DNA from: Acidobacteriota bacterium
GTDB lineage: Bacteria > Acidobacteriota > Holophagae > Holophagales > Holophagaceae
Length of the DNA stretch: 64,000 nt
Reading direction: 5' to 3'
NCBI GenBank assembly: GCA_014189895.1
Contig: BJFQ01000001.1
Coordinates: 62,001-126,000, forward strand
Part shown: positions 1 to 64,000 of the stretch, one piece after another
Layout of the letters: each line of letters begins with the position of its first letter
Position numbering within the stretch: the stretch's first letter is position 1
Program-made: the position numbers and the translations under genes
The notes under the pieces: model-generated
What the model was told of the DNA's origin: nothing
Database searches by the model: none
The model's input: the letters and a program-made list of their open reading frames with translations, nothing else

Positions 1-1632
1 GCGATCCCATGAGGCTGCGTCAACGACGAATGTACCGTTGGCATTGTATCCAGCATTGGTGATGATGACGCCCGTAGGCGATTGATCGTTCGCTGCAGAA
101 CGTGATTGGCGAAGTAACTCGAGACCTACATCAAAGTTATGGCTACCCAGAGGACCGTCATTGAGGAAATGGTTCAAGTTAACGGAGTAGGTTTGAATTT
201 TACGAGCATCACCCCCGTCGGCTTTGTTAAAGATCCCATTGTGGGAGTACAGACCAGTGAAACCAGAACCGTAGTAGCTGACGATGACATCACCGAGGGC
301 AGGGTCACCACCCGCGGACAAGTTCTGATTCTTGAAGCCGTATCGAGCTTCCATCGTGGTATTGGAACTTAGAACACCACGATAGGCGATGGTTTGATAT
401 TCATTCAAATTTGTCTGAGGAACCAAATTGCGAGGATCCATGGTGGACGTGTAATTACGATTTTGTTGTTGGGTCACGGCACGATTACTCTGTAACTCAA
501 GGCTATGATCCTGATTAATCGCGTACGTCAACTTCATGTCATAGAATTGATTGGCGGACACAGTGGTAAATTGCTGACCAGCGGTGGGGAAAATATAGGA
601 AGCACCTGTTAAGCCTCCGTTCCAGCCGTAGACAGCCATCGCTGAGGTCTGCAGCAAAGTCCCGGTGGGATTGGAAAAGGTACCGGATCCATAGGCCGCG
701 GGCGACAGAATCGTTGAGGCGGTGAACCACAACTTATCTTGAATGATCGGACCGCCGATGAAGACGGTATATTCAGCGGACTGTAGATCCGTACCGGGGG
801 CAGGTCGTCCGTTGGTGTAGGAGAATCTTTGGCCCATGGGGGAAATCGCTGACCAAGCAGTACGGCTAATATTGGCTCGCAGCGTTCCAGAGAAGCTATT
901 ACTTCCAGATTTGGAAACAGCCTGAATGACACCGCCGGAGAATCCGCCGTACTTGGCATTGATGGGTGATTGAATGACTTGAATTTCAGCGATGGAATCG
1001 TCGACGTAATAGGAATTTCGACCGTTGGTACCGCCGAATACGTTATCCGCAATATCCACTCCGTTGAGGAGGAATCGAGTTCCAAACCCTTGTTGTCCAC
1101 GAATGGATAAGCGACCACCGTCGGTGAAACCTCCTTGGGTCACACCAGGGGCTCTCAAGGCGGCATCTGCGATACCACGAGTGGTACCGGGAAGCACGTC
1201 AAAGGTTTCTGAAGTGATGGTAGTTTGCGAGGACGTATTGGTCTTATCCACGCTCGCCTTATTGTCAGACACTTCGACAGTGGCTGAAGCGTTCGTCGCT
1301 TCCATTAACAGATCTTGACGCGAAGTCTGGGAGACATTGACGCCGATCCCAGTAGCGGATGCGCCGACATAACCCTCTTTACGAAGAGATATGCTGTAGG
1401 CAACACCAGGGGGTAAGAGCGGAGCACGATAGCTACCTTTACTATCGGTCAAGACGGTACGCACACCTTGCAGCGTGGGGGCCGAGATACGGACCTCAAC
1501 ACCTTCGATGGGATTACCTTTTCGGTCTCGGATGACACCGGTGAGTGCTCCGGTGGCTTCTTGAGCCATCAAAACAGGGCCGGCGACCAATGCAAGGGAG
1601 AGCATGGTAAGAGATGATTTAAATCGGTTCAT
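1..1632 (-). CDS. TonB-dependent receptor, Oar-like (C-terminus beyond window)
   Basis: The reading frame is open from an ATG at 1632 to the window edge, giving the first 544 residues. A signal peptide (about residues 1-23, ending at an AQ cleavage region) is followed by a carboxypeptidase-regulatory-like domain (about 25-115) with the usual pattern of a GVIRDRKGNPIEGVEV strand and later 'TDSKGSY'. A plug domain follows (about 120-270, with 'LLNGVDIADNV' and 'GGFSGGVIQAVSKSG'), then the start of a beta-barrel. Such receptors sit in the outer membrane and import substrates using TonB energy; the substrate is not predictable here. GGAG lies 8 nt before the ATG. The small outer-membrane gene at 1662-2354 lies 29 nt upstream on the same strand, so the two are probably co-transcribed. 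Family call is secure; the missing C-terminus prevents checking the terminal aromatic residue. Confidence 0.9.
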   Translation of the reverse strand, partial: MNRFKSSLTMLSLALVAGPVLMAQEATGALTGVIRDRKGNPIEGVEVRISAPTLQGVRTVLTDSKGSYRAPLLPPGVAYSISLRKEGYVGASATGIGVNVSQTSRQDLLMEATNASATVEVSDNKASVDKTNTSSQTTITSETFDVLPGTTRGIADAALRAPGVTQGGFTDGGRLSIRGQQGFGTRFLLNGVDIADNVFGGTNGRNSYYVDDSIAEIQVIQSPINAKYGGFSGGVIQAVSKSGSNSFSGTLRANISRTAWSAISPMGQRFSYTNGRPAPGTDLQSAEYTVFIGGPIIQDKLWFTASTILSPAAYGSGTFSNPTGTLLQTSAMAVYGWNGGLTGASYIFPTAGQQFTTVSANQFYDMKLTYAINQDHSLELQSNRAVTQQQNRNYTSTMDPRNLVPQTNLNEYQTIAYRGVLSSNTTMEARYGFKNQNLSAGGDPALGDVIVSYYGSGFTGLYSHNGIFNKADGGDARKIQTYSVNLNHFLNDGPLGSHNFDVGLELLRQSRSAANDQSPTGVIITNAGYNANGTFVVDAASWDR

Positions 1633-1661
1633 TGTTTACTCCAAATAGTCGCGTGAGGCGA

Positions 1662-2354
1662 TTAAAACTTGATACCAAAACTGAGTTCAGTGATAAATCC
1701 GGTTTTACTTCCGGCGTTAGGGAATTTCACGTTGGATTGCGTGACATTAAGTTCACCGCTATAACGATCGGTAAAGCGTTGACCAATTCCGAAGGTCGGA
1801 TTCAAGGTCATTGAAGAGGTTGTGGGAGCTAATGCGATGACCGCACTGGAAACGAGTGTATAGGTTGTTCCAGAGAGCGACCAAGTTTCACGAGAACCGG
1901 TATCAGTTTCTTTGACCGTCCAGCGTTGAGCACGGACACCGACTTGGTAATACATGCCTTCACGATAAAAATTATCGCGATACAAGACATTGAAATCATA
2001 GCCAAAGGACTCAGGCTTACGCACACGAGTCTCGTAGGTTCCTGCAGGCGTACCCGCAACCAAGGCTGTTCCAAGTTGTGAGCTGTGAGGAATGGAACTG
2101 ACTAAATTAAAACGACCTGGATTGATGCGATAGTTGATGCCTAGAACCCAATTATTTTTCGTGAATTCAAAACCGGACGCAAAGGTATTTAACGTTTCAC
2201 TGTCATTGAAACCAGTTCGATTGGCGAGGGAGCCAGATACATTACCAGTAGTGAGTTTGACCGCGACATCCCAGCCTGAAAAAGTTTGGGCTGACAGCAA
2301 GCCGGTGGTGAACACAGCCAGGGTGGTGGCTTTTAGAAATTTTGTGAAACGCAT
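1662..2354 (-). CDS. Small secreted outer-membrane beta-barrel-like protein
   Basis: This is a 230-residue protein with a clear signal peptide (MRFTKFLKATTLAVFTTGLLSAQ in two parts: basic n-region, then hydrophobic core, cleavage near residue 23). The rest alternates polar and hydrophobic residues in strand-like stretches such as 'NNWVLGINYRI' and 'YYQVGVRAQRW', and ends in Phe ('ELSFGIKF'), as expected of an outer-membrane barrel recognised by the BAM machinery. I do not recognise a named family. The ATG at 2354 was chosen over one 33 nt upstream because GGAGG at 2365-2369 sits 10 nt before it and the signal peptide starts there. It lies just upstream of the truncated TonB receptor and may encode an accessory barrel or be co-regulated with it. 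The leader contains two hairpins. Confidence 0.65.
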   Translation of the reverse strand: MRFTKFLKATTLAVFTTGLLSAQTFSGWDVAVKLTTGNVSGSLANRTGFNDSETLNTFASGFEFTKNNWVLGINYRINPGRFNLVSSIPHSSQLGTALVAGTPAGTYETRVRKPESFGYDFNVLYRDNFYREGMYYQVGVRAQRWTVKETDTGSRETWSLSGTTYTLVSSAVIALAPTTSSMTLNPTFGIGQRFTDRYSGELNVTQSNVKFPNAGSKTGFITELSFGIKF

Positions 2355-2369
2355 CACGTGGAGTCCTCC

Positions 2370-2409
2370 GCGACAGAACTGTCGCAAATGTACGAGAAGT
2401 TATTCTCGT
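2370..2409 (-). promoter_or_regulatory. Tandem leader hairpins before the outer-membrane gene
   Basis: Two perfect inverted repeats lie next to the ribosome-binding site of the gene starting at 2354. GCGACAG/CTGTCGC occupies 2370-2376 and 2379-2385 (2-nt centre, so the closing pairs would open). ACGAGAA/TTCTCGT occupies 2392-2398 and 2403-2409 (4-nt loop). The first directly abuts the GGAGG at 2365-2369. They could stabilise the mRNA or control translation; function is inferred only from position. Confidence 0.5.
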
Positions 2410-2642
2410 GTTGGTTTATAAATGTAACAAATAAAAAGACTAGGCCTAGACCTAGACTCTAAAATTGAGTTAAAGGCTATCTAAGAAAGATAAAGTAACT
2501 TATAGGCAAAGTCTTGCTTTAATTTGCATAAAAGTTTCACAGCCGTAACAACTATTTTATAAGTCGTTATATTTCAAAGTTTAGATGATAGTTCCTTTAG
2601 AATTGCGGGGGATTATATATCTAAGCCTAACAATCCCAACAA
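2410..2642. other. AT-rich intergenic region with CTAG repeats
   Basis: No gene is visible between the outer-membrane gene leader and the end of the MerR gene. The stretch is AT-rich and should hold the promoter of the minus-strand gene at 2354. It includes a palindrome CTAGGCCTAG (2440-2449) that runs into two TAGAC repeats 7 nt apart. These resemble the TAGACAA arms near the MerR gene start, but the match is partial. Confidence 0.4.
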
Positions 2643-3500
2643 TTAGATATCTTCTAGGCGAGTCATGCGTTCAATGCCTTGAACTTTACGAGTCCTTGAA
2701 GCGCCCTGACCACCCACGACTAAGGCACAACCCTGGGGAAGACGTTCTTGTAAATCCTTGAGGAGGCGGCGAATGCTTTCTCCCGCGGTGAGAATCGATA
2801 AACTAACCGCGACCTTATGGGCTCCTACTTGTCGAGCCGCTTTGGCAATGTTCGCCACGGGAACATCCATACCTAAAACTTCAGTCTTATAGCCTTTGGA
2901 GGTGTAAATAAGCGCAGCCATCAGCAAACCTAAACGATGTCGCTCACCTGGCAAGGTGGTTATCAAGACCACTTCCCGAGGACCCTTGGCCTGTTGATCC
3001 AATTCGTTGCGTAGCTTTCGAAGAAGATCTTCGAGTACTTCAGTCAATAATTTTTCATGATGAATATCGAGCCGGCCCTCCGCCCAAGCGATACCGACAC
3101 GTTCCAGTAAGGGAGCGATGGTATGAATCACAAAGTCTCGGAGTCCCTTTTGAAACAGAGCTTCCGCTAAAAGATTTTTGATCTTTTCTGAATTAGCATT
3201 TTCTGTGGCGAGCATCAGCTCATCAAGAATCAGACTGGGCTCAGAAGAAGAATTTTTCAGAACCATGGTTTGTAATTGAGCCGAACTTGAACGAACCGCC
3301 GTAGAAGGCCGGTGACCGGAAGCGACCGCTTCGGCGATGAGTCGAAGACGATGGAGATCTTCCGTTCGGTATCGTCGGTGACCTGAGGGTAAGCGCACGG
3401 GCATGGGAAAACCATAGCGACGCTCCCAGACTCGAACTACATCTGAGGAAAGCCCTGTTTCTGAACAAATATCTCCAATACTTAATAGTGATGAATCCAT
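2643..3500 (-). CDS. MerR-family regulator with B12-binding domain (CarH/LitR-like)
   Basis: This is a 285-residue regulator. Residues 4-72 form a MerR winged helix ('LSIGDICSETGLSSDVVRVW' region, then 'ERRYGFP' and 'SGHRRYRTEDLHRL'). Residues about 88-165 form the four-helix cap seen in cobalamin-binding photoreceptors, and about 175-285 a Rossmann-like B12-binding domain with ExHxxG (E186, H188, G191), whose His is the lower cobalt ligand in CarH. The Wx9EH motif of CarH is only partly kept: W139 and E149 are present but the following residue is K150, and the residue after W139 is Ala where CarH has the His that captures cobalt after light exposure. It therefore probably binds B12, but may not work by the CarH light mechanism. 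ATG 3500 is preferred because AAGGAGT precedes it. It is the last gene of a three-gene minus-strand run. Confidence 0.85.
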   Translation of the reverse strand: MDSSLLSIGDICSETGLSSDVVRVWERRYGFPMPVRLPSGHRRYRTEDLHRLRLIAEAVASGHRPSTAVRSSSAQLQTMVLKNSSSEPSLILDELMLATENANSEKIKNLLAEALFQKGLRDFVIHTIAPLLERVGIAWAEGRLDIHHEKLLTEVLEDLLRKLRNELDQQAKGPREVVLITTLPGERHRLGLLMAALIYTSKGYKTEVLGMDVPVANIAKAARQVGAHKVAVSLSILTAGESIRRLLKDLQERLPQGCALVVGGQGASRTRKVQGIERMTRLEDI

Positions 3501-3509
3501 ATTGACTCC

Positions 3510-3533
3510 TTGTCTATATATATTACTAGACAA
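3510..3533. promoter_or_regulatory. Inverted repeat upstream of the MerR gene
   Basis: TTGTCTA (3510-3516) and TAGACAA (3527-3533) form a perfect 7-bp inverted repeat with a 10-bp AT-only-rich centre, touching the ribosome-binding site of the MerR gene (3505-3511). A further TCTAGACA lies near 3547-3555. It could be an autoregulatory operator or an mRNA hairpin next to the Shine-Dalgarno sequence. Both readings are inference. Confidence 0.45.
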
Positions 3534-3557
3534 TAATGTTTAGGTCTACTTAAATAT

Positions 3558-4178
3558 CTAGACAGGTGGTCTTTTGCGTTTCCAGGTATCCACAATCGCT
3601 TGGGCCTGATCGAGGTCGACCTTCTCCTCCAGGGTTTCGAGTAAGGTAGCGATCTCGACATTCCAAGTGTCTCGGTCCTTAAAAGCCCACTCCAATTCCT
3701 GAAAGGGGGATGAGGGTTGTCCTAACCCTGATCCAGTTTCCCTGGTGGCCGAGGTCCCTCCACTCAAAAGACGTGTCAGAGGAATCCCTGCTAGAGGCGA
3801 CGTTTGATGGGGGTCACGGAGTTGATCCAGCCATGGGATGAGTTGAGTTAGCCCTTGGGGTTTTACTAAAGTACCGGCAACATCGATTTGATCGTCAGGA
3901 GCCCATTGAGGGGTTTCGAGCGCTCCGTGCATTAACCAGGTTTTAGAAACGAGATGAGGAAAATCTTTTCGTATCAGCGTGATGATTTGACGACTTCGTT
4001 CATCTGAAAGATCATGATCGAGTAAGACCCCTTGTATCTCGAATTGGTGGAGAGCAAGTCGGACATCCGGGTTCTGCGTCGCACAATGCAAGACCCAATC
4101 TTTTCGAGCGGCGAGAAGACGTTCAAGCGCCCGAAGGAGGCTAGGGTTGTCGTCAATAATCAGCAAATGCATAGGCAA
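3558..4178 (-). CDS. Receiver-domain protein (stand-alone response-regulator-like)
   Basis: The 206-residue protein starts with a CheY-like receiver: acidic pair D9-D10 after a hydrophobic strand, phospho-acceptor candidate D54 in 'VLLDHDLSDE', and the conserved Lys in 'GTLVKPQG'. The Thr/Ser position in strand 4 appears to be replaced ('WLMHGA'), so phosphorylation signalling may be altered. After residue about 125 there is a linker rich in Ser/Gly/Thr and a short charged helical tail, with no DNA-binding domain recognised. The TTG at 4178 has GAGG 6 nt upstream; an ATG at 4172 is the alternative. It is 14 nt downstream of the propeller-like gene and 57 nt upstream of the B12 regulator gene, so the three may act in one pathway. 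No partner histidine kinase is next to it. Confidence 0.6.
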   Translation of the reverse strand: MPMHLLIIDDNPSLLRALERLLAARKDWVLHCATQNPDVRLALHQFEIQGVLLDHDLSDERSRQIITLIRKDFPHLVSKTWLMHGALETPQWAPDDQIDVAGTLVKPQGLTQLIPWLDQLRDPHQTSPLAGIPLTRLLSGGTSATRETGSGLGQPSSPFQELEWAFKDRDTWNVEIATLLETLEEKVDLDQAQAIVDTWKRKRPPV

Positions 4179-4192
4179 TCGGAGCCTCTACC

Positions 4193-5464
4193 TCAATGAA
4201 ACCATGCACGAACCGCTCGCGTCGTCGACGTATCCAAAAGATTAATGAGATAGATCTGATCCCCCACCCAAACCCAGGCCTTCCCGTGGGCTTCAAGCAG
4301 TTGAAGACGTGGCCCTTGCATCAGATCAGATTGAAGCTCGGGGCGAAGCTGGAGAACACGCCGGGTCTCTCCGGCATAAACCTCCCTGAGTTCCTCAGCC
4401 CAACGGGTCACAGGAATGTTTTGAGCACTTCCCCACCGTTCGCCTTCATAGGAAATGGCGCCCATCGATTTCCAGAACCAACGATCGGAATATTTAGGGA
4501 GAGGATCCTCGGATGGATCGAATCGTCGAATCGATAAAGGGGCTTGGTCATCCACTTCAACCAAGCCAAGCGTGATATTTTTTTGTACCTCTTCAATTCG
4601 AAAATCATCGGGAAAGTGAGGGATCAACCGACCTTCTCCACCCTGAGCCCGCTTCCAACCCTGGGAGCTTAAGTGCCATAGGGTCCAAAAAAAGCCGTCG
4701 CTGACCCATAACTGATCTCGCCGAGGAAACCAGACCTGATGAGACTTTGACCAAATGAGGACCACGCGGTCGCCGGGCAAATCCCGTCCATCATCCGATA
4801 AGGCTTCGGAGCGTGTGGTGACATCCTCAGGGACTTTTTGAAAATCGGGTTCTTCATAAGTGGCTAACGATTGTTCAGAGGGTTCTTCGTCGACCGAAAA
4901 GGTCGTCACTAAAAGTCGGTTTGATTTTTCAAAAAAACCAATCAGGACGGATCGTCCATCCCAACTCAATCGGCTCCAGGGACCCGAGGGGATCGACCAC
5001 CGGATACGATTTTCAGGATAATCAATGAGCTGTGTTTCGTAGCGCTTCGGTCCAAATTGAAAAGTAATTAACGCTTGCTTACTGTTTCGGGGGTTAAAAC
5101 GAAAAGAGACGATCGGGGCTTCGTAGCGATAAGCGCGCCACTCTAAATTTCTCCAAAGGTAAACCTTACTTCGACCACCGGGGCCATTCAAGGCGAGGCC
5201 ATGAGGACTAGCAAAGGGAGACGCAGGTTCCCAGGGAAATCCCAAAGAACGAGAGCCGAGGGGAGTCACTTCGGGTTCTGATCGGTTTTCTAAAATGGGC
5301 TTCCAACCGGGTTCCACATGAAGGCTGGCTTCGACCGGGAAATGGTCGATCTGGAGTAACGTCGAGGTTGAGACCCGTCCAAACACCGCCTCGTCGCTCT
5401 CTAGAAAAAGACCCTGCGAAAAAGACAACAGGAGAAGAAGGCCCCCGATAAATAAACTGGCCAT
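4193..5464 (-). CDS. Secreted protein of unknown function, propeller-like
   Basis: A 423-residue protein that I cannot assign to a family. The N-terminus is a hydrophobic signal or anchor (about 1-20, 'FIGGLLLLLSFSQG'). The remainder is rich in Trp, Arg and short strand patterns with repeating 'W...R..Y' and 'DGR.V.I' elements ('RLSWDGRSVLIGFF', 'HQVWFPRRDQLWVSDGFFW'), which resemble blades of a beta-propeller with diverged repeats. The last residues ('AWVWVGDQIYLINL') look like another blade. It is the first gene of the run that leads to the receiver protein and the B12-type MerR regulator, so an envelope-sensing role is possible but unproven. The ATG at 5464 has only a weak ribosome-binding site; a stronger GGAGG lies 26 nt upstream inside a hairpin loop. 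Confidence 0.5.
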   Translation of the reverse strand: MASLFIGGLLLLLSFSQGLFLESDEAVFGRVSTSTLLQIDHFPVEASLHVEPGWKPILENRSEPEVTPLGSRSLGFPWEPASPFASPHGLALNGPGGRSKVYLWRNLEWRAYRYEAPIVSFRFNPRNSKQALITFQFGPKRYETQLIDYPENRIRWSIPSGPWSRLSWDGRSVLIGFFEKSNRLLVTTFSVDEEPSEQSLATYEEPDFQKVPEDVTTRSEALSDDGRDLPGDRVVLIWSKSHQVWFPRRDQLWVSDGFFWTLWHLSSQGWKRAQGGEGRLIPHFPDDFRIEEVQKNITLGLVEVDDQAPLSIRRFDPSEDPLPKYSDRWFWKSMGAISYEGERWGSAQNIPVTRWAEELREVYAGETRRVLQLRPELQSDLMQGPRLQLLEAHGKAWVWVGDQIYLINLLDTSTTRAVRAWFH

Positions 5465-5483
5465 GATGTAACGTCTCGGAAAC

Positions 5484-5503
5484 AGACAAGTACCTCCTTG
5501 TCT
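5484..5503 (-). promoter_or_regulatory. Leader hairpin with GAGG in the loop
   Basis: AGACAAG (5484-5490) and CTTGTCT (5497-5503) form a perfect 7-bp stem. On the minus strand the 6-nt loop reads GAGGTA, so an SD-like sequence would be held in the loop about 26 nt upstream of the ATG at 5464. The arms share the AGACAA/TTGTCT core seen near the MerR gene. Confidence 0.4.
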
Positions 5504-5606
5504 CTAGTTTACGAGTGGTGGACTGAAAATAATCTTCATAGATCAAGAACCTGAAATAAACACTGGTCGCCTCACCCCCGAGAGGCGGCTTAGCATTTTA
5601 AGCATT

Positions 5607-5634
5607 AAAAAAGGACCCATAAGGGTCCTTTTTT
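5607..5634 (-). terminator. Bidirectional rho-independent terminator of the TonB receptor gene
   Basis: A 12-bp perfect stem, AAAAAAGGACCC / GGGTCCTTTTTT, with a 4-nt loop lies 20 nt past the stop of the receptor gene (5654). It has a T-run on both strands, so it should end transcription from either side. A second small hairpin CGCCTC/GAGGCG lies at 5568-5587. Confidence 0.85.
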
Positions 5635-5653
5635 ATAGAGCTAGATCCGTTTT

Positions 5654-8551
5654 TTAGAACTGAACCTTGACTCCGACACGAATGGAACGACCCGTGTTCC
5701 AACCTGTTTCAAATCCGTAGAACGGATTGGCACTACCAGCAGACGTGGTTCCATAAATATTCGTGGTAGTAGCCGTACGTCGATTGAAGAGATTAAATAC
5801 CGTCACATTAGGCGAAATACGATAGCCCATGTATTGATAACTGTAATCCAACAACATATCGAAGGTAGCGTTGCGAGGCGTACGACCTTCAGAGCCATAC
5901 TGTCCGAACTTGGGGACGGCGTTATGGTAGCCACCAATATCCAGGGCAGGATTGCCAGAGGCAGTTCCGTCATCGAAGAGGCTCTTGGGGGTTCCGTATT
6001 GCATAACGCCCGAGAGACCAATCGTCAAGGGATTACCAAACAGATCAACCGTATAGCTTCCGAAAGCCTTCACGATATGGGTACGATCGATAGGCAGTAA
6101 TCCTTCACCAACATAAGGCCAGTAATCAAAGGTGGAGGTAATCAGCGCATCGGCTTGTCCATTGCTGGATTGACCAAGGCCTTCATAGGTTCCAAAGAGT
6201 TTGCTCCAGGTATATGAACCACTGAAGTACCAGGCACCCGATTTCTTCTCACCGGTGACTACAAATGCATCGTAATCGTTATAAGCTTCTTTGAAAAGAT
6301 TCTCAGCAGCGGTGAATCGGATTTTGCCACCACTCAAATGAGGATTGAGTGCATCGTCTAGGACAGGGCTGGGGGTATAGGAAACCGGACCCGGTTTAGG
6401 ATTCCAAAGAATGGAGTATCCGGCATAGGCTGTATCAATAACTGAATCCTCGATGGGATTACGGAGTTTACGATTGATGTACTTCGCACCCACGGTCCAT
6501 CCATCAAAGGTTCCACCTTTAAAGATGTGATCGATACCCATGACCCACTCCACGCGGGAAGTGAGCTTGGTTCCATCAGCCAGGGGAGGAGCGGTGAAGT
6601 AAATACCGTAGTCGATCCTACTGGAAACGTTAGCGAGAACATTCGTGGGGACGTTAATGGACCAAGCACCCGTACTGGTGTTGTATGAGGTGTTGGCTAC
6701 GGAGTAGTAATTGCGAACATAAATTTCCGTTCCACCCGTTCTCATAATCGGCTGCATCGGAACAGCAACAAAGTACTTGGCATAATTGATCGACAATTTG
6801 GTTTGTCCAGTGTTATACGGATCCCAAGTCAAACCCACGCGAGGTTGGAATAAGTCTTGAAGATCATCAAACTTGAGGGCAGTGGCACCGGCATTGTTAA
6901 TGAGTTCTTGACTTTCAAACCGACCACCATAGGAAAGACGAAGGCCTGGTGACATTTCCCAAGTGTCTTGGAGGTACGTCGCCATGTATTTCGCTTTGAT
7001 AGTGGACTTTTCGTTGTAGTACCACTGGCGATAGATACCGTTGAAGGCGCCTGAGGTGGCACGACGGATGACCACAGTGTAGGGCAGTGATTTGGTAGAA
7101 AGCACTCCGGGTCCATTAAAGAACTGGGCACTGGCACCTGACGCACTGTCATCCAAGGTGTATGCGGCTTCCATCTGAGAAATACCGATCTTGTAATTGT
7201 GATTACCAGAGAACCAGGACAAATCGGCCCGGTACTGTGTGGTGACGTTTTCGTTGAGACGTTCATACACACCATAACCGCCACGGTAGAAACTAGATCC
7301 AGCCGTTAAACCAATATTTTGGGCGCGCATGGTGTCGTTGACGAGATTGTTTGCTAAATCAACAGGCGTGACAGCGGTGGAGAAAGTAGTTTGACCCGCT
7401 TTCACCGACAACTGAACGTTCGATGAAATGTTCCAATCGTAACTCAAACCAAAGTTTTCGGTTTTGAACTTACTGCTGTAACCCCAATTAGCATCTCCAC
7501 TGTATGGGTAAGCCGTAGGCTGAGCAGTTGTTGATTCACGATTTTGGAGTGTCGCGGTGAGCTGTTGATCGCTCGTCAAGTAGTAATTGACCTTGGCGTA
7601 AAGATTGGTATCTTCACCTGTGGTATTACCACTGGTCAAATTAATAAGATTTGTGCTGCCGGGTCGATCCGTTTTGGTTTGATTGACACCGATGAAATAA
7701 AAGAGCTGATCGGGAATCAAAGCACCGCTAACGGTCGCACCGAAGTCGTTACGCTCGAAAGGATTACCTTGTTGAGCCGCTGCATTTTGCTTAGGTTTAG
7801 CTTGAGACCTATACAGGTCTGAATTCACCCACGCAGAACCTTGAAACTGATTGGTACCAGATTTGGTCACAACGGAGAACACACCGCCGAGAGCGCTGAA
7901 TTCAGGTTTGAATGCACCGGTTTGAATTTCAACTTGATCGATGAAGTCAACCGGGAGAGATCCACCTTGGAATCCCTTACGCATATCTTGGGTGCTGACA
8001 CCGTCGATGTAGTAAGAATTTTCCAAACTCGAAGCACCCGAGATGGAGGGACCACCGAGGGCACCAGAATTGGTGACGCCAGGAGCCAATTGAACGAGAT
8101 CATTAAAGTCTCGGCCTTTAGGCACGGCCGTTAAATTTTCCATCGAAATATTTAGACCCGTTTGGTTGGTGGTGAAATCCACAACCGCAGTGGAACTGGA
8201 AACAGCAACAGTGGCCGAACCGACGGAAGCAAGACGAAGAGTTAAAGCTTGATTTTCATTTGTAGTGACCAATACGGAGGCATTAGAGTTTTGGTAGGAA
8301 TCCGCCGAAACTTGGACCGACCAATTTCCAACGTTCAAAAGTCCGAAACGAAATGTTCCCGAAGCATCCGTGAGGGCTGTTCGAGAGATTTGGCCGGAAG
8401 TGAGCTTAACGGTAGCGCCAGCAACAGCCCTTCCGTTGGTTCCAACGACCGAACCCGAGACACTGCCTGTAGTACTGCTCTGTGCAAAAAGAGCGGAGCC
8501 TGAAACCAAGGCGATAGCCGTTAGCCCAAGTCGTGAAGTGATGCGGTTCAT
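5654..8551 (-). CDS. TonB-dependent receptor, Oar-like
   Basis: A complete 965-residue outer-membrane receptor. Order: signal peptide (1-23), carboxypeptidase-regulatory domain (about 27-110, 'SVSGSVVGTNGRAVAGATV' region), plug (about 115-235, 'DFNDLVQLAPGVTNSG', 'YYIDGVSTQDM', 'FSVVTKSGTNQF'), then a long beta-barrel ending in Phe ('GVKVQF'). The barrel contains 'FFIGVNQTKTDRPG'-type and 'PRVGLTWDP' segments typical of Oar-like receptors in Acidobacteriota and Myxococcota. No classic TonB box is obvious, as is common in this group. The substrate is unknown; peptides or polysaccharide fragments are usual suggestions for the family. GGAG lies 7 nt before the ATG and the leader holds a hairpin. 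It is monocistronic, bounded by a terminator downstream and an AT-rich promoter region upstream. Confidence 0.92.
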   Translation of the reverse strand: MNRITSRLGLTAIALVSGSALFAQSSTTGSVSGSVVGTNGRAVAGATVKLTSGQISRTALTDASGTFRFGLLNVGNWSVQVSADSYQNSNASVLVTTNENQALTLRLASVGSATVAVSSSTAVVDFTTNQTGLNISMENLTAVPKGRDFNDLVQLAPGVTNSGALGGPSISGASSLENSYYIDGVSTQDMRKGFQGGSLPVDFIDQVEIQTGAFKPEFSALGGVFSVVTKSGTNQFQGSAWVNSDLYRSQAKPKQNAAAQQGNPFERNDFGATVSGALIPDQLFYFIGVNQTKTDRPGSTNLINLTSGNTTGEDTNLYAKVNYYLTSDQQLTATLQNRESTTAQPTAYPYSGDANWGYSSKFKTENFGLSYDWNISSNVQLSVKAGQTTFSTAVTPVDLANNLVNDTMRAQNIGLTAGSSFYRGGYGVYERLNENVTTQYRADLSWFSGNHNYKIGISQMEAAYTLDDSASGASAQFFNGPGVLSTKSLPYTVVIRRATSGAFNGIYRQWYYNEKSTIKAKYMATYLQDTWEMSPGLRLSYGGRFESQELINNAGATALKFDDLQDLFQPRVGLTWDPYNTGQTKLSINYAKYFVAVPMQPIMRTGGTEIYVRNYYSVANTSYNTSTGAWSINVPTNVLANVSSRIDYGIYFTAPPLADGTKLTSRVEWVMGIDHIFKGGTFDGWTVGAKYINRKLRNPIEDSVIDTAYAGYSILWNPKPGPVSYTPSPVLDDALNPHLSGGKIRFTAAENLFKEAYNDYDAFVVTGEKKSGAWYFSGSYTWSKLFGTYEGLGQSSNGQADALITSTFDYWPYVGEGLLPIDRTHIVKAFGSYTVDLFGNPLTIGLSGVMQYGTPKSLFDDGTASGNPALDIGGYHNAVPKFGQYGSEGRTPRNATFDMLLDYSYQYMGYRISPNVTVFNLFNRRTATTTNIYGTTSAGSANPFYGFETGWNTGRSIRVGVKVQF

Positions 8552-8567
8552 ACATAAACTCCAAAGA

Positions 8568-8585
8568 GTCCTGAATCGTCAGGAC
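8568..8585 (-). promoter_or_regulatory. Leader hairpin of the TonB receptor gene
   Basis: GTCCTGA (8568-8574) and TCAGGAC (8579-8585) form a perfect 7-bp stem with a 4-nt loop, 17 nt before the start codon and just upstream of GGAG (8559-8562). The placement matches the hairpins before the outer-membrane gene at 2354. On the plus strand it is followed by a T-run, but no plus-strand gene precedes it. Confidence 0.5.
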
Positions 8586-8819
8586 AGGTTTTTTAACGAG
8601 ATAGAAAGACTTTGGGGCCATAGCCTCAAAGAGATAATGAAATTTACACCCTATTCACAGAGATTGTCTATATAAAATATGAAACTTTTTATTTCAGACA
8701 AGCATCAAAATACTATATTTTTATAAACCTATTTATATCAGCATTTATATGAATTAAATTGATTCAACCTTCTATAAAATCAAGAGGATCGCCCTGAGAA
8801 AGTTTCATATAAATTATGC
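8586..8819. other. AT-rich promoter region
   Basis: No gene is seen here. The region is very AT-rich and should hold the promoter for the receptor gene at 8551. TTGTCT (8665-8670) and AGACAA (8697-8702) face each other about three helical turns apart, the same core as in the repeat next to the MerR gene. Confidence 0.4.
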
Positions 8820-9494
8820 CTATAGTATGGATCGGCGTAATTTCTTCAAAACTTCATCCCCCTCAGGAAAGGCTTGGCGGTAAAGATCGAGGTGTTTTCG
8901 GGCTGAAACAGCATCCCCCTGAGCCTGATCAATCATAAGTTGCATCTCCCAGTAGGCTTGGGCCCACGAAGAAGGGGTGTCGGCTTCGGATTCAAGGGGC
9001 TTCAAAAAGGCTTGGGCCTCTTGGGGTTGACCTAATAGAAGAGCCTGATTGGCTTGTTGGATCCGTTCCCAAGCCTGAAGAGAACTCGGCGTGTCCGCTA
9101 AAGGAGGTAGGCTGAGCACCAGCCGCCAATTATTGATGAGGTTGATGAGCCCATTTTTCTGACTGGAAGGAACTTGGGGTAACAAGGCTTCCGCTTGAGG
9201 GAGATAGCGCGCGAGCGATTGCGTGAGGGCTTCGCCTTTCTTGGGTTCAAATTCCGTCCCTAAGGCTTCGATTCGAAGGGCACTCAACTGAGCTTGAAAG
9301 GCTAAAACGGCCTTTTCACGGGCCTGTCTTATAAAATAACCAACCAAAAGAAGAGCCACAAAAATCCCCACGGCCCACAAGATTTTTTTAAAAACCTTTG
9401 AGGGGTCTTCTTTTGAAAGACTTTGTTGGAAATGATCTAAACTCGGGGCAGGTTTTTGGACTTGAATAATTTTAGGGGTATCGGGTTTGGCCAT
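8820..9494 (-). CDS. Membrane-anchored TPR-like protein (YfgM-like fold)
   Basis: A 224-residue protein: a cytoplasmic N-terminus of about 50 residues rich in Lys/Pro/Gln, one membrane segment ('ILWAVGIFVALLLVGYFI', about 53-70), then an extracytoplasmic helical domain in which A/L/Q-rich helices recur ('SSLQAWERIQQANQALLLGQPQEAQAFL'-type in parts, 'SWAQAYWEMQLMIDQAQGDAVSARKHL'), consistent with tetratricopeptide repeats. The layout resembles YfgM, a periplasmic chaperone-network partner, but I see no direct sequence signature. The start is the ATG at 9494. A longer frame to 9662 exists only because it reads through the tRNA gene, giving the familiar tRNA-derived peptide. It lies 38 nt downstream of tRNA-Phe and is probably co-transcribed with it. 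Confidence 0.65.
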   Translation of the reverse strand: MAKPDTPKIIQVQKPAPSLDHFQQSLSKEDPSKVFKKILWAVGIFVALLLVGYFIRQAREKAVLAFQAQLSALRIEALGTEFEPKKGEALTQSLARYLPQAEALLPQVPSSQKNGLINLINNWRLVLSLPPLADTPSSLQAWERIQQANQALLLGQPQEAQAFLKPLESEADTPSSWAQAYWEMQLMIDQAQGDAVSARKHLDLYRQAFPEGDEVLKKLRRSIL

Positions 9495-9532
9495 AATGTG
9501 AGGTCTCTTAGAAATATGGAGGGGATTGAGAG

Positions 9533-9608
9533 TGGTGCCTGGAGAGGGAATTGAACCCCCGACACAAGGATTTTCAGTCCTTTGCTCTACCAACTGAGCT
9601 ACCCAGGC
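9533..9608 (-). tRNA. tRNA-Phe (anticodon GAA)
   Basis: Read on the minus strand, the gene starts GCCTGGG and pairs with a 3' acceptor arm ending in AGGC, then A and an encoded CCA (9533-9535). The D-arm (AGCTCAGTTGGTAGAGC), the anticodon stem-loop with CTGAAAA (anticodon GAA) and the T-arm with GGTTCAATTCC are all present. The length of 76 nt with CCA is normal. Confidence 0.97.
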
Positions 9609-9676
9609 AAATGGCGTCAGACTCCGCAGAATATCATTGAAGTAAGGTCTAAGCAAAGCCAACTCGGAGAGGTGCC

Positions 9677-9958
9677 ATGGAAGATCTCAAGCATTTAAAG
9701 TTGCAAGTTTATTCAGCGGATTGGTGCCCCGACTGTCGACGCTTAGAACAATGGCTTGAATCCGTGGGGGCGATCTACGAGAAGGTAGATATTGAGAAGG
9801 TGGTGGGGGCCGCTGAAAAGCTGGAAGCAGAAACCGGTAAAAGAGCGATCCCTTTTATTTTAGTGAATGGACAGACCTGGATTCGGGGCTATCACAAAGA
9901 GCTACCTCAGCGCTTTAGTCCTGACCTATTAATACAAGAACTCAAAAATATACCCTAG
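9677..9958 (+). CDS. Glutaredoxin-like thioredoxin-fold protein
   Basis: A 93-residue protein with a thioredoxin fold. The first strand 'LQVYSADWC' leads into the redox motif WCPDC (Cys18 and Cys21), followed by a long helix, and 'KRAIPFILVNGQTWIRGYHKEL' carries the cis-Pro and the glutathione- or substrate-facing region. The length and the CPxC-type motif match small glutaredoxins of the GrxC/NrdH/mycoredoxin type, which reduce disulfides or mixed disulfides in the cytoplasm. CPDC rather than CPYC is seen in some bacterial relatives. GAGAGG precedes the ATG. It lies alone between the divergent tRNA gene and mreB and may share the mreB transcript (57-nt gap). The exact reductant (glutathione or thioredoxin reductase) cannot be told. 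Confidence 0.82.
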   Translation: MEDLKHLKLQVYSADWCPDCRRLEQWLESVGAIYEKVDIEKVVGAAEKLEAETGKRAIPFILVNGQTWIRGYHKELPQRFSPDLLIQELKNIP

Positions 9959-10015
9959 GCAATCGGCGACAAGTACGTAAATCTATTCTTCCGACATTTT
10001 GAAAGAAGCCTGGCT

Positions 10016-11065
10016 ATGTATCCTTGGTTAAAAAGTGATTTTTGGAGCAATTTAATCTCGACGGATCTTGCTATTGATTTGGGGACGGCGTCCACCCTTA
10101 TTCACGTCAAACAACTCGGTCAAGTTGTGATCTACGAGCCCAGCATTGTGGCGATTAATACCACCACGAATCAAGTCGAGGCCGTCGGAGACGAAGCGAA
10201 GCAATTGATGGGGCGCACGCCCCAGGGCGTGAAGACCGTTCGACCGATGCGGGACGGCATGATTTACGAAGTTGATGCCGCAGAAAAAATGTTGGACGCC
10301 TTTATTCGAAGAGCCAAATTGAAGCATGGTCGAATGCACTTGAGTACGCGCATTTGTGTTTCCGTTCCTCCACGCGCTCATCAAGTGGCACGACGAGCGG
10401 TACGTCAATGCTGCTACGACGCCAAAGCGAATGAAGTTTTTCTCGCCGATCAAACCATGGTCGCAGCGATTGGAGCCGGTTTAGCCATCAGTGAAAAACG
10501 AGGATGCATGATTGTAGATATTGGTGGAGGTACCACGGATATTGCGGTCATGAGTTATCACGGTAAAGTCTTCTCGGACTCGATTCTTGTCGCAGGAGAC
10601 GAAATGGATGAGGCCATCACGAAGTATATTAAGGACAAATATAATGTGGTCATTTCCGAGTCCGCGTCGGAAGAAGTGAAAATGACGCTTGGATCCGCTT
10701 ACCCGTTAGGCAAAACCTTAACGATGGAAATTTCGGGTCGTGATGCCTTTGAGGGTCTGCCCAAGACGTTGGTCTTAAATGATGCAGAAATTCGAGACGC
10801 TTTGAGCGCGCCGATCAATGCAATTTTAGATTTGGTTCGTCGTGCCCTGGCGGAAACGCCTCCGCAACTTTCAGCGGATCTCATTGAACGAGGGATTTGC
10901 CTCTCGGGCGGCGGTTCGTTAATCAAGGGTCTCGATGAGCGTATCCGTAAGGAAACCCATCTTCCTGTTTTTAGAGCTGAGAATCCTCGTTATAGCGTGG
11001 TCGAAGGAACGGCAACATTGCTTAACGATATCCCCCTCCTCCGTCGCATTCAGATCTTAGATTAA
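10016..11065 (+). CDS. mreB: Rod shape-determining protein MreB
   Basis: The 349-residue actin-like protein has phosphate-1 loop 'DLGTAST' (21-27), phosphate-2 loop 'DIGGGTTD' (168-175) and the adenosine-site 'LSGGGSLIKGLDE' near 300. It forms membrane-bound filaments that direct lateral wall synthesis with MreC, MreD, PBP2 and RodA, all of which follow here in the usual order. One deviation stands out: the LIEEPMAAAIGAG segment of most MreBs reads LADQTMVAAIGAG here. By alignment the catalytic Glu is Gln146, the residue type used by eukaryotic actin at this site. The amphipathic or hydrophobic N-terminus ('MYPWLKSDFWSNL') fits membrane attachment. First gene of an apparent mre-rod operon, with 17 nt to mreC. 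Confidence 0.95.
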   Translation: MYPWLKSDFWSNLISTDLAIDLGTASTLIHVKQLGQVVIYEPSIVAINTTTNQVEAVGDEAKQLMGRTPQGVKTVRPMRDGMIYEVDAAEKMLDAFIRRAKLKHGRMHLSTRICVSVPPRAHQVARRAVRQCCYDAKANEVFLADQTMVAAIGAGLAISEKRGCMIVDIGGGTTDIAVMSYHGKVFSDSILVAGDEMDEAITKYIKDKYNVVISESASEEVKMTLGSAYPLGKTLTMEISGRDAFEGLPKTLVLNDAEIRDALSAPINAILDLVRRALAETPPQLSADLIERGICLSGGGSLIKGLDERIRKETHLPVFRAENPRYSVVEGTATLLNDIPLLRRIQILD

Positions 11066-11082
11066 TTTCATCGAGTGGGTCC

Positions 11083-11937
11083 ATGGCTTACACTGGCGGT
11101 CTGAAGTCAAAGCCCTTCTGGACTCGAGGGCCTTTCTTGATCGTCGTCTTCATTTGGGCATTACATTTTGTTTGGGTGTTCATTAGCCCGGTGTCCCTGC
11201 GCAGTCAAGCCTTCGATACTTGGCTCTCAAGGCCGCTTTTACAGTGGGGGAATGCACGTCATCAAAAAGAAGTGGCGCGCACGGAAGGGACCCGCCTTTT
11301 AGGGGATGTGCTGGTCGAAAACCAACAACTGAGAGAGCAAATTCAGGCACTTCAAAATCAACAGCGCCAGTGGGATCAAGATCGTGAATCTCTGGGTGGG
11401 TTGACCCAAATGCTCGATCTCCAGAAATCCACGTCGGCTGTGGCTACCGTGGCCGAAGTGATTTACCACACACGCCCACGTTTTTTCGGGACGTTAGTCA
11501 TTAATAAAGGCCTCAGTGAGGGCCTCAAAATCGATCAGCCGGTCATTACGGCGCAAGGTGTCATTGGACGGGTGTGGTCGGTCGGATCTCATCAATCTAC
11601 CATTCTGCCTGTCGATGCTCCGAACATCGGCATGGCGGTGTACTTATCGACGTCAAAGTCATCAGGTATTCTCCAAGGACGTAGCGAAAACCTAGGGGAG
11701 ATTCTCTATCTCCGCTCAGAAACGTCGGTGCAAACCGGGGAATCAATTTTTACTTCAGGGCTCGACAACATATACCCTCGCGGGCTTTTGGTTGGGCACG
11801 TGAAAGAGGTCCGTAGCGAGGGGGGAGCCTCTCGCATTCTCGTTCAACTAGCACCTCGCCTCGATCAACTTCGTTATGTGCTGATTCTCCCTCACCCGAC
11901 ACCGCTGGAATCCCTTAGCGAACCCGTCGTCCAATGA
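11083..11937 (+). CDS. mreC: Rod shape-determining protein MreC
   Basis: The 284-residue protein has one N-terminal membrane segment ('PFLIVVFIWALHFVWVFI', about 13-30), a coiled coil rich in Gln/Glu/Leu (about 65-105), and a periplasmic beta-barrel pair (about 115-275) with the family pattern 'VINKGLSEGLKIDQPVITAQGVIGRV' in pieces and 'SGLDNIYPRGLLVGHV'. MreC bridges MreB filaments and the PBP2-RodA synthase in the periplasm and activates PBP2. Placement directly after mreB and before mreD and mrdA supports the call. Length is normal. The downstream mreD start lies within 11 nt, indicating translational coupling. Confidence 0.93.
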   Translation: MAYTGGLKSKPFWTRGPFLIVVFIWALHFVWVFISPVSLRSQAFDTWLSRPLLQWGNARHQKEVARTEGTRLLGDVLVENQQLREQIQALQNQQRQWDQDRESLGGLTQMLDLQKSTSAVATVAEVIYHTRPRFFGTLVINKGLSEGLKIDQPVITAQGVIGRVWSVGSHQSTILPVDAPNIGMAVYLSTSKSSGILQGRSENLGEILYLRSETSVQTGESIFTSGLDNIYPRGLLVGHVKEVRSEGGASRILVQLAPRLDQLRYVLILPHPTPLESLSEPVVQ

Positions 11938-11947
11938 AGGAATGAAT

Positions 11948-12442
11948 ATGAAGACTTTGCATTCAAACTTATCCAACAGGACCCTCCGCCGAGTCTTAGC
12001 TTTGGGGGCGCTGGTGTCCCTAGTGGGCTTGGGCACACACCCTACATTCCAATGGCTGGTCCACACGTTTTTGATTCATGCGCTGGCCCTCGATCCCACC
12101 TCCTGGGTACTGTCGGCGCTTTGGCTTACGCTGAGTGGCTGGAGTGTTGAACTATCCTTTCGCGTTACCCCATGGCTAGGTGCGCTCCCTTTTGCGAATC
12201 TCACCGTGGGTCTTATTTTTCTTGGGATACGAAAGAAGTTCCCTCCGTTTACCTATTCAGCTCACCTTCTTCAATTTATCGGGGCTTACGGAATACACCT
12301 ACTGGGATATCTGCTTTTCAACTGGCAACTCAACCATGTATGGGCGTGGGATGATATGTATCTGGTAATTTTTTTAACCACGCCTTTACTGACTGGGCTC
12401 TCTTGGCAACTTCTAAAATTTGAGAAACGTCGTAAATTATGA
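11948..12442 (+). CDS. mreD: MreD-like rod shape membrane protein
   Basis: A 164-residue integral membrane protein with about five hydrophobic segments ('VLALGALVSLVGLGTHPTFQWLV', 'WVLSALWLTLSGWSV', 'LPFANLTVGLIFLGI', 'LLQFIGAYGIHLLGYLLF', 'MYLVIFLTTPLLTGLSW'). Sequence similarity within MreD is always low, so the call rests on size, topology and position between mreC and mrdA. MreD is a membrane scaffold of the elongation complex. The second ATG at 11948 is chosen because AAGGA ends 6 nt upstream; the first ATG at 11942 touches that site. The stop codon overlaps the mrdA start in an ATGA. Confidence 0.8.
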   Translation: MKTLHSNLSNRTLRRVLALGALVSLVGLGTHPTFQWLVHTFLIHALALDPTSWVLSALWLTLSGWSVELSFRVTPWLGALPFANLTVGLIFLGIRKKFPPFTYSAHLLQFIGAYGIHLLGYLLFNWQLNHVWAWDDMYLVIFLTTPLLTGLSWQLLKFEKRRKL

Positions 12443-14289
12443 ATCCTCAGGTCCGTTGGCTGGTCGAACGAAGTGCCCAAAAAATTAAATGGATTTTTAT
12501 TATCGGGCTCGCCTTGAATTTTGCCTACTACGGCTATGTTCAGATCATCAAGCGAGGTTATTTTCAGGAACGGGCTCAAAACCAAGCGATCAAACTTCGA
12601 CTCATTCATGCGCCCCGAGGGATTTTATACGACCGCCATGGCGTGCGTTTAGTCGATAACGTCAATGCCTACGAACTCGTGATTCATCGCGATGAACTAC
12701 CTTTCGATCCTCAAATTTTGAGCGCATTTGCGAGTGAATTTGGTCTAGATGAAAAGGCTTTTATAGCAGTGGTTCAATCCTACCGGGAGGAAGGATCGGG
12801 TATTGTTCCTTTAACCATTCAGAACAATTTAACGGAAGCAGAGCTCGCTCTCTCGGAACGACTGAAAGCCCGATTTCCTTTCTTGTCCATTGAAAGTTCT
12901 CCGCGGCGATCTTACCGAGATAATGAATTAGCTGGTCATGTTCTCGGCTATATCGGAGAAATAGATTCGAAGACCCTCAAGAAGAAATCCGGGGCTTTTC
13001 AGTTGGGGCAATGGGTTGGTCGCGAAGGCATTGAGGCTCAATGGGATACCCACTTGAGGGGCCAAGATGGTGCTAAACGCATTATGGTCAATCGATCCGG
13101 AGTCGAAATTGCTCTGCTCGATGAAGAGACAGCTGAAGTCGGTCGCAGTCTTGTTTTAACCTTGGACTTAGGTATGCAAAAAATATTAATGGAAAGTTTC
13201 GCAGGTAAAAAAGGCGCGGCGGTTGTTTTAGATACCCGCGATGGAGGGGTTTTAGCCATGTATTCCTCTCCGAGTATTAATCCTAATGTTTTTGCGGGCC
13301 GTATGTCGCAAGCCCAAGTAGATGCCACCTTCAATAATCCAGACAAGCCCATGATGAATCGTGCGATTCAGGGCCTTTATCCTCCGGGATCTACGTTCAA
13401 ACTCTTAACCGCCATTGCTGGTCTTGAAAAGCAGGTCATTACTCCCGAGACAGTTTTTTATTGCGGGGGTCGTAAAAATTTTTATGGTCGTGATTTTCGG
13501 TGCGACAAAGCAACAGGACACGGATCTATCAACCTGATTTCTGCCATTGCTCAAAGCTGTGATATTTATTTTTATGAAATTGCGAACCGACTCGATGTGG
13601 ATGACATTTATGAGATTGCTCGCCGCTGGGGTTTGACCGTCGACACCGGCATTGATTTACCTAACGAAAAAACCACACGGATTCCAAGTCGAGAATGGAA
13701 AGCTAAGGCGTCTCCCCAAGATCCTAAGTGGTATGCCGGTGAAACGATCAGTGTGGGCATCGGACAGGGGCAAGTTGGCATGACTCCTGTCGGATTGGCT
13801 AAATTTTATGCCACATTAGCCAATCAAGGTCGACCGATCACGCCCCATCTTTACTACGGTCTCAAAAATGAATCGACGGGGCAGGTCGACATCAAACCCG
13901 TTCCACCGCTTCCTTCTATTTCACTTGAGCCCCGTTACTGGGCGGTCCTTCATGAGGGATTACTCCAAACGGTGCAATCTGGAACCGCGGCAACTTCTCG
14001 GCTGAGTGGAGTCGATATGTTGGGGAAAACAGGCACCGCTCAAGTGGCTAAGTTTGTGAATCGATCTCACTATCTACGTCAGGCAAAGTCGCTCAGAGAC
14101 CATGCCTGGTTTGCAGGTTACGCTCCTAAAGATCATCCAGAGATCGCCTTTACCGTTTTAGTTGAAAATGGGGGGTTTGGGGCAGATAGCGCTGCGCCTA
14201 TCGCAGCGAAGTTAGTAAAATATTGGATGGTGGATCGTCTTCGTCAAGACCCTCCAACCAGCCCTTCTTCGTCGCCCTCTCGTCGCTAG
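12439..14289 (+). CDS. mrdA: Penicillin-binding protein 2, elongation transpeptidase
   Basis: The 616-residue class B PBP has a cytoplasmic stub, one membrane anchor (about 17-38, 'WIFIIGLALNFAYYGYV'), a dimerisation/pedestal domain with 'RGILYDRHGVRLVDN' (about 59-73), and a transpeptidase domain. Catalytic motifs are STFK (Ser318), SCD (Ser373) and KTGT (530-533). It crosslinks peptidoglycan in the periplasm during lateral growth together with RodA, whose gene follows 20 nt downstream. The ATG overlaps the mreD stop (ATGA). SCD in place of SxN is usual for PBP2. The C-terminus ends in a Pro/Ser-rich tail. Inhibition by beta-lactams of the amdinocillin type is known for the family. Confidence 0.95.
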   Translation: MNPQVRWLVERSAQKIKWIFIIGLALNFAYYGYVQIIKRGYFQERAQNQAIKLRLIHAPRGILYDRHGVRLVDNVNAYELVIHRDELPFDPQILSAFASEFGLDEKAFIAVVQSYREEGSGIVPLTIQNNLTEAELALSERLKARFPFLSIESSPRRSYRDNELAGHVLGYIGEIDSKTLKKKSGAFQLGQWVGREGIEAQWDTHLRGQDGAKRIMVNRSGVEIALLDEETAEVGRSLVLTLDLGMQKILMESFAGKKGAAVVLDTRDGGVLAMYSSPSINPNVFAGRMSQAQVDATFNNPDKPMMNRAIQGLYPPGSTFKLLTAIAGLEKQVITPETVFYCGGRKNFYGRDFRCDKATGHGSINLISAIAQSCDIYFYEIANRLDVDDIYEIARRWGLTVDTGIDLPNEKTTRIPSREWKAKASPQDPKWYAGETISVGIGQGQVGMTPVGLAKFYATLANQGRPITPHLYYGLKNESTGQVDIKPVPPLPSISLEPRYWAVLHEGLLQTVQSGTAATSRLSGVDMLGKTGTAQVAKFVNRSHYLRQAKSLRDHAWFAGYAPKDHPEIAFTVLVENGGFGADSAAPIAAKLVKYWMVDRLRQDPPTSPSSSPSRR

Positions 14290-14309
14290 TCTTTTGAGGC
14301 TTAGTCATC

Positions 14310-17386
<3,077 letters not shown>

Positions 17387-17424
17387 TTTTAGAGGTAGCT
17401 TCTCTCTTGGAAGGCAGGTCCATC

Positions 17425-18582
17425 ATGAAAAAGCTTTCACAGCATTTTGCCACCAACTGTATTCATGCCGGTCAAGAGCCCGATCCCACCACTGGGGCGG
17501 TGATGACGCCGGTCTATTTCACGTCAACGTATGCTCAAGATGGATTTGGCAAACATAAAGGTTATGAATATGGACGAACCCATAACCTGACGCGTGCGGC
17601 CGTAGAAGGTAATCTCGCAGCACTCGAGGGGGGCCAGCATGGGATTGCCTTTGCCTCGGGTTTAGCCGCCACCCAAGCGATTCTTGAATTACTGTCCCAA
17701 GGGGATCATCTCATTTTAGGGAACAACGTTTATGGGGGAACCTATCGTTTAGTCGACAAGATTATGTCGCGCCTAGGTCTTTCGTATACACAGGTCGACA
17801 CCGCAGATCTGGTCGCGGTTAAACAATCGCTGCAGCCCAATACACGGTTGGTGATGCTCGAGACGCCCACGAATCCCATGTTGGGGTTGACGGATATCCC
17901 GGCGGTACGATTGATTTTAAAGGAAGCACACTCGGATGCCCTCTTGGCAATCGATAATACTTTTGCGACGCCCTACAATCAATTGCCGCTCAATTTAGGT
18001 GCTGATTTAGTTTGGCACAGCACGACGAAGTATCTGAATGGCCATAGTGATTCGATCGGGGGTGTCGTCATTACTTCTCGTGACGACCTCGCAGAAAAGA
18101 TCCGTTTTATCCAGAACGCAGGAGGAGCCATTCTCTCTCCGATGGATGCATGGCTCATTCTCCGAGGTACGAAAACCCTTCATTTAAGAATGGCGAAACA
18201 CAACGAGAACGCACAAAAAATTGCTGAGTGGTTGTCTCAACGCTCGGATATTCCTCGTGTTTATTTTCCAGGACTTCCTTCACATCCCCAGCATGCACTC
18301 GCTAAAAAACAAATGAAGGGTTTTAGTGGAATGGTCAGTTTTGACACCTTAGACGTGGAGAAAACGCGACGTATTGGGGCTGCTTTCAAGCTTTTTACCT
18401 TGGCTGAATCCCTAGGGGGTGTTGAGAGCTTGGTCTGCCATCCTGCAAGCATGACCCACGGGAGCGTGCCGGAAGCAGATCGGGCCGCCTTAGGGCTGAC
18501 AGATTCCCTCTTGCGACTTTCAGTAGGCGTTGAAGACGTGGAGGACTTGATCGCAGATCTCGACCAAGCCCTCAAAGCCTAA
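17425..18582 (+). CDS. Trans-sulfuration PLP enzyme (cystathionine gamma-synthase/lyase type)
   Basis: A 385-residue member of the Cys/Met-metabolism PLP family. Visible features are the N-terminal 'TNCIHAGQEPDPTTGAVMTPVYFTST' region (in pieces), 'YEYGRTHNLTRAAVEGNLAALEGG', the PLP-phosphate loop 'ASGLAATQAI', 'ETPTNPML', and the Schiff-base Lys202 in 'HSTTKYLNGH' followed by 'SDSIGG'. The C-terminus has 'AESLGGVESLVCHPASMTH'. Members make or cleave cystathionine, or release methanethiol, in the cytoplasm; sequence alone does not separate MetB, MetC/PatB-like lyase and CTH. The start at 17425 follows GGAAGG; a longer frame inside ligA was rejected. No SAM riboswitch is seen in the short upstream gap. 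Convergent with the next gene, 8 nt apart. Confidence 0.88.
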   Translation: MKKLSQHFATNCIHAGQEPDPTTGAVMTPVYFTSTYAQDGFGKHKGYEYGRTHNLTRAAVEGNLAALEGGQHGIAFASGLAATQAILELLSQGDHLILGNNVYGGTYRLVDKIMSRLGLSYTQVDTADLVAVKQSLQPNTRLVMLETPTNPMLGLTDIPAVRLILKEAHSDALLAIDNTFATPYNQLPLNLGADLVWHSTTKYLNGHSDSIGGVVITSRDDLAEKIRFIQNAGGAILSPMDAWLILRGTKTLHLRMAKHNENAQKIAEWLSQRSDIPRVYFPGLPSHPQHALAKKQMKGFSGMVSFDTLDVEKTRRIGAAFKLFTLAESLGGVESLVCHPASMTHGSVPEADRAALGLTDSLLRLSVGVEDVEDLIADLDQALKA

Positions 18583-18590
18583 ATGATTTC

Positions 18591-21497
18591 TTAAGGGCCA
18601 CCACGGCGACGAAACCCAGGAGCATCTTCGGCGGGTTTGGTAACGGCTAAGGGTACCGTGAGAATTTGACCCCCATATTCCATGGAGAGTTGATAAGTTC
18701 CCGCTGTAGCAAAGGGGCGTCGTCCAGGAGGTAAATTCTTCAGGGTAGTGGGATCCACTAAGTAATCCCAAGTCAGGTGATTCAATCCTGCCGCGGCTTG
18801 GATATGCCAAGACTTGGCCTCTTTACCTTCTGCGTTAACCAATCGGAGATGAACGAGACCAGGTGTTGCTACATGAAAGTGAAGATCCAAGGGATCTTCG
18901 ACGATGGGGTTATACCAAGTGGGCCGATCGTTAGCCCACCAGGTTCGAGCAGCGACCTTGGGAGCTTCAAAGAGATGGGCTTTTTTCGTTCGGATCGCAT
19001 CCGTGTATTCATGAAGCACATTTAAAGAAGCTACATAAATACTTCGGCCATGCGTCGCAACGACAAGATCCTTGGTCTTAGATTGAATCACCATGTCGTG
19101 GACAGGAACCCGCGGTAAACCTTGGCCCAATACATCCCAAGACCGCCCTCCATTCAACGAGGTGTAAACCCCCGTGTCGGAACCGACGTATAGGATCGAT
19201 GGGTTAGCCGGATCTTCACGAAGGACATTGAAATTCTCTTCAGGCAAGTTTCCCTTGATGGATTGCCAATTGGAACCAAAGTTTGTAGATTTATATAGCA
19301 ACGTTTCTTGCATATCATTTCGATAAGCATTCAAAACGACATAAATGGTCCCTTCTTGGGCATAACTTGCTTCTAGTCTCGAGACCCAACGTTGTCGAGG
19401 AAGGCCCTTGGAAATATTGACCCATGTTCGTCCCCCATCTTGGGTCACATGCACGAGCCCATCATCAGTACCCGCATAGAGAACACCAAATCGCTTGGGG
19501 CTCTCGGTCAATGCACTGATGGTGCCAAACGGTACATCGCCCGAGGGGGGATTTGTCGTCAGATCACCACTAAGCTCAATCCAGGTATCCCCACGATCCA
19601 TACTTCGCAGTACCTTTTGGGTCCCCGTATAGACTACATCCGGAGCATGCGAAGAAATTTTAATCGGTGTTTGCCAATTAAAACGATATGGATCATCCCA
19701 AAGGGCCGCATGAGGGCGTATAGACTTTCGTTCGGAGCCTTTCAGCCGTGACATAAATCCAAATTGGCTTTCCGTATAAATAGTTTGATTATCTTTCGGA
19801 TTTACCTGAACAAAGCCCCCGTCACCCCCATAAATTGATTTCCAGGTATCGCGACCCTGTCGTGGACGAAGCGTTTTGGCAGGCCCCGTCATGACGCCGT
19901 TATCCTGAAGCCCTCCATAGATTTGATAAGGTTCAGCTTGGTCGACTTCTACGGTATAAAATTGGCCCACGGCTAGATTTTCAATTTCGCGCCAACTGCT
20001 TCCACCATCGGACGAAATATTAAGACCCCCATCATTTCCCAGAATGATATGTTGAGAATTTTTGGGGTTAATCCACATGACATGATGATCAGCGTGGGGT
20101 ATCGCACCCTCTTCTCCGTTAGCGCTTTCGAAGGTTCGACCCCCGTCTCGCGTCTGGATGACAGGGACCCCCATCAAATAGACATGGCGGTCATCACTAG
20201 GATCCACCGTTAACTGACCGAAATAATACCCATAGGTATTAATGACATTATCAAGGCGCTGGGTATGAGTTTTGATCCAATTTGCAGCTCCATCCGTCGT
20301 CACATACAGTTCGGGTCCTATAATATCCGTTTCAAAGAGAGCGGCATTATCATCGTTGATTGCGTTCAAGAGATCTCGGATCTGAAGTTTGCCCTTAGTT
20401 ATATCTTCAAGAATAGTCTCGGCACGTAATGAGGGATCTAGATCATTGCTCCGAATAAAGTCTTGGAGGGTTTTGGGGTCTAGTTTCAGAAATTGATCCT
20501 TCGTCATAGTACGAATTTTTTTAGCTGTCAGCCGAGTCGCATCCTCATAAGGATTCACTTCATTGCTAGGCCTCAGGTTCTGATTGTCCATGAAGGCATA
20601 GATCTTTTGAGAATTTTGTCGACTCTGCCCAAGGCCAATACGACCCACACCGGCATCGCGAGGAAGGCCTCCCATAACGAGAGTCCAGTTCGCTCCAGCA
20701 TCCATTGTTTTATAGATCCCACTTCCAGGGCCGCTTTCTAAAAAATTCCACGGCTTACGATCTTTTTCCCATAGGGCTGCATACAAAATATTGGGGTTAC
20801 TGAAATCGATCAATACATCAGTCGCCCCCACACGATCGCCCCCCTTGAGGCTTAGTACCCAGGTGATTCCGTTATCCGTCGTTTTGTAGATGCCTCGTTC
20901 GCCCCCTTCAGTGTAAAGAGGGCCCTGGGCTGCAACATAAACGGTTTTAGATTCTGTGGGATGGAGGGCAATGCGGGCGATACGATGGCTATTCTTTAAG
21001 CCGGCGCGTCGCCAAGTTTGTCCGCCGTCTTGCGAATGATAAAGTCCAGCGCCCGCATAAGAACTTCGGCTAGCATTGGGTTCCCCGGTTCCAATCCATA
21101 TCTCTTGGGGCTGCCCGTTCTTTCCCCAACGTACGGCCAACGCACCGATGATTCCTACTTCTTCTCGGTCGAATAAAGCGGTCCAACTGGCACCGTCATT
21201 ATGCGTGATCCAAAGGCCACCCGTCGCAAAAGCGACCATCCAATGTTGGGGTTGATGGGCGTCCACTGAAATATCGACGACGCGCCCCCCTTGAGCCATA
21301 GGTCCCACCGATCTGAAAGGAATACCTTTCAAGGGGCTCGCTAGTGCCAGTTGCTGACGGACTTCAAACGATTTCTCTCGAGTCTCTAAGCTTCCAGCGG
21401 CGACTTTGAGATTGTATGTTTGAGACTCTCGAATCTTAGGGTGAATAGTTTGACCCACAAGACTCAACGAAACCAAAAGGACAAATATTCTACGCAT
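18591..21497 (-). CDS. Large secreted VPS10/BNR-repeat propeller protein
   Basis: A 968-residue exported protein with a signal peptide (1-20). Most of the chain is made of repeating sialidase/VPS10-like blades with the BNR signature 'S.DGG.TW' in many copies: 'HNDGASWTALF', 'SQDGGQTWRRAG', 'KTTDNGITWVL', 'KTMDAGANWTLV', 'SSDGGSSWREI', 'SMDRGDTWIELS', 'TQDGGRTWVNIS', 'SLNGGRSWDVLG'. A C-terminal domain (about 840-955) looks like an immunoglobulin/FlgD-like fold ('GLVHLRLVNAEGKEAKSW'). Such proteins are common in Acidobacteriota and Bacteroidota and are often annotated as glycosyl hydrolases, but no catalytic set is visible; function is unknown. ATG 21497 has GAGG at 8 nt. The nearby LytS/LytT-like pair is transcribed towards it. 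Confidence 0.85.
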   Translation of the reverse strand: MRRIFVLLVSLSLVGQTIHPKIRESQTYNLKVAAGSLETREKSFEVRQQLALASPLKGIPFRSVGPMAQGGRVVDISVDAHQPQHWMVAFATGGLWITHNDGASWTALFDREEVGIIGALAVRWGKNGQPQEIWIGTGEPNASRSSYAGAGLYHSQDGGQTWRRAGLKNSHRIARIALHPTESKTVYVAAQGPLYTEGGERGIYKTTDNGITWVLSLKGGDRVGATDVLIDFSNPNILYAALWEKDRKPWNFLESGPGSGIYKTMDAGANWTLVMGGLPRDAGVGRIGLGQSRQNSQKIYAFMDNQNLRPSNEVNPYEDATRLTAKKIRTMTKDQFLKLDPKTLQDFIRSNDLDPSLRAETILEDITKGKLQIRDLLNAINDDNAALFETDIIGPELYVTTDGAANWIKTHTQRLDNVINTYGYYFGQLTVDPSDDRHVYLMGVPVIQTRDGGRTFESANGEEGAIPHADHHVMWINPKNSQHIILGNDGGLNISSDGGSSWREIENLAVGQFYTVEVDQAEPYQIYGGLQDNGVMTGPAKTLRPRQGRDTWKSIYGGDGGFVQVNPKDNQTIYTESQFGFMSRLKGSERKSIRPHAALWDDPYRFNWQTPIKISSHAPDVVYTGTQKVLRSMDRGDTWIELSGDLTTNPPSGDVPFGTISALTESPKRFGVLYAGTDDGLVHVTQDGGRTWVNISKGLPRQRWVSRLEASYAQEGTIYVVLNAYRNDMQETLLYKSTNFGSNWQSIKGNLPEENFNVLREDPANPSILYVGSDTGVYTSLNGGRSWDVLGQGLPRVPVHDMVIQSKTKDLVVATHGRSIYVASLNVLHEYTDAIRTKKAHLFEAPKVAARTWWANDRPTWYNPIVEDPLDLHFHVATPGLVHLRLVNAEGKEAKSWHIQAAAGLNHLTWDYLVDPTTLKNLPPGRRPFATAGTYQLSMEYGGQILTVPLAVTKPAEDAPGFRRRGGP

Positions 21498-21558
21498 AGA
21501 CAGACCTCGTGTCTCCACAGTTTAGCCTCAGTCAAGAACGACGACGGATGCCGATTCG

Positions 21559-22284
21559 CTAGAGACCGCAGATCTCTTTAATTTGAGGCGTGACCGATCG
21601 ACTTACTTCTAGTTCTACACCCTCAGCCACGCGAACAGAAATACGACCTCCGTCGAGGGTACGTGCACCTAAAATAGCTTGAACTCTTAAAAGAAGATGG
21701 CGTTGAATACGAACGAGGCCTTCACGAGTGAAATGAGTTTCAACTTGAGCGAGCGTGTCCCATTGGGTTTGAAAACGTTGATGGCCGTCAGGACCTAGTT
21801 GGACCCAAGCCCAAACGGATTCTTCCTCGACTTCAAAGTGCGTCGTGCGTTTCATGTCTATAAAGAGATAGCCATTCCCAACCCTGACGGCATAACGAGA
21901 ACCGAGAGAAAGTGATTGCTCTTTTCGATTAGTCATCGGTAATGTGTTCAAACGATCGAGACAGCGTTCTAGACGGTCTTGGGAGACCGGCTTGAGTAGA
22001 TAATCTGAGGCTTCAAACTCAAAGGCACTAACCGCGTGTTGATCAAAAGCCGTGACGAATACGACGGCTAAAGCACTGGGGAGTTCTGCAATGATTTCGA
22101 GACCACTGGGACCGGGCATCTGAATATCAAGGAAACAAACATCAGGTTCTTTATTTTCTTTGAGCCATGAAAGGGCAGCGAGGCCGTCTGTACACTCTCC
22201 AACAACTTCAACATGAAGCCCTTCGAGTAATCGGCGAAGCCTCTGTCTCGCTAGAGGCTCATCATCAACAATCAGCGCTTTCAT
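21559..22284 (-). CDS. LytTR-family response regulator
   Basis: The 241-residue regulator has a CheY-like receiver (1-120) with D8-D9, phospho-acceptor Asp53 ('FLDIQMPGPSGLE'), Thr78 and Lys98 ('DYLLKP'). A LytTR DNA-binding domain follows (about 140-240, 'YLFIDMKRTTHFEVEEESVWAW' region and 'EGLVRIQRHLLLRV'). LytTR regulators bind direct repeats upstream of target promoters, often envelope or extracellular genes. The start at 22284 is chosen because it overlaps the kinase stop as ATGA; the longer frame would extend into the kinase gene. The paired kinase is immediately upstream and the VPS10-like gene lies 61 nt downstream on the same strand, a possible target. Confidence 0.93.
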   Translation of the reverse strand: MKALIVDDEPLARQRLRRLLEGLHVEVVGECTDGLAALSWLKENKEPDVCFLDIQMPGPSGLEIIAELPSALAVVFVTAFDQHAVSAFEFEASDYLLKPVSQDRLERCLDRLNTLPMTNRKEQSLSLGSRYAVRVGNGYLFIDMKRTTHFEVEEESVWAWVQLGPDGHQRFQTQWDTLAQVETHFTREGLVRIQRHLLLRVQAILGARTLDGGRISVRVAEGVELEVSRSVTPQIKEICGL

Positions 22285-23384
22285 AAAGACCACCCAGAAA
22301 AATGATCCGGAATAATGACTTGAGCATAGGTCCAACCGTCGCGCGCAAACAACCGAAAGGAAGCTTTACCTCCATAGGCGATCTTAAGTCTCGAATCAAG
22401 ATTGGTAAGCCCTAAGCCCCAAACAGGATTAGGGGGGAGAGGGATGCCCGAGTTTTCGACTGACAGAGAAAGTCGGCCATCCGGAAGACGAGAAGATTGA
22501 ATACGGACAATGGAAGGATTGATCGAGGCGATCACACCATGTTTGAGAGCATTCTCAACGAGTGGCTGAAGAATGAGCGGGTGTATGGGGATTGAATTTA
22601 AACTGTCGTCCCATTGCCACTCGACATGGAGCCGAGAATCTAAACGCAGGAGTTCTATGGCGATCCACTGTTCAATAAAAGCCTTCTCTTCTCCGAGCGC
22701 ACTCTTTTGTTTGGACGAAAAATTGAGAAATTGACGATAAAGCATCGAGAGACCCAAGATGCCCTTTTCTGCTTTGATGGGATTTTGATGAACTAACTCA
22801 GCAAGACCGTTGAGAGAGTTATGAAGGACATGAGGGGACAATTGCGCCTGCAGGCCATGGAGTCGGGTTTGGTTGAGGACGCCTGCCATCGCTTCTTGTT
22901 CTAGTTTGTCGACACCTCCATTGGCGAGCAAAGCGCCGATGATAGTAGAAATGACCGTATTCGCTGGAGCCCGCGCGACCCAGTCCCAATAATTAAAGTG
23001 TTGATCCATTTCGCCACCCAAAAAGTGAGCAGGGACACCTTCGGATCCATCCGACAAAATAACAAACGATACGCTGTATGCCAAGATTAGCCATAAGCAA
23101 TTAAAAAGGATCGACTGCACTGTACCTCTCAAAATACCTGCCCGGAGTTGCTCATCGCCAGAATAAAGCCACGGCAAGGGAGATAGAAGGGTAATGCCGG
23201 TCGTGAAAGACGAGAAGAAAAATAAAATTCCAAACCAGAAATTCAATTGGGGTATGACCAAGAGATTTCTATTCTGTATTAAAAAGATACTGAGAAATAT
23301 AATGGTCAACAACGAAATCACAATCCAGGTCGACGAGCGACGCATGGTGTTTTGGGTAAAATTATTCAGGCCCTGAACGTTCAT
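22281..23384 (-). CDS. Sensor histidine kinase, LytS/His_kinase type
   Basis: A 367-residue kinase. Four or so membrane segments lie in the first 155 residues ('WIVISLLTIIFLSIFLI', 'FWFGILFFFSSFTTGITLL', 'ILFNCLWLILAYSVSFVIL', 'VISTIIGALLA'). The phospho-acceptor is His185 in 'QLSPHVLHNSLNGL', the variant of the family motif usually written NPHFLFN. A GHKL ATPase domain follows with the N-box 'PLVENALKHGV' and 'GLGLTNLDSRL'. It should sense an envelope or membrane signal and phosphorylate the LytTR regulator encoded directly downstream with a 4-nt overlap. The membrane domain has no recognised sensor fold (not the 5TM-LYT type as far as I can see). Confidence 0.9.
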   Translation of the reverse strand: MNVQGLNNFTQNTMRRSSTWIVISLLTIIFLSIFLIQNRNLLVIPQLNFWFGILFFFSSFTTGITLLSPLPWLYSGDEQLRAGILRGTVQSILFNCLWLILAYSVSFVILSDGSEGVPAHFLGGEMDQHFNYWDWVARAPANTVISTIIGALLANGGVDKLEQEAMAGVLNQTRLHGLQAQLSPHVLHNSLNGLAELVHQNPIKAEKGILGLSMLYRQFLNFSSKQKSALGEEKAFIEQWIAIELLRLDSRLHVEWQWDDSLNSIPIHPLILQPLVENALKHGVIASINPSIVRIQSSRLPDGRLSLSVENSGIPLPPNPVWGLGLTNLDSRLKIAYGGKASFRLFARDGWTYAQVIIPDHFSGWSL

Positions 23385-23419
23385 AAATTAAGAATGACAG
23401 AGGAGACGACGGGGGAGGC

Positions 23420-24085
23420 CTAATGAGGGGTAATCGTACGAATTTGGGAGGCCAACGAGAGGATTCCGTTGATGAGGAACTGCATGCCCACGCCCGCCAA
23501 GATGAGTCCCATTAATTTCGTTAAAATCTTTTCACCCAAGGTTCCTAGTTTTTTGAAGATGACCGTCGCATTGATGAGTACAAAATAGGTCATGGTGATA
23601 TTTGCCAAAATAGCAAATAGCACTAAGGCGTAATCACGCAAAGACACTTCCGTCACGAACCCCATAACCGTACTGAGCGTACCGGGGCCTGCGAGAAGGG
23701 GAATGCCGAAGGGAATCACGGCGTAATCTTCTGGAAGACGATGTCGAGCCGCATCCTGCTCCTGAGGCGTGATGCGATTTTGGCTATCTCCTGACAACAT
23801 GGCAAAAGAGCGAGATAAAACTAAAATGCCCCCGACGAATTTCATCGCTAGGGCGGTAAATCCGAAGAAGCTAAAAATAAACTGTCCGAGCACCGCGAAG
23901 ACAATCATTGCAAGGCCTGCAGTGATACAAGCCCGGCGTGCCATCTTTTTCATTGCGGCCGAATCCACATTAGCGGTAGACGAAGCAAAAACTACCGAGG
24001 CGCTCACGGGATTCAATACGGAAAATAAAGAGGCGAGTACCCCAATCAAATAAGAACTGGTGGAAACAAGAGTTTCTAGACTCAT
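23420..24085 (-). CDS. MarC-family integral membrane protein
   Basis: A 221-residue protein with six hydrophobic segments and the MarC pattern: 'LFSVLNPVSASVVFAS' near the start, 'FGFTALAMKFVGGILVLSRSFAMLSG' in the middle, and 'AVIPFGIPLLAGPGTLSTVM' (the 'P.A.P...GPG' signature) around residue 120. MarC proteins sit in the inner membrane; despite the old name they are not multidrug regulators, and their transport role is unresolved. It overlaps the stop of the upstream phosphatase gene by four bases (ATGA), which ties it to the phosphatase-thiG unit. Confidence 0.88.
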   Translation of the reverse strand: MSLETLVSTSSYLIGVLASLFSVLNPVSASVVFASSTANVDSAAMKKMARRACITAGLAMIVFAVLGQFIFSFFGFTALAMKFVGGILVLSRSFAMLSGDSQNRITPQEQDAARHRLPEDYAVIPFGIPLLAGPGTLSTVMGFVTEVSLRDYALVLFAILANITMTYFVLINATVIFKKLGTLGEKILTKLMGLILAGVGMQFLINGILSLASQIRTITPH

Positions 24086-25761
24086 CGAATGACTTTAGCC
24101 TTTGGTTGAAGTTTTAAGATTTTTCCGTCTAGGGTCTGCATAGGCTTGATACCCAATTCCGAGGCAAGAGTAGGCGCTAAATCTACGATTTCAACACCGT
24201 CGGATACGACTCGATGTTCCCAGGGGCCCCAAAAAACAAGAGGGACATGGCGATCATAGTTCATCGGGCTTCCATGTTGAGACCCCGCCATACCCCATGA
24301 GGTATAGGGCTTGAAAACCACAAAAATATCGCCCGCGCGACGCGAATCGTAACTCAGATTAAACCGTTGAGCCATGGAGAGTGTCCGAGGGTCTTGATTC
24401 GGAGGAACGATAGCTTTAACAATGTCTTCTCGGCTAAAGACTTCTTCAACATGGGGGGCAGCCTTTACAATCTCGAGGAGCTTGGGCATAAGCTTTTCTT
24501 GGATAGATAAATCTACCTCTATGGGGAGGGCCGCTTGGTTAATGTAGAGATCGGTGGGATTTCCCGTCACTCTGAATATGTCTAGAGAGTCAGCGCGAGA
24601 AGTCGTTAGCTTTGTTCGAGCGGCTTCGTTGAGTGCCTTCAGCCATGGGGCAGACGAGTCTCTTTCGGCCATTAAGCCTTGGGCATTTAATCGTTCAGCA
24701 AAGTCAGGGGCGCCGTGATCTGAAGTGAGAATAATCACCACATTGGAATCTTTGGATTTCAGGAATTCAATAAAGGAACCTAGGGCTTGATCCAGCCTTA
24801 AAAGGTGGTCTTGCATTTCGGGTCCCCCGGTTCCAAAAGCATGCCCCACATAATCAGTCCCAGAAAGTCCAAGCGTCACGATATCGACATGGTTATCTTG
24901 ACCTAATTGTTCTTTCTCAATGAATTTTTGAGCAAACTGGAGAATCAGTTCATCATAAAACGGGGTGGCTCGAAAGCGTTTGAAAAATCCAGAATCCAAT
25001 GGGTCATCGATCGACTTGATGGTTCTCGGAAGACCAGTTTTAATAATTCTTTCCCCAAGATAATCTCCGTCCAAGAGATAAGTTTGCGGCTTAGCAATTG
25101 AAGGATTTGTTTTTGAGGAAGACCATATAATCGATTGGTCCTGAAGTGACTGGAGCCAATTTTGATTAGCCACTTGGAGCCATGGAGGTAGATCTAATCG
25201 ATAAGCGGTTGAGGTCGTTAACCCCACAAAGGGCTCAAACCAATAAACGTCAGGCGTTGAAGAGCCCGCCATGAAAATACTGCTGCGGTCTTTCCCTGAA
25301 ATCGCAACTAACCGCGATTGGGGGTCTTGATGAATGAGCCAATCTCCCAAGCTAGTCCCTGAAAACCAACCATTGCTTGCTCCCTTGCGTCCCGCGGTGG
25401 CAAACAGAACAGAAACATTATCATCCTCGGTAGAGTCTATGCGTTTGAAGCCGGCCCCAAACCATGTGTTGCTCACGATCCCCGTATGCGAGGGGTGTCG
25501 ACCCGACATGATCGTGGCATGCCCGGGGGCTGTCTCCGTGGATGCATGAGAATGATAAGCTTCAGAAAAGACTACGCCCTCTTTAAAAAGAGTTTTTAAA
25601 CCCCGAGACCACTGGCTCTGATAACGTGTTACCGAATGAGATGATAGTTGATCGACTGACACAATCACCACCAAACGTGGACGAGGAGCTCCTTGTAAAA
25701 AGATACAAAGCATAGAAAAAGCGATGAAATAGAAACAGGATTTTGCAATAGTTCTATTCAT
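24082..25761 (-). CDS. PafA-like alkaline phosphatase / phosphodiesterase-family protein
   Basis: A 559-residue exported enzyme with an N-terminal signal peptide (about 1-24). Alkaline-phosphatase-superfamily metal ligands are visible: Asp37 in 'VIVSVDQL', nucleophile candidate Thr77 in 'TETAPGHATIMSG', 'GLSGTDYVGHAFG' (Asp, His), 'ILTSDHGAPDF' (Asp-His) and a late His in 'GSQHGSPMNYDRHVPLVFWG'. The Thr nucleophile and 'TAPGH' pattern match PafA-type phosphate-irrepressible phosphatases, which hydrolyse phosphate monoesters in the periplasm. A diesterase relative is possible. It overlaps thiG upstream and marC downstream by ATGA junctions, so all three are coupled despite having no clear common pathway. 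Confidence 0.87.
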   Translation of the reverse strand: MNRTIAKSCFYFIAFSMLCIFLQGAPRPRLVVIVSVDQLSSHSVTRYQSQWSRGLKTLFKEGVVFSEAYHSHASTETAPGHATIMSGRHPSHTGIVSNTWFGAGFKRIDSTEDDNVSVLFATAGRKGASNGWFSGTSLGDWLIHQDPQSRLVAISGKDRSSIFMAGSSTPDVYWFEPFVGLTTSTAYRLDLPPWLQVANQNWLQSLQDQSIIWSSSKTNPSIAKPQTYLLDGDYLGERIIKTGLPRTIKSIDDPLDSGFFKRFRATPFYDELILQFAQKFIEKEQLGQDNHVDIVTLGLSGTDYVGHAFGTGGPEMQDHLLRLDQALGSFIEFLKSKDSNVVIILTSDHGAPDFAERLNAQGLMAERDSSAPWLKALNEAARTKLTTSRADSLDIFRVTGNPTDLYINQAALPIEVDLSIQEKLMPKLLEIVKAAPHVEEVFSREDIVKAIVPPNQDPRTLSMAQRFNLSYDSRRAGDIFVVFKPYTSWGMAGSQHGSPMNYDRHVPLVFWGPWEHRVVSDGVEIVDLAPTLASELGIKPMQTLDGKILKLQPKAKVIR

Positions 25762-26561
25762 TTAGGCGCTCCGTCGTGTTGGGTTGTCGACGCGATGATC
25801 CCTTGCAAGGGGCTACTCGCCTGAGCTGTGGAACGATGGGGCATGCGCCCTGCTTCAAATGCAAGGCGGCCAGCCTGGACGGCAGCACGCATCGCCTCAG
25901 CCATTACGACAGGATTTCGAGCTTCCGCCACAGCGGTATTCATCAGAACTCCATCAGCGCCTAACTCCATGGCAATGCAAGCATCACTTGCCGTTCCCAC
26001 GCCTGCATCTACAATCATGGGAATCTTATAGGGCTTAAGGGTTTCGCTTATCAATTGAAGGGTGGAAGGATTCTGGACTCCTTGGCCTGACCCAATCGCA
26101 CTCCCGAGAGGCATGACCGCCGCACAACCAACGTCCGCTAATTTCTTAGCCAAGATGGGATCAGCATTCACATAAGGTAAGACAATAAATTTATCTTTGA
26201 CGAGTTCCCGTGCGGCGGCGAGCGTCGCTTCATTATCAGGGTATAAAGAATGGGGATCTCCGATCACCTCGAGTTTAATCCAATCTGTTTGAAGCGCTTC
26301 CCGTGCCAGTCGTGCGACACGCACAGCATCGTCAGCGGTATAACATCCAGCCGTATTGGGGAGAATACGCAAATGAGGTAAGATCCAATGAAGAATATTG
26401 GCTTCGCCTTCTGCGCTCAAATCAAAGCGACGTACGGCTAGGGTGACCATTTCTACCGCGGCGGCCTGGTGACAGGCTTGCATGATATCGAACGACGGGT
26501 ATTTTCCGGTTCCCAAAATAAGCCGGTTCGAGAATTCAAGTGGTCCTAGTTGCCAAGGCAT
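25758..26561 (-). CDS. thiG: Thiazole synthase ThiG
   Basis: The 267-residue TIM-barrel enzyme makes the thiazole phosphate of thiamin from 1-deoxyxylulose 5-phosphate, dehydroglycine and ThiS thiocarboxylate. The N-terminus '[15 protein letters not shown]', the Schiff-base Lys96 in '[10 protein letters not shown]', '[14 protein letters not shown]', '[15 protein letters not shown]' and '[12 protein letters not shown]' are all family landmarks. A C-terminal tail of about 20 residues goes beyond the typical end. None of thiS, thiF, thiH/thiO, thiC or thiE is nearby, so it is an orphan here. No TPP riboswitch is visible in the 22-nt gap to folC. It is transcribed from the folC side and overlaps the phosphatase gene. 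Confidence 0.95.
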
Positions 26562-26583
26562 TAATACTCCACAGAAATATAGT

Positions 26584-27891
26584 TTACCTTGCTCGCTCGG
26601 GACAACACTCGGGGTTAGGCATCAGATTAAAATGCTCCAGCAGTTCTCCTAGGAGATAAAGTGAGCCTATAAATAAAACTGGGTCCCCCTGATGCGCTTT
26701 CAAGCGAGGCTCTAGTTCGTCCCATGAGGGAAGATTCGTATAGTCAACGGATGCATGAGCGAATAATGCCCCGAGATCACCCAGCGTTGCAAATCGATCG
26801 GCCCGTCCCTGAATCAAGGTTAAGGATTTGTGGGGAAAATGCTTGAGTACCTGAACCATGCTCGCGAGGTCTTTGTCTTGCATGACGCCAAAATAAAGAT
26901 GGGGCGTCATGCCTGTCGCTAAGCAATGTTGTCTGAGGGCCTCAAGGCCCTCTGGATTATGGGCGCCATCTAGCCAAACATTGTCAAACCCTGGAAGTGC
27001 AGAAAGTCGTCCAGGCCAATGAAGATGGGCCAAACTTTCTAGACATGGGTGAATGGGGAGATGGAACCCCATGCTTTTTAAGCACGCTAGCACCTCCAAG
27101 GCACACGCTAAATTATCCAATTGATGGCGGCCCGCTAGGCCAAACTTTTGACTATCGACAAGTGAGTGATCCCAAAAAAGATGGGCGCGCGCCTCGAGGG
27201 TAAAAGTGACATGAATGGAAGGCGCAGACTCCAGAAGGGATTCCGCCCAATCCCGGGAGATCGAGGGCCCCAAGACAAGCGGTCGATGTGAGCGTGCAAT
27301 GGCTAACTTTTCGCGTCCAATCAATTCTCTTGTATGTCCGAGGTATTGTTGATGATCTAACCCCACATTGGTTATTACACTAAGAATGGGATCGGTCACA
27401 TTGGTAGCATCCCATCGACCCCCCATGCCGACTTCAACAAAGGCCAAATCGACTTGTTCCTCTGAAAAACATTGCAGGGCTGTGGCGATGATCGATTCAA
27501 AATAAGTCAACTTGATTCCTAAGTCCTTTTCTTTATGAAAGATGTCTTCGAGAAAGTGATTCAGGGTCGTAAACGAAATGAATTGTCCGTCGATCCATAT
27601 CCGTTCTCGAGGGTGTCTCAAATGCGGACTGGTGGTCCACCCCACCTTCAAACCCGCGGCGCGACACGCATGGGCTAGGATAGATCCCGTACTGCCTTTG
27701 CCATTGGTACCCCCGATTAAAACAACAGGGTAATGACGATCGGGGTGCCCAAGTGCTTCAAGGATCACTTGGGTATTGTGAAGGCCTTTCTTAATCCCGA
27801 AAAAAGATCGATTGGATAGCTGCTCGAGCCCATTCCCTTCAGGAACAGGTTCATGCCAAGGGATAAAACAATCAACCGAATGAGGGTTCAT
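26584..27891 (-). CDS. folC: Dihydrofolate/folylpolyglutamate synthase FolC
   Basis: A 435-residue Mur-ligase-like enzyme that adds glutamate to dihydropteroate or folates in the cytoplasm. The P-loop 'GGTNGKGSTGS' is near residues 60-70, followed by 'GWTTSPHLRHPRERIWIDG', the metal-binding 'VEVGMGGRWDATN', 'NVGLDHQQYLG' and 'WLDGAHNPEG' in the C-terminal domain. Length is typical. It starts at an ATG 44 nt downstream of parB and may belong to the same transcript. Whether it has the bifunctional FolC activity or only FPGS activity cannot be decided from the sequence. Confidence 0.94.
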   Translation of the reverse strand: MNPHSVDCFIPWHEPVPEGNGLEQLSNRSFFGIKKGLHNTQVILEALGHPDRHYPVVLIGGTNGKGSTGSILAHACRAAGLKVGWTTSPHLRHPRERIWIDGQFISFTTLNHFLEDIFHKEKDLGIKLTYFESIIATALQCFSEEQVDLAFVEVGMGGRWDATNVTDPILSVITNVGLDHQQYLGHTRELIGREKLAIARSHRPLVLGPSISRDWAESLLESAPSIHVTFTLEARAHLFWDHSLVDSQKFGLAGRHQLDNLACALEVLACLKSMGFHLPIHPCLESLAHLHWPGRLSALPGFDNVWLDGAHNPEGLEALRQHCLATGMTPHLYFGVMQDKDLASMVQVLKHFPHKSLTLIQGRADRFATLGDLGALFAHASVDYTNLPSWDELEPRLKAHQGDPVLFIGSLYLLGELLEHFNLMPNPECCPERAR

Positions 27892-27935
27892 GATTTTGAA
27901 AATGAATCTGTTTCAAAGGGTGATCACTAAAGAAA

Positions 27936-28805
27936 TTAACCTTTTTTTGAAGGGCCTATTTTAAGCCCCTCGTAAAGACGATCGAGTTGTTCAGCATCAC
28001 TGTAATGAAAAATAAGTATGCCTTTTTTCCCCTGCCCTTTAATCTCAACCCGCGTCGACCACGATTGAGTAAGTTTTTCCGCTGCATCTTTTAGAAAAAC
28101 TGTGTTGGGATTCAGTTTCTTTTTCTTGAGGATTTTGGAGGATTGAAGTTGGTTGACGCGCACTTCGAGGGCACGGACACTCAGGCGCCGATCAATGACT
28201 TCTCGAGCCACCTGTTCCTGAAGCCGGGGGCTTTCTAGGCTCAGCAAAACCTTGGCGTGACCGATCGATAACTGTCGTTCTGAAATCATCGCTTGAATAG
28301 CTGACGGCAATTTGAGAAGTCGAAGTGTATTCGCAACTTGGGGTCTCGATTTACCCACACGATCAGCAACTTGTTCCTGCGTATATTTCAATAAATTGCC
28401 TAGATTCCAATAGGCTCGTCCTTCTTCAATGGGATTGAGTTCCTCTCGCTGAATATTTTCAACGAGAGCATACTCAAGCAGTTCATTATCGGGAACCTCT
28501 CGAACCACAATGGGGACATGAACGAGGCCTGCCTTTTTAGCAGCACGCCAACGACGTTCGCCAGCAATAATTTCGAATCGCTGACCTACCTTGCGCGTCA
28601 CGATGGGTTGGATAATTCCATGAGTCTTAATACTCGCGGAAAGCTCATCCAAAGCCTCATCATTGAAGGTAATACGAGGTTGAGCGCGATTAGGTGTTAA
28701 GAGATCAATAAGGACTTCTTGTGCATTCCCATCCCCCACGGAGGTGCGTTGTTGCATAAGAGCCTTGAGTCCTTTACCCAGGGCAGGTCGTTTAGAAACA
28801 TTCAT
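27936..28805 (-). CDS. parB: Chromosome-partitioning protein ParB
   Basis: The 289-residue protein starts with the ParB N-terminal peptide 'LGKGLKALM', which stimulates ParA ATPase. The CTPase/ParB domain follows with 'ITFNDEALDELSASIKTHGIIQPIV' in pieces, the GERRWRA box ('IIAGERRWRAAKKAG'), and 'ENIQREELNPIEE'. The helix-turn-helix region has 'YTQEQVADRVGKSRPQVANTLRLLKLP', and a C-terminal dimer domain closes the protein. ParB loads on parS sites and spreads as a CTP clamp to organise the origin region. It overlaps parA by ATGA. Candidate parS-like palindromes are found at 59227 and 60523, and half-sites in the parA leader. Confidence 0.96.
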   Translation of the reverse strand: MNVSKRPALGKGLKALMQQRTSVGDGNAQEVLIDLLTPNRAQPRITFNDEALDELSASIKTHGIIQPIVTRKVGQRFEIIAGERRWRAAKKAGLVHVPIVVREVPDNELLEYALVENIQREELNPIEEGRAYWNLGNLLKYTQEQVADRVGKSRPQVANTLRLLKLPSAIQAMISERQLSIGHAKVLLSLESPRLQEQVAREVIDRRLSVRALEVRVNQLQSSKILKKKKLNPNTVFLKDAAEKLTQSWSTRVEIKGQGKKGILIFHYSDAEQLDRLYEGLKIGPSKKG

Positions 28806-29590
28806 AACGTATCCTTAGCAAGTTCATTTTTTTTACGACGTAACCACTCTTTCGTGAAGTGGATGTAGGCTTGCGCCCCTTTAGATTTCAAATCATAAAA
28901 AGCAATGGGTTTTCCATGACTAGGAGCTTCGGCAAGACGAATATTTCTAGGGATTGACGTCTTAAAGACTTTGCCTGGGAAACTTTTGCGAACCTCGTTC
29001 GCAACCGCGGAGCCGAGGTTCGTTCTCTCTTCGGCCATCGTAAGCAGAATGCCGCCTAGCTGGAGGCTCGGATTCGATTGTTTTTGGACTGCATTGAGCG
29101 TATCCACTAATTCTACGAGTCCGTCCATCGCTAAAAATTCACAAGGCATGGGAACAATGAGTTCATCGGCCGCGGTGAAAGCATTCAGAGTCATGGTTCC
29201 CAAGGCAGGAGGCGAATCGATCACAATGTAGTCATAGGCTTCTTTAATCTGGCTCAACGCATTTTTTAAATTATAGAGTTGGGTCTCGTCCGTCAAATCA
29301 CTGAACTCCAAGCGCGAGAGATCTTTTCCTGCGGGAATGATTTGCAGGGTAGCGATCTCGGTGTTCAGAACTAAAACATCTGCCGGAGTTCCGGTTAACA
29401 GAGCATAAGCGCCGGCTTGATCATTCGGCTTCTCAAAACCTAGGCCTGTGGTCGAGTGCCCCTGTGGATCTAGATCAATCAACAAAACCATATGCTCGAG
29501 AAGGGCGAGTGAGGCAGCAAAATTAATAGAGGTGGTGGTTTTACCCACACCCCCCTTTTGATTTGCGATAACAACAATTCTTGCAGTCAC
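28802..29590 (-). CDS. parA: Chromosome-partitioning ATPase ParA/Soj
   Basis: A 262-residue Walker-type ATPase with the deviant Walker A 'KGGVGKTTTSINFA' (signature Lys11, P-loop Lys17), 'LLIDLDPQGHSTTG' (switch/Walker A' region), 'YIVIDSPPALGTMTLNA' (Walker B) and 'PCEFLAMDGL'. It forms ATP-dependent dimers on the nucleoid and moves ParB-parS complexes. Length and motif spacing match chromosomal Soj-type ParA without an N-terminal DNA-binding domain. The gene is first of the parA-parB pair. The 125-nt leader contains inverted half-sites similar to parS. Confidence 0.96.
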   Translation of the reverse strand: MTARIVVIANQKGGVGKTTTSINFAASLALLEHMVLLIDLDPQGHSTTGLGFEKPNDQAGAYALLTGTPADVLVLNTEIATLQIIPAGKDLSRLEFSDLTDETQLYNLKNALSQIKEAYDYIVIDSPPALGTMTLNAFTAADELIVPMPCEFLAMDGLVELVDTLNAVQKQSNPSLQLGGILLTMAEERTNLGSAVANEVRKSFPGKVFKTSIPRNIRLAEAPSHGKPIAFYDLKSKGAQAYIHFTKEWLRRKKNELAKDTL

Positions 29591-29621
29591 GTTTTAACAC
29601 CTTTCCCGATCATTCAAGAGT

Positions 29622-29652
29622 GTGGAACAAATTATATTTTACCTTGTTCCAC
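29622..29652. promoter_or_regulatory. Inverted repeat with parS-like half-sites in the parA leader
   Basis: GTGGAACAA (29622-29630) and TTGTTCCAC (29644-29652) are perfectly inverted around a 13-nt AT-rich centre, 32 nt before the parA start. The arms equal the two halves of the 16-mer found at 59227, but in swapped order. ACGCT/AGCGT at 29656-29666 forms another small inverted repeat. Possible uses are ParB autoregulation or a leader hairpin. Confidence 0.45.
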
Positions 29653-29715
29653 GGTACGCTTAGCGTGATTGCACACCTTTAAGGGCTGATTTAACAGGCC
29701 TTTGAGAGAACCAGC

Positions 29716-30495
29716 CTAGGAGAGCTCGATCTCAATAGCCTCTTCAACTCGGATAGGGCCAGACAGCCATAAGTTATCCCAGCGACCCGCCTGAATAGAA
29801 GATAGGGTTATGTGGACAGGTTCTTGAGCCGTATGAAATTTCCAAGAGGTACATTCGGTCATTTCAGTGAGCCATGCTCCGGCTACAGCACATCCTGTAC
29901 CGCAGCAGGCAGTTTCCCTTTCAACTCCTCTTTCGTAAGATCGAATTCGCGCTTCTCCGGGACGAATCATCTGAACGATATTAACATTCGTTCCATTCGG
30001 GAAAATTTTATGGTGTCGAAGAGGAGGTGCCCAATGATGCAAGTCGAAGGGGACAATGACGTCCATCAAAATTATTAATTGGGGATTCCCGATAAATCCA
30101 TATCGGTACGGATAAGGTAGGTCGAGAGACACATTAAATAAGCCCATACGATCATCTACTGAAAAATTTAGCGCGACTCCCTCGGTATCTTTTTTTAAAA
30201 AGACTTGTTCTTGGTTAGAACAACAAGACACCACTTCTGCGTGAGGAATCTGAAGGAGGGCGAGCGCGGCGCGCGTTCCATTCGAACAAAAGGTCTCAGC
30301 TCCATCGGTATCCCAATGGGTCATTACCCAAGACTGGCCGGGGCGGTAAGGGCTTAAGAGAAAGAAACCATCCACTTGTGCGGGGTGTTCTTTAAGAGCC
30401 TGGGCCCAGCGAGGCCCATCTTTCAATTGAAAGTCCTCCGACTCAATTGCATAGGCGAACCGATTGCCGCTACCGGATGCCACATGAAGTTTCAT
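29716..30495 (-). CDS. dapF: Diaminopimelate epimerase DapF
   Basis: The 259-residue protein converts LL- to meso-diaminopimelate for lysine and peptidoglycan synthesis. Two active-site cysteines are visible: Cys70 in 'ETFCSNGTRAAL' and Cys198 in 'ERETACCGTGCAVAG'. The N-terminal 'ASGSGNRFAYA' stands for the usual GLGNDF motif and is somewhat diverged. 'YRYGFIGNPQLIIL' (substrate Asn) and 'FPNGTNVNIVQ' match family blocks. The protein is slightly shorter than the E. coli enzyme. The ATG lies 20 nt downstream of the FtsB-like gene, so it probably shares a transcript with enolase and the divisome gene. The divergent N-terminal motif lowers certainty a little. Confidence 0.88.
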   Translation of the reverse strand: MKLHVASGSGNRFAYAIESEDFQLKDGPRWAQALKEHPAQVDGFFLLSPYRPGQSWVMTHWDTDGAETFCSNGTRAALALLQIPHAEVVSCCSNQEQVFLKKDTEGVALNFSVDDRMGLFNVSLDLPYPYRYGFIGNPQLIILMDVIVPFDLHHWAPPLRHHKIFPNGTNVNIVQMIRPGEARIRSYERGVERETACCGTGCAVAGAWLTEMTECTSWKFHTAQEPVHITLSSIQAGRWDNLWLSGPIRVEEAIEIELS

Positions 30496-30515
30496 ATGAA
30501 AAATGCTCGCGCGTT

Positions 30516-30812
30516 CTATTTCTGCTTAGGTTCTTGGAAGACATACACGCGTTCATTGGGCATCTGCATTCCGCGTTGTCGAGCCATGATTTCATAGATC
30601 AATTCATTTTTTCCTTTGATTTGCTCGAGCGAAGATTTCAAGAGGCCATTTTCACTTCGAAGCTTTTCGAGTCGCTGTTCATATTGATTAAGTTGCTTTC
30701 GGCTTCGTTGTAAGTTGTGGAACTCGGGGCGCACAAAAACAACCACTGCGGTGACGGCAAGCGAGAGTAACCATGCCCACATCAAACTGTCCTTGCGATT
30801 AAAGATACCCAT
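30516..30812 (-). CDS. FtsB/DivIC-like septum formation protein
   Basis: A 98-residue protein with a short cytoplasmic start, one membrane segment ('MWAWLLSLAVTAVVVFV', about 11-27) and a Leu-zipper coiled coil (about 33-70, 'LNQYEQRLEKLRSENGLLKSSLEQI'-like in parts), then a short C-terminal tail ending 'VYVFQEPKQK'. Size, topology and position directly after enolase match FtsB/DivIC, which bridges FtsL and FtsQ in the divisome. Sequence conservation in this family is low, so position carries much weight. It begins 4 nt after the enolase stop, implying translational coupling. Confidence 0.75.
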   Translation of the reverse strand: MGIFNRKDSLMWAWLLSLAVTAVVVFVRPEFHNLQRSRKQLNQYEQRLEKLRSENGLLKSSLEQIKGKNELIYEIMARQRGMQMPNERVYVFQEPKQK

Positions 30813-30816
30813 AAAT

Positions 30817-32097
30817 CTACCTTACCTTAAAGTTGAGGGCCTCTGCGCCAGCGTAGCGCGCCTGAGAGCCCAGCTCTCTCTCTATCTGTATCAGCCGATT
30901 ATATTTAGCCACCCGATCAGTTCTGGCTGGCGCCCCTGTCTTAATTTGTTTCGCCGAAGAGGCGATCGCCAAATCCGCAATAAAAGTATCCTCGCTCTCG
31001 CCGCTCCGATGGCTGATAATGCAGCGATAACCCGCCTGATGAGCTATGTCAATGGCGTGGAAGGTTTCTGTCACCGTCCCGATTTGATTAAGTTTAACCA
31101 ACAGCGCATTAGCTATATGATCGGAAATTCCTTGTTTCAAAATAGCGGGGTTGGTCACAAAAACATCGTCACCCACGAGTTGGATCTTATCGCCAAGTGC
31201 GGCGGTTAGTTGTTGCCACCCTGCATAGTCATCTTCGGCCATTCCATCCTCAATACTGATAATAGGAAATTGCCGGATGAGTGATTCGTAGTAACTTAAT
31301 AAGGTTTCTGAGGTCCACGATTTTCGATCTAAATGATACTGGCCGTCTCGGTAAAACTCTGAGGCGGCACAATCAAGTGCAAGGTAAACATCTTGACCTA
31401 ACCGAAGTCCTGAATGCTCAATGGCTTCGGCGATACAGTGCAAGGCGGCTTCGTTACTTTCCAGATGCGGTGCAAAGCCTCCCTCATCACCGACCCCTGT
31501 AGCAAGTTTCTTAGTTTTGAGTACCTTTTTAAGATTTTGGTAAATTTCCGCGCCCCAGCGAACCGCCTCATGAAAACTAGGCGCTGCGACGGGGACCACC
31601 ATAAATTCTTGAATATCGACGTTGGTATCTGCATGAGCACCACCGTTTAAAATATTCATCATGGGAACAGGCAAATAGAGAGAATCGGTCGATCTCAATT
31701 GACGATAGAGGGGAGTCTTTAAAGACCGGGCTGCCGCCACGGTAGTTGCCATGGAAACTCCCAAAATAGCATTGGCTCCTAAGTGAGATTTATTGTGCGT
31801 TCCATCCAGATCAATCATTCGTTCATCAATCGCTTTTTGATCGAAAGGGCTCCAGTTCTTTAGGTGAGGGGCAAGGAGGGTTTCCACTGCGTTAACAGCT
31901 TTCAAGACTCCCTTACCGCCGTATCGTTTGGTGTCTTGATCGCGATGTTCGAGTGCTTCTTTTGAACCGGTGGAAGCTCCCGAGGGAACGATGGCACTTC
32001 CAAAATGTCCATCCGATAGAAATACCGTCACTTGAAGCGTGGGATTTCCCCGACTATCTAAAACTTCGAGGGCTTGAATATTTTCAATAAGGGTCAT
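30817..32097 (-). CDS. eno: Enolase
   Basis: The 426-residue glycolytic enzyme interconverts 2-phosphoglycerate and phosphoenolpyruvate. Family blocks are present throughout: 'ALEVLDSRGNPTLQV', 'GSAIVPSGASTGSKEALEHRD', 'NAILGVSMATT', 'LPVPMMNILNGGAHADTNVDIQEFMV' (in pieces), 'GVGDEGGFAPHLESN', metal Asp in 'LALDCAASEFY', 'SIEDGMAEDD', 'LVGDDVFVTN', and 'LVKLNQIGTVTET' with the catalytic Lys, then 'CIISHRSGESEDTFIADLA' split. Length is normal. It lies upstream of an FtsB-like gene and downstream of two tandem terminators of the TrpC-like gene, so it must have its own promoter in the short gap. Confidence 0.97.
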   Translation of the reverse strand: MTLIENIQALEVLDSRGNPTLQVTVFLSDGHFGSAIVPSGASTGSKEALEHRDQDTKRYGGKGVLKAVNAVETLLAPHLKNWSPFDQKAIDERMIDLDGTHNKSHLGANAILGVSMATTVAAARSLKTPLYRQLRSTDSLYLPVPMMNILNGGAHADTNVDIQEFMVVPVAAPSFHEAVRWGAEIYQNLKKVLKTKKLATGVGDEGGFAPHLESNEAALHCIAEAIEHSGLRLGQDVYLALDCAASEFYRDGQYHLDRKSWTSETLLSYYESLIRQFPIISIEDGMAEDDYAGWQQLTAALGDKIQLVGDDVFVTNPAILKQGISDHIANALLVKLNQIGTVTETFHAIDIAHQAGYRCIISHRSGESEDTFIADLAIASSAKQIKTGAPARTDRVAKYNRLIQIERELGSQARYAGAEALNFKVR

Positions 32098-32138
32098 GTG
32101 ATTAACTTTAGGTTGGATTATCGTCTTTAGAAAGGAAA

Positions 32139-32156
32139 ACCCCCGTTTCCGGGGGT
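32139..32156 (-). terminator. Second hairpin terminator downstream of the TrpC-like gene
   Basis: ACCCCC/GGGGGT arms (32139-32144 and 32151-32156) form a GC-rich stem. On the minus strand it is followed by TTTTCCTTT. It acts as a backup to the hairpin at 32173-32187. Confidence 0.75.
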
Positions 32157-32172
32157 CTTCTTAAAAAGAAAA

Positions 32173-32187
32173 GCCCCTTTCAGGGCT
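32173..32187 (-). terminator. Rho-independent terminator of the TrpC-like gene
   Basis: On the minus strand, AGCCC and GGGCT arms enclose a short A/G-rich loop directly after the stop codon, followed by TTTTCTTTTTAA. It closes the gene at 32193-33260. Confidence 0.75.
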
Positions 32188-32192
32188 GCGAT

Positions 32193-32294
32193 TTAACGCT
32201 TTTTCTTTTTGGTGGCTTTTTTAGCCGCTTTTTTCTTGGTGGCTTTTTTAGCTACTTTTTTAGTAGCTTTTTTAGCCGCTTTTTTCTTGGCCAT
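32193..32294 (-). CDS. Possible separate 33-residue histone-like peptide (internal start)
   Basis: Within the TrpC-like frame, the ATG at 32294 begins MAKKKAAKKATKK and continues to the shared stop. The peptide has 33 residues, almost only Lys, Ala and Thr, with one Arg at the end. AAGGAG lies 6 nt before this ATG, which is as good a ribosome-binding site as any in the window. The product would resemble the C-terminal repeats of Hc1/AlgP-like histone-H1 homologues and could compact DNA or bind RNA. There is no stop between the TrpC-like part and this start, so fusion and free peptide may both be made. Confidence 0.5.
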   Translation of the reverse strand: MAKKKAAKKATKKVAKKATKKKAAKKATKKKKR

Positions 32295-33260
32295 GATTGG
32301 CTCCTTTTTGCCCTTGCGGGCTGTTGTGGAAGGGGTGCGGTGAGCCGGTGTTCCAGGCTTTCTGGACCCGGTATCTTTCCGCGGGGAAGAAATTTTTTCT
32401 TTGGCTACTTTGGTGGCAGCAGGTGCAACCTTGGTGGCCACTGGGGTGACGACGGGCGTTGGGGCCGCTTTCACCTTGGGAATTTTTTTAACGGGGGGTT
32501 CTTCGCCTTTTAATAATGAGGCTAAGCGCTTGCCGGGATAAAAATCATCCAAGAGCGCGTCGCCAATAATGACACCATGAACTCCAAGAGCGTGGAGATG
32601 CTTCACTTGGACTATGCGATTAATACCTGCCTCAAACATAATCAATGAATCTTTAGGAATCTTCTTAATGAGCGTAATGGACTTATCGTAGTTGGGATTC
32701 CAGTTTTCTAAATTGCGTCCTACGATACAAAAGATCTGAGCGCCGACTTCGATTGAGCGCTTAATGTCTTCGTCATTGGTCACTTCAAAGACAACATCTA
32801 AACCCTTAGCAACGGCCAACTTATGTAAATCCACTAATTTAGATTGGGCTAACAGGGCCGGCATTAAGAAGATGGCGTCTGCCCCTAGAATCTTACTTTC
32901 TTCAACTTGGTATTCCTCAAAAATAAATTCGCGACGCAGCAGAGGAACCTTCACTTGGGAGCGGGTTTCCGATAGACCTTTATCATCACCAAAATAAAGG
33001 AACTTATCCGTAGCGATTGAAAGGGCTTTGGCACCATTTTCTATGAGGCTTTTTGCATGTGTCGAAGCTTTAAAATTAGAACGCGTCTTTCCTAAGCCCG
33101 GGCTTCCGCCTGCAACTTCAGCGATGATCGTAATCGTCCCTTGGCTTAATTCTTCTTTCAAAGAATGATGACCTCGGTAATTTCCTTTGGCAGCGACCGA
33201 ACCTCGTTGCTTCTTGATTTCTATATCAAGAGCTTTAAAAATTGCAACGCGCTTTAACAT
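32193..33260 (-). CDS. TrpC-like TIM-barrel protein fused to a histone-H1-like tail
   Basis: Residues 1-252 align along their whole length with indole-3-glycerol-phosphate synthase ('IIAEV.GGSP', 'YFGDD', 'PLLRREFIFEEYQV', 'GADAIFL', 'VVFEVTNDED', 'GRNLENW', 'FEAGI', 'VIIGDALL'). Several catalytic positions differ from the family: the Lys after IAE(x) is Ala50, the second catalytic Lys is Arg110, the substrate Asn is Gly181 and the Ser after Glu210 is Ala211. Glu48, Glu159 and Glu210 remain. Normal activity is therefore doubtful. Residues about 253-322 are a Pro/Ala/Thr/Lys linker, and 323-355 a basic tail of KKAAKKATKK-type repeats as in bacterial histone-H1-like proteins. Nucleic-acid binding is inferred. 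No other trp gene is nearby. An internal start at Met323 has its own ribosome-binding site. Confidence 0.8.
   Translation of the reverse strand: MLKRVAIFKALDIEIKKQRGSVAAKGNYRGHHSLKEELSQGTITIIAEVAGGSPGLGKTRSNFKASTHAKSLIENGAKALSIATDKFLYFGDDKGLSETRSQVKVPLLRREFIFEEYQVEESKILGADAIFLMPALLAQSKLVDLHKLAVAKGLDVVFEVTNDEDIKRSIEVGAQIFCIVGRNLENWNPNYDKSITLIKKIPKDSLIMFEAGINRIVQVKHLHALGVHGVIIGDALLDDFYPGKRLASLLKGEEPPVKKIPKVKAAPTPVVTPVATKVAPAATKVAKEKISSPRKDTGSRKPGTPAHRTPSTTARKGKKEPIMAKKKAAKKATKKVAKKATKKKAAKKATKKKKR
32301..32306 (-). promoter_or_regulatory. Internal Shine-Dalgarno site in the TrpC-like gene
   Basis: AAGGAG on the minus strand, 6 nt before the ATG at 32294. It encodes part of 'KKEP' in the fusion. 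The spacing is optimal for initiation. Confidence 0.6.
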
Positions 33261-33574
33261 TTAATTGGATCTCATAAAATTTTTGGATTAGATCCTCAGA
33301 TGATTATTTAAGAGGTTGGTCCATCACTTGATGAACACTTAACTTAATCAAACCCAAGGTTTTCCCTTGAGTCAATTGGTTTTTTTCGAAAGTTTTAGAT
33401 TCTGGGTCCCTCGAATCGTTCAAAAAATTCACTTCTTAGCTTATTGGGAAAAACATCTCCAGAAATTCTTCCCAACATCAAATCACAAATAGTCCCAATA
33501 AAATCAAGGGTTTTATAGATTTTAAAATTCGAAATATTAGAAAAAACTGTGGCTTTTGGTCCACACTATTGATT
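33261..33574. other. AT-rich divergent intergenic region
   Basis: This 314-nt stretch separates the TrpC-like gene (minus) from rnc (plus) and must hold promoters for both. I find no gene in it. It contains GGATCT/AGATCC arms near 33267-33296, a CAAGG/CCTTG hairpin near 33356-33370 with a T-run a little further on, and TTGGGAA/TTCCCAA arms around 33443-33476. None is a convincing known element. Confidence 0.5.
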
Positions 33575-34267
33575 ATGCGACCCATCAATCCTGAAGCACT
33601 CGTGCAGCTAATTAAAAAACATACTCACTACGAGTTTACCGACTCAAAGCTGCTCCTCGAAGCGCTTACGCACCCCTCTAGCTCTGGTTTAAATAATCAG
33701 AAATTAGAGTTTCTCGGAGACTCTATTCTCAATTTTGGTTCTGCACTTTTAATCTACCAACTCCGTCCTGATCTCAGCGAAGGGGAGATGTCGAAACTAA
33801 GGACGCTGCTGATCAATACCGATGCGCTCGCCTCTTGGGCCTCGGACATGGAACTGTCTCTCGATACGGGTGGCCACCAATCAATAGGTGAGCGTTCTCG
33901 TGCCGATGCGCTCGAAGCTCTCTTGGCGGCTATCTATCTAGATGCGGCCCGACAAGGCCGAGAGGGTTTTGCGATTATTATGTCTTTGCTTGAACAACGC
34001 TATGGATCTTTAGTTCGAAATGCGACTGTAGCGCTCTGGGAAGCAAGTGACGCTAAAACTACGCTCCAGGAACGAGCTGCCAAAGTTGATCTTGGTTCAC
34101 CTGTTTATCATTTGATCTCAAAAACTGGGCCGGATCATGCTCCTGTATTTTTAGTTCATGCCGTATTGGGAGAATGGACCGCCGAAGGAACAAGCAATAC
34201 AGTAAAAAAAGCGGAGGCCGTAGCCGCACGATTGCTCTTAGAGCAAATGAAAACTGTCGGCTTGTGA
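33575..34267 (+). CDS. rnc: Ribonuclease III
   Basis: The 230-residue double-strand RNase processes rRNA precursors and structured mRNAs. The RNase III signature 'NQKLEFLGDSIL' contains Glu45 and Asp49; 'RADALEALLAAIYLDA' supplies Asp111 and Glu114, the second metal-binding pair. The C-terminal double-stranded-RNA-binding domain ('TTLQERAAKVDLGSPVYHL', 'FLVHAVLGEWTAEGTSNTVKKAEAVAA' in parts) is complete. The ATG at 33575 is preferred over a TTG six bases earlier. No Shine-Dalgarno sequence is apparent upstream, so initiation may be weak or leaderless. It is followed by the ABC exporter gene 39 nt downstream. Confidence 0.94.
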   Translation: MRPINPEALVQLIKKHTHYEFTDSKLLLEALTHPSSSGLNNQKLEFLGDSILNFGSALLIYQLRPDLSEGEMSKLRTLLINTDALASWASDMELSLDTGGHQSIGERSRADALEALLAAIYLDAARQGREGFAIIMSLLEQRYGSLVRNATVALWEASDAKTTLQERAAKVDLGSPVYHLISKTGPDHAPVFLVHAVLGEWTAEGTSNTVKKAEAVAARLLLEQMKTVGL

Positions 34268-34306
34268 CACGAGAAGTAGTTACCCTAACTTAAAGGGAGT
34301 CCATAC

Positions 34307-36106
34307 GTGAGCCCTCTCCAGCGTTTTATCCAAAAACACCTTCGTCCTTACTTAGTGGGGACTTTGGGGGGAGGCTTAATTTTAGCCTTGGGCAGCAGTT
34401 TGCAGGCCTTAAGCATTGGGTTACTTTCTCTGGTCTTCGATCGACAATTTGGCTTAGGCAACAGCGCTTCGTCCATCAAACCCTTGAAAGCTTTTGCTCT
34501 TCGCTTTGCTGAGTCACTGCCTTTGTCCGAACCAGGATCCGTGGCCACCTCCTTATGGCTTCTACCCTTAGCACTTTTAACGATCTTTGTTCTGCGAGCC
34601 CTCTTCCTTTATTTAGGTAGCCTCTGGGTTGCTCGATCGGGCCTGAGGGCTGTCCGAGACATGAGAGAAAGGCTCTTTGATCGCGTGCTCGTTCAAGACC
34701 CTGTATTTTTCCAGCGACACCCCGTGGGTGAACTGATGAACCGGGTCCTAGGAGATGTTAATTCCATTCAGCAGTTGGCCTCCAACCAAACTTCAGATTT
34801 CATCAAACAAGTTGCGACGGCCCTATCGACCCTAGTGGCGATTTTCTTGGTGGATTGGCACATGCCTTTAGTGGTATTTATCTTGTTTCCCTTGGTCTAT
34901 TTCCCCATACGCTTGGTCTCTACCAAGATACGTAAGCGTGGTCGCGAGAACCAAAAATCAGCCGACCGACTTTTGACTCGCCTTAAGGAAGTTTTATCTA
35001 ACATGAGAGTAGTTAAAGTTTTCGCGCGTGAACAGTATGAAAGTGCGCGTTTCAAATCTCAGGGCGATGAGCTTTACCGAATCAACATGAAGGTGGTGCG
35101 GTCCCAGCTTTTAGCGCCTCCTATCATGGAAGTTGTTGGAGGCCTTCTCTTGGCCCTCTTGGTCATTTATGGTGGAGTCAAAATCCAAGAAGGAGTTTTA
35201 TCGGGAGGTGATTTTATAGGACTTTTGTTGTTGATCTACGCACTGTATGACCCCATCCGACATCTCACCAAAATGTACGCTGAGGTTCAGGTGAGTCAAG
35301 TGGCTCTTGAGCGAATTTTCAACCTCTATGATCTTGAGCCAATGATTCAGGGGCCTGCCCAACCGAAGCCAGTGCCCGTCCGGCCTACCCTTATTGAGTT
35401 CGACCAAGTTTGTTTTGCCTATGAGCAGGGTCAACCCGTCTTAGATGGCATTAGTTTAAAAGTTGAGAAAGGCGAAATTGTAGCCTTTGTCGGACCTAGT
35501 GGAGGAGGCAAGTCGACGTTAGTGAATTTATTACCTCGTCTTTTTGATCCTTTAGAGGGTCGTATTTTGGTGGATGGGACAGATATCAAAGAATTCGATC
35601 CTAAAGAATTGCGAATGCGGATTGGAGTGGTCACCCAAGAGACGCTTCTGTTCATGGACACGATTCACGACAATATTGCTTATGGATTAAACGTCAGTCG
35701 AGCTGAAGTAATGGAGGCGGCCCGTCGGGCCCACGCTCATGATTTCATAGCTCAACTACCTCAAGGCTACGAAACAAGATTGGCCGAAACCGGTTCGAGT
35801 TTAAGTGGGGGTCAGCGGCAACGAATCGCCATTGCTCGTGCCATTCTCCAAAATCCACCCGTGCTCATTCTCGATGAGGCAACGAGCGCTCTCGATACCG
35901 AGAGTGAGTCGGTTGTCCAAGAAGCCTTAGATGAACTTATGAAAGAGCGGACCACCCTAGTCATTGCTCATCGCCTGAGCACAATTCAGCGCGCCAACCG
36001 GATTTATGTGATCTCACGGGGAAGACTCATTGAGCAAGGCACGCATGAAGTCCTGCTGGCTGCCCAGGGCGAATACGCAAGGCTACATAGTTTTTCAGTG
36101 CTCTAA
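34307..36106 (+). CDS. ABC exporter, MsbA-type (fused membrane and ATPase domains)
   Basis: The 599-residue half-transporter has six membrane segments in residues 1-335 (for example 'YLVGTLGGGLILALGSSLQALSIGLLSLVF' split, 'LVVFILFPLVYFPI', 'VVGGLLLALLVIYGGV'). The nucleotide-binding domain follows, with Walker A GPSGGGKST (396-404), Q-loop 'VTQETLLF', signature 'LSGGQRQRIAIARAIL', Walker B 'VLILDEATSALD' and the switch His in 'VIAHRLST'. It should work as a homodimer. The similarity is greatest to lipid A/lipid exporters (MsbA) and general multidrug or lipid flippases; lipid A core export fits a Gram-negative cell but is not proven. The start is GTG with AAAGGGAG upstream. Confidence 0.9.
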   Translation: MSPLQRFIQKHLRPYLVGTLGGGLILALGSSLQALSIGLLSLVFDRQFGLGNSASSIKPLKAFALRFAESLPLSEPGSVATSLWLLPLALLTIFVLRALFLYLGSLWVARSGLRAVRDMRERLFDRVLVQDPVFFQRHPVGELMNRVLGDVNSIQQLASNQTSDFIKQVATALSTLVAIFLVDWHMPLVVFILFPLVYFPIRLVSTKIRKRGRENQKSADRLLTRLKEVLSNMRVVKVFAREQYESARFKSQGDELYRINMKVVRSQLLAPPIMEVVGGLLLALLVIYGGVKIQEGVLSGGDFIGLLLLIYALYDPIRHLTKMYAEVQVSQVALERIFNLYDLEPMIQGPAQPKPVPVRPTLIEFDQVCFAYEQGQPVLDGISLKVEKGEIVAFVGPSGGGKSTLVNLLPRLFDPLEGRILVDGTDIKEFDPKELRMRIGVVTQETLLFMDTIHDNIAYGLNVSRAEVMEAARRAHAHDFIAQLPQGYETRLAETGSSLSGGQRQRIAIARAILQNPPVLILDEATSALDTESESVVQEALDELMKERTTLVIAHRLSTIQRANRIYVISRGRLIEQGTHEVLLAAQGEYARLHSFSVL

Positions 36107-36111
36107 CCTAC

Positions 36112-37173
36112 ATGACGCTTCGATCTGATTTTAATTTTGATCTTCCTGCCCATTTGATCGCCCAAAGACCCTTAGAAGATCGCGGGGCATCGAGACTCTT
36201 GGTCATTCACCCGGATCAAGGGATCGTCGCGCATAGCACGATCCGTGAATTGAATCAGTGGCTTGCCCCCCACACTCTTTTGATACCCAATGAAGTGCGG
36301 GTGAGAAAGGCGCGCTTATCGTTGCGACGTCCCACGGGAGGGATCGGGGAGGCTTTACTTTTTCATCGGAATGAAGATGGGTCTTTTGAAGCCTTAGTCA
36401 GGCCCGCTCATCGATTAATTACGGGAAGCACATGCGAGATTCTGAACCCCATCACCCATAAAAGTCTTGGATCCTTAACCATTCTTAAGGAAGGGCCTCA
36501 AGGAGAACGAACGGTGCGTCTAGACCCCGAAGAGCTCTCGGAATGGTCGCGTATCGATAGCATTGGAAGTCTTCCCTTGCCTCCCTACATCACCCGAGCG
36601 GCGGATGAAAAAGATGACGAAAGATATCAAACAGAATTTGCTACCGACGAAGGAGAAGCTATAGCGGCCCCCACCGCAGGGTTACACTTTTCCAAATCAT
36701 TAATAGAAGAACTCAAGCACAAGGGTCACGATTGGGCGCCGATTCGATTAGATGTGGGACTTGGAACCTTTCGCCCCATCTTGGTTGATAATATCGATGA
36801 CCATCATATGCATCGCGAGACCTTTGCTATCCCAGACGAAACTTCGAGGAAGATTTCGAAGGCCCTGGTTCATCGACAGCCCGTCGTCTGTATCGGAACC
36901 ACGAGCCTTCGAACCCTGGAAACCGCTTGGGATGGAAGTAAACTAATGCCCCGGGGAGAAAGCCGGTTATTTCTTAAACCCGGTCATCCTCCGAAAGTCC
37001 CCTGTGGCCTCTTGACGAATTTTCATCTCCCCGAGAGTTCTCTGTTTATCCTGATTTGTAGTTTATTGGGCACACGACAGGCTCATGAGATCTACGCAGA
37101 AGCCATCCGCTTGTCCTACCGTTTTTTCAGTTACGGGGACGCCATGCTGATTCAGGGGCGATCACAGAAGTAA
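36112..37173 (+). CDS. queA: S-adenosylmethionine:tRNA ribosyltransferase-isomerase QueA
   Basis: The 353-residue enzyme transfers the ribosyl part of SAM to preQ1 in tRNA during queuosine synthesis. Family blocks: 'FDLPAHLIAQRPLEDRGASRLLVI' in pieces, 'ALVRPAHRLITGS', 'GSLPLPPYITRAADEKDDERYQTEFA' in pieces, 'AAPTAGLHFSKSLIEEL', 'LDVGLGTFRPI', 'VCIGTTSLRTLE' and 'TNFHLPESSLFILICSLLG'. Length is typical. It starts 5 nt after the exporter stop, so the two are co-transcribed. No tgt, queC or queF is nearby in this window. Confidence 0.96.
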   Translation: MTLRSDFNFDLPAHLIAQRPLEDRGASRLLVIHPDQGIVAHSTIRELNQWLAPHTLLIPNEVRVRKARLSLRRPTGGIGEALLFHRNEDGSFEALVRPAHRLITGSTCEILNPITHKSLGSLTILKEGPQGERTVRLDPEELSEWSRIDSIGSLPLPPYITRAADEKDDERYQTEFATDEGEAIAAPTAGLHFSKSLIEELKHKGHDWAPIRLDVGLGTFRPILVDNIDDHHMHRETFAIPDETSRKISKALVHRQPVVCIGTTSLRTLETAWDGSKLMPRGESRLFLKPGHPPKVPCGLLTNFHLPESSLFILICSLLGTRQAHEIYAEAIRLSYRFFSYGDAMLIQGRSQK

Positions 37174-37196
37174 ATTTAAGACCCTTTCGGTAAGTC

Positions 37197-37218
37197 TTGT
37201 GTTTAATATATAAGACAA
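37197..37218. promoter_or_regulatory. Inverted repeat upstream of the DUF1800/DUF1501 operon
   Basis: TTGTGTT (37197-37203) and AAGACAA (37212-37218) are inverted with one mismatch around an 8-bp AT centre, 14 nt before the ATG at 37232. The arms resemble the TTGTCTA/TAGACAA repeat near the MerR gene, but the spacing differs. Operator role is speculative. Confidence 0.3.
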
Positions 37219-37231
37219 TGAGAGGTTTGGA

Positions 37232-37756
37232 ATGCAATCTCGCATTGTTCATATTCATATAAAAAATTCCTGGGTATTCAGCTGGGTGCTAGTCATGATG
37301 TGCCTTACGGCCTGCGGGGGTGGAGGGTCCTCGAGCAATGCTTCAACTTCCCCGACTGATCCGTATGCGGGTACCACGTGCCCCATTTCGGTCCCAAAGA
37401 CGGCACCTAGTTTTTCCTCGGATATTCTGCCGGCCCTGCAGCTCAGTTGTGGCTCCAACACAAGCAGTTGCCACGGCGGAACGAACCCCGCAGGTCGGAT
37501 TCTTTTCTCGGGAACCGCGGGCAGCGTCTATACCCAACTGCGGGCCGTCACCCAGAGTGGTCCTTCTTGGTATCGCGTGAACCCGGGGGATCCTGATAGA
37601 TCATGGCTCATGGAAAAAATATCGAAAGACAATCCTGGGCTAGCAGCTTTTGGTCAAACCTATGGGACACGCATGCCGCAAGGTGCGCCTGTTTTGTGCC
37701 AGCCAACGATTGATACCTTCCGTGCTTGGATCGCTAATGGGGCTCTGAACAACTAA
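37232..37756 (+). CDS. Lipoprotein with a CxnCH cytochrome-like motif
   Basis: A 174-residue protein with a lipoprotein signal: hydrophobic segment 'WVFSWVLVMMC' and lipobox LTAC with Cys28, then a Gly/Ser-rich spacer. The mature part has 'SFSSDILPALQLSCG....SSCHGG', in which the two cysteines are separated by six residues before CH, unlike the CXXCH of c-type heme proteins, and later 'MPQGAPVLCQPTIDTFRAWIANGA', a pattern seen in planctomycete-like cytochrome domains ('lP......l....l..WI..GA'). Heme binding is possible but unproven because of the wider spacing. It starts the operon with the DUF1800 and DUF1501 genes, 19 nt upstream. Confidence 0.65.
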   Translation: MQSRIVHIHIKNSWVFSWVLVMMCLTACGGGGSSSNASTSPTDPYAGTTCPISVPKTAPSFSSDILPALQLSCGSNTSSCHGGTNPAGRILFSGTAGSVYTQLRAVTQSGPSWYRVNPGDPDRSWLMEKISKDNPGLAAFGQTYGTRMPQGAPVLCQPTIDTFRAWIANGALNN

Positions 37757-37775
37757 CTAAAAGGTGAGATAGTTT

Positions 37776-39512
37776 ATGGCCAATCTAACCTCTATTGCGT
37801 CCTGGTCCGCTTTGGATGTTCAACACTTTGCCCGTCGAGCAGGCTTCGGATTATCCCCCGAAGCAGCGGCGGCGGCGGCTATGTCAAACCCTAGTACCTT
37901 TATTAATGCTTGGGTCGATGGAGGACAATCTTCCACGCTCTTCGACGCAGTCTATGCCAATCGATCTGATGTTGTAGCCATCAACGCGATTGACCCCACC
38001 GCGGGCAATGCCGCCAATATGCTTGTTCCCGCCGTCACATCAGCGCATGGTTTTCTTTGTGATGGAGCGAATACATGGCGTAACCGATTAAGCGTGGCAC
38101 AAGCGGCATGGGCCTTCCGAATGCAATACGCGCCTGATACATTTCGCGAACGATTAGCCCTTTTCTGGCATCAGTTTTTTGCTACGGGTTACGATAAAGT
38201 CCAAAATACGGCACTCATGGTCGAGCAGATTCAGTTATTCCGAGACCAAGGTCTTGGGAATTTCACCGATCTTTTAGTGGCGATTAGCAAAAATCCGGCG
38301 ATGTGTGTATGGCTTGATTCAGTTTCTAATTCTGCTGTGGGATCCGCCGTACCCAATGAAAATTATTCACGAGAAGTACTCGAGCTTTATTCTCTTGGGG
38401 TTGACAATGGATACTCGCAACAAGACATCACGAGTCTTGCCAAAGCGCTTTCGGGTTGGAGTTTTTATGTCGCCCCCTCGGATATCGTGAGCGCACCCAA
38501 TAATATCGCTGATAAATATGCTCGAAGGGGGACGGTGGTGGTCTCGCAGGGTCAGACCGTTCCCACAGGATCTCTTGCTTGGTACATGGGGGCTTTAAGC
38601 AATAATCGACTTCCAAGCCAACATCCTACTTCGGCAGCGAACGCCACGGGAGGCACTGCGACTATTACTTTTCTTGGCCGGACTTTCGATTACACGGTGG
38701 CCCAGGGAGGAATGGTTCCAGGGGAGGATGTGCTTCGCTCCATCACCACGTCTCGCGCTACTCAATGTTCTGAATATCTTGCTGCGAGAATTATTCGCCA
38801 CTTCGTAACACCAAACTTTACTTCGCAAGATGTCCAAGACTTTGGATTGGTGATTCGTAACAACAATTTCAATATAGGTACCGCCTTGAAAGTTTTATTT
38901 AAATCGCAGTTCTTTTTTGATGCCGCTCATCGATTCGCCCTCATCACCTCGCCCATTGTCTGGCTGGTGTCTTCTTGCCGCATGTTGGGATATAACCTGA
39001 GTGAGGGAGATTCGTTATCAATCAAGGGATTCCCGGCGTGGAGGCTTTTGGTGGGTACGTCGGAATTTGACTCCTCGACCTTTGACAACCTCGGGTTAGC
39101 GCTTCTAGACCCCGCGGGTCCTAATGGATGGGGCGAGCATGATTTTTGGGTTAACGCCAATATGATGCGCTATAGAAGCTATTGTGCATCGGCGGTGGCC
39201 TTGAATGAAACCTATCGGTACACCCTCTATCAAGGCTCAGGGGCTTCATCAACACAAATAACCGTCACCCTGGCACCGACTGATCTAAACAAATGGTTCC
39301 CGACGATACCACCTACTTCGCTCGATGTCTTCAATCGTCTTTCGAACCTGTTGCAACTCGCGCCGATGCCAACTAGTTTACGAGACGCATGGCTCAATGC
39401 TTTATTTGGCGGTAATTCTTTTGCCATCAGTCTAAGCAATACGACTCACCAGACCAAAATAAGAGAGTTAGCTTTTATCATGATGAGTACGCCTGCTCAT
39501 CAACTGCACTAG
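37776..39512 (+). CDS. DUF1800 family protein
   Basis: The 578-residue protein has the DUF1800 layout. The N-terminus 'DVQHFARRAGFGLSPEAAAAAA' holds the family's 'h...R.gfG' motif. 'QAAWAFRMQYAPDTFRERLALFWHQFFATG' (split) is the diagnostic 'l.rm..s..pl.Ekm.lfWhnHF' region, and 'NENYSREVLELYSLGV' with 'YSQQDITSLAKALSGW' matches the 'pNENfARElmELFtlG' block. The C-terminal half contains 'RIIRHFVTPNF' and 'GPNGWGEHDFWVNANMM'. The biochemical function is unknown; DUF1800 genes are nearly always paired with DUF1501, as here. No signal peptide is seen at this start, so its location is unclear. Confidence 0.87.
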   Translation: MANLTSIASWSALDVQHFARRAGFGLSPEAAAAAAMSNPSTFINAWVDGGQSSTLFDAVYANRSDVVAINAIDPTAGNAANMLVPAVTSAHGFLCDGANTWRNRLSVAQAAWAFRMQYAPDTFRERLALFWHQFFATGYDKVQNTALMVEQIQLFRDQGLGNFTDLLVAISKNPAMCVWLDSVSNSAVGSAVPNENYSREVLELYSLGVDNGYSQQDITSLAKALSGWSFYVAPSDIVSAPNNIADKYARRGTVVVSQGQTVPTGSLAWYMGALSNNRLPSQHPTSAANATGGTATITFLGRTFDYTVAQGGMVPGEDVLRSITTSRATQCSEYLAARIIRHFVTPNFTSQDVQDFGLVIRNNNFNIGTALKVLFKSQFFFDAAHRFALITSPIVWLVSSCRMLGYNLSEGDSLSIKGFPAWRLLVGTSEFDSSTFDNLGLALLDPAGPNGWGEHDFWVNANMMRYRSYCASAVALNETYRYTLYQGSGASSTQITVTLAPTDLNKWFPTIPPTSLDVFNRLSNLLQLAPMPTSLRDAWLNALFGGNSFAISLSNTTHQTKIRELAFIMMSTPAHQLH

Positions 39513-39520
39513 GAGGGAGC

Positions 39521-40900
39521 ATGAAAAGAACGTTGTCGCGTCGCACATTCCTTCAATCATCCCTCACCGCTAGTGCTTCGCTAGCCGGCTTAGTGGCCTG
39601 CGGGGGCGGGAGCTCGGGGGCCACTATTCCCACATCTTCTGGAGGTGGCACGGGAGGTGGTGGCAACGCTGGAGCTTTTACCAACCCCATTCTGATCGTC
39701 ATCAATGTGGATGGTGGATGGGATTGGCTCAACGTCCTTCCACCCGACAGCGGGACTAACCTGACGGCTTACCAAACGAGACGAAGTACGTTAAAAATTA
39801 CTCCCGCAACCACATTAGGAAGTGGCGTGGGACTCAATGGTGATTTCATTGGTCTCGACGTCTTACATGCTCAAGGCCGCGTCGCTTGGGTCACCGGATT
39901 AAGTATGCCCAGCCCCAATCTGTCTCATTTCACGGCGGGAGATTTGTGGGCTCAAGGGGGGACCACGGGCTCGAATCCTACCACTCTTAACGGGACGGGT
40001 TGGTTGGGCCGATTCGCCGATCAAACCTTCGATGCAGCCAATGCCATTCAGGGCATTACGACAGTGAGCTCTGTTCATCGAATGATCGCGGGGGCTCGAA
40101 GATCTTTTATCCCGATCACCAGTACCAATGGTTTTAGATACCCAGGGAGTTTAAGGAACACAACCCTGCAAACTCCTTACTCGACCGATACTACGCTTCT
40201 CCAGTCGGCCTATAATCTGGCGGCAAGCTCTGTCAGTTCAGACAGCGTCTCGAGAGCCGCGTATGAACTGGTCGCGAAGTCACAGAAGAGTTTCTATGAC
40301 GCGACCCAAGGTATATCGAGCCTAACCTCTCGAACGCCGAGTGTGCCCTACCCGGGAGATTCTAATTACATCAATACGAATGGGGCAGCGCTTTCGGGTT
40401 CACTGAGTTCTCAATTCAAATTGATTGCTTCCATGATTGCAGCCAACCTCCCGATCCAAGTTTATTACTGCAGATTGGGCGGTTGGGATACGCATAGTAA
40501 CCAATTAACAACCATGAAAAATCTTTTGTCCACTCTAGGCGGATCGATTAAGTCGTTCTATGACGATTTAGGAACGATCACGACATCAACAGGGTTAGCC
40601 CAGAATCGCGTCATGATGATGACATGGAGTGAGTTTGGTCGCCGGGTCACTGAGAATAGCGGTGGAACTGACCATGGCACAAACTCTTTATCGTTATGTA
40701 TCGGCAATAGCATTAAGGGGGGGCTTTATGGCGCTTACCCCAATTTGGCGAGCTTGGATAATAACGGCAATATGCTCTACAGCTCAGGCAGTGATTTCAG
40801 AAGCATGTACGCAACGGTTTTAGATCGGTGGCTAGGACAGGCAACGACATCGACCAATACACTTCTAGGAAGCAATTACGCACGAATGAACTTTCTCTAG
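39521..40900 (+). CDS. DUF1501 family protein with Tat-type signal
   Basis: A 459-residue exported protein. The N-terminus 'SRRTFLQSSLTASASLAG' carries a twin-arginine motif (Arg7-Arg8) and is followed by a lipobox-like LVAC and a long Gly/Ser spacer, so it may be a Tat-exported lipoprotein. DUF1501 blocks: 'ILIVINVDGGWDWLNVLPP', 'HAQGRVAWVTGLSMPSPNLSHF', 'RLGGWDTHSNQ', 'MMMTWSEFGRRVTENSGGTDHGTNSL' in pieces. The fold is related to the alkaline-phosphatase/sulfatase group, but the metal set is not complete here. Its role with DUF1800 is unknown. The stop is followed directly by a strong hairpin. Confidence 0.87.
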   Translation: MKRTLSRRTFLQSSLTASASLAGLVACGGGSSGATIPTSSGGGTGGGGNAGAFTNPILIVINVDGGWDWLNVLPPDSGTNLTAYQTRRSTLKITPATTLGSGVGLNGDFIGLDVLHAQGRVAWVTGLSMPSPNLSHFTAGDLWAQGGTTGSNPTTLNGTGWLGRFADQTFDAANAIQGITTVSSVHRMIAGARRSFIPITSTNGFRYPGSLRNTTLQTPYSTDTTLLQSAYNLAASSVSSDSVSRAAYELVAKSQKSFYDATQGISSLTSRTPSVPYPGDSNYINTNGAALSGSLSSQFKLIASMIAANLPIQVYYCRLGGWDTHSNQLTTMKNLLSTLGGSIKSFYDDLGTITTSTGLAQNRVMMMTWSEFGRRVTENSGGTDHGTNSLSLCIGNSIKGGLYGAYPNLASLDNNGNMLYSSGSDFRSMYATVLDRWLGQATTSTNTLLGSNYARMNFL

Positions 40901-40902
40901 GA

Positions 40903-40940
40903 CCCTAAAGTATCCCTTCAACCTCAGGGATACTTTAGGG
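40903..40940. terminator. Strong 15-bp hairpin after the DUF1501 gene
   Basis: CCCTAAAGTATCCCT (40903-40917) is fully complementary to the arm at 40926-40940, with an 8-nt loop. No T-run follows on either strand, so it is not a classic intrinsic terminator. It may end the operon with Rho, stabilise the 3' end, or be an operator for the next gene (ATG 40971). Confidence 0.55.
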
Positions 40941-40970
40941 AAAACCTATCACTGCGTTTATCCTGAAGAT

Positions 40971-41759
40971 ATGCATCTTGAAATGTTTGATGATTGTCAG
41001 ATGGATAGCCGCCGTGCGCTGTGGCTTTCCCGCGCTCGGACCTTGGTCCTATCCGATTTTTTCTTCGGATTAGGTGCTGGGCGTCGTCGTACCCTCGAGG
41101 GACTTCCTCTCGCTGCTCATCTCGATCCTTGGGAACGCTTGGTGAGTCTTTTATCGGACTATCAACCGGAACAAATTGTGGTCCTAGGGAATATCAAACC
41201 CAATCAGGGTAATTTAGTGGGGGAAGAAGCCTCGGAATTGAACGCTTATATTTCTAAATTGACAGGAAAATCGCGACCCGTGATTCAAGTCGTTGGGCAG
41301 TCCGACCGAAGTGAGGGGCCTGCTGTTACTAATCCTTTATTTAAAGTCGTTGAGCATTTACAAATTGAAAGTTATCACTTCATGCATCGACGCCGTATTT
41401 TTGTATACCCACGATTGGACAATCGAGAGATCTGGATCAATGGAGGAGTACACCCCGTCTTCGCCCTGCCGGTTAGATCGCCGAGTGGCGGAGAGGACTG
41501 GATGCGTGTCTCAGGGTTTTTATATACCGGATATGCCGTTGTCATGCCGCCTTTCATGCCCTACGCCCAAGGCCACGAGGTGTTTCTTCCGGATCGGCTC
41601 CCTAAACAAGCCAAGGGTTACAAGTTGTTGGCTGACCGTGTTTCTCCGATTGATCTGAGCCAGCTCCCTCTCCCTCCCGAACATCTTCGCCATATTGCGC
41701 GCTTCACTAAAAAAGATCGTGGAGGAGACTCCCGGACTCCGATCGAGCCCTCTCTTTAA
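40971..41759 (+). CDS. PdeM-like phosphoesterase homologue without the metal ligands
   Basis: The 262-residue protein follows the layout of the ligase-associated phosphoesterase PdeM/calcineurin-like group. However, each metal-binding block is altered: the DxH block is 'LSDFFFGLGAGRRRTLEGLP' (Asp29 kept, His lost); the GD block is 'IVVLGNIKP' (Asn74 in place of Asp); the GN(H/D) block reads 'VVGQSDRS' (109-112); and the GHxHP block reads 'NGGVHP' (His161 kept). The late 'AVVMPPFMPYAQGHEVF' matches PdeM 'LPaFg.ytgG'. Catalysis by the usual two-metal centre seems unlikely. It could be a binding or regulatory pseudoenzyme. The N-terminus is uncertain because no ribosome-binding site is clear. 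Confidence 0.6.
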   Translation: MHLEMFDDCQMDSRRALWLSRARTLVLSDFFFGLGAGRRRTLEGLPLAAHLDPWERLVSLLSDYQPEQIVVLGNIKPNQGNLVGEEASELNAYISKLTGKSRPVIQVVGQSDRSEGPAVTNPLFKVVEHLQIESYHFMHRRRIFVYPRLDNREIWINGGVHPVFALPVRSPSGGEDWMRVSGFLYTGYAVVMPPFMPYAQGHEVFLPDRLPKQAKGYKLLADRVSPIDLSQLPLPPEHLRHIARFTKKDRGGDSRTPIEPSL

Positions 41760-41779
41760 TCAATAATTGTGCTCTCGAT

Positions 41780-42265
41780 TTAACGTCGGGCGGGCGACTG
41801 AACACGACGACCATCGTCGAGTGTAATATCCCAACTTAGTCGGTCGCCTATTTTCAAATTAAGGCGTGCAATCGTACCCGCAGAGAATTCAACAAAGTGC
41901 CGCGCTATAAATTGTCCCCCATACATGGGGCAATCCTCTCCTCGGCTGGGCGGACATGGAGGAATTTTGGCGATCAAACCCACAATACGACCTTCGTGAT
42001 CGGTCCAGGCCACATCCAAACTTATTAAACAGTTTTTCATCCAAATAGGTCTCGGTTGATCATTGTCATAAAGAAAAATCATGCAGCGATTGTTGGGAAG
42101 GGATTGTCGATACATGAGCCCGCGAGCCTGCTCTTGAGGGGTTAAAGCCACTTCGGCTAGAAATTTTTTATTTTTAATGATGACGGTTCCTCCCCCCGCT
42201 ATTAAAGGGGCCACTACCGCAATGACGAGAATCAGACGGCGTAAGAATAGACGCATGAGAATCAT
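41780..42265 (-). CDS. DUF192 family exported protein
   Basis: A 161-residue protein with an N-terminal membrane or signal segment ('RRLILVIAVVAPLIAGG', about 9-25) and a DUF192 domain. Family blocks are 'VALTPQEQARGLMYRQSLP', 'CMIFLYDNDQPRPIWMKNCLISLDVAW' (split; the diagnostic 'fWMknt.ipLDi.fid'), and a C-terminal 'FVEFSAGTIARLNLKIGDRL'. It differs in having an insert with 'PPCPPSRGEDCPMYGG' that adds Cys residues. The molecular function of DUF192 is unknown. Start choice between 42265 and the Met three codons later is open. It is convergent with the PdeM-like gene, 20 nt apart. Confidence 0.82.
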   Translation of the reverse strand: MILMRLFLRRLILVIAVVAPLIAGGGTVIIKNKKFLAEVALTPQEQARGLMYRQSLPNNRCMIFLYDNDQPRPIWMKNCLISLDVAWTDHEGRIVGLIAKIPPCPPSRGEDCPMYGGQFIARHFVEFSAGTIARLNLKIGDRLSWDITLDDGRRVQSPARR

Positions 42266-42421
42266 GAATTTAGTTTATCCACTCAGCAGGACATTTATAC
42301 CATTCGGTCGTATGTATGTACCTAAAGTTCATGGGCAACCATTTTACGGAAAAATCGCAAGATGAATATAAGTTTTTGTAAGACACTAAATAGTCAATTA
42401 CTCTTCGGTAGGACTTGGATA

Positions 42422-44878
42422 ATGAACCTAATTCAAAAGATCCTATTGTTGCTCGTGATAGGTTTGGGGGGTTGGGTGAAGATGCCGGCCCAAACTACGT
42501 CCTTGCCTGTGCACCAAGCTTCTCGAAGAGGGAGCCCTATTGCCCTCGATGGGAAACTCGATGAACAAGATTGGCAAGTCGCTTATGTAACGGAAGGCTT
42601 TCGGCAAACATTTCCTAATTATTTAGCCGAGGCTCAAGGTCTCACTCGGGTTCGCATTTTATTTGACGAGAAAAACCTTTACGTGGGGGCGCGATTGTTG
42701 AAAAGCTCTCCGAATCAAAAAATTATGACCCGCTTAAACCGAAGAGATCAGCGTAATGAAGGTGCAGATAGTTTTTTTATCGGCCTCGACCCCATTTTAT
42801 CTCGCCGATCCGCTTATGTATTTGGCGTTACAGCGGCGGGTGTTCAATTCGACTTTATTGTTAATGATAGTCAGGGAGAGCGGGGGTTCGATTACGCTTG
42901 GGATGCTGTTTGGGAAAGTGCTGTATCCATCGATGACGAAGGATGGTCGGTTGAAATGCGAATCCCCTTGTCTGTCATGAAAATTCCTATCGGCAGCAGC
43001 GCACCGTGGGGTTTCAACCCGTGCCGAGCCGACAATGGCCAAGCCAAGGAGGAAAGTAAGTGGTATGTTCAGCCCCGCGACGTATCCAGCGGTATCGCGA
43101 ACTATCCCTTCCTCCAAGGCATCGAGCAACTAACTTTACAGCCCAAACGAGAGTGGACCCCCTTTATGGTTGCCAAAAAAGATATTTCGCGTTCCGAACC
43201 TAATCGCAATTTTCAATCCTCGCTCAATTTTGGTCTCGATGCTCGATTGAGTCTCCCGAATAATGCGCAACTAGATTTAGCCATCCAGCCCGATTTTGGT
43301 CAGGTCGAAGTTGATCAAACGGTGTTCAATCTGTCGGCACTTGAAACATCATTCCCAGAAAAAAGACCGTTTTTCACAGAGGGGTCTGATATTTTTCAAA
43401 TTAGTGGGCCTCCTTTCTTTTATAGCCGGCGTATAGGTCAGCCTACGTCCGCTCCGACGATCCAAGATGGAGAACAATTGCTGAGTTGGGATAGTTCCGC
43501 CGTCATCACAGGCGCCGCAAAATATACATCCAAGAGTGAAGGGGGTCTTAATATTGGTATTCTCGGAGCCAACACTAAAACGGCTGAGGCTTTTATCCGG
43601 TCAGCCAATGGATCTACGCGTATAGAGACCCTTTTGCCATCCACTAATTACGGGGTCATGCGAGTCTCACAAGCCTTAGATGATCGCGGGAGTTTTATCG
43701 GTGGATTTGCCTCGTGGGTTAATCGTTCGGGGCAGCAGAATAAAGATGCCCTAATCACTTCTGTGGATGGGGTTTGGCGAAACAAAGATCAAAGCTTTGA
43801 AGGGACCTTGTCGAACTCAAAGGTAGGACCTCCGGGCCAAACCTTGATCGATTGGCGAGGTCGTCTCAATTGGTCGAAAAGATGGTCTAATGGATCTTAT
43901 TTATTTATTAATCCCGTTTATGCTGGCCGGAATTTTGAGCTAAATGACCTAGGTTATCAATCTCGAACGGACGAAAAGCGCTTGAGTATGTTTGCAGGTC
44001 GAACTTGGGACAAGCCCATTGGCATGGCGCAAAATATGAACATCAATGTTCAATGGAACCTTGCGCGGGACGGTGCAAATCATTTAATTAGGAATGATAT
44101 GACTCTTACCTCTCGATTTAATACCAGTGACTTTTATCGAGTAAAAATTGATGGGTTCATTTTCGGCTACCGCGAAGATGATTATGAACTGAGGACTTTT
44201 TCTCACCTCAGAAAGAAATATTTGCCTCGTGGGGCTGCGCAGGGTTTGAGATTCGAAGTGGAGAGCCCTCAGTACAATGCGTGGCAGTGGGAGATTACTT
44301 TCGGTGGTGTGGGCGGAGATGAATCTCAGAAGGGGGTCCAGATTGAAAATAAATTTCAACTGTCCGACCAGTGGAAGATTGATTTAACTCATGGTCTTAA
44401 AAAAACTCGGGGAGACTATTGGTTTGAAACACGGGCGGGAGCCCCTGTGGGGTTTATCACGGGAATGTCTGATACAACGCCGATTATTGGCGAGCGTGAC
44501 CTGACCGAATTTACACAGCTTCTTAGGGCCAGCTATACCGCTAACGCCCGTTTAACGGTTCAGATGACTGCCGAGTGGGTGGGGGTTAATTACGTATACA
44601 GCAATCTTCGGTCTTATCTTCGCGACGGTATATACGCATCGGCCGGACTGTCTCAACGTTCTCGCAACGAAAGTTTTCGCTCATGGGTAGTCAACGTAAT
44701 TACGCGATGGGAGTACGCACCCGGATCATCTTTGTTTATCGTCTATGGGAAAAATACCATCAATAGCGACATCATCAGCATGCGGGGTGGCTTAAGCCCC
44801 TTCAGTGATCTAACCATGTTGCAGCATACGCCTTCCGATGACACCCTCCAAATCAAAATATCTCATCTGTTCCGATAA
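42422..44878 (+). CDS. Outer-membrane protein with CBM9-like domain and DUF5916 barrel
   Basis: An 818-residue exported protein. After a signal peptide (about 1-24) comes a CBM9/DOMON-type domain (about 33-210: 'IALDGKLDEQDWQVAY', 'RVRILFDEKNLYVGARL', 'DSFFIGLDP'), then a large DUF5916 domain predicted as an outer-membrane barrel, with 'DFGQVEVDQTVFNLSALETSFPEKRPFFTEGSDIFQ' in parts, which is the diagnostic block, and strands ending in 'IKISHLFR'. Members are common in Bacteroidota and Acidobacteriota, and their substrate is unknown; carbohydrate or peptide contact is suspected from the CBM9-like domain. ATG 42422 is preferred because AGGA and the signal peptide follow from it. The stop is 3 nt from the convergent thyX stop. 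Confidence 0.85.
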   Translation: MNLIQKILLLLVIGLGGWVKMPAQTTSLPVHQASRRGSPIALDGKLDEQDWQVAYVTEGFRQTFPNYLAEAQGLTRVRILFDEKNLYVGARLLKSSPNQKIMTRLNRRDQRNEGADSFFIGLDPILSRRSAYVFGVTAAGVQFDFIVNDSQGERGFDYAWDAVWESAVSIDDEGWSVEMRIPLSVMKIPIGSSAPWGFNPCRADNGQAKEESKWYVQPRDVSSGIANYPFLQGIEQLTLQPKREWTPFMVAKKDISRSEPNRNFQSSLNFGLDARLSLPNNAQLDLAIQPDFGQVEVDQTVFNLSALETSFPEKRPFFTEGSDIFQISGPPFFYSRRIGQPTSAPTIQDGEQLLSWDSSAVITGAAKYTSKSEGGLNIGILGANTKTAEAFIRSANGSTRIETLLPSTNYGVMRVSQALDDRGSFIGGFASWVNRSGQQNKDALITSVDGVWRNKDQSFEGTLSNSKVGPPGQTLIDWRGRLNWSKRWSNGSYLFINPVYAGRNFELNDLGYQSRTDEKRLSMFAGRTWDKPIGMAQNMNINVQWNLARDGANHLIRNDMTLTSRFNTSDFYRVKIDGFIFGYREDDYELRTFSHLRKKYLPRGAAQGLRFEVESPQYNAWQWEITFGGVGGDESQKGVQIENKFQLSDQWKIDLTHGLKKTRGDYWFETRAGAPVGFITGMSDTTPIIGERDLTEFTQLLRASYTANARLTVQMTAEWVGVNYVYSNLRSYLRDGIYASAGLSQRSRNESFRSWVVNVITRWEYAPGSSLFIVYGKNTINSDIISMRGGLSPFSDLTMLQHTPSDDTLQIKISHLFR

Positions 44879-44881
44879 GAG

Positions 44882-45565
44882 TTATCCAACGTCCGTAGAA
44901 AGCAGCGCCTCTAGACTCGCAGGAAAAGCATTTTCGACTAAAGACCTGACCGCATGAGCGTACTGTTGAATCTCCCATTGCGCATGGCTTTCTGAGCGAA
45001 GGCGGATGAAATGGGCAGCGGCTTGTAGAGAGGTAGTCCAATAAACTTCTGAATAAAGCCCGAGGGGTAAGATACAGCGGGCTTGTTCGCGACAAACCCC
45101 TAGAGCAAGAAGTTTTTTATACTCAGTGACAGCATGCTTGCACGCCATCTCGTAGGCACTTCGGGCTGTTTCGCGATGCATAGGATCAATCTCGCCTTCG
45201 CTGCCCTGCTTGTTATCTTTGGACTGTTGACGAAAAGACGCAGGGGTAAAAAACTCATCATCGGGAAATTCAACATAGCGGCCGCTGATCTCATTCCATG
45301 AACAACCGACCTGATGTTTCATCCATTGTCGAAATACAAAAATGGGTGCCTTCACGTGGAATTGAACATAGGCATGACGAAAAGGAGAAGTGTGTTCATG
45401 TTTCGCTAAGTACTGAATGAGTTTTTTATCTTTGTCTTCAAAATGCTCTTTGCGCTTACCAAAAGAAACACGGGCAGCATTGACGACGGACAGATCGCTT
45501 CCCATCATATCTACCAGACGCACAAAACCCTGATCTAGTACCTTAATCTCAGCATCTTGAGGCAT
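44882..45565 (-). CDS. thyX: FAD-dependent thymidylate synthase ThyX
   Basis: The 227-residue enzyme makes dTMP from dUMP using FAD, NADPH and methylenetetrahydrofolate. 'GSDLSVVNAARVSFGK', 'KHEHTSPFRHAYVQFHVKAPIFVFRQW' (split) and 'WNEISGRYVEF' identify the family. The ThyX signature, normally RHRx7S, is changed: at residues 83-85 it reads KHQ and there is one extra residue before the conserved NExSxRY. 'EQARCILPLGLYSEVYWTTSLQAAAHFIRLR' (split) with the C-terminal substrate-binding Arg matches well. GGAG lies 6 nt upstream of the ATG. No thyA is visible in the window, so this may be the only dTMP source. Confidence 0.92.
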   Translation of the reverse strand: MPQDAEIKVLDQGFVRLVDMMGSDLSVVNAARVSFGKRKEHFEDKDKKLIQYLAKHEHTSPFRHAYVQFHVKAPIFVFRQWMKHQVGCSWNEISGRYVEFPDDEFFTPASFRQQSKDNKQGSEGEIDPMHRETARSAYEMACKHAVTEYKKLLALGVCREQARCILPLGLYSEVYWTTSLQAAAHFIRLRSESHAQWEIQQYAHAVRSLVENAFPASLEALLSTDVG

Positions 45566-45641
45566 AGTTTTCTCCAGTCTTTAAGGTTGCCTGAGAGCCT
45601 GAGACAATGGAAGAGGGTAGTCAAACTTCCTAGGAGAACTG

Positions 45642-46289
45642 ATGAGATTCTTTATCGACACAGCCAATATTGAGGAGATCAAACGTATCAACGCCTTAGG
45701 CATCCTAGACGGAGTGACCACCAATCCATCCTTGATCGCTAAAGAAAGCGGGCGACCTTTTGAAGCCATCATTGAAGAAATTTGTTCCATTGTGAATGGC
45801 CCCATTAGCGCTGAGGTTATTAGTCTTGAAGCAGACGGAATGATTAGCGAAGGAAACAAATTAGCCAAGATTCACCCGAATGTTGTAGTCAAAGTTCCAA
45901 TGACCTTCGAAGGGCTCAAAGCGGCTAAAGCTTTCAAGGCGCTGGGTATTAAAACGAATGTCACGTTGTGCTTCAGTGCGACACAAGCCCTCATGGCTGC
46001 CAAAGCGGGAGCCACCTATGTTTCACCCTTTGTGGGCCGACTGGATGATATCAATCTCGATGGTATGGAATTGATCCGACAAATTGTTGAAATCTATGGG
46101 AACTATGGGCTTGAGACCTATGTTCTAGCCGCATCGATTCGGGGCCCCATCCATGTGACCGAAGCCGCGCTCGCCGGGGCTCATGTAGCCACTATCCCCA
46201 CAAAAGTCTTCGACCAAATGCTTCATCACCCCCTCACCGAAAAGGGTATTGAGGGGTTCCTAAAAGATTGGAAAAAGTCTGGGCGTTAA
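45642..46289 (+). CDS. tal: Transaldolase (small, type 3B / fructose-6-phosphate aldolase-like)
   Basis: A 215-residue TIM barrel with Schiff-base Lys84 in 'NVVVKVPMT'. Other blocks: '[14 protein letters not shown]', '[13 protein letters not shown]', '[14 protein letters not shown]', '[35 protein letters not shown]' in parts, and '[28 protein letters not shown]' in parts. The short length marks the subfamily that includes both real transaldolases of the pentose-phosphate pathway and fructose-6-phosphate aldolase. The Phe/Tyr that separates the two activities was not checked in detail. It is divergent from thyX with 76 nt between, and the carboxyltransferase gene follows 27 nt downstream. Confidence 0.93.
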
Positions 46290-46316
46290 AACAAAGAACT
46301 TGCACTGGAGATCTCA

Positions 46317-47855
46317 ATGAACTTAAAAAAGAAATTTGATCTACTAGAGAGTCAACGAGCTGACGCGCTCATCGGAGGAGGAGCAGAGCGTACTCAAAAA
46401 CAACATGAGGGGGGGAAGCTCACAGCGCGCGAGCGTATTGAGATCCTCGTAGATGAAAATTCATTTGAAGAAGTGGATGCCTTTAAGAAACACCGTCATG
46501 CTCCCCAGGAGCAAATACTAGGTGACGGAGTCATCACAGGTTTCGCCAAAATTGATGGGCGCCCCGTAGCGCTCTATGCTCAAGATTTTACAGTGTCTGG
46601 CGGCTCTCTATCAGAAGCCAATGCGCAAAAGATCTGCAAAGTCATGGATCATGCCATGAAGGTGGGCTGCCCTTTCATTGGCCTGAATGACAGTGGGGGG
46701 GCGCGCATCCAAGAAGGTGTTTTATCCCTCGGCGGCTTCGCAGATATCTTTCTTCGGAATACGTTGGCCAGCGGTGTGATTCCTCAGATTTCTCTCATCA
46801 TGGGGCCCTGCGCTGGGGGTGCTGTTTATAGCCCCGCGATTACGGACTTCATCACCATGGTGAAGGATACTTCATATATGTTTGTCACGGGTCCCGACGT
46901 GATCAAGGCTGTCACCCATGAAGAGGTTACCAAAGAAGAATTGGGGGGAGCAGCGACGCATAGTACCAAAAGCGGTGTGGCGCACTTTGTTCGCGCAAAT
47001 GATACCGAAGCCTTAACGCATACAAGAGAGCTTCTCTCTTTTTTGCCTAGCAACAACCTATCTAAAGCGCCCAAGTTCCCTTCGCCTAGCCACCCACCTT
47101 CCATCAATCCTGCCTTAGATGATCTGATCCCTGCTGATCCAAACAAGCCTTATGATATTCGAGGCATTATTAAAGGGGTCGTGGATGACGAGTATTTTCT
47201 GGAAGTACATCAAGCCTTCGCACCTAATATTGTCGTAGGTTTTGCACGCATGGGAGGCCAGTCGATTGGTATTGTGGCGAATCAGCCCGCCTATCTTGCA
47301 GGAGTCTTAGATATTTCATCAAGTGAAAAAGGGGCTCGATTTATTCGGTTTTGTGACGCCTTTAATATCCCCTTAGTTGTGTTTGAAGATGTGCCGGGTT
47401 TTATGCCAGGCGTTCAGCAAGAACATGGAGGCATCATACGCCACGGGGCCAAATTACTTTATGCATTTGCGGAAGCGACCGTCCCGAAAATTACGATCAT
47501 TACGCGTAAGGCTTACGGGGGCGCCTATTGCGTTATGGCCTCCAAGCATTTAAGAACGGATTTTAATTTTGCTTACCCCACTGCCGAGATCGCTGTGATG
47601 GGCGCAGAAGGGGCGATGAATATTCTTCACGCCAAAACCATTAAGGAATCGAAAGACCCCCAATCCAAAAAAAGCGAATTGGTTGAAGCGTATAACGAGA
47701 AGTTCGCCAACCCCAATATCGCCGCTGAATTAGGATTTGTCGACGAAGTGATCTTCCCACGAGAGACCCGAGAAAAAGTCTTGAAGGCTCTCTCCTTCTT
47801 GGAAACTAAACGGGACTATTTGCCCGCCAAGAAGCACGGCAATATCCCTCTTTAA
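46317..47855 (+). CDS. Acyl-CoA carboxylase carboxyltransferase (propionyl-/methylmalonyl-CoA type)
   Basis: A 512-residue carboxyltransferase subunit with tandem crotonase-like halves. N-terminal half: '[18 protein letters not shown]', '[17 protein letters not shown]', '[12 protein letters not shown]', '[16 protein letters not shown]', and the acyl-CoA loop 'FVTGPDVIK'. C-terminal half: '[37 protein letters not shown]' (split), 'FVEDVPGF'-type '[10 protein letters not shown]', and '[10 protein letters not shown]'. It transfers carboxyl groups between biotin and propionyl-CoA (PccB) or acts in methylmalonyl-CoA decarboxylase (MmdA). No biotin-carrier or biotin-carboxylase gene is adjacent, so the complex type is open. 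GGAG precedes the ATG. Confidence 0.93.
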
Positions 47856-47884
47856 CTGCATGTTCTATATAGACCAGGAGCCTT

Positions 47885-49054
47885 ATGTTTAAAAAAATCC
47901 TCGCACTATTCTTACTCGTCACTTCTCTCACCGCCCAGGAGGCCGTCATCAAAGCTTCTTTGGGGCGATACGCCAAAGGCCAGCCCAATTTAGAAGATTT
48001 TAGAGCCGGAGGCCCGATCGAAACTTCTGTGATGCAGATGGAAGTTAAATCCGATTTTAGGATGCGTTATGTAGCGGCGCAGTGGCTCTTGGCCGCACAA
48101 ACGTTGCGATTTCAAAATCCATCCCTCGGTGCAGGGAACCCGAGGGCTTTATTCGATCGAGCTTGGTGGTTAGGCTGGGGAGCCTACCAGGATGCCATGT
48201 CCTCCGCTCCGCGAGAACTCTCGGGAGCCGAACGAGCGACTATGACCCAAGGGTTCGATCAGACTACGGGTGCCCGACGAGCAGACACTAAACTCACTCG
48301 GCAAGAGGAGGCGTTAGAGTTGTTGAGCATTCGTGATTTAGACCGGGATTTCATTATTAAGATGCGTAATCTCAATCTATCAATCGCTCTAGGGATGGAG
48401 GATTGGAACAAAGTAGCCCAAGCCCTCACAGTCATGGAGGGTGATTTAAATTTACCGGGTGTCGACCTTCAGGCGGTTTTCTATGCTGCTGCCCATACAG
48501 GCCATCTGCCAACCTTCGCTAAGGTTGCCAAGGGAATGCCTGAGTCTGCGATGAAAAGTTTTCATACCAAAGCTCTAGCCAGCCCCACAGAAGTGGACTA
48601 CAGCGCACTCCTTCGGCTAGCCGAACAACCTCTTCCTTCGGTCGGTCAAATGCCATCTTTTAATTCCTACGCCGTTCAAAATTACCGTATCCGCTTAATC
48701 AACGCAGAGGGATCAAACGCAACCCGCGTTGATGCTGCCAAACGAACACTGAGTGAATGGCAAAGTCGGGATGCGAGTGCTTTTGTCGACAGACCTTTCC
48801 AACGCATTGGAGCCCTGGCTCACTGGCTCAAGCCGGGCCAAGCTAACCTTTCGTTAACGGGTATTTGGGGGGAGAACGCGCTGATGATGGTGGGCTACTC
48901 AGACCAAGGAGGCGGCGAAACTCGCACCGAGACTTGGACCCTCAGGCCTTCCCCAACACAGGGGTTGTGGTCAGGCACTGTCATTCAAGAGACCATGTCT
49001 AAATCTGGAGAAAGACTCGTTTTAAAATTAGAAGCAGAAATTGAATTAAAATAG
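47885..49054 (+). CDS. Secreted protein of unknown function, first of a paralogous pair
   Basis: A 389-residue protein with a signal peptide ('FKKILALFLLVTSLTAQ', 1-18). I recognise no family. It shares a clear set of blocks with the next gene: 'DFRAGGPIE', 'YVAAQWLLAAQTLR', 'LLNG/RALFDRAW', 'AAHTGHLPTFAKV', 'GSNATRVDAAKRTLSEWQ', 'AHWLKPGQANLSLTGIWGENALMM', 'GETRTETWTL' and 'SGERLVLKLEAEIELK'. The middle is helical, the end looks like a beta-sandwich. The paired copies suggest a tandem duplication. It follows the carboxyltransferase gene by 29 nt, with no terminator seen. Location should be periplasm or outside. Confidence 0.6.
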   Translation: MFKKILALFLLVTSLTAQEAVIKASLGRYAKGQPNLEDFRAGGPIETSVMQMEVKSDFRMRYVAAQWLLAAQTLRFQNPSLGAGNPRALFDRAWWLGWGAYQDAMSSAPRELSGAERATMTQGFDQTTGARRADTKLTRQEEALELLSIRDLDRDFIIKMRNLNLSIALGMEDWNKVAQALTVMEGDLNLPGVDLQAVFYAAAHTGHLPTFAKVAKGMPESAMKSFHTKALASPTEVDYSALLRLAEQPLPSVGQMPSFNSYAVQNYRIRLINAEGSNATRVDAAKRTLSEWQSRDASAFVDRPFQRIGALAHWLKPGQANLSLTGIWGENALMMVGYSDQGGGETRTETWTLRPSPTQGLWSGTVIQETMSKSGERLVLKLEAEIELK

Positions 49055-49077
49055 TCAATCAACTAGGGGCTATTCAT

Positions 49078-50301
49078 ATGACACAGAAACTCTGTTTACT
49101 TTTGGTCTTACTCGCAACCTCATTAATGGGTCAAGTCGGCAGCAAGGCTGTTGCGACGGGTCCCGGGGGTACGGTCGAACTATGGTCAGGCCGGCCAACG
49201 ACCTATAGATTTGGCGTAGGCTTTGAGATCCAACCAAACCAAGCGCTGGGTACTGTCATCGGTAATACTACTGGGGTGGGTGGCTCGGAGGCTAATTTAA
49301 TGGCCAAGTCACTGCAGAATTATTTAAACAATGCTCCCGTTCTCAATGATTTCAGAGAAGGGGGGGTCATCGAAAAAATCATTATGGAAAAACTAAATCC
49401 CACAACCGCGAGTTTATCAACTGCTAATTATGTCGCTGCAAATTGGCTCCTCGCAGCCCATCTTTTACGATCAGCAGATGGGGCACTTGGATCTGCTAAT
49501 ACACGCCCTCTGTTAGACAAAGCGTGGGGTTTAACATATGAAAAATTCAACGGGGGTTTACCGACTCCTTTTGATGATCGGGCACGAACTTATTCTGCCT
49601 GGCTCGCAGGCACTTGGCTGAGGATTGCCATCGCTTCAGGTGATTTAAAGAGAATGGAAGAGGCTCTATCGCCCCTCCGAGAGGAACTCATCGTTATGCC
49701 TCAAAGCGAGAAAGTCAATATTTTTGTTGCGGCTTTGCATACAGGTCAAATTGGGAAATACCGCCACTATTTTACTGAACTACCTTCTGAAAGATTTATT
49801 CAGTCACGGACCAGGGCTCTGTCTGATCCCAATCAAATAGACTATCTTTCTATTCTCGATCTCATTAAAAGAACATCCTTCCCTGTGATTGACGCAAAAC
49901 AACTAGAGAGTGGTCCTAGGCGAGTGGGCCGCTATGCCACCCGGCTTAAAAGCGCTCAGGGATCTGACACCACCAGGGTTGACGCTGCCCGTAGGGCTTT
50001 GTCAGATTGGCAGGCTGTTGATAAGGGCCTGCTAGATTTTCAACTGATGGGGGGAGTAGTCCATTGGTTCAGGCCGGGTAAATATGGTATCCCCCTCAGT
50101 GGGATTCGCACACAAGATGCCTTTGATATGGCGGGTTCTGTGGACCTACCGAATGGCGAAGTCAGAACAGAATCCTGGTCGATGAAACGCATCCCGGGAA
50201 CCTCTCGATGGGTAGGAGAGCTAACTCAAAATTACCGATCTGGAAACGATGAGCGATTGACGCTAGTCCTCGAAACAGAAGTGGAACTCCTTTCTAATTA
50301 A
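49078..50301 (+). CDS. Secreted protein of unknown function, second of a paralogous pair
   Basis: A 407-residue homologue of the preceding gene with a signal peptide (about 1-19, 'LCLLLVLLATSLMGQ'). Matching blocks are 'DFREGGVIEKI', 'YVAANWLLAAHLLR', 'AALHTGQIGKYRHYF', 'GSDTTRVDAARRALSDWQ', 'VHWFRPGKYGIPLSGIRTQDAFDM', 'GEVRTESWSM' and 'NDERLTLVLETEVEL'. It has an extra N-terminal stretch of about 40 residues with Gly-rich turns. Divergence from its neighbour is large, so the duplication is old. The gap is 23 nt and the pair is likely co-translated. Function unknown; possibly an outer-surface or assembly factor used as a heteromer. Confidence 0.6.
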   Translation: MTQKLCLLLVLLATSLMGQVGSKAVATGPGGTVELWSGRPTTYRFGVGFEIQPNQALGTVIGNTTGVGGSEANLMAKSLQNYLNNAPVLNDFREGGVIEKIIMEKLNPTTASLSTANYVAANWLLAAHLLRSADGALGSANTRPLLDKAWGLTYEKFNGGLPTPFDDRARTYSAWLAGTWLRIAIASGDLKRMEEALSPLREELIVMPQSEKVNIFVAALHTGQIGKYRHYFTELPSERFIQSRTRALSDPNQIDYLSILDLIKRTSFPVIDAKQLESGPRRVGRYATRLKSAQGSDTTRVDAARRALSDWQAVDKGLLDFQLMGGVVHWFRPGKYGIPLSGIRTQDAFDMAGSVDLPNGEVRTESWSMKRIPGTSRWVGELTQNYRSGNDERLTLVLETEVELLSN

Positions 50302-50316
50302 CCTCACAATAGGTTA

Positions 50317-51087
50317 ATGGATTACGCTTCTCTAGCTTCGGGCTCTAAGGGAAATTGCCACGCCATACGCCACAACGGTGCTGTTTTATTAATCGACGCC
50401 GGTCTTTCCCTCCGGCAAGTGGAACGCCGAATGAATTTAATCGGTTGGGACGTTAGTTCCGTTCAGGGCGTCGCCATCACACATGAGCACAACGATCATA
50501 TTAGTGCTGTGCCTGTTTTATTGAGAAATACCGCTTGGCAATTCTTACTTACGGCACAAACCAAAAAAGCGATTGAACTTAAGACACACGTGGTGATCCC
50601 AGACGGTCGGTGGGTACCCATCCAAAGTGGGTCTTCATTGGAGTTTGGTCCTTGGACCATCAAGCCCTTCCCCTTGCCTCATGATGCCGTAGATCCCGTG
50701 GCCTTTCGGATCGAAAGCGAGGGGCGGTCTTTGGCAGTGATCACAGATCTCGGTCATATTTCTCAAGTAGTTCGTCAATCTTGCGCAGGGCTCGAGACCC
50801 TCGTCATTGAATCCAACTACGATGAGCAGATGTTGGTCGACGGCGGTTACACTCCCGAGCTCAAGGCAAGAATACTGAGCAAGGTCGGACATTTGAGTAA
50901 TGAGGATACGGCGGGTCTCTTAAGTACTATGGATACGTCGCACCTCCATCGTGTCGTGTTAGCTCATCTCAGTGAAGAAAATAATCACGCCGATTTAGCT
51001 CGCTCGTCAGCGATGATGGCTCTCCAGAATACGCGTGCACGTGTTTTCATAGCAGACCAGCACAACCCTGTGCTACCGTCGGTTTAG
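50317..51087 (+). CDS. MBL-fold metallohydrolase (YycJ/WalJ-like)
   Basis: The 256-residue protein has the metallo-beta-lactamase fold with metal motif THEHNDH (His56, His58, Asp60, His61). The start 'YASLASGSKGNCHAIRHNGAVLLIDAGL' (in pieces) is characteristic of the YycJ/WalJ group. Later 'PLPHDAVDPVAFRI', 'LAVITDLGHIS', 'LVIESNYDEQMLVDG' with 'GHLSNEDTAGLL', and 'VLAHLSEENNHADLA' complete the metal site. In Gram-positives YycJ is linked to wall metabolism and DNA repair; here it leads a group with FHA, TPR and zinc-ribbon genes. The substrate is likely nucleic acid or a phosphodiester, by family analogy. Confidence 0.88.
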   Translation: MDYASLASGSKGNCHAIRHNGAVLLIDAGLSLRQVERRMNLIGWDVSSVQGVAITHEHNDHISAVPVLLRNTAWQFLLTAQTKKAIELKTHVVIPDGRWVPIQSGSSLEFGPWTIKPFPLPHDAVDPVAFRIESEGRSLAVITDLGHISQVVRQSCAGLETLVIESNYDEQMLVDGGYTPELKARILSKVGHLSNEDTAGLLSTMDTSHLHRVVLAHLSEENNHADLARSSAMMALQNTRARVFIADQHNPVLPSV

Positions 51088-51093
51088 TCATCC

Positions 51094-51582
51094 ATGATTA
51101 TTGTTTGCCCGAGTTGTTCTGGCCGTTTTTACTATGATGAGAATCGATTTCAGGGCCGTGCGGCCAAGCGATTAGGTTGCCCGAATTGTGTCCACGAATT
51201 CGATATTCTCAATCCCCACCAACCCGCACCCATTGTGCCGTCTGGGCTCGATCCGCTTAAATTTAATCGGTATGTATTGCTGACCATCTCGGGTGTCCCG
51301 ATGGAGCCTTTTGTCATCCAACAGGCCTTCGTCTTGATTGGCCGATCCGAGGGTGAAATAATAACTCACGATCCTCAATGCAGTCGACGCCATGCGCACG
51401 TCCATCTTGAACAAGATGGGTCAGTTTGGTTAGAAGATTTAGGATCTACTAACGGAACACTTCTCAAGGGCCAACCCATCAAAGAAAAGAGTCGTCTCGA
51501 AAATAACTCAGAGTTTGCCTGTGGACAAACTCGGTTTCAACTCATGATTCACCCTATCGCTCGAAGCAGAAAGTCGACATGA
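51094..51582 (+). CDS. Zinc-ribbon and FHA-domain protein
   Basis: A 162-residue protein. The N-terminus is a zinc ribbon of the MJ0042 type: C5xxC8 in 'VCPSCSGRFYYDE' and C29xxC32 in 'LGCPNCVHEF'. A short linker with Pro residues leads to an FHA domain (about 66-150) with 'VLIGRSEGEIITHDPQCSRRHAHVHLEQDGSVWLEDLGSTNGTLLKG' (given in pieces): the phosphothreonine-binding Arg, Ser, Arg-His and Asn-Gly residues are all there. It should bind a phosphothreonine partner. No Ser/Thr kinase is in the window. Its stop overlaps the next start (ATGA), so it is made together with the TPR protein. Confidence 0.85.
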   Translation: MIIVCPSCSGRFYYDENRFQGRAAKRLGCPNCVHEFDILNPHQPAPIVPSGLDPLKFNRYVLLTISGVPMEPFVIQQAFVLIGRSEGEIITHDPQCSRRHAHVHLEQDGSVWLEDLGSTNGTLLKGQPIKEKSRLENNSEFACGQTRFQLMIHPIARSRKST

Positions 51583-52517
51583 TCACAGATCCTTTTATCC
51601 CTAAACTCCAAGAAGCGCAGGAGATGACACGGCGAGGTAATTTTGGGAAGGCCGTTGCTATTTATTCAGAAATTCTTCACCGAGACCCCTACCATGCAGC
51701 GGCGCAAAAGGGTTTGTCTCAACTTAAGCCCTATTTATTAGGGCCTGTAGAGCCTGGTACATTCGCTGAAAACAACATCCCCGCCGAGAGAAAAATAAAA
51801 ATCTCTCGAAATGCGCCCTCTCTTCAATCTATCGATTGGAGTAAACGTGTGCACTCGCGACCTTTTTTAAAGAAATTAGATGACAAAGGACTTCTGAAAT
51901 ATGGTGGCATTATTCTTCTTGCTTTCGTCTGTGTGTGGGGGTTGCTCGGAGACTACCGATCTGAGTACGCTGCCGAGCGAGCCAAGGACCAAGCTATACG
52001 TATTGGGGAAAACCAATCGCCGTTTCTTATCCCCGAAATGGACACAGTGGCTATTTGGGAAGAGGCTCTGCGTTTTGAAAAAGAAGGGCTACCCCTTTAC
52101 GCTTTCTACCGGGCCCGACACCTTACAAAACTCGACAGACGCCATGGCGAATCAGCGGCGCTTGTGGCGAGCCTCGGCGCCCGTCTGAATCAACAAGCAG
52201 AACTAAAAATGAATACTCGGGAGTTATCTAACTACCTATTGAATCAGTCTTTTACGGAGCTACGGGCATACTCAGAAAATTGGCTGGCCCGTAGCCCCAA
52301 CGACCCCAAAGCCTTAGCGCTGCACGCCCAAGTTTTAACAGGGTTAGCACAAGCCGCTTTCAAGTCTGGCAACGACGAAGCGGCGGAAACATTCTTAAAA
52401 CTAGGTCGGGCTGTGTTCCCTAATGATCTTATTTGGGATGTGCGCCTGATTATCCTTCAGGATCTTCACCGCGCAAGCTCAAAAGAACGCGAGGAGATGC
52501 TCGGTTATTTTGGTTGA
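51579..52517 (+). CDS. TPR protein with a single membrane segment
   Basis: A 312-residue protein. N-terminal residues about 1-45 form a TPR-like helix pair ('AQEMTRRGNFGKAVAIYSEILHRDPYHAAAQKGL' in two parts), followed by a basic linker and one membrane segment ('YGGIILLAFVCVWGLLG', about 108-124). The outer part is helical with TPR-like units ('WLARSPNDPKALALHAQVLTGLAQAAFKSGNDEAAETFLKLG' split). It therefore has TPRs on both sides of the membrane. I cannot name the family. It overlaps the FHA gene by four bases and lies 5 nt before the zinc-ribbon membrane protein, suggesting a membrane complex recruited by FHA-phosphothreonine binding. Confidence 0.65.
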   Translation: MITDPFIPKLQEAQEMTRRGNFGKAVAIYSEILHRDPYHAAAQKGLSQLKPYLLGPVEPGTFAENNIPAERKIKISRNAPSLQSIDWSKRVHSRPFLKKLDDKGLLKYGGIILLAFVCVWGLLGDYRSEYAAERAKDQAIRIGENQSPFLIPEMDTVAIWEEALRFEKEGLPLYAFYRARHLTKLDRRHGESAALVASLGARLNQQAELKMNTRELSNYLLNQSFTELRAYSENWLARSPNDPKALALHAQVLTGLAQAAFKSGNDEAAETFLKLGRAVFPNDLIWDVRLIILQDLHRASSKEREEMLGYFG

Positions 52518-52522
52518 ACCTT

Positions 52523-53239
52523 ATGACACAACATTGCGCACAATGTAATACTTCAAAACCTAAATACGTTTTTGAGTGCCCTCGGTGCGGAGCACAACCC
52601 GACCTTCCGCGCACCTCAAGATTGTTGTTTAATGTTCCTTTTTCTTCATCTCAAGCCGCCTCTTCACTCCTCACGACACATCCGACTTCAATCACTGAGG
52701 TTGGACTCACGCCATCAACTTCAAAGCCCCTATGGGTAGACTATGAAAGGCGAAAGCCTAGGCCCGATGGGGCTTTGTTGACCGATATCCCGGACTCTAC
52801 CCGAGCGGGTGGAGGTCTTGGCCTGATCCAAGTTTCATCATTCTGGCCTATTGCCTCAGTTTTGTTGCTTGAGGCTCTTTTTATTTATCTGATCAATATG
52901 GGTATCGCTATTGTAGCGAGTGCAATACTCCGGGTCCCTACGGATCTTATTTATAGCGGTGAAACGCAGTGGTTGGCTTACAGCCTACATCTTGCCTGTT
53001 CGTGGATGGCGATTCTTGCGCCAGTGTTATTTATAAACCAAACACCTTTCATGCCCTCACGTTATCTCCATGTACCTTGCCGAGGCTATGGGCAGGTCAT
53101 ACTTTTTTCAGGTCTGCATTTATTGTCCGTCATCTGCCTACCGATCACGTATGTGTTTATGCTCTTTGATCAAGATCATCGGACCCCCACAGAAGCCTGG
53201 CTAGGGCTCCCGATTCTTCAATCTTCCCGAATGGGCTGA
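52523..53239 (+). CDS. Zinc-ribbon multi-pass membrane protein
   Basis: A 238-residue protein with an N-terminal four-Cys zinc ribbon (C5, C8, C19, C22), a low-complexity linker to about residue 110, and three to four membrane segments ('FWPIASVLLLEALFIYLINMGIAIVASAI' split, 'YSLHLACSWMAILAPVLFI', 'VILFSGLHLLSVICLPITYVFML'). The layout is like RDD or zinc-ribbon membrane proteins, but I see no RDD signature. The start at 52523 is chosen because it begins at the ribbon and follows the upstream stop by 5 nt; the longer frame overlaps the TPR gene. Last gene of the group, convergent with the permease. Confidence 0.6.
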   Translation: MTQHCAQCNTSKPKYVFECPRCGAQPDLPRTSRLLFNVPFSSSQAASSLLTTHPTSITEVGLTPSTSKPLWVDYERRKPRPDGALLTDIPDSTRAGGGLGLIQVSSFWPIASVLLLEALFIYLINMGIAIVASAILRVPTDLIYSGETQWLAYSLHLACSWMAILAPVLFINQTPFMPSRYLHVPCRGYGQVILFSGLHLLSVICLPITYVFMLFDQDHRTPTEAWLGLPILQSSRMG

Positions 53240-53267
53240 CCGGCCTAAGTCTAAGAAAAGCTTGGCT

Positions 53268-55175
53268 TTATAGGTGATATGGGATTGAAATTACAATCAC
53301 CTGGGGTTCAGCACGTAATTTAAGTTTAATCCAGAAAGCGGTTTGGTTATGCAAAACCCATTCAACAAAACCTTGGGTCACAAACTCGGGAATAATGACG
53401 GTGATGGTGCACTCGGGTTCTGTTTCTCTCATTTTTCTTACCGTATCAATGATGGGTCCTATAATTTGGCGGTAGCGGTTTTCAATCGTCACCAGAGGGA
53501 TGCCCTCTCCGTGCTGATGCCATACATCTTTGAGTTTTTCGACTTCTACATTGTGCCGCCCGTTTTCATCGATGAGATCCACCGTCAGCGCTTCGATTTG
53601 TTCATGCGGTGCGATCGTCTTGGCATAATTCAAAGCAGATACCACGCCTGAGTGAACCCCTGACACCAAAACAATCACACGATTCTTGCGATGCAAAGAG
53701 AGTCCCCCAGTGCTATTTAAGAGCTTCTGAGCCGTGTCTTCATAGTGTTTATGAATCACTCGAAAGACTTGAACAAGACCGAAAATTAAAATAGTGACGG
53801 CCCAAACTCCGTGGGTGAATTTAGTGGCCAAGATCACTAATAAAACTAGGGACGCTGCAGTGAAACCGAGGGCGTTCAGTCCAAGCTTCAACTTCCAGTA
53901 TGAACCTTTGAGGCGGTTCCAGCGAACCACCATGGCGCCCTGACTAATAGAGAAGCCGAGAAAAACTCCAAAAGCATAAAGGTCAAGCAACAGATGTTCA
54001 CGCGCGTTGAAAACCCAGACCAAGACAAAAGCAATCACACTAAGAATAATAATTCCATTAGAGAATACGAGTCGATGCCCCTGCTGAGAAAATTGGCGGG
54101 GAAGATATTTATCTTTCGCCAATAAAGATGCTAGCCGGGGGAAGTCAGCATAGGCAGTATTCGCGGCCAGAAATAAAATGGCCATAGTGAACCCCTGGAT
54201 GACGAGGTAATAATAGTAAGCAAACGCTGATGCCCCGGGCACAAAGAGAATTTTTTTAGCTAAAGTCGAGAGGAGTGTTTCGGGGTCATTAGGGTAGTGG
54301 CTTAAGTGGAAATGATTAGCAAGATATGTAATGCCCAAAAACATCGCCCCGAGGAGCGCTGTCATCATGCGCATGGTTTTCACGGCGTTATCGGCAGCCG
54401 GTGGCTTGAAATTCTGAATCCCATCCGAGATCGCTTCAATACCCGTCAGCGCTGTGCATCCTGCCGCATAGGCTCGTGCAAATAACCAAACGGCGGCGAA
54501 CCCGGTGAATTGATTAAACTCGGGGACCACGCGTACAGAGGCGTCCTCCATGGCATAGGGATCCCCTGACGCGACTCGATAGCCTCCGAGTGCGACCAGA
54601 GAAAGGATACTGATCACGAAGCCGTAGGTAGGAACAGCGAAAAATAATCCGCTTTCTTTAACGCCGATTAGATTGACATAGGCGACGAAGACAATGACGA
54701 GAGATGCGAAGAGAACACGGTGGGGGTCTAACGAGGGAAAGGCGGATGTAAGGGCTGATACACCCGCGCTTACGCTAACAGCAACGGTTAAAATGTAGTC
54801 CACTAAAAGACTAGCCCCCGCCGCCTGAGAAAAACCCAAGCCAAGATTATCGCGCGCAACTAAGTACGCTCCACCACCCGATGGATAGGCACGAATCGTC
54901 TGGTTATAACTCACCAATAAAATAATCAGTAGCCCAACAATACCCAAGGCGGCGTACCAAGACCAAGCAAAGGCACCCAAGAGTAGGGCGCCTGATAACC
55001 CTGCAGCAGGGCCTGCAAGTGAAATGGTGTCCATAATGGATTGCGTGGCATACGCAACTGAACTTAGGGCGTCGGAACTAAAAACAGCTAGACCCACTGA
55101 CTTGCTTACTTTTGTTTGATGGGTATTATCGTCTGAATAAGGCTGGCCTAGTAAAAAGTTTTTTAAATTTCCCAT
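53268..55175 (-). CDS. APC-superfamily permease, KimA-like (probable K+ or amino-acid importer)
   Basis: The 635-residue protein has about twelve membrane segments in residues 25-480 and a cytoplasmic C-terminal domain (about 490-635) as in KimA. The first segment carries the family motif 'LAVFSSDALSSVAYATQ', followed by 'SYNQTIRAYPSGGGAYLVARDNLG', and 'GCTALTGIEAISDGIQNFKPP' in the middle. KimA takes up potassium with protons and is controlled by c-di-AMP in Firmicutes; amino-acid transport is the other option. There is no room for a ydaO-type riboswitch in the 92-nt gap to lipA. The C-terminal segment 'NRVIVLVSGVHSGVVSALNYAKTI' resembles the KimA cytosolic dimer domain. Confidence 0.85.
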   Translation of the reverse strand: MGNLKNFLLGQPYSDDNTHQTKVSKSVGLAVFSSDALSSVAYATQSIMDTISLAGPAAGLSGALLLGAFAWSWYAALGIVGLLIILLVSYNQTIRAYPSGGGAYLVARDNLGLGFSQAAGASLLVDYILTVAVSVSAGVSALTSAFPSLDPHRVLFASLVIVFVAYVNLIGVKESGLFFAVPTYGFVISILSLVALGGYRVASGDPYAMEDASVRVVPEFNQFTGFAAVWLFARAYAAGCTALTGIEAISDGIQNFKPPAADNAVKTMRMMTALLGAMFLGITYLANHFHLSHYPNDPETLLSTLAKKILFVPGASAFAYYYYLVIQGFTMAILFLAANTAYADFPRLASLLAKDKYLPRQFSQQGHRLVFSNGIIILSVIAFVLVWVFNAREHLLLDLYAFGVFLGFSISQGAMVVRWNRLKGSYWKLKLGLNALGFTAASLVLLVILATKFTHGVWAVTILIFGLVQVFRVIHKHYEDTAQKLLNSTGGLSLHRKNRVIVLVSGVHSGVVSALNYAKTIAPHEQIEALTVDLIDENGRHNVEVEKLKDVWHQHGEGIPLVTIENRYRQIIGPIIDTVRKMRETEPECTITVIIPEFVTQGFVEWVLHNQTAFWIKLKLRAEPQVIVISIPYHL

Positions 55176-55267
55176 TGAGATCTTCTTAATAAAAAGGCAA
55201 GAGCCTGAAGGGGTTTCGAGAATGGTCTAATCCTATCATCTGTCAGAATAAATAAGGGGTTGGGAAC

Positions 55268-56194
55268 ATGGGTCGTTTTCCAAAAAAGAGCGGTCGTGAA
55301 GTACTCGGTACCCACGAGCGACTTCCGGCTTGGATCGCCAAAGAAAAGACGTCTTTGAGCCAGTTACACGATTTAAAAGTTGGGCTTCGGGAGAGTCATT
55401 TGCACACCGTGTGTGAAGAGGCTCGTTGCCCCAACCGAACCCATTGCTTTTCCCATGGGACGGCGACTTTTTTACTGTTGGGGGACGTGTGCACTCGTGC
55501 CTGTGGTTTTTGTTCCATTAAAAACGGAAAGCCTTTGTCGCTCGACCCCCATGAGCCAGAAGATACCGCCTCGCGTGTAGAAGCCATGGGGCTTCGCTAC
55601 GCTGTTTTGACCAGCGTGAACCGCGATGACCTCCCGGACGGTGGCTCCGCTCAATTCGCTGAAACAATCCGAGCCATCCGTCGTCGGTGCCCTAGTGTGT
55701 CCGTGGAGGTCCTAATCCCAGACTTTATGGGAGATTTAGAGGCAGTAACCGCAGTGGTTGAGGCGGGCCCTGTTGTGTTAAATCATAATGTTGAAACTGT
55801 ACCTAGTCTTTATTCTATAGTTCGGCCGGCAGGTCGCTTCGAGCGTTCACTCTCGGTACTCCAGCAAGCTAAGCGCTTAGGCCGAGATGTATTTGGCGAT
55901 GATTTCAAAACAAAAAGTGGTTTAATGTTGGGCCTTGGAGAAAACCAACAAGAGCTCATAGAGGTTTTCCAAAAACTTCGGTCGGTCGGGGTCGACATTC
56001 TCACTCTCGGACAATACTTGAGACCTACGAGATATCAACTTCCTGTCGCTCGTTATGTCCCCCCGGAGGAATTCGAATCGCTGGCTAAAACCGCTAAAGA
56101 CCTAGGGTTTTTAACGGTTTACGCAGGGCCCTTGGTCCGAAGTAGTTTCAATGCATTTGAAGTAAGTCAACAAGATGGAATTGCCATTCTATAG
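55268..56194 (+). CDS. lipA: Lipoyl synthase LipA
   Basis: The 308-residue radical-SAM enzyme inserts sulfur into octanoyl groups on E2 and GcvH proteins. Both clusters are present: the auxiliary cluster CX4CX5C (Cys49, Cys54, Cys60 in 'CEEARCPNRTHC') and the SAM cluster CX3CX2C (Cys75, Cys79, Cys82). Also 'VLTSVNRDDLPDGG', 'VLNHNVETVPSLY', 'KSGLMLGLGE' and the late Ser in 'GPLVRSSFNA' that ligates the auxiliary cluster. The N-terminus is short and basic. No lipB is in the window. Convergent with the polyferredoxin gene (8 nt). Confidence 0.96.
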   Translation: MGRFPKKSGREVLGTHERLPAWIAKEKTSLSQLHDLKVGLRESHLHTVCEEARCPNRTHCFSHGTATFLLLGDVCTRACGFCSIKNGKPLSLDPHEPEDTASRVEAMGLRYAVLTSVNRDDLPDGGSAQFAETIRAIRRRCPSVSVEVLIPDFMGDLEAVTAVVEAGPVVLNHNVETVPSLYSIVRPAGRFERSLSVLQQAKRLGRDVFGDDFKTKSGLMLGLGENQQELIEVFQKLRSVGVDILTLGQYLRPTRYQLPVARYVPPEEFESLAKTAKDLGFLTVYAGPLVRSSFNAFEVSQQDGIAIL

Positions 56195-56202
56195 GTATGC
56201 GT

Positions 56203-56853
56203 CTAATTTAATTGCTGCTTGGGAATAATTTTTATAGCTGCGGGATCCGTGGGACATCCGAATACACATAACCCACAGCCCGTACAAAATTCTGATACCA
56301 CTTCGGGGTGAGCGAACGTGTGCTCTTCGTTGAACTCCATTTTAATGGCAAGGTTGGGGTATGGGCACCGATCCACACACACTTGACATGCGCTGGCTGC
56401 ACGGCCTTCCGCTTCATAGGTTAGGCAAAGATCGGAAGCGATTTTGGCAGTCCCAATAAAAACCGCCTCGGGCCCAGAGCGGTTAAACCCCCCGTGTGTT
56501 AAGCGTGTGGGCCACACCAACGCGCCCTCAGGGCAGGCGGTAACACAGGGTAATTCTGTGCATAGGAAACAAGGAGTTCTTCGGGGATCGATGTGGGGGC
56601 TTCCGATCGCTAGCCCCGTTTTCGCATCGGCTTTAATCAGTGCATCTTGGGGACAAGCTTCAATACATTTATCGCAACGCGTACAAGAACTTAAAAAAGA
56701 AAGTTCATCGAGCGCACCGGGGGGTCGGATTAAATGAGCTCCAAGCCCTGTTGTGAGACCTTCAAAACGCTCAGCAAGAAAACCAAAAGCAAGGGTCTTA
56801 ATAGAACTAAAGAAATCTGAACGCCCTTGGTTTTCGTCTAAGCGTTGAGACAT
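56203..56853 (-). CDS. NapF/MauM-like four-cluster ferredoxin
   Basis: A 216-residue iron-sulfur protein with four clusters of cysteines: 'CTRCDKCIEACP', 'CFLCTELPCVTACPEGAL', 'CQVCVDRCPYPNLAI' and 'CTGCGLCVFGCPTDP'. The order and the variant Cys spacing in motifs two and three match NapF/NapG/MauM-type proteins, which pass electrons to periplasmic or membrane oxidoreductases. No twin-arginine signal is visible, so it is probably cytoplasmic. No nap, nos or mau gene is nearby, so the partner is unknown. It starts at ATG 56853, or at the TTG at 56859 with AAGG closer by. It follows the Asd-like gene directly. Confidence 0.85.
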   Translation of the reverse strand: MSQRLDENQGRSDFFSSIKTLAFGFLAERFEGLTTGLGAHLIRPPGALDELSFLSSCTRCDKCIEACPQDALIKADAKTGLAIGSPHIDPRRTPCFLCTELPCVTACPEGALVWPTRLTHGGFNRSGPEAVFIGTAKIASDLCLTYEAEGRAASACQVCVDRCPYPNLAIKMEFNEEHTFAHPEVVSEFCTGCGLCVFGCPTDPAAIKIIPKQQLN

Positions 56854-56859
56854 ATGCAA

Positions 56860-57675
56860 CTAAACCTTAAGAGATAAGAGCCGAACCATTGGTTGGAGTA
56901 CACCCCATAAAATAGCGTCAAATCCTATGACCAGCGTGGCATATTGCCCCGCCGCATCCAGGTCTGCGTACACCAAAACCTCACTGCGCGTCGCAACATC
57001 TCTCGAGGTGGGCGGTGTATCGGCCCACTTCACCTGCCCAGGGAGATTGGTTTTTTTTGTCATCCGTTTTTCTAAATTGACAAGATTAAGAACCAAAAGA
57101 TCTCCATGAAAAGTAGGAGTGAACACATCTGTAATTCTTCCTTTTGGTTTTTGGGGGACTACTTCAAAAGCAGCTCGGTACCCTAGCTGTGTCGAATCGG
57201 GTTCTTCGCCTTGAAGTACGGCGACGCTCTGTTGATGAAGTTCCATTAATCCGATTTCTCCTCGATGGGAGACGGACCTTAAATACACTCCACTAACGGT
57301 GCCTACGTTCTCCACTAGGTGGGGAAGCAACAAGAGGATTTGCTCTACGGCAGGACGCACAAAGAGCCTATTTTCAGGGCCCCAGGGCCCGGTGAGCGGT
57401 GCGGGTGTCCCACAAGAAGCGTCGGCTGTGACATCAAGAACTCGGCCTGGGAATTCATCGAGTAACCCTACGGGTTCAGGTTGCGCCAAGATGACCGCGT
57501 CGTAATCCTTGATGAGGTCAGGGGTTGGGGCAAAAGCTACGATATCATTTTCTTCTTGTTCTTTCGTTAGCGGTCCAGAGGCAAGAGGAAGTACCGAACA
57601 ATGATGCGCCTCGAGTGTACGGACCAATTCTTGACCTAAGATGTCTTGCGCACCAACTACAGCAATTTTTAACAT
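56860..57675 (-). CDS. Aspartate-semialdehyde-dehydrogenase-like protein lacking the active-site Cys (Usg-like)
   Basis: A 271-residue protein, shorter than Asd (about 340). The NADP-binding start is preserved ('LKIAVVGAQDILGQELVRTLEAHHCSVLPLAS' in parts). Where Asd has PNCST with the catalytic Cys, this protein reads 'FVRPAVEQILLLLPHL', with no Cys. The following block 'GVYLRSVSHRGEIGLMELHQQS' corresponds to the Asd 'vvvsTYQAVSGaG..gmdEL' segment, with the Gln and Ser-Gly changed. The later active-site His region is also not recognisable. It therefore cannot do Asd chemistry. E. coli Usg is a similar Cys-less Asd paralogue of unknown role. It sits between purB and the ferredoxin gene, with gaps of 9 and 0-6 nt. 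Confidence 0.72.
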   Translation of the reverse strand: MLKIAVVGAQDILGQELVRTLEAHHCSVLPLASGPLTKEQEENDIVAFAPTPDLIKDYDAVILAQPEPVGLLDEFPGRVLDVTADASCGTPAPLTGPWGPENRLFVRPAVEQILLLLPHLVENVGTVSGVYLRSVSHRGEIGLMELHQQSVAVLQGEEPDSTQLGYRAAFEVVPQKPKGRITDVFTPTFHGDLLVLNLVNLEKRMTKKTNLPGQVKWADTPPTSRDVATRSEVLVYADLDAAGQYATLVIGFDAILWGVLQPMVRLLSLKV

Positions 57676-57684
57676 TTTTAGACC

Positions 57685-59133
57685 TTAGACGCGAGGTGCT
57701 TCGGGGGGGAGTGGCTTAAAATTAACTAAGAGTGGGTCTAGGATTTTTTCGATAAATTCGGCTGCCTGCTCAGGAGCCCGGCCCACCAATCGCTCTGGCT
57801 TTAAGAGCAATTGAATCTCACTGATCCCCAGCCCCCACGCGGTGTCTTTTGCAAGGAGTGCGAGGAGCGGATTGGGATTTCCGTGGTGAATTTCTTCCAT
57901 GGCCTGAAGGGCACTCGTTCTAAATTTGGCGTGAAGGGCTTGCCGATCTCCACCACGCTGAGTGGCTTCCATTAATAAAATCTCTGCACATAAAAATGGA
58001 AGTTCTCGATGAAGATTGACTTCGATCATCGGGGTATGGACGACTAACCCCTCGGCAATATTTTGGTAAAGGATTAAGATCGCATCGACAGCGAGAAAGC
58101 CCTGTGAAATGGTTAAGCGTCGGTGCGCACTATCGTCAAGGGTTCTTTCTAGCCATTGATTAGACGAGGTTTGATACGTGCTGGGCAGCAGCCCTGTGAC
58201 AAAACGCGCAAGGCTCGCCATTCGCTCCGAGCGCATCGGGTTGCGCTTGTAAGGCATTGCGCTTGAACCTATTTGATCCTTACCAAAGGGTTCTTCAATC
58301 TCACGCATATGTTGTAGGAGACGAATATCATTAGCAAATTTACTAGCGCTACTAGCAATGCCACACAACACTTGTCCTATCCGATCTTCAAGTTTGCGCG
58401 TGGAGGTCTGCCCGCTGACAGCGATGACAGGTACCCCAAGCCGTGTGGAAAAAAGATTTTCAAGCTCTTGGGCTTTCTTTTTGTCTCCATTAAAAAGTTC
58501 TACAAAACTAGCTTGGGTACCTGTGGCGCCTTTCAAGCCACGTAGAGGTAACGTGGTTAAAAGGTGATCTAAATCTTCCAGGTCTAAAACAAGGTCTTGG
58601 GCCCAGAGCGTAGCTCGTTTACCGACCGTTGTGGGCTGCGCAGGCTGGAAGTGGGTGTACCCAAGTGTGGGTATACTAGCGTGCGTTAAGCTGAAGGTTC
58701 GCAAAGCTGAAATGACGCTCAGTAATCTCTGGCGAAGAAGACCTAGGGCTTCGCGAGCAATCAGCGTATCGCCATTATCGGTGACAAAACAACTAGTGGC
58801 CCCCAAATGAATGACCCCACGAGCGTCGGGGATTTGTTCGCCCCATGCATGGATAGCCGCCATGACGTCGTGCCTTAATTTATTTTCGTGTTGAGTGATC
58901 AAAGGTAAGTCCACGAGGTCTTGTGTAGACTTCATTAGGGTGACTTGTTGTGGGGTGATGGAGAGGCCCATTTCAGCCTCACATTCAGCCAATAATACCC
59001 AAAGCCGTCGCCATGTTTTCTGTCTGTAAAGTGTTGAAAACAGGGCACTCATACGTGAACTAGCGTAGCGAGACGCTAGGGGGTTTTCAAACCCAGAAAG
59101 GGCGCTATCGTGGACGTCGGGAAGAAAGGGCAT
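57685..59133 (-). CDS. purB: Adenylosuccinate lyase
   Basis: The 482-residue fumarase/aspartase-superfamily enzyme acts twice in purine synthesis, releasing fumarate from SAICAR and adenylosuccinate. The family signature 'GSSAMPYKRNPMRSERM' carries the catalytic Ser; 'HLGATSCFVTDNGDT', 'TLGYTHFQPAQPTTVGKR' with the catalytic His, and 'TQASFVELFNG' are the other blocks. The N-terminus 'NPLASRYAS' is typical of the class. The ATG at 59133 is preferred over an upstream Met because it fits the promoter: TATAAT lies 6 nt before it, so the RNA would begin at the start codon. It is the first gene of a three-gene unit with the Asd-like and ferredoxin genes. Confidence 0.95.
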   Translation of the reverse strand: MPFLPDVHDSALSGFENPLASRYASSRMSALFSTLYRQKTWRRLWVLLAECEAEMGLSITPQQVTLMKSTQDLVDLPLITQHENKLRHDVMAAIHAWGEQIPDARGVIHLGATSCFVTDNGDTLIAREALGLLRQRLLSVISALRTFSLTHASIPTLGYTHFQPAQPTTVGKRATLWAQDLVLDLEDLDHLLTTLPLRGLKGATGTQASFVELFNGDKKKAQELENLFSTRLGVPVIAVSGQTSTRKLEDRIGQVLCGIASSASKFANDIRLLQHMREIEEPFGKDQIGSSAMPYKRNPMRSERMASLARFVTGLLPSTYQTSSNQWLERTLDDSAHRRLTISQGFLAVDAILILYQNIAEGLVVHTPMIEVNLHRELPFLCAEILLMEATQRGGDRQALHAKFRTSALQAMEEIHHGNPNPLLALLAKDTAWGLGISEIQLLLKPERLVGRAPEQAAEFIEKILDPLLVNFKPLPPEAPRV

Positions 59134-59169
59134 ACTTCTATTATAGAGACGTGTCGCGGCCATCTCCAA
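59134..59169 (-). promoter_or_regulatory. purB promoter giving a leaderless message
   Basis: On the minus strand, TTGGAG (59164-59169) and a perfect TATAAT (59140-59145) are separated by 18 nt. Six nt follow before the A of the purB ATG at 59133, which is exactly the usual start-site distance. No Shine-Dalgarno sequence is present. This predicts transcription from the start codon itself. Confidence 0.65.
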
Positions 59170-59175
59170 CCGAGT

Positions 59176-59219
59176 CTATTACGAATTATTTCGTAATAGT
59201 GCTACGAATAATTTCGTAG
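59176..59219. promoter_or_regulatory. Two tandem palindromes in the purB-glyA gap
   Basis: CTATTACGAA and TTCGTAATAG (59176-59185, 59190-59199) form a perfect 10-bp inverted repeat with TTAT centre. CTACGAA and TTCGTAG (59202-59208, 59213-59219) form a second, with TAAT centre. Their centres are 23 bp apart, about two helical turns, just upstream of the purB -35 and within the glyA promoter region. They look like paired operators for a dimeric regulator. Confidence 0.6.
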
Positions 59220-59226
59220 AAAAAAA

Positions 59227-59242
59227 TGTTCCATGTGGAACA
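59227..59242. promoter_or_regulatory. parS-like palindrome upstream of glyA
   Basis: TGTTCCATGTGGAACA, a near-perfect 16-bp palindrome, matches the bacterial parS consensus TGTTTCACGTGAAACA at 12 of 16 positions, and differs from its own symmetric form at one position. It lies between divergent purB and glyA. A matching copy is at 60523-60538. Confidence 0.65.
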
Positions 59243-59271
59243 CCCATCTCAAGCCCCCCCAGGAGTCCCTA

Positions 59272-60510
59272 ATGTACGAGCGCATCCAAAAACAAGACTT
59301 TGAAATCTTTAAAACTCTCCAAGATGAGATAGCCCGGCAGGACGAACACCTCGAAATGATCGCCTCTGAAAACTATGCGTCCAGGGCTGTTTTGGAGGCC
59401 ATGGGGTCTCATTTCACCAATAAATACGCAGAGGGCTACCCAGGCCGAAGGTATTATGGGGGCTGTGAGTTTGTGGATGATATGGAAAAATTGGCCATTC
59501 AAAGGGCCAAACTCCTCTATGGCGCAGAACACGCTAATGTCCAACCCCACAGTGGGGCTCAAGCCAATATGGCTGTGTACTTCAGCGTCCTTACGCCTGG
59601 GGATACTCTTCTAGGCTTGGATTTAGCCCATGGAGGGCACCTAACCCATGGACACCCCTTGAATAGTAGCGGGATTCTGTACAACTTTAAGAGCTACCAT
59701 GTCCGAAAAGAGGATGAACTTTTAGACATGGATGAGGTGCGATCTTTAGCTCACGAGCACAAGCCCCGAATGATCGTGGCGGGAGCGAGCGCATATTCTA
59801 GGCATTGGGACTTTAGGCTTTTTAGAGAGATCGCCGACGAAGTCGGGGCTCTTTTGATGGTGGATATGGCCCACATTGCTGGTTTGGTCGCTTCGGGGCA
59901 TCACCCATCCCCGGTACCCTATGCAGATTTTGTCACCACCACGACCCATAAAACTCTTCGGGGGCCAAGGGGTGGCTTGGTTTTATGCAAAGAAATACAC
60001 GCCAAGGCCCTTGATCGAAGCCTGTTCCCTGGTGTTCAGGGTGGGCCCTTGATGCACATGGTGGCAGCTAAAGCGATTGCATTCAAAGAAGCACTAGACC
60101 CTTCTTTTAAGATCTATGGTGGTAACGTGGTTGAGAACGCTAAGGCCTTGTCTCAAAGTCTCCAAGAGAAGGGGTGGCGTATTGTGAGTGGTGGAACCGA
60201 TAATCATCTGATTTTAGTTGATGTCTTTGCCAAAGGAGTATTGGGGTCCGTAGCCGAAAAGGCTCTTGATTTAGCGGGTATTACCATCAATAAAAATGGG
60301 ATCCCGTTTGACCCCAACCCCCCTATGAAACCAAGCGGTATCCGGCTAGGGACCCCAGCCATAACCACTCGAGGCCTGGGGGTCTCTGAAATGGTTCAAG
60401 TGGGTGGGTGGATCCATCGGGTCTTGACAGAGCCGGAGAACGAAGCGTCCCTCCGCCAAATACGAACAGAGGTAGTAGCACTAACAAGCAAATTCCCTAT
60501 CCCCCAGTAA
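59272..60510 (+). CDS. glyA: Serine hydroxymethyltransferase
   Basis: The 412-residue PLP enzyme interconverts serine and glycine and feeds methylenetetrahydrofolate to purine and dTMP synthesis (including ThyX). Blocks: '[38 protein letters not shown]' in parts, '[17 protein letters not shown]', 'HGGHLTHG', '[13 protein letters not shown]', Schiff-base Lys227 in '[14 protein letters not shown]', and '[11 protein letters not shown]'. Length is typical. The start at 59272 follows AGGAG at 59261-59265 (6 nt); a longer frame was rejected. The gene is flanked on both sides by parS-like palindromes and is convergent with gyrA. Confidence 0.97.
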
Positions 60511-60511
60511 G

Positions 60512-60550
60512 AAACCCCTTGATGTTCCATGTGGAACGACCAAGGGGTTT
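60512..60550 (+). terminator. glyA terminator hairpin containing a parS-like palindrome
   Basis: AAACCCCTTG (60512-60521) pairs fully with CAAGGGGTTT (60541-60550), followed by two more T. The loop holds TGTTCCATGTGGAACG (60523-60538), which can itself pair as an inner stem. The structure would end glyA transcription and could also act on gyrA transcription from the other side. Confidence 0.8.
60523..60538. promoter_or_regulatory. Second parS-like palindrome
   Basis: Identical to the 59227 site in 15 of 16 bases (last base G instead of A). It sits between convergent glyA and gyrA, within the terminator hairpin. Confidence 0.6.
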
Positions 60551-60571
60551 TTGATCCCATACGAGGAAGGC

Positions 60572-63187
60572 TTACTCTTCTTCAATCCCCAGAGGGGTTC
60601 CTGTAGAGGTTGTTTCAATGTCCAAATCATCCTCTTCGTCTGACTCATCAAGGGCATGGGCGGAGGCGTCAATCTTGGCCATGGCCACTACTTTATCTGT
60701 CTCAGAAGAGACATTGTGAACTCGAACACCCTGGGTATTTCGACCTGTTCGACGGATATCCTCAACACCAAAGCGGATGGCCATGCCTTCTTGGGTAATT
60801 AGGAGACAACCTTCTCCAGGAAGCACTAACTTAAAGCCCACCACGGATGCGCCATTTTTCTTGGGGTTGAGTTTAATATTGATGACACCCGCGCCCCCTC
60901 GATGGATCAAGCTGTAGTCTTGGAGCAAACTGGATTTCCCATAACCTCGGTCGGTAATCGTCAAGAGAAGGCCGTCTTTGGCTGTACTTTCATCGGCCTC
61001 CTTCCCTTCGGGTAGATCGGGTAGGGAATTAGCTACTTCCATATCGACGACATAATCTCCCTTGGCAACCTTGATGCCTCTAACTCCCATAGAGGGTCTT
61101 CCCGTGGCTCGTACCTCCTCTTCACTAAAACGAGTGGCTTTGCCGTGGGCTGTGCCAAGAACAATTTGTTGTTTGCCGTTCGAAGAACGCACGGCGACAA
61201 GTCGGTCCCCTTCTTCAATAGTTAGAGCAATAAGACCATTGCTTCGGATATTAGCATAGGCGCTTAGGGTGGTTTTCTTAACCGTTCCATTAGCAGTCGC
61301 AAATACCAGGTTCATGCCCTCGGAGAATTCTTTAATCGGCATCAATGTGACAACATTCTCGCCTTCTTTGAGTGAGATGAGGTTTTTAAAATGCTTCCCG
61401 CGTGTGTTCGCTGCTGCTTCTGGAATTTCATAAACCTTTAAAGCATAAACATAACCACGATCTGTAAAAGCCATTAGGGTGTCGTGTGCTTTGGTAATAA
61501 AAAGCTGCGCGACAAAATCTTCGTCCTTGGTTTTCATCCCAATTTTGCCCTTGCCGCCACGCCGTTGACGCCTGTAATTGTTGAGATCAGTGCGCTTAAT
61601 GTACCCAGTTTGTGATACGGTTACCACCATTGGGTCATCGGGGATGACATCTTCCATGCGAATGTCGCCAGTGTCATGAGTAATTTCGGTACGACGTGGG
61701 TCAGCAAAAACTTTGGAGACTTCTGATAGCTCAGTTTTGATAACGCCTAGTAATTTCTTTTCATTGGCCAAGATGGATTTTAATTCTTCGATGGTTGTTT
61801 CGACTTCCAAACGCTCGTCAACAATTTTTTGTCTTTCCAGTCCCGTGAGACGCTGCAGTCTCATGTCTAAAATAGCCTGTGCTTGTTTGTCGCTTAATTT
61901 CAGGGTGGGGTCTGTTTTTATTTCCGCAGCTGTGGTGAAACGTCCCTCCATTAGCCCTGCCTTGGCCTCTTCCCCAGTTTTGGAAGCGCGGATCAGTTTG
62001 ATTACCCCATCAAGGTGGTCTAAAGCAATGGTTAGGCCCAAAAGAATGTGGTGGCGCTCCTCGGCTTTTCGTAATTGGAAAAGGGTGCGACGGGTCACAA
62101 CCTCTCGGCGGAACCCAATGAATTCTTCTAAGATCTCCTTGAGAGTACATACTCGAGGTTGCCCATTCACGATGGCCAATAAATTGATTGGGAACGAGGA
62201 CTGTAGATCTGTCATTTGATAGAGTTGGTTGAGGATAATCTCTGAAGGCTCGTTCCGCTTCACTTCAATAACCAAGCGGATGCCTTCGCGATCGGATTCA
62301 TCTCGGATATCCGAGATGCCGTCGATTTTCTTATCGTTAATCAACTCCACAATCTTTTCAATCACACGCACTTTATTTGTTTGATAGGGAAGTTCGGTAA
62401 AGATAATTTGTTCAACTTCGCCCTTGTTTTTGATTTTGGTTATCTCTGTATGCGCCTTCGCGCGGACCACGCACCGTCCTTTCCCGGTTCGGTACGCATC
62501 TAGGACGCCAGTGGTACCGAGCATTTTCCCGCCACCTGGAAAATCAGGTGCCGGAATGTGTTTCATCAGGGCACCAAGATCAGCCGCAGGATTGTCGATG
62601 AGGTGGATGAGGGCTTTGATACATTCGCCTAAATTATGAGGGGGAATACTGGTGGACATCCCAACTGCAATCCCTTGGCTACCGTTCACAAGTAAGTTGG
62701 GGAAGCGGGCGGGGAGCACCAGGGGCTCTTCTTCATTGCCGTCATAATTCGGACCAAAATCAACGGTTTCCTGGTTGATGTCTTCCATGAGCTCATTCGA
62801 AAGCCTAGACAGTCTTGCTTCGGTATAACGCATGGCGGCTGCGCTATCGCCGTCAATGGATCCAAAATTACCCTGACCGTCCACCAAGACGTGGCGTTGT
62901 GAAAAGGGCTGAGCTAAACGAACCAGGGTGTCGTAGACTGCCGAGTCGCCATGAGGATGGTATTTACCAATAACATCTCCGACGGTTCGGGCGCTTTTGC
63001 GGTAGCCACGGTTCCATTCATTGCCACTTGCTTTCATGGCATAAAGGACACGGCGATGGACTGGTTTTAGCCCGTCGCGTACATCGGGCAATGCGCGGCC
63101 AATAATGACCGACATTGCGTAGTCCAAATAGGACCGCTTCATTTCTTTTTCGATATCGAGGGGTTCAATCCGGTTCATTTCTAACAT
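60572..63187 (-). CDS. gyrA: DNA gyrase subunit A
   Basis: The 871-residue subunit has the breakage-reunion domain with catalytic Tyr121 ('[10 protein letters not shown]'), the quinolone-region '[17 protein letters not shown]' with wild-type-like Ser82 and Asp86, and '[12 protein letters not shown]'. The C-terminal DNA-wrapping propeller has the GyrA box '[10 protein letters not shown]' (about 540) and GyrA-type repeats. The last 20 residues are very acidic, as in many gyrases. Gyrase adds negative supercoils. ATG 63187 is used (AAGAG upstream; ATG 63178 is an alternative). It starts 15 nt after the gyrB stop, so gyrB-gyrA form one operon. Confidence 0.97.
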
Positions 63188-63202
63188 AGGTTTCTCTTAG
63201 GG

Positions 63203-64000
63203 TTAAATGTCAATGTTGTCGGCAAGGAGCGCGTTGGTTTCAATAAATTGACGGCGGGGTTCTACGGCGTCTCCCATGAGAATTGTGAAGATGGCTTCAG
63301 CTTGGACGGCGTCATCAATACGAACTTGCAAGAAAGTTCGGCGCTCGGGGTCCATGGTTGTTTCCCACAATTGCTCAGGGTTCATCTCGCCAAGGCCCTT
63401 ATAGCGTTGGACGCTTAGGCCTCGTTTACCCTCCTCCATCACGCGTTCAAGGAGGGCTTCAGGGGAATCGAAGTCCATGTCTTTATTGAGGGTGGTCTCT
63501 TCGCCTTCCTCTTTATCTTTGTCTATATCTTTGGTTTTCAAGCGGCGCAACTGGAGGCGACCGCCATAAAATACTTCAAGTTCAGTTTTTAGCGCCGCGA
63601 CACGTCGAAACTCATTCCACTGCGCGACTTGCGCGTCAACCCACAAAGTTATGGGACGATTCATGTGCATACGGATAATTTTTAAGCGATGGTAGGCGGA
63701 GTGGACCACTTCATCAATCGTCGTCTCGTCAATGGTATGTATTGTGCATGTACCCAACTGAGCTTCTTCAAGTTGCTCTTTTAAGGATTCGATTTTTGAC
63801 ACAGTGGCAAAGGCATCGGGCTCAAGAAGACCCCCATTTAAAAGGGTTTCGACTAGGTCCGACGCGAAACCACGACGACTTAATTTGGCAAACAGTTGGC
63901 TACGCTCGCCCCATTTTTTTAAATCACGAACAAGGGCAGCACCTTTTCGTTCTTCTTTATTGGGAAGCGTGAGGGTCCAGCCATCGAGCGCTTTTTGAAA
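63203..64000 (-). CDS. gyrB: DNA gyrase subunit B (C-terminal part; N-terminus beyond window)
   Basis: The frame is open from the window edge (64000) to the stop at 63203, giving the last 265 residues. The C-terminal gyrase block '[33 protein letters not shown]' (in parts), '[28 protein letters not shown]' (in parts) and the terminal 'NIDI' are diagnostic. The preceding 170 residues ('[11 protein letters not shown]', '[16 protein letters not shown]' and a charged KDKEEGEE stretch) match the insert found in the TOPRIM-tail part of GyrB from Gram-negative bacteria. A GTG at 63802 is only an internal Val. It lies directly upstream of gyrA. Confidence 0.95.

Follow-up and report, generated by a model that had tools for sequence, protein, structure and literature searches.

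A TrpC-fold pseudoenzyme gene of the Holophagaceae that probably nests an H1/Hc2-like protein in the same frame

Pseudoenzymes, H1-like tails and internal translation starts are each known separately. The catalytic set of indole-glycerol-phosphate synthase (IGPS, TrpC) is formed by Lys53, Lys110, Asn180 and Ser211 together with Glu51, Glu159 and Glu210 (S. solfataricus numbering). The genes cheA and infB each give two products in one frame by means of an internal ribosome-binding site (RBS), as known for CheA-S and IF2-beta, and their short form represents most of the protein. Chlamydial Hc2 binds both DNA and RNA and its length varies through repeats (PMC2848022). The Pseudomonas proteins PhaF and AlgP carry an H1-like tail that is thought to tether their structured part to the nucleoid (PMC9239181).

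The gene described here lies in a 64,000-nt stretch of Acidobacteriota DNA, analysed as a whole and referred to below as the window. It shares with TrpC (PF00218) the fold, a full-length alignment and the residues E48, E159, E210, P54, G57, R182 and G233, but differs from it by A50, R110, V180 and A211 at the catalytic positions, by a basic tail, by eno as neighbour instead of trp genes and by its occurrence in a genome that lacks both PRAI and TrpA. Like AlgP and PhaF, it joins a structured N-terminal part to an H1-like KPAA tail; the N-terminal domain of AlgP is predicted to be helical, whereas that of the fusion is a metabolic TIM barrel. For AlgP and PhaF, we are not aware of a tail made on its own from a conserved internal start. 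The tail resembles Hc2 (PF07382) by its Lys/Ala repeats in variable number, but forms here the 3' part of another gene, in the same frame and with its start inside that gene. An in-frame second product from an internal RBS would recall cheA and infB, with the difference that it would be of another kind than the long form, i.e. a nucleoid-type basic protein. The open-access papers searched describe no homologue of the fusion, and no TrpC-fold pseudoenzyme gene nesting in frame its family's main Hc2-like protein was found in the open-access literature and the libraries searched.

The fused gene, its distribution and its basic tail

The fused ORF occupies positions 32193..33260, as given exactly by a first-pass annotation, and lies on the minus strand, with its ATG at 33260 and its TAA at 32195-32193. 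It codes for 355 residues comprising a TrpC/IGPS-fold barrel (codons 1-250, 32511..33260), a Pro/Ala linker predicted to be disordered (codons 253-322, 32295..32504) and a Lys/Ala tail (residues 323-355, MAKKKAAKKATKKVAKKATKKKAAKKATKKKKR). The tail is also a nested ORF (32193..32294), opening at the internal ATG of codon 323 and coding for a 33-aa H1-like sequence (MAKKKAAKKATKK...KKKKR). The barrel runs into the linker and the 33-residue tail as previously described, with neither stop nor frame break at the junction. The next gene downstream, also on the minus strand, is the enolase gene eno (30817..32097), and a terminator-like hairpin (AGCCCTGAAAGGGGCT) followed by a T-rich tail (32172..32187, minus strand) stands between the two, recognized by consensus match only. 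Wherever the loci of the family extend far enough, eno is likewise the first gene recognised downstream, often with DapF beyond. TTGACT-N17-TTTGAT, at 33347..33375 on the minus strand, was read by eye as a candidate promoter for the fused ORF; the motif TTGAC-N17-TTnATn recurs 5' of most orthologues. The 5' leader of the Geothrix fused gene is strongly conserved.

The continuous fused frame was present in 29 of the 36 other Holophagaceae genomes, covering 11 genera with 53-95% identity and no stop, and the orthologue set comprised 59 distinct near-full-length fused genes. Since the same frame recurs in these genomes and genes, the fusion is, judging from the sequences, real and due neither to chance nor to a local assembly error. 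The close relatives of the window gene come from Holophagaceae, a family found in soils and fresh water, cultured Geothrix among them, and their homologues carry the tail rather than ending before it. Outside Holophagaceae no fusion was seen, the more distant members of the class having ordinary TrpC-like matches only. In the tree, the fused genes form a single group (100/100), whose stem is long (2.15 changes per column) and whose inner branches are short, a shape that reads as a burst of change followed by strong conservation; the tree did not resolve the nearest TrpC relatives of this clade. Judged by its size and low G+C, the window genome probably belongs to UBA12189 or 'Acidiparvus', a streamlined freshwater genus described as auxotrophic for most amino acids (PMC11561045).

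The tails of relatives are about 65-200 aa long, against 33 aa in the window. Searched against Hc2 (PF07382, cut-off 40 bits), they reached 97.6 and 48.1 bits (E=1.3e-27 in one), whereas the window tail, too short for the family itself, gave no match. Among the Holophagaceae that match Hc2, most have the fusion tail as the sole match of the genome. Judged by composition only, the tail probably binds nucleic acid, and DNA or RNA are both possible targets since chlamydial Hc2 binds the two.

The internal start and its leader

Directly 5' of the tail, the genes carry the motif AAG GGC NNN AAG GAG NNN NNN ATG. It includes a Shine-Dalgarno (SD) sequence, AAGGAG, at 32301..32306 on the minus strand, 6 nt 5' of the internal ATG. 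This arrangement (AAGGAG-N6-ATG) was found in frame in 57 of the 59 orthologues, and an ATG or GTG start in 58. The two codons of the SD are AAG and GAG in 57/57 cases each, whereas elsewhere in the gene AAG accounts for 0.40 of Lys and GAG for 0.12 of Glu codons in the window's genus. Synonymous diversity is about 0.4-0.7 in the barrel and drops to 0.00-0.14 around the internal start in UBA12189, Geothrix and g11 (Fisher p of 1.9e-9, 1.1e-5 and 2.0e-8, respectively), thus revealing constraint at the nucleotide level beyond that on the protein; the drop was not significant in group g6 (p=0.11). Synonymous change is almost absent over about codons 287-322 (32295..32402, minus strand), the leader of the nested gene. 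In Geothrix and g11 it is low elsewhere in the linker too, so that the signal extends beyond the RBS. A conserved SD and start, properly spaced and in frame, together with frozen synonymous sites, is the sequence signature of a second gene beginning within the frame.

Two orthologues of genus g9 are natural variants bearing on which product matters. L024 keeps AAGGAG-N6 and has GTG as internal start. L030 is the sole orthologue without the internal start; its fusion is kept and its tail is less basic, with the repeat TPVPDSDPTPAKTPAKK.

We consider it probable, at roughly three chances in four, that one gene gives two products here, a tethered dead TrpC barrel and a nested H1/Hc2-like protein. 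Ribosomes starting at 33260 would make the 355-aa protein, i.e. the dead TrpC-fold barrel followed by a flexible linker and the Lys/Ala tail. Those starting at 32294, behind the internal SD, would yield only the tail, as a small nucleoid protein of the H1/Hc2 type with 33 aa in the window and about 65-200 aa in relatives. Use of the internal start is thus a prediction, which the cultured Geothrix strains make testable. AlgP and PhaF offer the likeliest model of its action, by analogy with which the tail would tether the barrel to nucleic acid. The barrel, its pocket remodelled, would there most likely bind a ligand or a partner. The first-pass annotation had proposed a module carried on nucleic acid, which agrees with a fused pseudoenzyme bearing an H1-like tail but covers half of the likely output, the tail being also a gene of its own. 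A more speculative extension is that the pseudo-TrpC is a ligand-gated part of bacterial chromatin, sensing a small molecule or a partner and sharing, by way of the common tail, its nucleic-acid sites with the free H1-like protein, a structured RNA leader setting the ratio of the two products; we hold this to be rather unlikely.

The stretch 32295-32402 of the window is a candidate structured RNA leader, with a pyrimidine tract, a hairpin and an SD that is partly paired. The pyrimidine tract and a GCCC-tetraloop-GGGC hairpin stand 5' of the internal SD; in the window this hairpin (GCCC-GCAA-GGGC, 32310..32321, minus strand) is just 5' of it and has a counterpart in Geothrix. Two predictions speak against use of the internal start: part of the SD can pair with an upstream UUCC tract, and the RNA around this start is not unusually weakly folded, giving no clear signal. 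Across 31 genes of the Geothrix group, the 47 nt ending with the internal ATG vary at two positions only; beside these, a further stem shows a few changes on both sides. Such a leader could possibly regulate the nested gene.

These features also bear on another explanation, compatible with two products, in which the frozen stretch serves chiefly as a promoter inside the gene or as a structured RNA (a regulatory leader or a stable 3' RNA), and a short transcript of its own, instead of a second initiation on the long mRNA, yields the H1-like product. It would account for the low synonymous change extending to about 110 nt 5' of the internal ATG and for the four helices shared by Geothrix leaders, in which 95.9% of cells are paired and three pairs are changed on both sides. 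On the other hand, the covariation is thin, suggestive rather than decisive, and helices 3 and 4 never vary. Moreover, no sigma-70-like promoter was found within the linker on the gene's strand, and no Rfam family matched the leader above threshold, the matches being sub-threshold only. This explanation is regarded as tentative, the best placed of the alternatives while still well short of even odds.

The barrel and its lost catalytic set

Residues 24-239 match Pfam IGPS (PF00218) with E=1.7e-46 in a profile search. AlphaFold predicts an IGPS-family (beta/alpha)8 barrel at residues about 30-250, mostly around pLDDT 90, with disorder from residue 259, and the best PDB matches of the barrel come from IGPS enzymes and from designs derived from these. 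The catalytic residues are nevertheless replaced throughout the fusion clade, which has A/S at position 50, R (Q or H in some) at 110, V/L at 180 and A/G/C at 211. True TrpC proteins of the same family retain K and N in 30/30 cases and K, K, N and S in 7/7. The first-pass annotation had already listed Ala50, Arg110 and Ala211 as losses and Glu48, Glu159 and Glu210 as kept, all of which agrees with the alignment. Its fourth loss, Gly181, was misplaced: this residue falls on the following, less conserved column of the alignment, and it is Val180 that replaces Asn180. Its description of a TrpC-fold pseudoenzyme with an H1-like tail holds, the fusion being family-wide, the catalytic set lost and the tails of relatives matching Hc2. 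The fused barrel is very probably unable to act as an indole-glycerol-phosphate synthase.

It is far from decaying. The barrel has a dN/dS of 0-0.07 in 15 of 16 pairs, which shows, at the sequence level, very strong purifying selection. Among the same seven genomes, its mean identity is 76% compared with 51% for the true TrpC, a gap widened by the existence of two TrpC lineages. The fused gene thus surpasses in conservation the live TrpC found beside it, and it is retained in a streamlined genome of 1.17 Mb that has neither PRAI nor TrpA, which points to a core function.

Such selection might also be expected of an active enzyme whose reaction has changed and which the tail localises. The many barrel positions that are invariant within the clade yet different from TrpC, the very low dN/dS and the retention of Glu48, Glu159, Glu210, Gly233 and Arg182 would agree with this idea. 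Nevertheless, both catalytic Lys and Asn180 are gone, position 110 varies (R/Q/H), which is unusual for a conserved catalytic site, and no substrate can be named. A new reaction is thus judged unlikely.

Read-through, tryptophan genes and integrity of the fusion

The linker never contains a stop in frame 0 (0 of 58 genes), whereas stops occur in the other frames of 47/58 and 44/58 genes. A frame always open, against stops in the two others, argues that read-through into the tail is kept as well. Of the two SD sequences of the window gene, the internal one has the stronger value (-8.1, against -2.7 at the first ATG); in relatives, the first start mostly has the stronger SD, and the internal one is stronger in 12/58.

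The frame open in 58/58 relatives, the strong first-start SD in most of them and the persistence of the fusion in L030 would all suit a gene making the full-length fusion only, its SD-like sequence and Met being a protein motif (KE..M) or a pause for barrel folding. A pause, however, would not call for a start codon at a spacing of precisely 6 nt, where 58 of the 59 genes have ATG (GTG once), and constraint at the protein level does not explain the frozen synonymous sites. We find this explanation improbable.

Searched for IGPS/TrpC, PRAI (TrpF) and TrpA, the window genome has a single IGPS match, the fused gene itself, and neither PRAI, TrpA nor any other IGPS/TrpC; a second complete trpC, which the first-pass annotation had proposed to look for, is thus absent, and tryptophan synthesis is hardly the reason why the fused gene is kept. 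Both other genomes of the window's genus have one IGPS match each. Most Geothrix have two, the fusion and a true TrpC, and a separate intact TrpC is present in most larger genomes. An ordinary TrpC with a disordered extension, as the Pfam E-value could suggest, is very improbable: the catalytic residues are lost, the fused protein scores at least 87 bits under every NCBIfam TrpC equivalog cut-off and the host lacks PRAI and TrpA. Under the label trpC, such bacteria would be assigned a step of tryptophan synthesis that is absent, and the small protein would be overlooked.

An assembly or annotation artefact joining two genes, to which the contigs of relatives often ending within the repetitive tail might lend some colour, can practically be dismissed, given that independent isolates and MAGs from 11 genera show the identical join and that the frame is uninterrupted across Holophagaceae, with no frameshift or assembly error at the junction. 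In one MAG (G024), the gene L031 is in two pieces, its barrel frame being broken near codon 63, by error or by a real break. The true TrpC of Holophagaceae fall into two lineages (L085-L089 and L090-L114), about 35-38% identical and apart in the tree, suggesting from their sequences that trpC was replaced within the family.

What the first reader, a model, noticed from the sequence alone, without database searches (positions are those of the whole stretch)
32193..32306. Internal start that could release the 33-residue histone-like tail as a separate protein
AAGGAG lies 6 nt before an in-frame ATG (32294) at the first residue of the basic tail. The arrangement is as strong as the best start sites in this window and is placed exactly at the domain border. 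One mRNA could thus give both a barrel-tail fusion and a free basic peptide sharing its C-terminus.
Basis: partly seen in the sequence, partly recalled or inferred. Interest (0 to 1): 0.72.

Follow-up and report, generated by a model that had tools for sequence, protein, structure and literature searches.

The report
Conserved hidden start releases histone-like tail
Inside one bacterial gene sits a second, family-wide conserved ribosome start site that almost certainly makes the gene's lysine-rich, histone-like tail as a separate small protein, so one gene gives two products; this kind of trick is known, but not for this pair of proteins.

Summary
Confirmed and strengthened. The window gene (33260..32193, minus) encodes an indole-glycerol-phosphate-synthase-like barrel, a disordered linker and a lysine-rich tail; AAGGAG-6 nt-ATG lies exactly at the tail's first residue. 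The organism is a small-genome member of Holophagaceae (Acidobacteriota). The same fusion occurs across 11 genera. In 57 distinct sequences AAGGAG and its spacing are invariant and the start is ATG (56) or GTG (1). Of 84 invariant, degenerate amino-acid columns in the whole gene, only the Lys-Glu spelled AAG-GAG never change codon, so the constraint acts on nucleotides, not protein. The site matches the genome's own anti-SD, is stronger than the gene's own start, and follows a small GNRA-type hairpin with compensatory changes. No stand-alone H1-like gene was detected in the searched Holophagaceae. The one relative that lost the site (L029) has a barely basic tail. Best reading: an in-frame nested gene, with internal initiation yielding a free H1/HC2-like polycation besides the barrel-tail fusion. 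The mechanism class is known (SctQ-C, Cas11); this instance appears undescribed. The barrel lacks the catalytic lysines, so it is probably not an active TrpC. No translation data were available; expression is inferred.

The parts
32193..33260 (-). Fusion ORF, 355 aa: IGPS-like barrel + linker + lysine-rich tail
   Evidence: PF00218 1.7e-46
32505..33260 (-). IGPS-like (TrpC-like) TIM barrel lacking the two catalytic lysines
   Evidence: PDB sequence matches, model and Foldseek, residue alignment
32295..32504 (-). Low-complexity linker (about 70 residues), predicted disordered
   Evidence: (pLDDT < 50 from residue 260), alignment
32310..32321 (-). Hairpin GCCC-GCAA-GGGC (GNRA-type loop) 3 nt upstream of the SD, conserved with compensatory changes
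32301..32306 (-). Shine-Dalgarno AAGGAG (AAAGGAG 32301-32307), invariant in 57/57 relatives; reads Lys319-Glu320 in the fusion
32290..32301 (-). Possible small start-codon hairpin GCCA-ATCA-TGGC; other genera form it in other registers
   Evidence: tentative
32292..32294 (-). Internal start codon ATG (Met323)
32193..32294 (-). Nested in-frame gene: 33-aa polycation MAKKKAAKKATKKVAKKATKKKAAKKATKKKKR
   Evidence: net charge +19
32172..32187 (-). Terminator-like hairpin plus T run directly after the stop

Best explanation
An in-frame nested gene. One mRNA carries two ribosome-binding sites: the ordinary, weak one at the start of the ORF gives the barrel-linker-tail fusion, and a strong, conserved internal one (hairpin, AAGGAG, 6 nt, ATG) gives the tail alone as a free H1/HC2-like polycation that shares the fusion's C-terminus. 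The free product is probably the major one, because the internal SD is stronger than the primary start. Inferred function: the free polycation binds DNA or another polyanion non-specifically, and the fusion tethers the non-catalytic barrel to the same target. Shown here: sequence arrangement, family-wide nucleotide-level constraint, match to the genome's anti-SD, the hairpin's conservation, no other H1-like source detected. Inferred: that ribosomes start there, the relative amounts, and the function of the peptide.
For: AAGGAG invariant 57/57, spacing invariant, start ATG 56 + GTG 1 across 11 genera. In a 26-sequence codon alignment of the whole gene, 84 degenerate invariant amino-acid columns, of which exactly two are codon-invariant: K319 AAG and E320 GAG; apart from Trp187 and the primary start, the internal start is the only other column with an invariant third base. 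Product of the gene-specific frequencies of AAG and GAG over one genome per genus 2.6e-6, star-tree approximation; in the window gene GAG is otherwise rarely used for Glu. 16S 3' end found in the same genome fits the SD. No other site of the form RGGA-N4-10-RTG in the window gene. Primary starts have weak or no SD in the window genus. Hairpin 98.8% paired with changes on both sides in two pairs; 0/500 shuffles reach that pairing. Lysine-rich H1-like ORFs were found in Holophagaceae almost only at this locus, where synteny with eno is constant. Tail net charge +19 in 33 aa here, +27 to +76 elsewhere, some tails truncated by contig ends.
Against: No ribosome profiling, N-terminal proteomics or transcript data were available. 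Single-strand folding puts SD and ATG only partly unpaired (SD about 0.2-0.6 unpaired), so initiation may depend on upstream ribosomes. L029 (genus g9) has lost SD and start although a K-containing tail remains. The fusion ORF is also kept open in the relatives, so the fusion itself must matter.
Confidence: 0.88

Rival explanations
1. The tail exists only in the fusion; AAGGAG is kept as a programmed elongation pause (internal SD-like sequence) between barrel and tail, not as a start.
For: Internal SD-like sequences could slow ribosomes, and the site lies at a domain border.
Against: A pause needs neither an ATG/GTG at a fixed 6-nt distance nor a start context; the start codon is as conserved as the SD, its only variant is GTG, another start codon, and the neighbouring codons vary.
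Confidence: 0.05
2. KGxKE..M is a protein-level motif, for example a processing site, and the tail is released by proteolysis.
For: The residues around the border (A-[RQ]-K-G-x-K-E-x-x-M) are conserved.
Against: Protein-level constraint would allow synonymous AAA/GAA; none occurs in 57 sequences although codons change at every other conserved degenerate position. The Gly317 codon changes only in the two sequences that also change the pairing base upstream.
Confidence: 0.04
3. A short separate mRNA from a promoter or processing site inside the barrel or linker supplies the tail; the AAGGAG-ATG is then an ordinary start on that mRNA. Compatible with the best explanation (same start, different RNA), so its probability overlaps with it.
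For: The start site would serve either mRNA. The hairpin just upstream could protect a processed 5' end (inference).
Against: On this strand the scan finds one weak promoter-like match, near the gene's 5' end, and about the chance number overall; the upstream conserved columns are C-rich, without a conserved -10-like box.
Confidence: 0.2
4. Chance.
For: In one genome the pattern occurs 64 times against about 25 for the reversed control.
Against: Invariance over 11 genera.
Confidence: 0.01

Closest known systems
SctQ/HrcQ C-terminal products of type III secretion systems (internal start inside sctQ)
   Same: An internal in-frame ATG with an upstream SD-like sequence gives the C-terminal domain as a separate protein that shares the C-terminus with the full-length one (PMC8553256)
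   Different: The SctQ-C product is a structural subunit; here it is a lysine-rich polycation predicted to be disordered, the SD match is longer (7 nt) and conserved across a bacterial family, with a hairpin next to it
Cas11 made from inside cas8/cas10 genes
   Same: Large ORF plus internally initiated C-terminal small protein, used in excess (PMC11899642)
   Different: CRISPR subunit; unrelated proteins
Bacterial H1/HC2-like lysine-rich proteins (PF07382, NF038053; AlgP)
   Same: K-A-A-P-K-K repeats; tails of relatives match PF07382, in two genomes above its cut-off at this locus; H1-like AlgP is known from Pseudomonas (PMC9239181, title and abstract)
   Different: Known ones are, to my knowledge, encoded by their own genes; here the gene is nested in frame inside a TrpC-like gene. 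The window's 33-aa tail gives no family match
Indole-3-glycerol phosphate synthase (TrpC)
   Same: Barrel sequence and fold
   Different: Catalytic lysines replaced (A/S/T and R/Q/H), Asn of the active site replaced, scores far below the NCBIfam TrpC cut-offs; most relatives keep a second, more distant IGPS match elsewhere

Membership tests
In-frame internal translation initiation (nested gene) | In-frame start codon with SD at proper spacing inside a longer ORF | tested here: met
In-frame internal translation initiation (nested gene) | SD and start conserved beyond what the amino acids require | tested here: met
In-frame internal translation initiation (nested gene) | Separate short product seen in cells and lost on start-codon change | not testable with these tools
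   needs tagging, N-terminomics or ribosome profiling
H1/HC2-like bacterial nucleoprotein (PF07382) | Score above the curated cut-off | tested here: inconclusive
   Window tail: no match. Relatives at this locus: 55.1 and 42.1 bits in G006 and G011 (cut-off 40), 35-39 bits in Geothrix. Low-complexity families give such matches easily
H1/HC2-like bacterial nucleoprotein (PF07382) | DNA binding | not testable with these tools
   net charge +19 in 33 aa is compatible
Indole-3-glycerol phosphate synthase | IGPS fold/profile | tested here: met
   PF00218 158.9 bits, cut-off 27; Foldseek to IGPS structures E about 1e-18
Indole-3-glycerol phosphate synthase | Catalytic Lys (AEVK), Lys (LRKDF) and Asn (GINxR) (residues named from general knowledge) | tested here: not met
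   aligned to 6bma: AEVA, LRREF, CIVGR; non-Lys/non-Asn through the family sequences aligned

The most novel reading that the evidence does not exclude
Holophagaceae obtain their only H1-like chromatin protein from a nested start inside a pseudo-TrpC gene, with an RNA hairpin beside the SD that couples or regulates its translation (possibly by the polycation itself), so that a non-catalytic metabolic barrel and a free histone-like protein are made in a set ratio from one mRNA.
Probability: 0.35. Interest if true: 0.75.

Novelty: new member of a known kind. Interest (0 to 1): 0.62.

Why it matters
It is a clean, family-wide case of a bacterial gene within a gene in the same frame, found from DNA conservation alone, and it implies that an ORF-based annotation of a whole bacterial family would miss its H1-like protein as a separate entry. 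It gives a direct test in cultivable Geothrix, and the codon-invariance test used here (two columns out of 84) is a simple way to find such starts elsewhere. It also points to a TrpC-like barrel that has lost its catalytic residues and become tied to a histone-like tail.

Tried and rejected
Rfam scan of the region: only two chance-level matches far below gathering scores. Internal sigma-70 promoter: nothing above chance and no conserved -10-like box. A stand-alone H1-like gene that would make the internal start unnecessary: not found in Holophagaceae; most remaining weak matches are short contig ends or 21-22% identity stretches in other ORFs (a few short K-rich matches, e.g. in G011, were not followed up). 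Origin outside the family: upstream of eno in relatives of the same class I saw no barrel-tail fusion; in genus g13 it is an unrelated R/S-rich protein. Literature search for Geothrix and histone found nothing relevant. A second hairpin holding the start codon was seen in single folds, but its register differs between genera, so it is reported only as tentative. One Pfam call on upstream ORFs failed on coordinates and was replaced by reading them.

Full report
What is there. The window gene at 33260..32193 on the minus strand encodes 355 residues: an indole-3-glycerol-phosphate-synthase-like barrel (PF00218), a linker of about 70 residues and a 33-residue lysine-rich tail. AAGGAG (32306-32301), six bases, then ATG (32294-32292) lie in frame at the first residue of the tail. 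The genome is 1.17 Mb; named relatives are Holophagaceae (Acidobacteriota), including Geothrix.

Is it more than chance in this genome? The 16S 3' end in the same genome reads GGATCACCTCCTTTCT, so AAAGGAG pairs over 7 bases. None of 96 internal in-frame ATGs of long ORFs scored in the window has a match of 6 or more; this site has 7. The pattern AAGGAG-N5-8-ATG occurs 64 times in the genome against 25 for a reversed control, so single-genome evidence is moderate.

Conservation. The fusion was found in nearly all Holophagaceae genomes with a complete locus. Over 57 distinct contexts from 11 genera, AAGGAG and the 6-nt spacer length are invariant; the start is ATG in 56 and GTG in one. Residues on both sides vary: P/F/S/L/T after the Glu, A/E/D after the Met. 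In a codon alignment of 26 whole genes, 84 amino-acid columns are invariant and degenerate; only Lys319 (AAG) and Glu320 (GAG) are also codon-invariant. The probability of AAG-GAG in one genome per genus, from each gene's own codon use and with a star tree, is 2.6e-6. A star tree overstates independence, but the comparison with the 82 other invariant columns of the same gene carries the same phylogeny and needs no such assumption. This is nucleotide-level selection, and its form is that of a ribosome-binding site.

The hairpin. Three bases upstream of the SD all but a few sequences read GCCC-NNNN-GGGC, mostly with GNRA loops (GCAA, GTAA, GAAA, GGAA, GCGA), AAAA in Geothrix. Two divergent sequences change it on both sides: L023 CCCT-CTCA-AGGG and L028 CCU/GGG. 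98.8% of cells pair, two pairs show changes on both sides, and no shuffle in 500 reaches that pairing. The independent events are only two or three, so the evidence is good but not overwhelming. Its role is unknown; it may keep the SD free from upstream sequence, mark or protect a 5' end, or be a control site. A second, start-codon hairpin is suggested by single folds and is tentative.

Supply of the basic protein. Searches with PF07382 and with a Geothrix tail found H1-like lysine-rich ORFs in Holophagaceae almost only at this locus, directly upstream of eno, also where contig breaks cut off the barrel. The primary start has little or no SD in the window's genus and mostly short ones elsewhere, so the internal start should be the stronger. 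In g9, L023 keeps SD and a GTG and a tail of +31, while L029 has lost both and its last 96 residues carry only +10. In the window's genus the tail has only 29-33 residues, yet the site is intact.

The barrel. AlphaFold2 gives a barrel core and disorder from residue 260 (mean pLDDT 60 with a 14-sequence alignment); Foldseek matches IGPS structures. Aligned to C. jejuni IGPS the two catalytic lysines and the active-site Asn are replaced in all relatives aligned, and most relatives hold a second, more distant IGPS match. The barrel is probably not an active TrpC. Its function is open.

Interpretation. The best-supported explanation is an in-frame nested gene (0.88). Shown: arrangement, nucleotide-level constraint, rRNA complementarity, hairpin conservation. 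Inferred: initiation in cells, product ratio, DNA binding. Internal starts that release a C-terminal domain are a known kind (SctQ/HrcQ, PMC8553256; Cas11, PMC11899642). I found no description of this one, within an open-access library only.

Noticed in passing
window 32505-33260 (-): IGPS-like barrel of a family-wide Holophagaceae paralogue lacks the catalytic lysines and active-site Asn; a probable pseudo-enzyme with conserved own motifs (FKALDxEIKKQ+G, FYPGKRL).
   Followed up: partly
window genome G000 and genus g1: Only one IGPS-like match in these 0.9-1.2 Mb genomes, while most other Holophagaceae have a second, more distant one; the small-genome genus may lack a functional TrpC.
   Followed up: no
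window 32290-32301 (-): The start codon can sit in a small hairpin (GCCA/TGGC); genera with other codons form it in other registers (GTTCC/GGAAC, GTCC/GGAC).
   Followed up: partly
L030 near 1190 (reverse strand), same sequence as L086: In one metagenome-assembled genome the barrel is broken by a deletion with frameshift while SD, start and tail are intact; could be assembly error.
   Followed up: partly
window 28802-33260 (-): Order fusion - eno - (ftsB-like) - dapF - parA is conserved across the family.
   Followed up: partly
L029 (G010), L023 (G018), genus g9: Tail repeats have become proline- and acid-containing (KADPTPVPDSDPTPAKTPAKK in L029) and the internal start is GTG (L023) or lost (L029).
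   Followed up: partly
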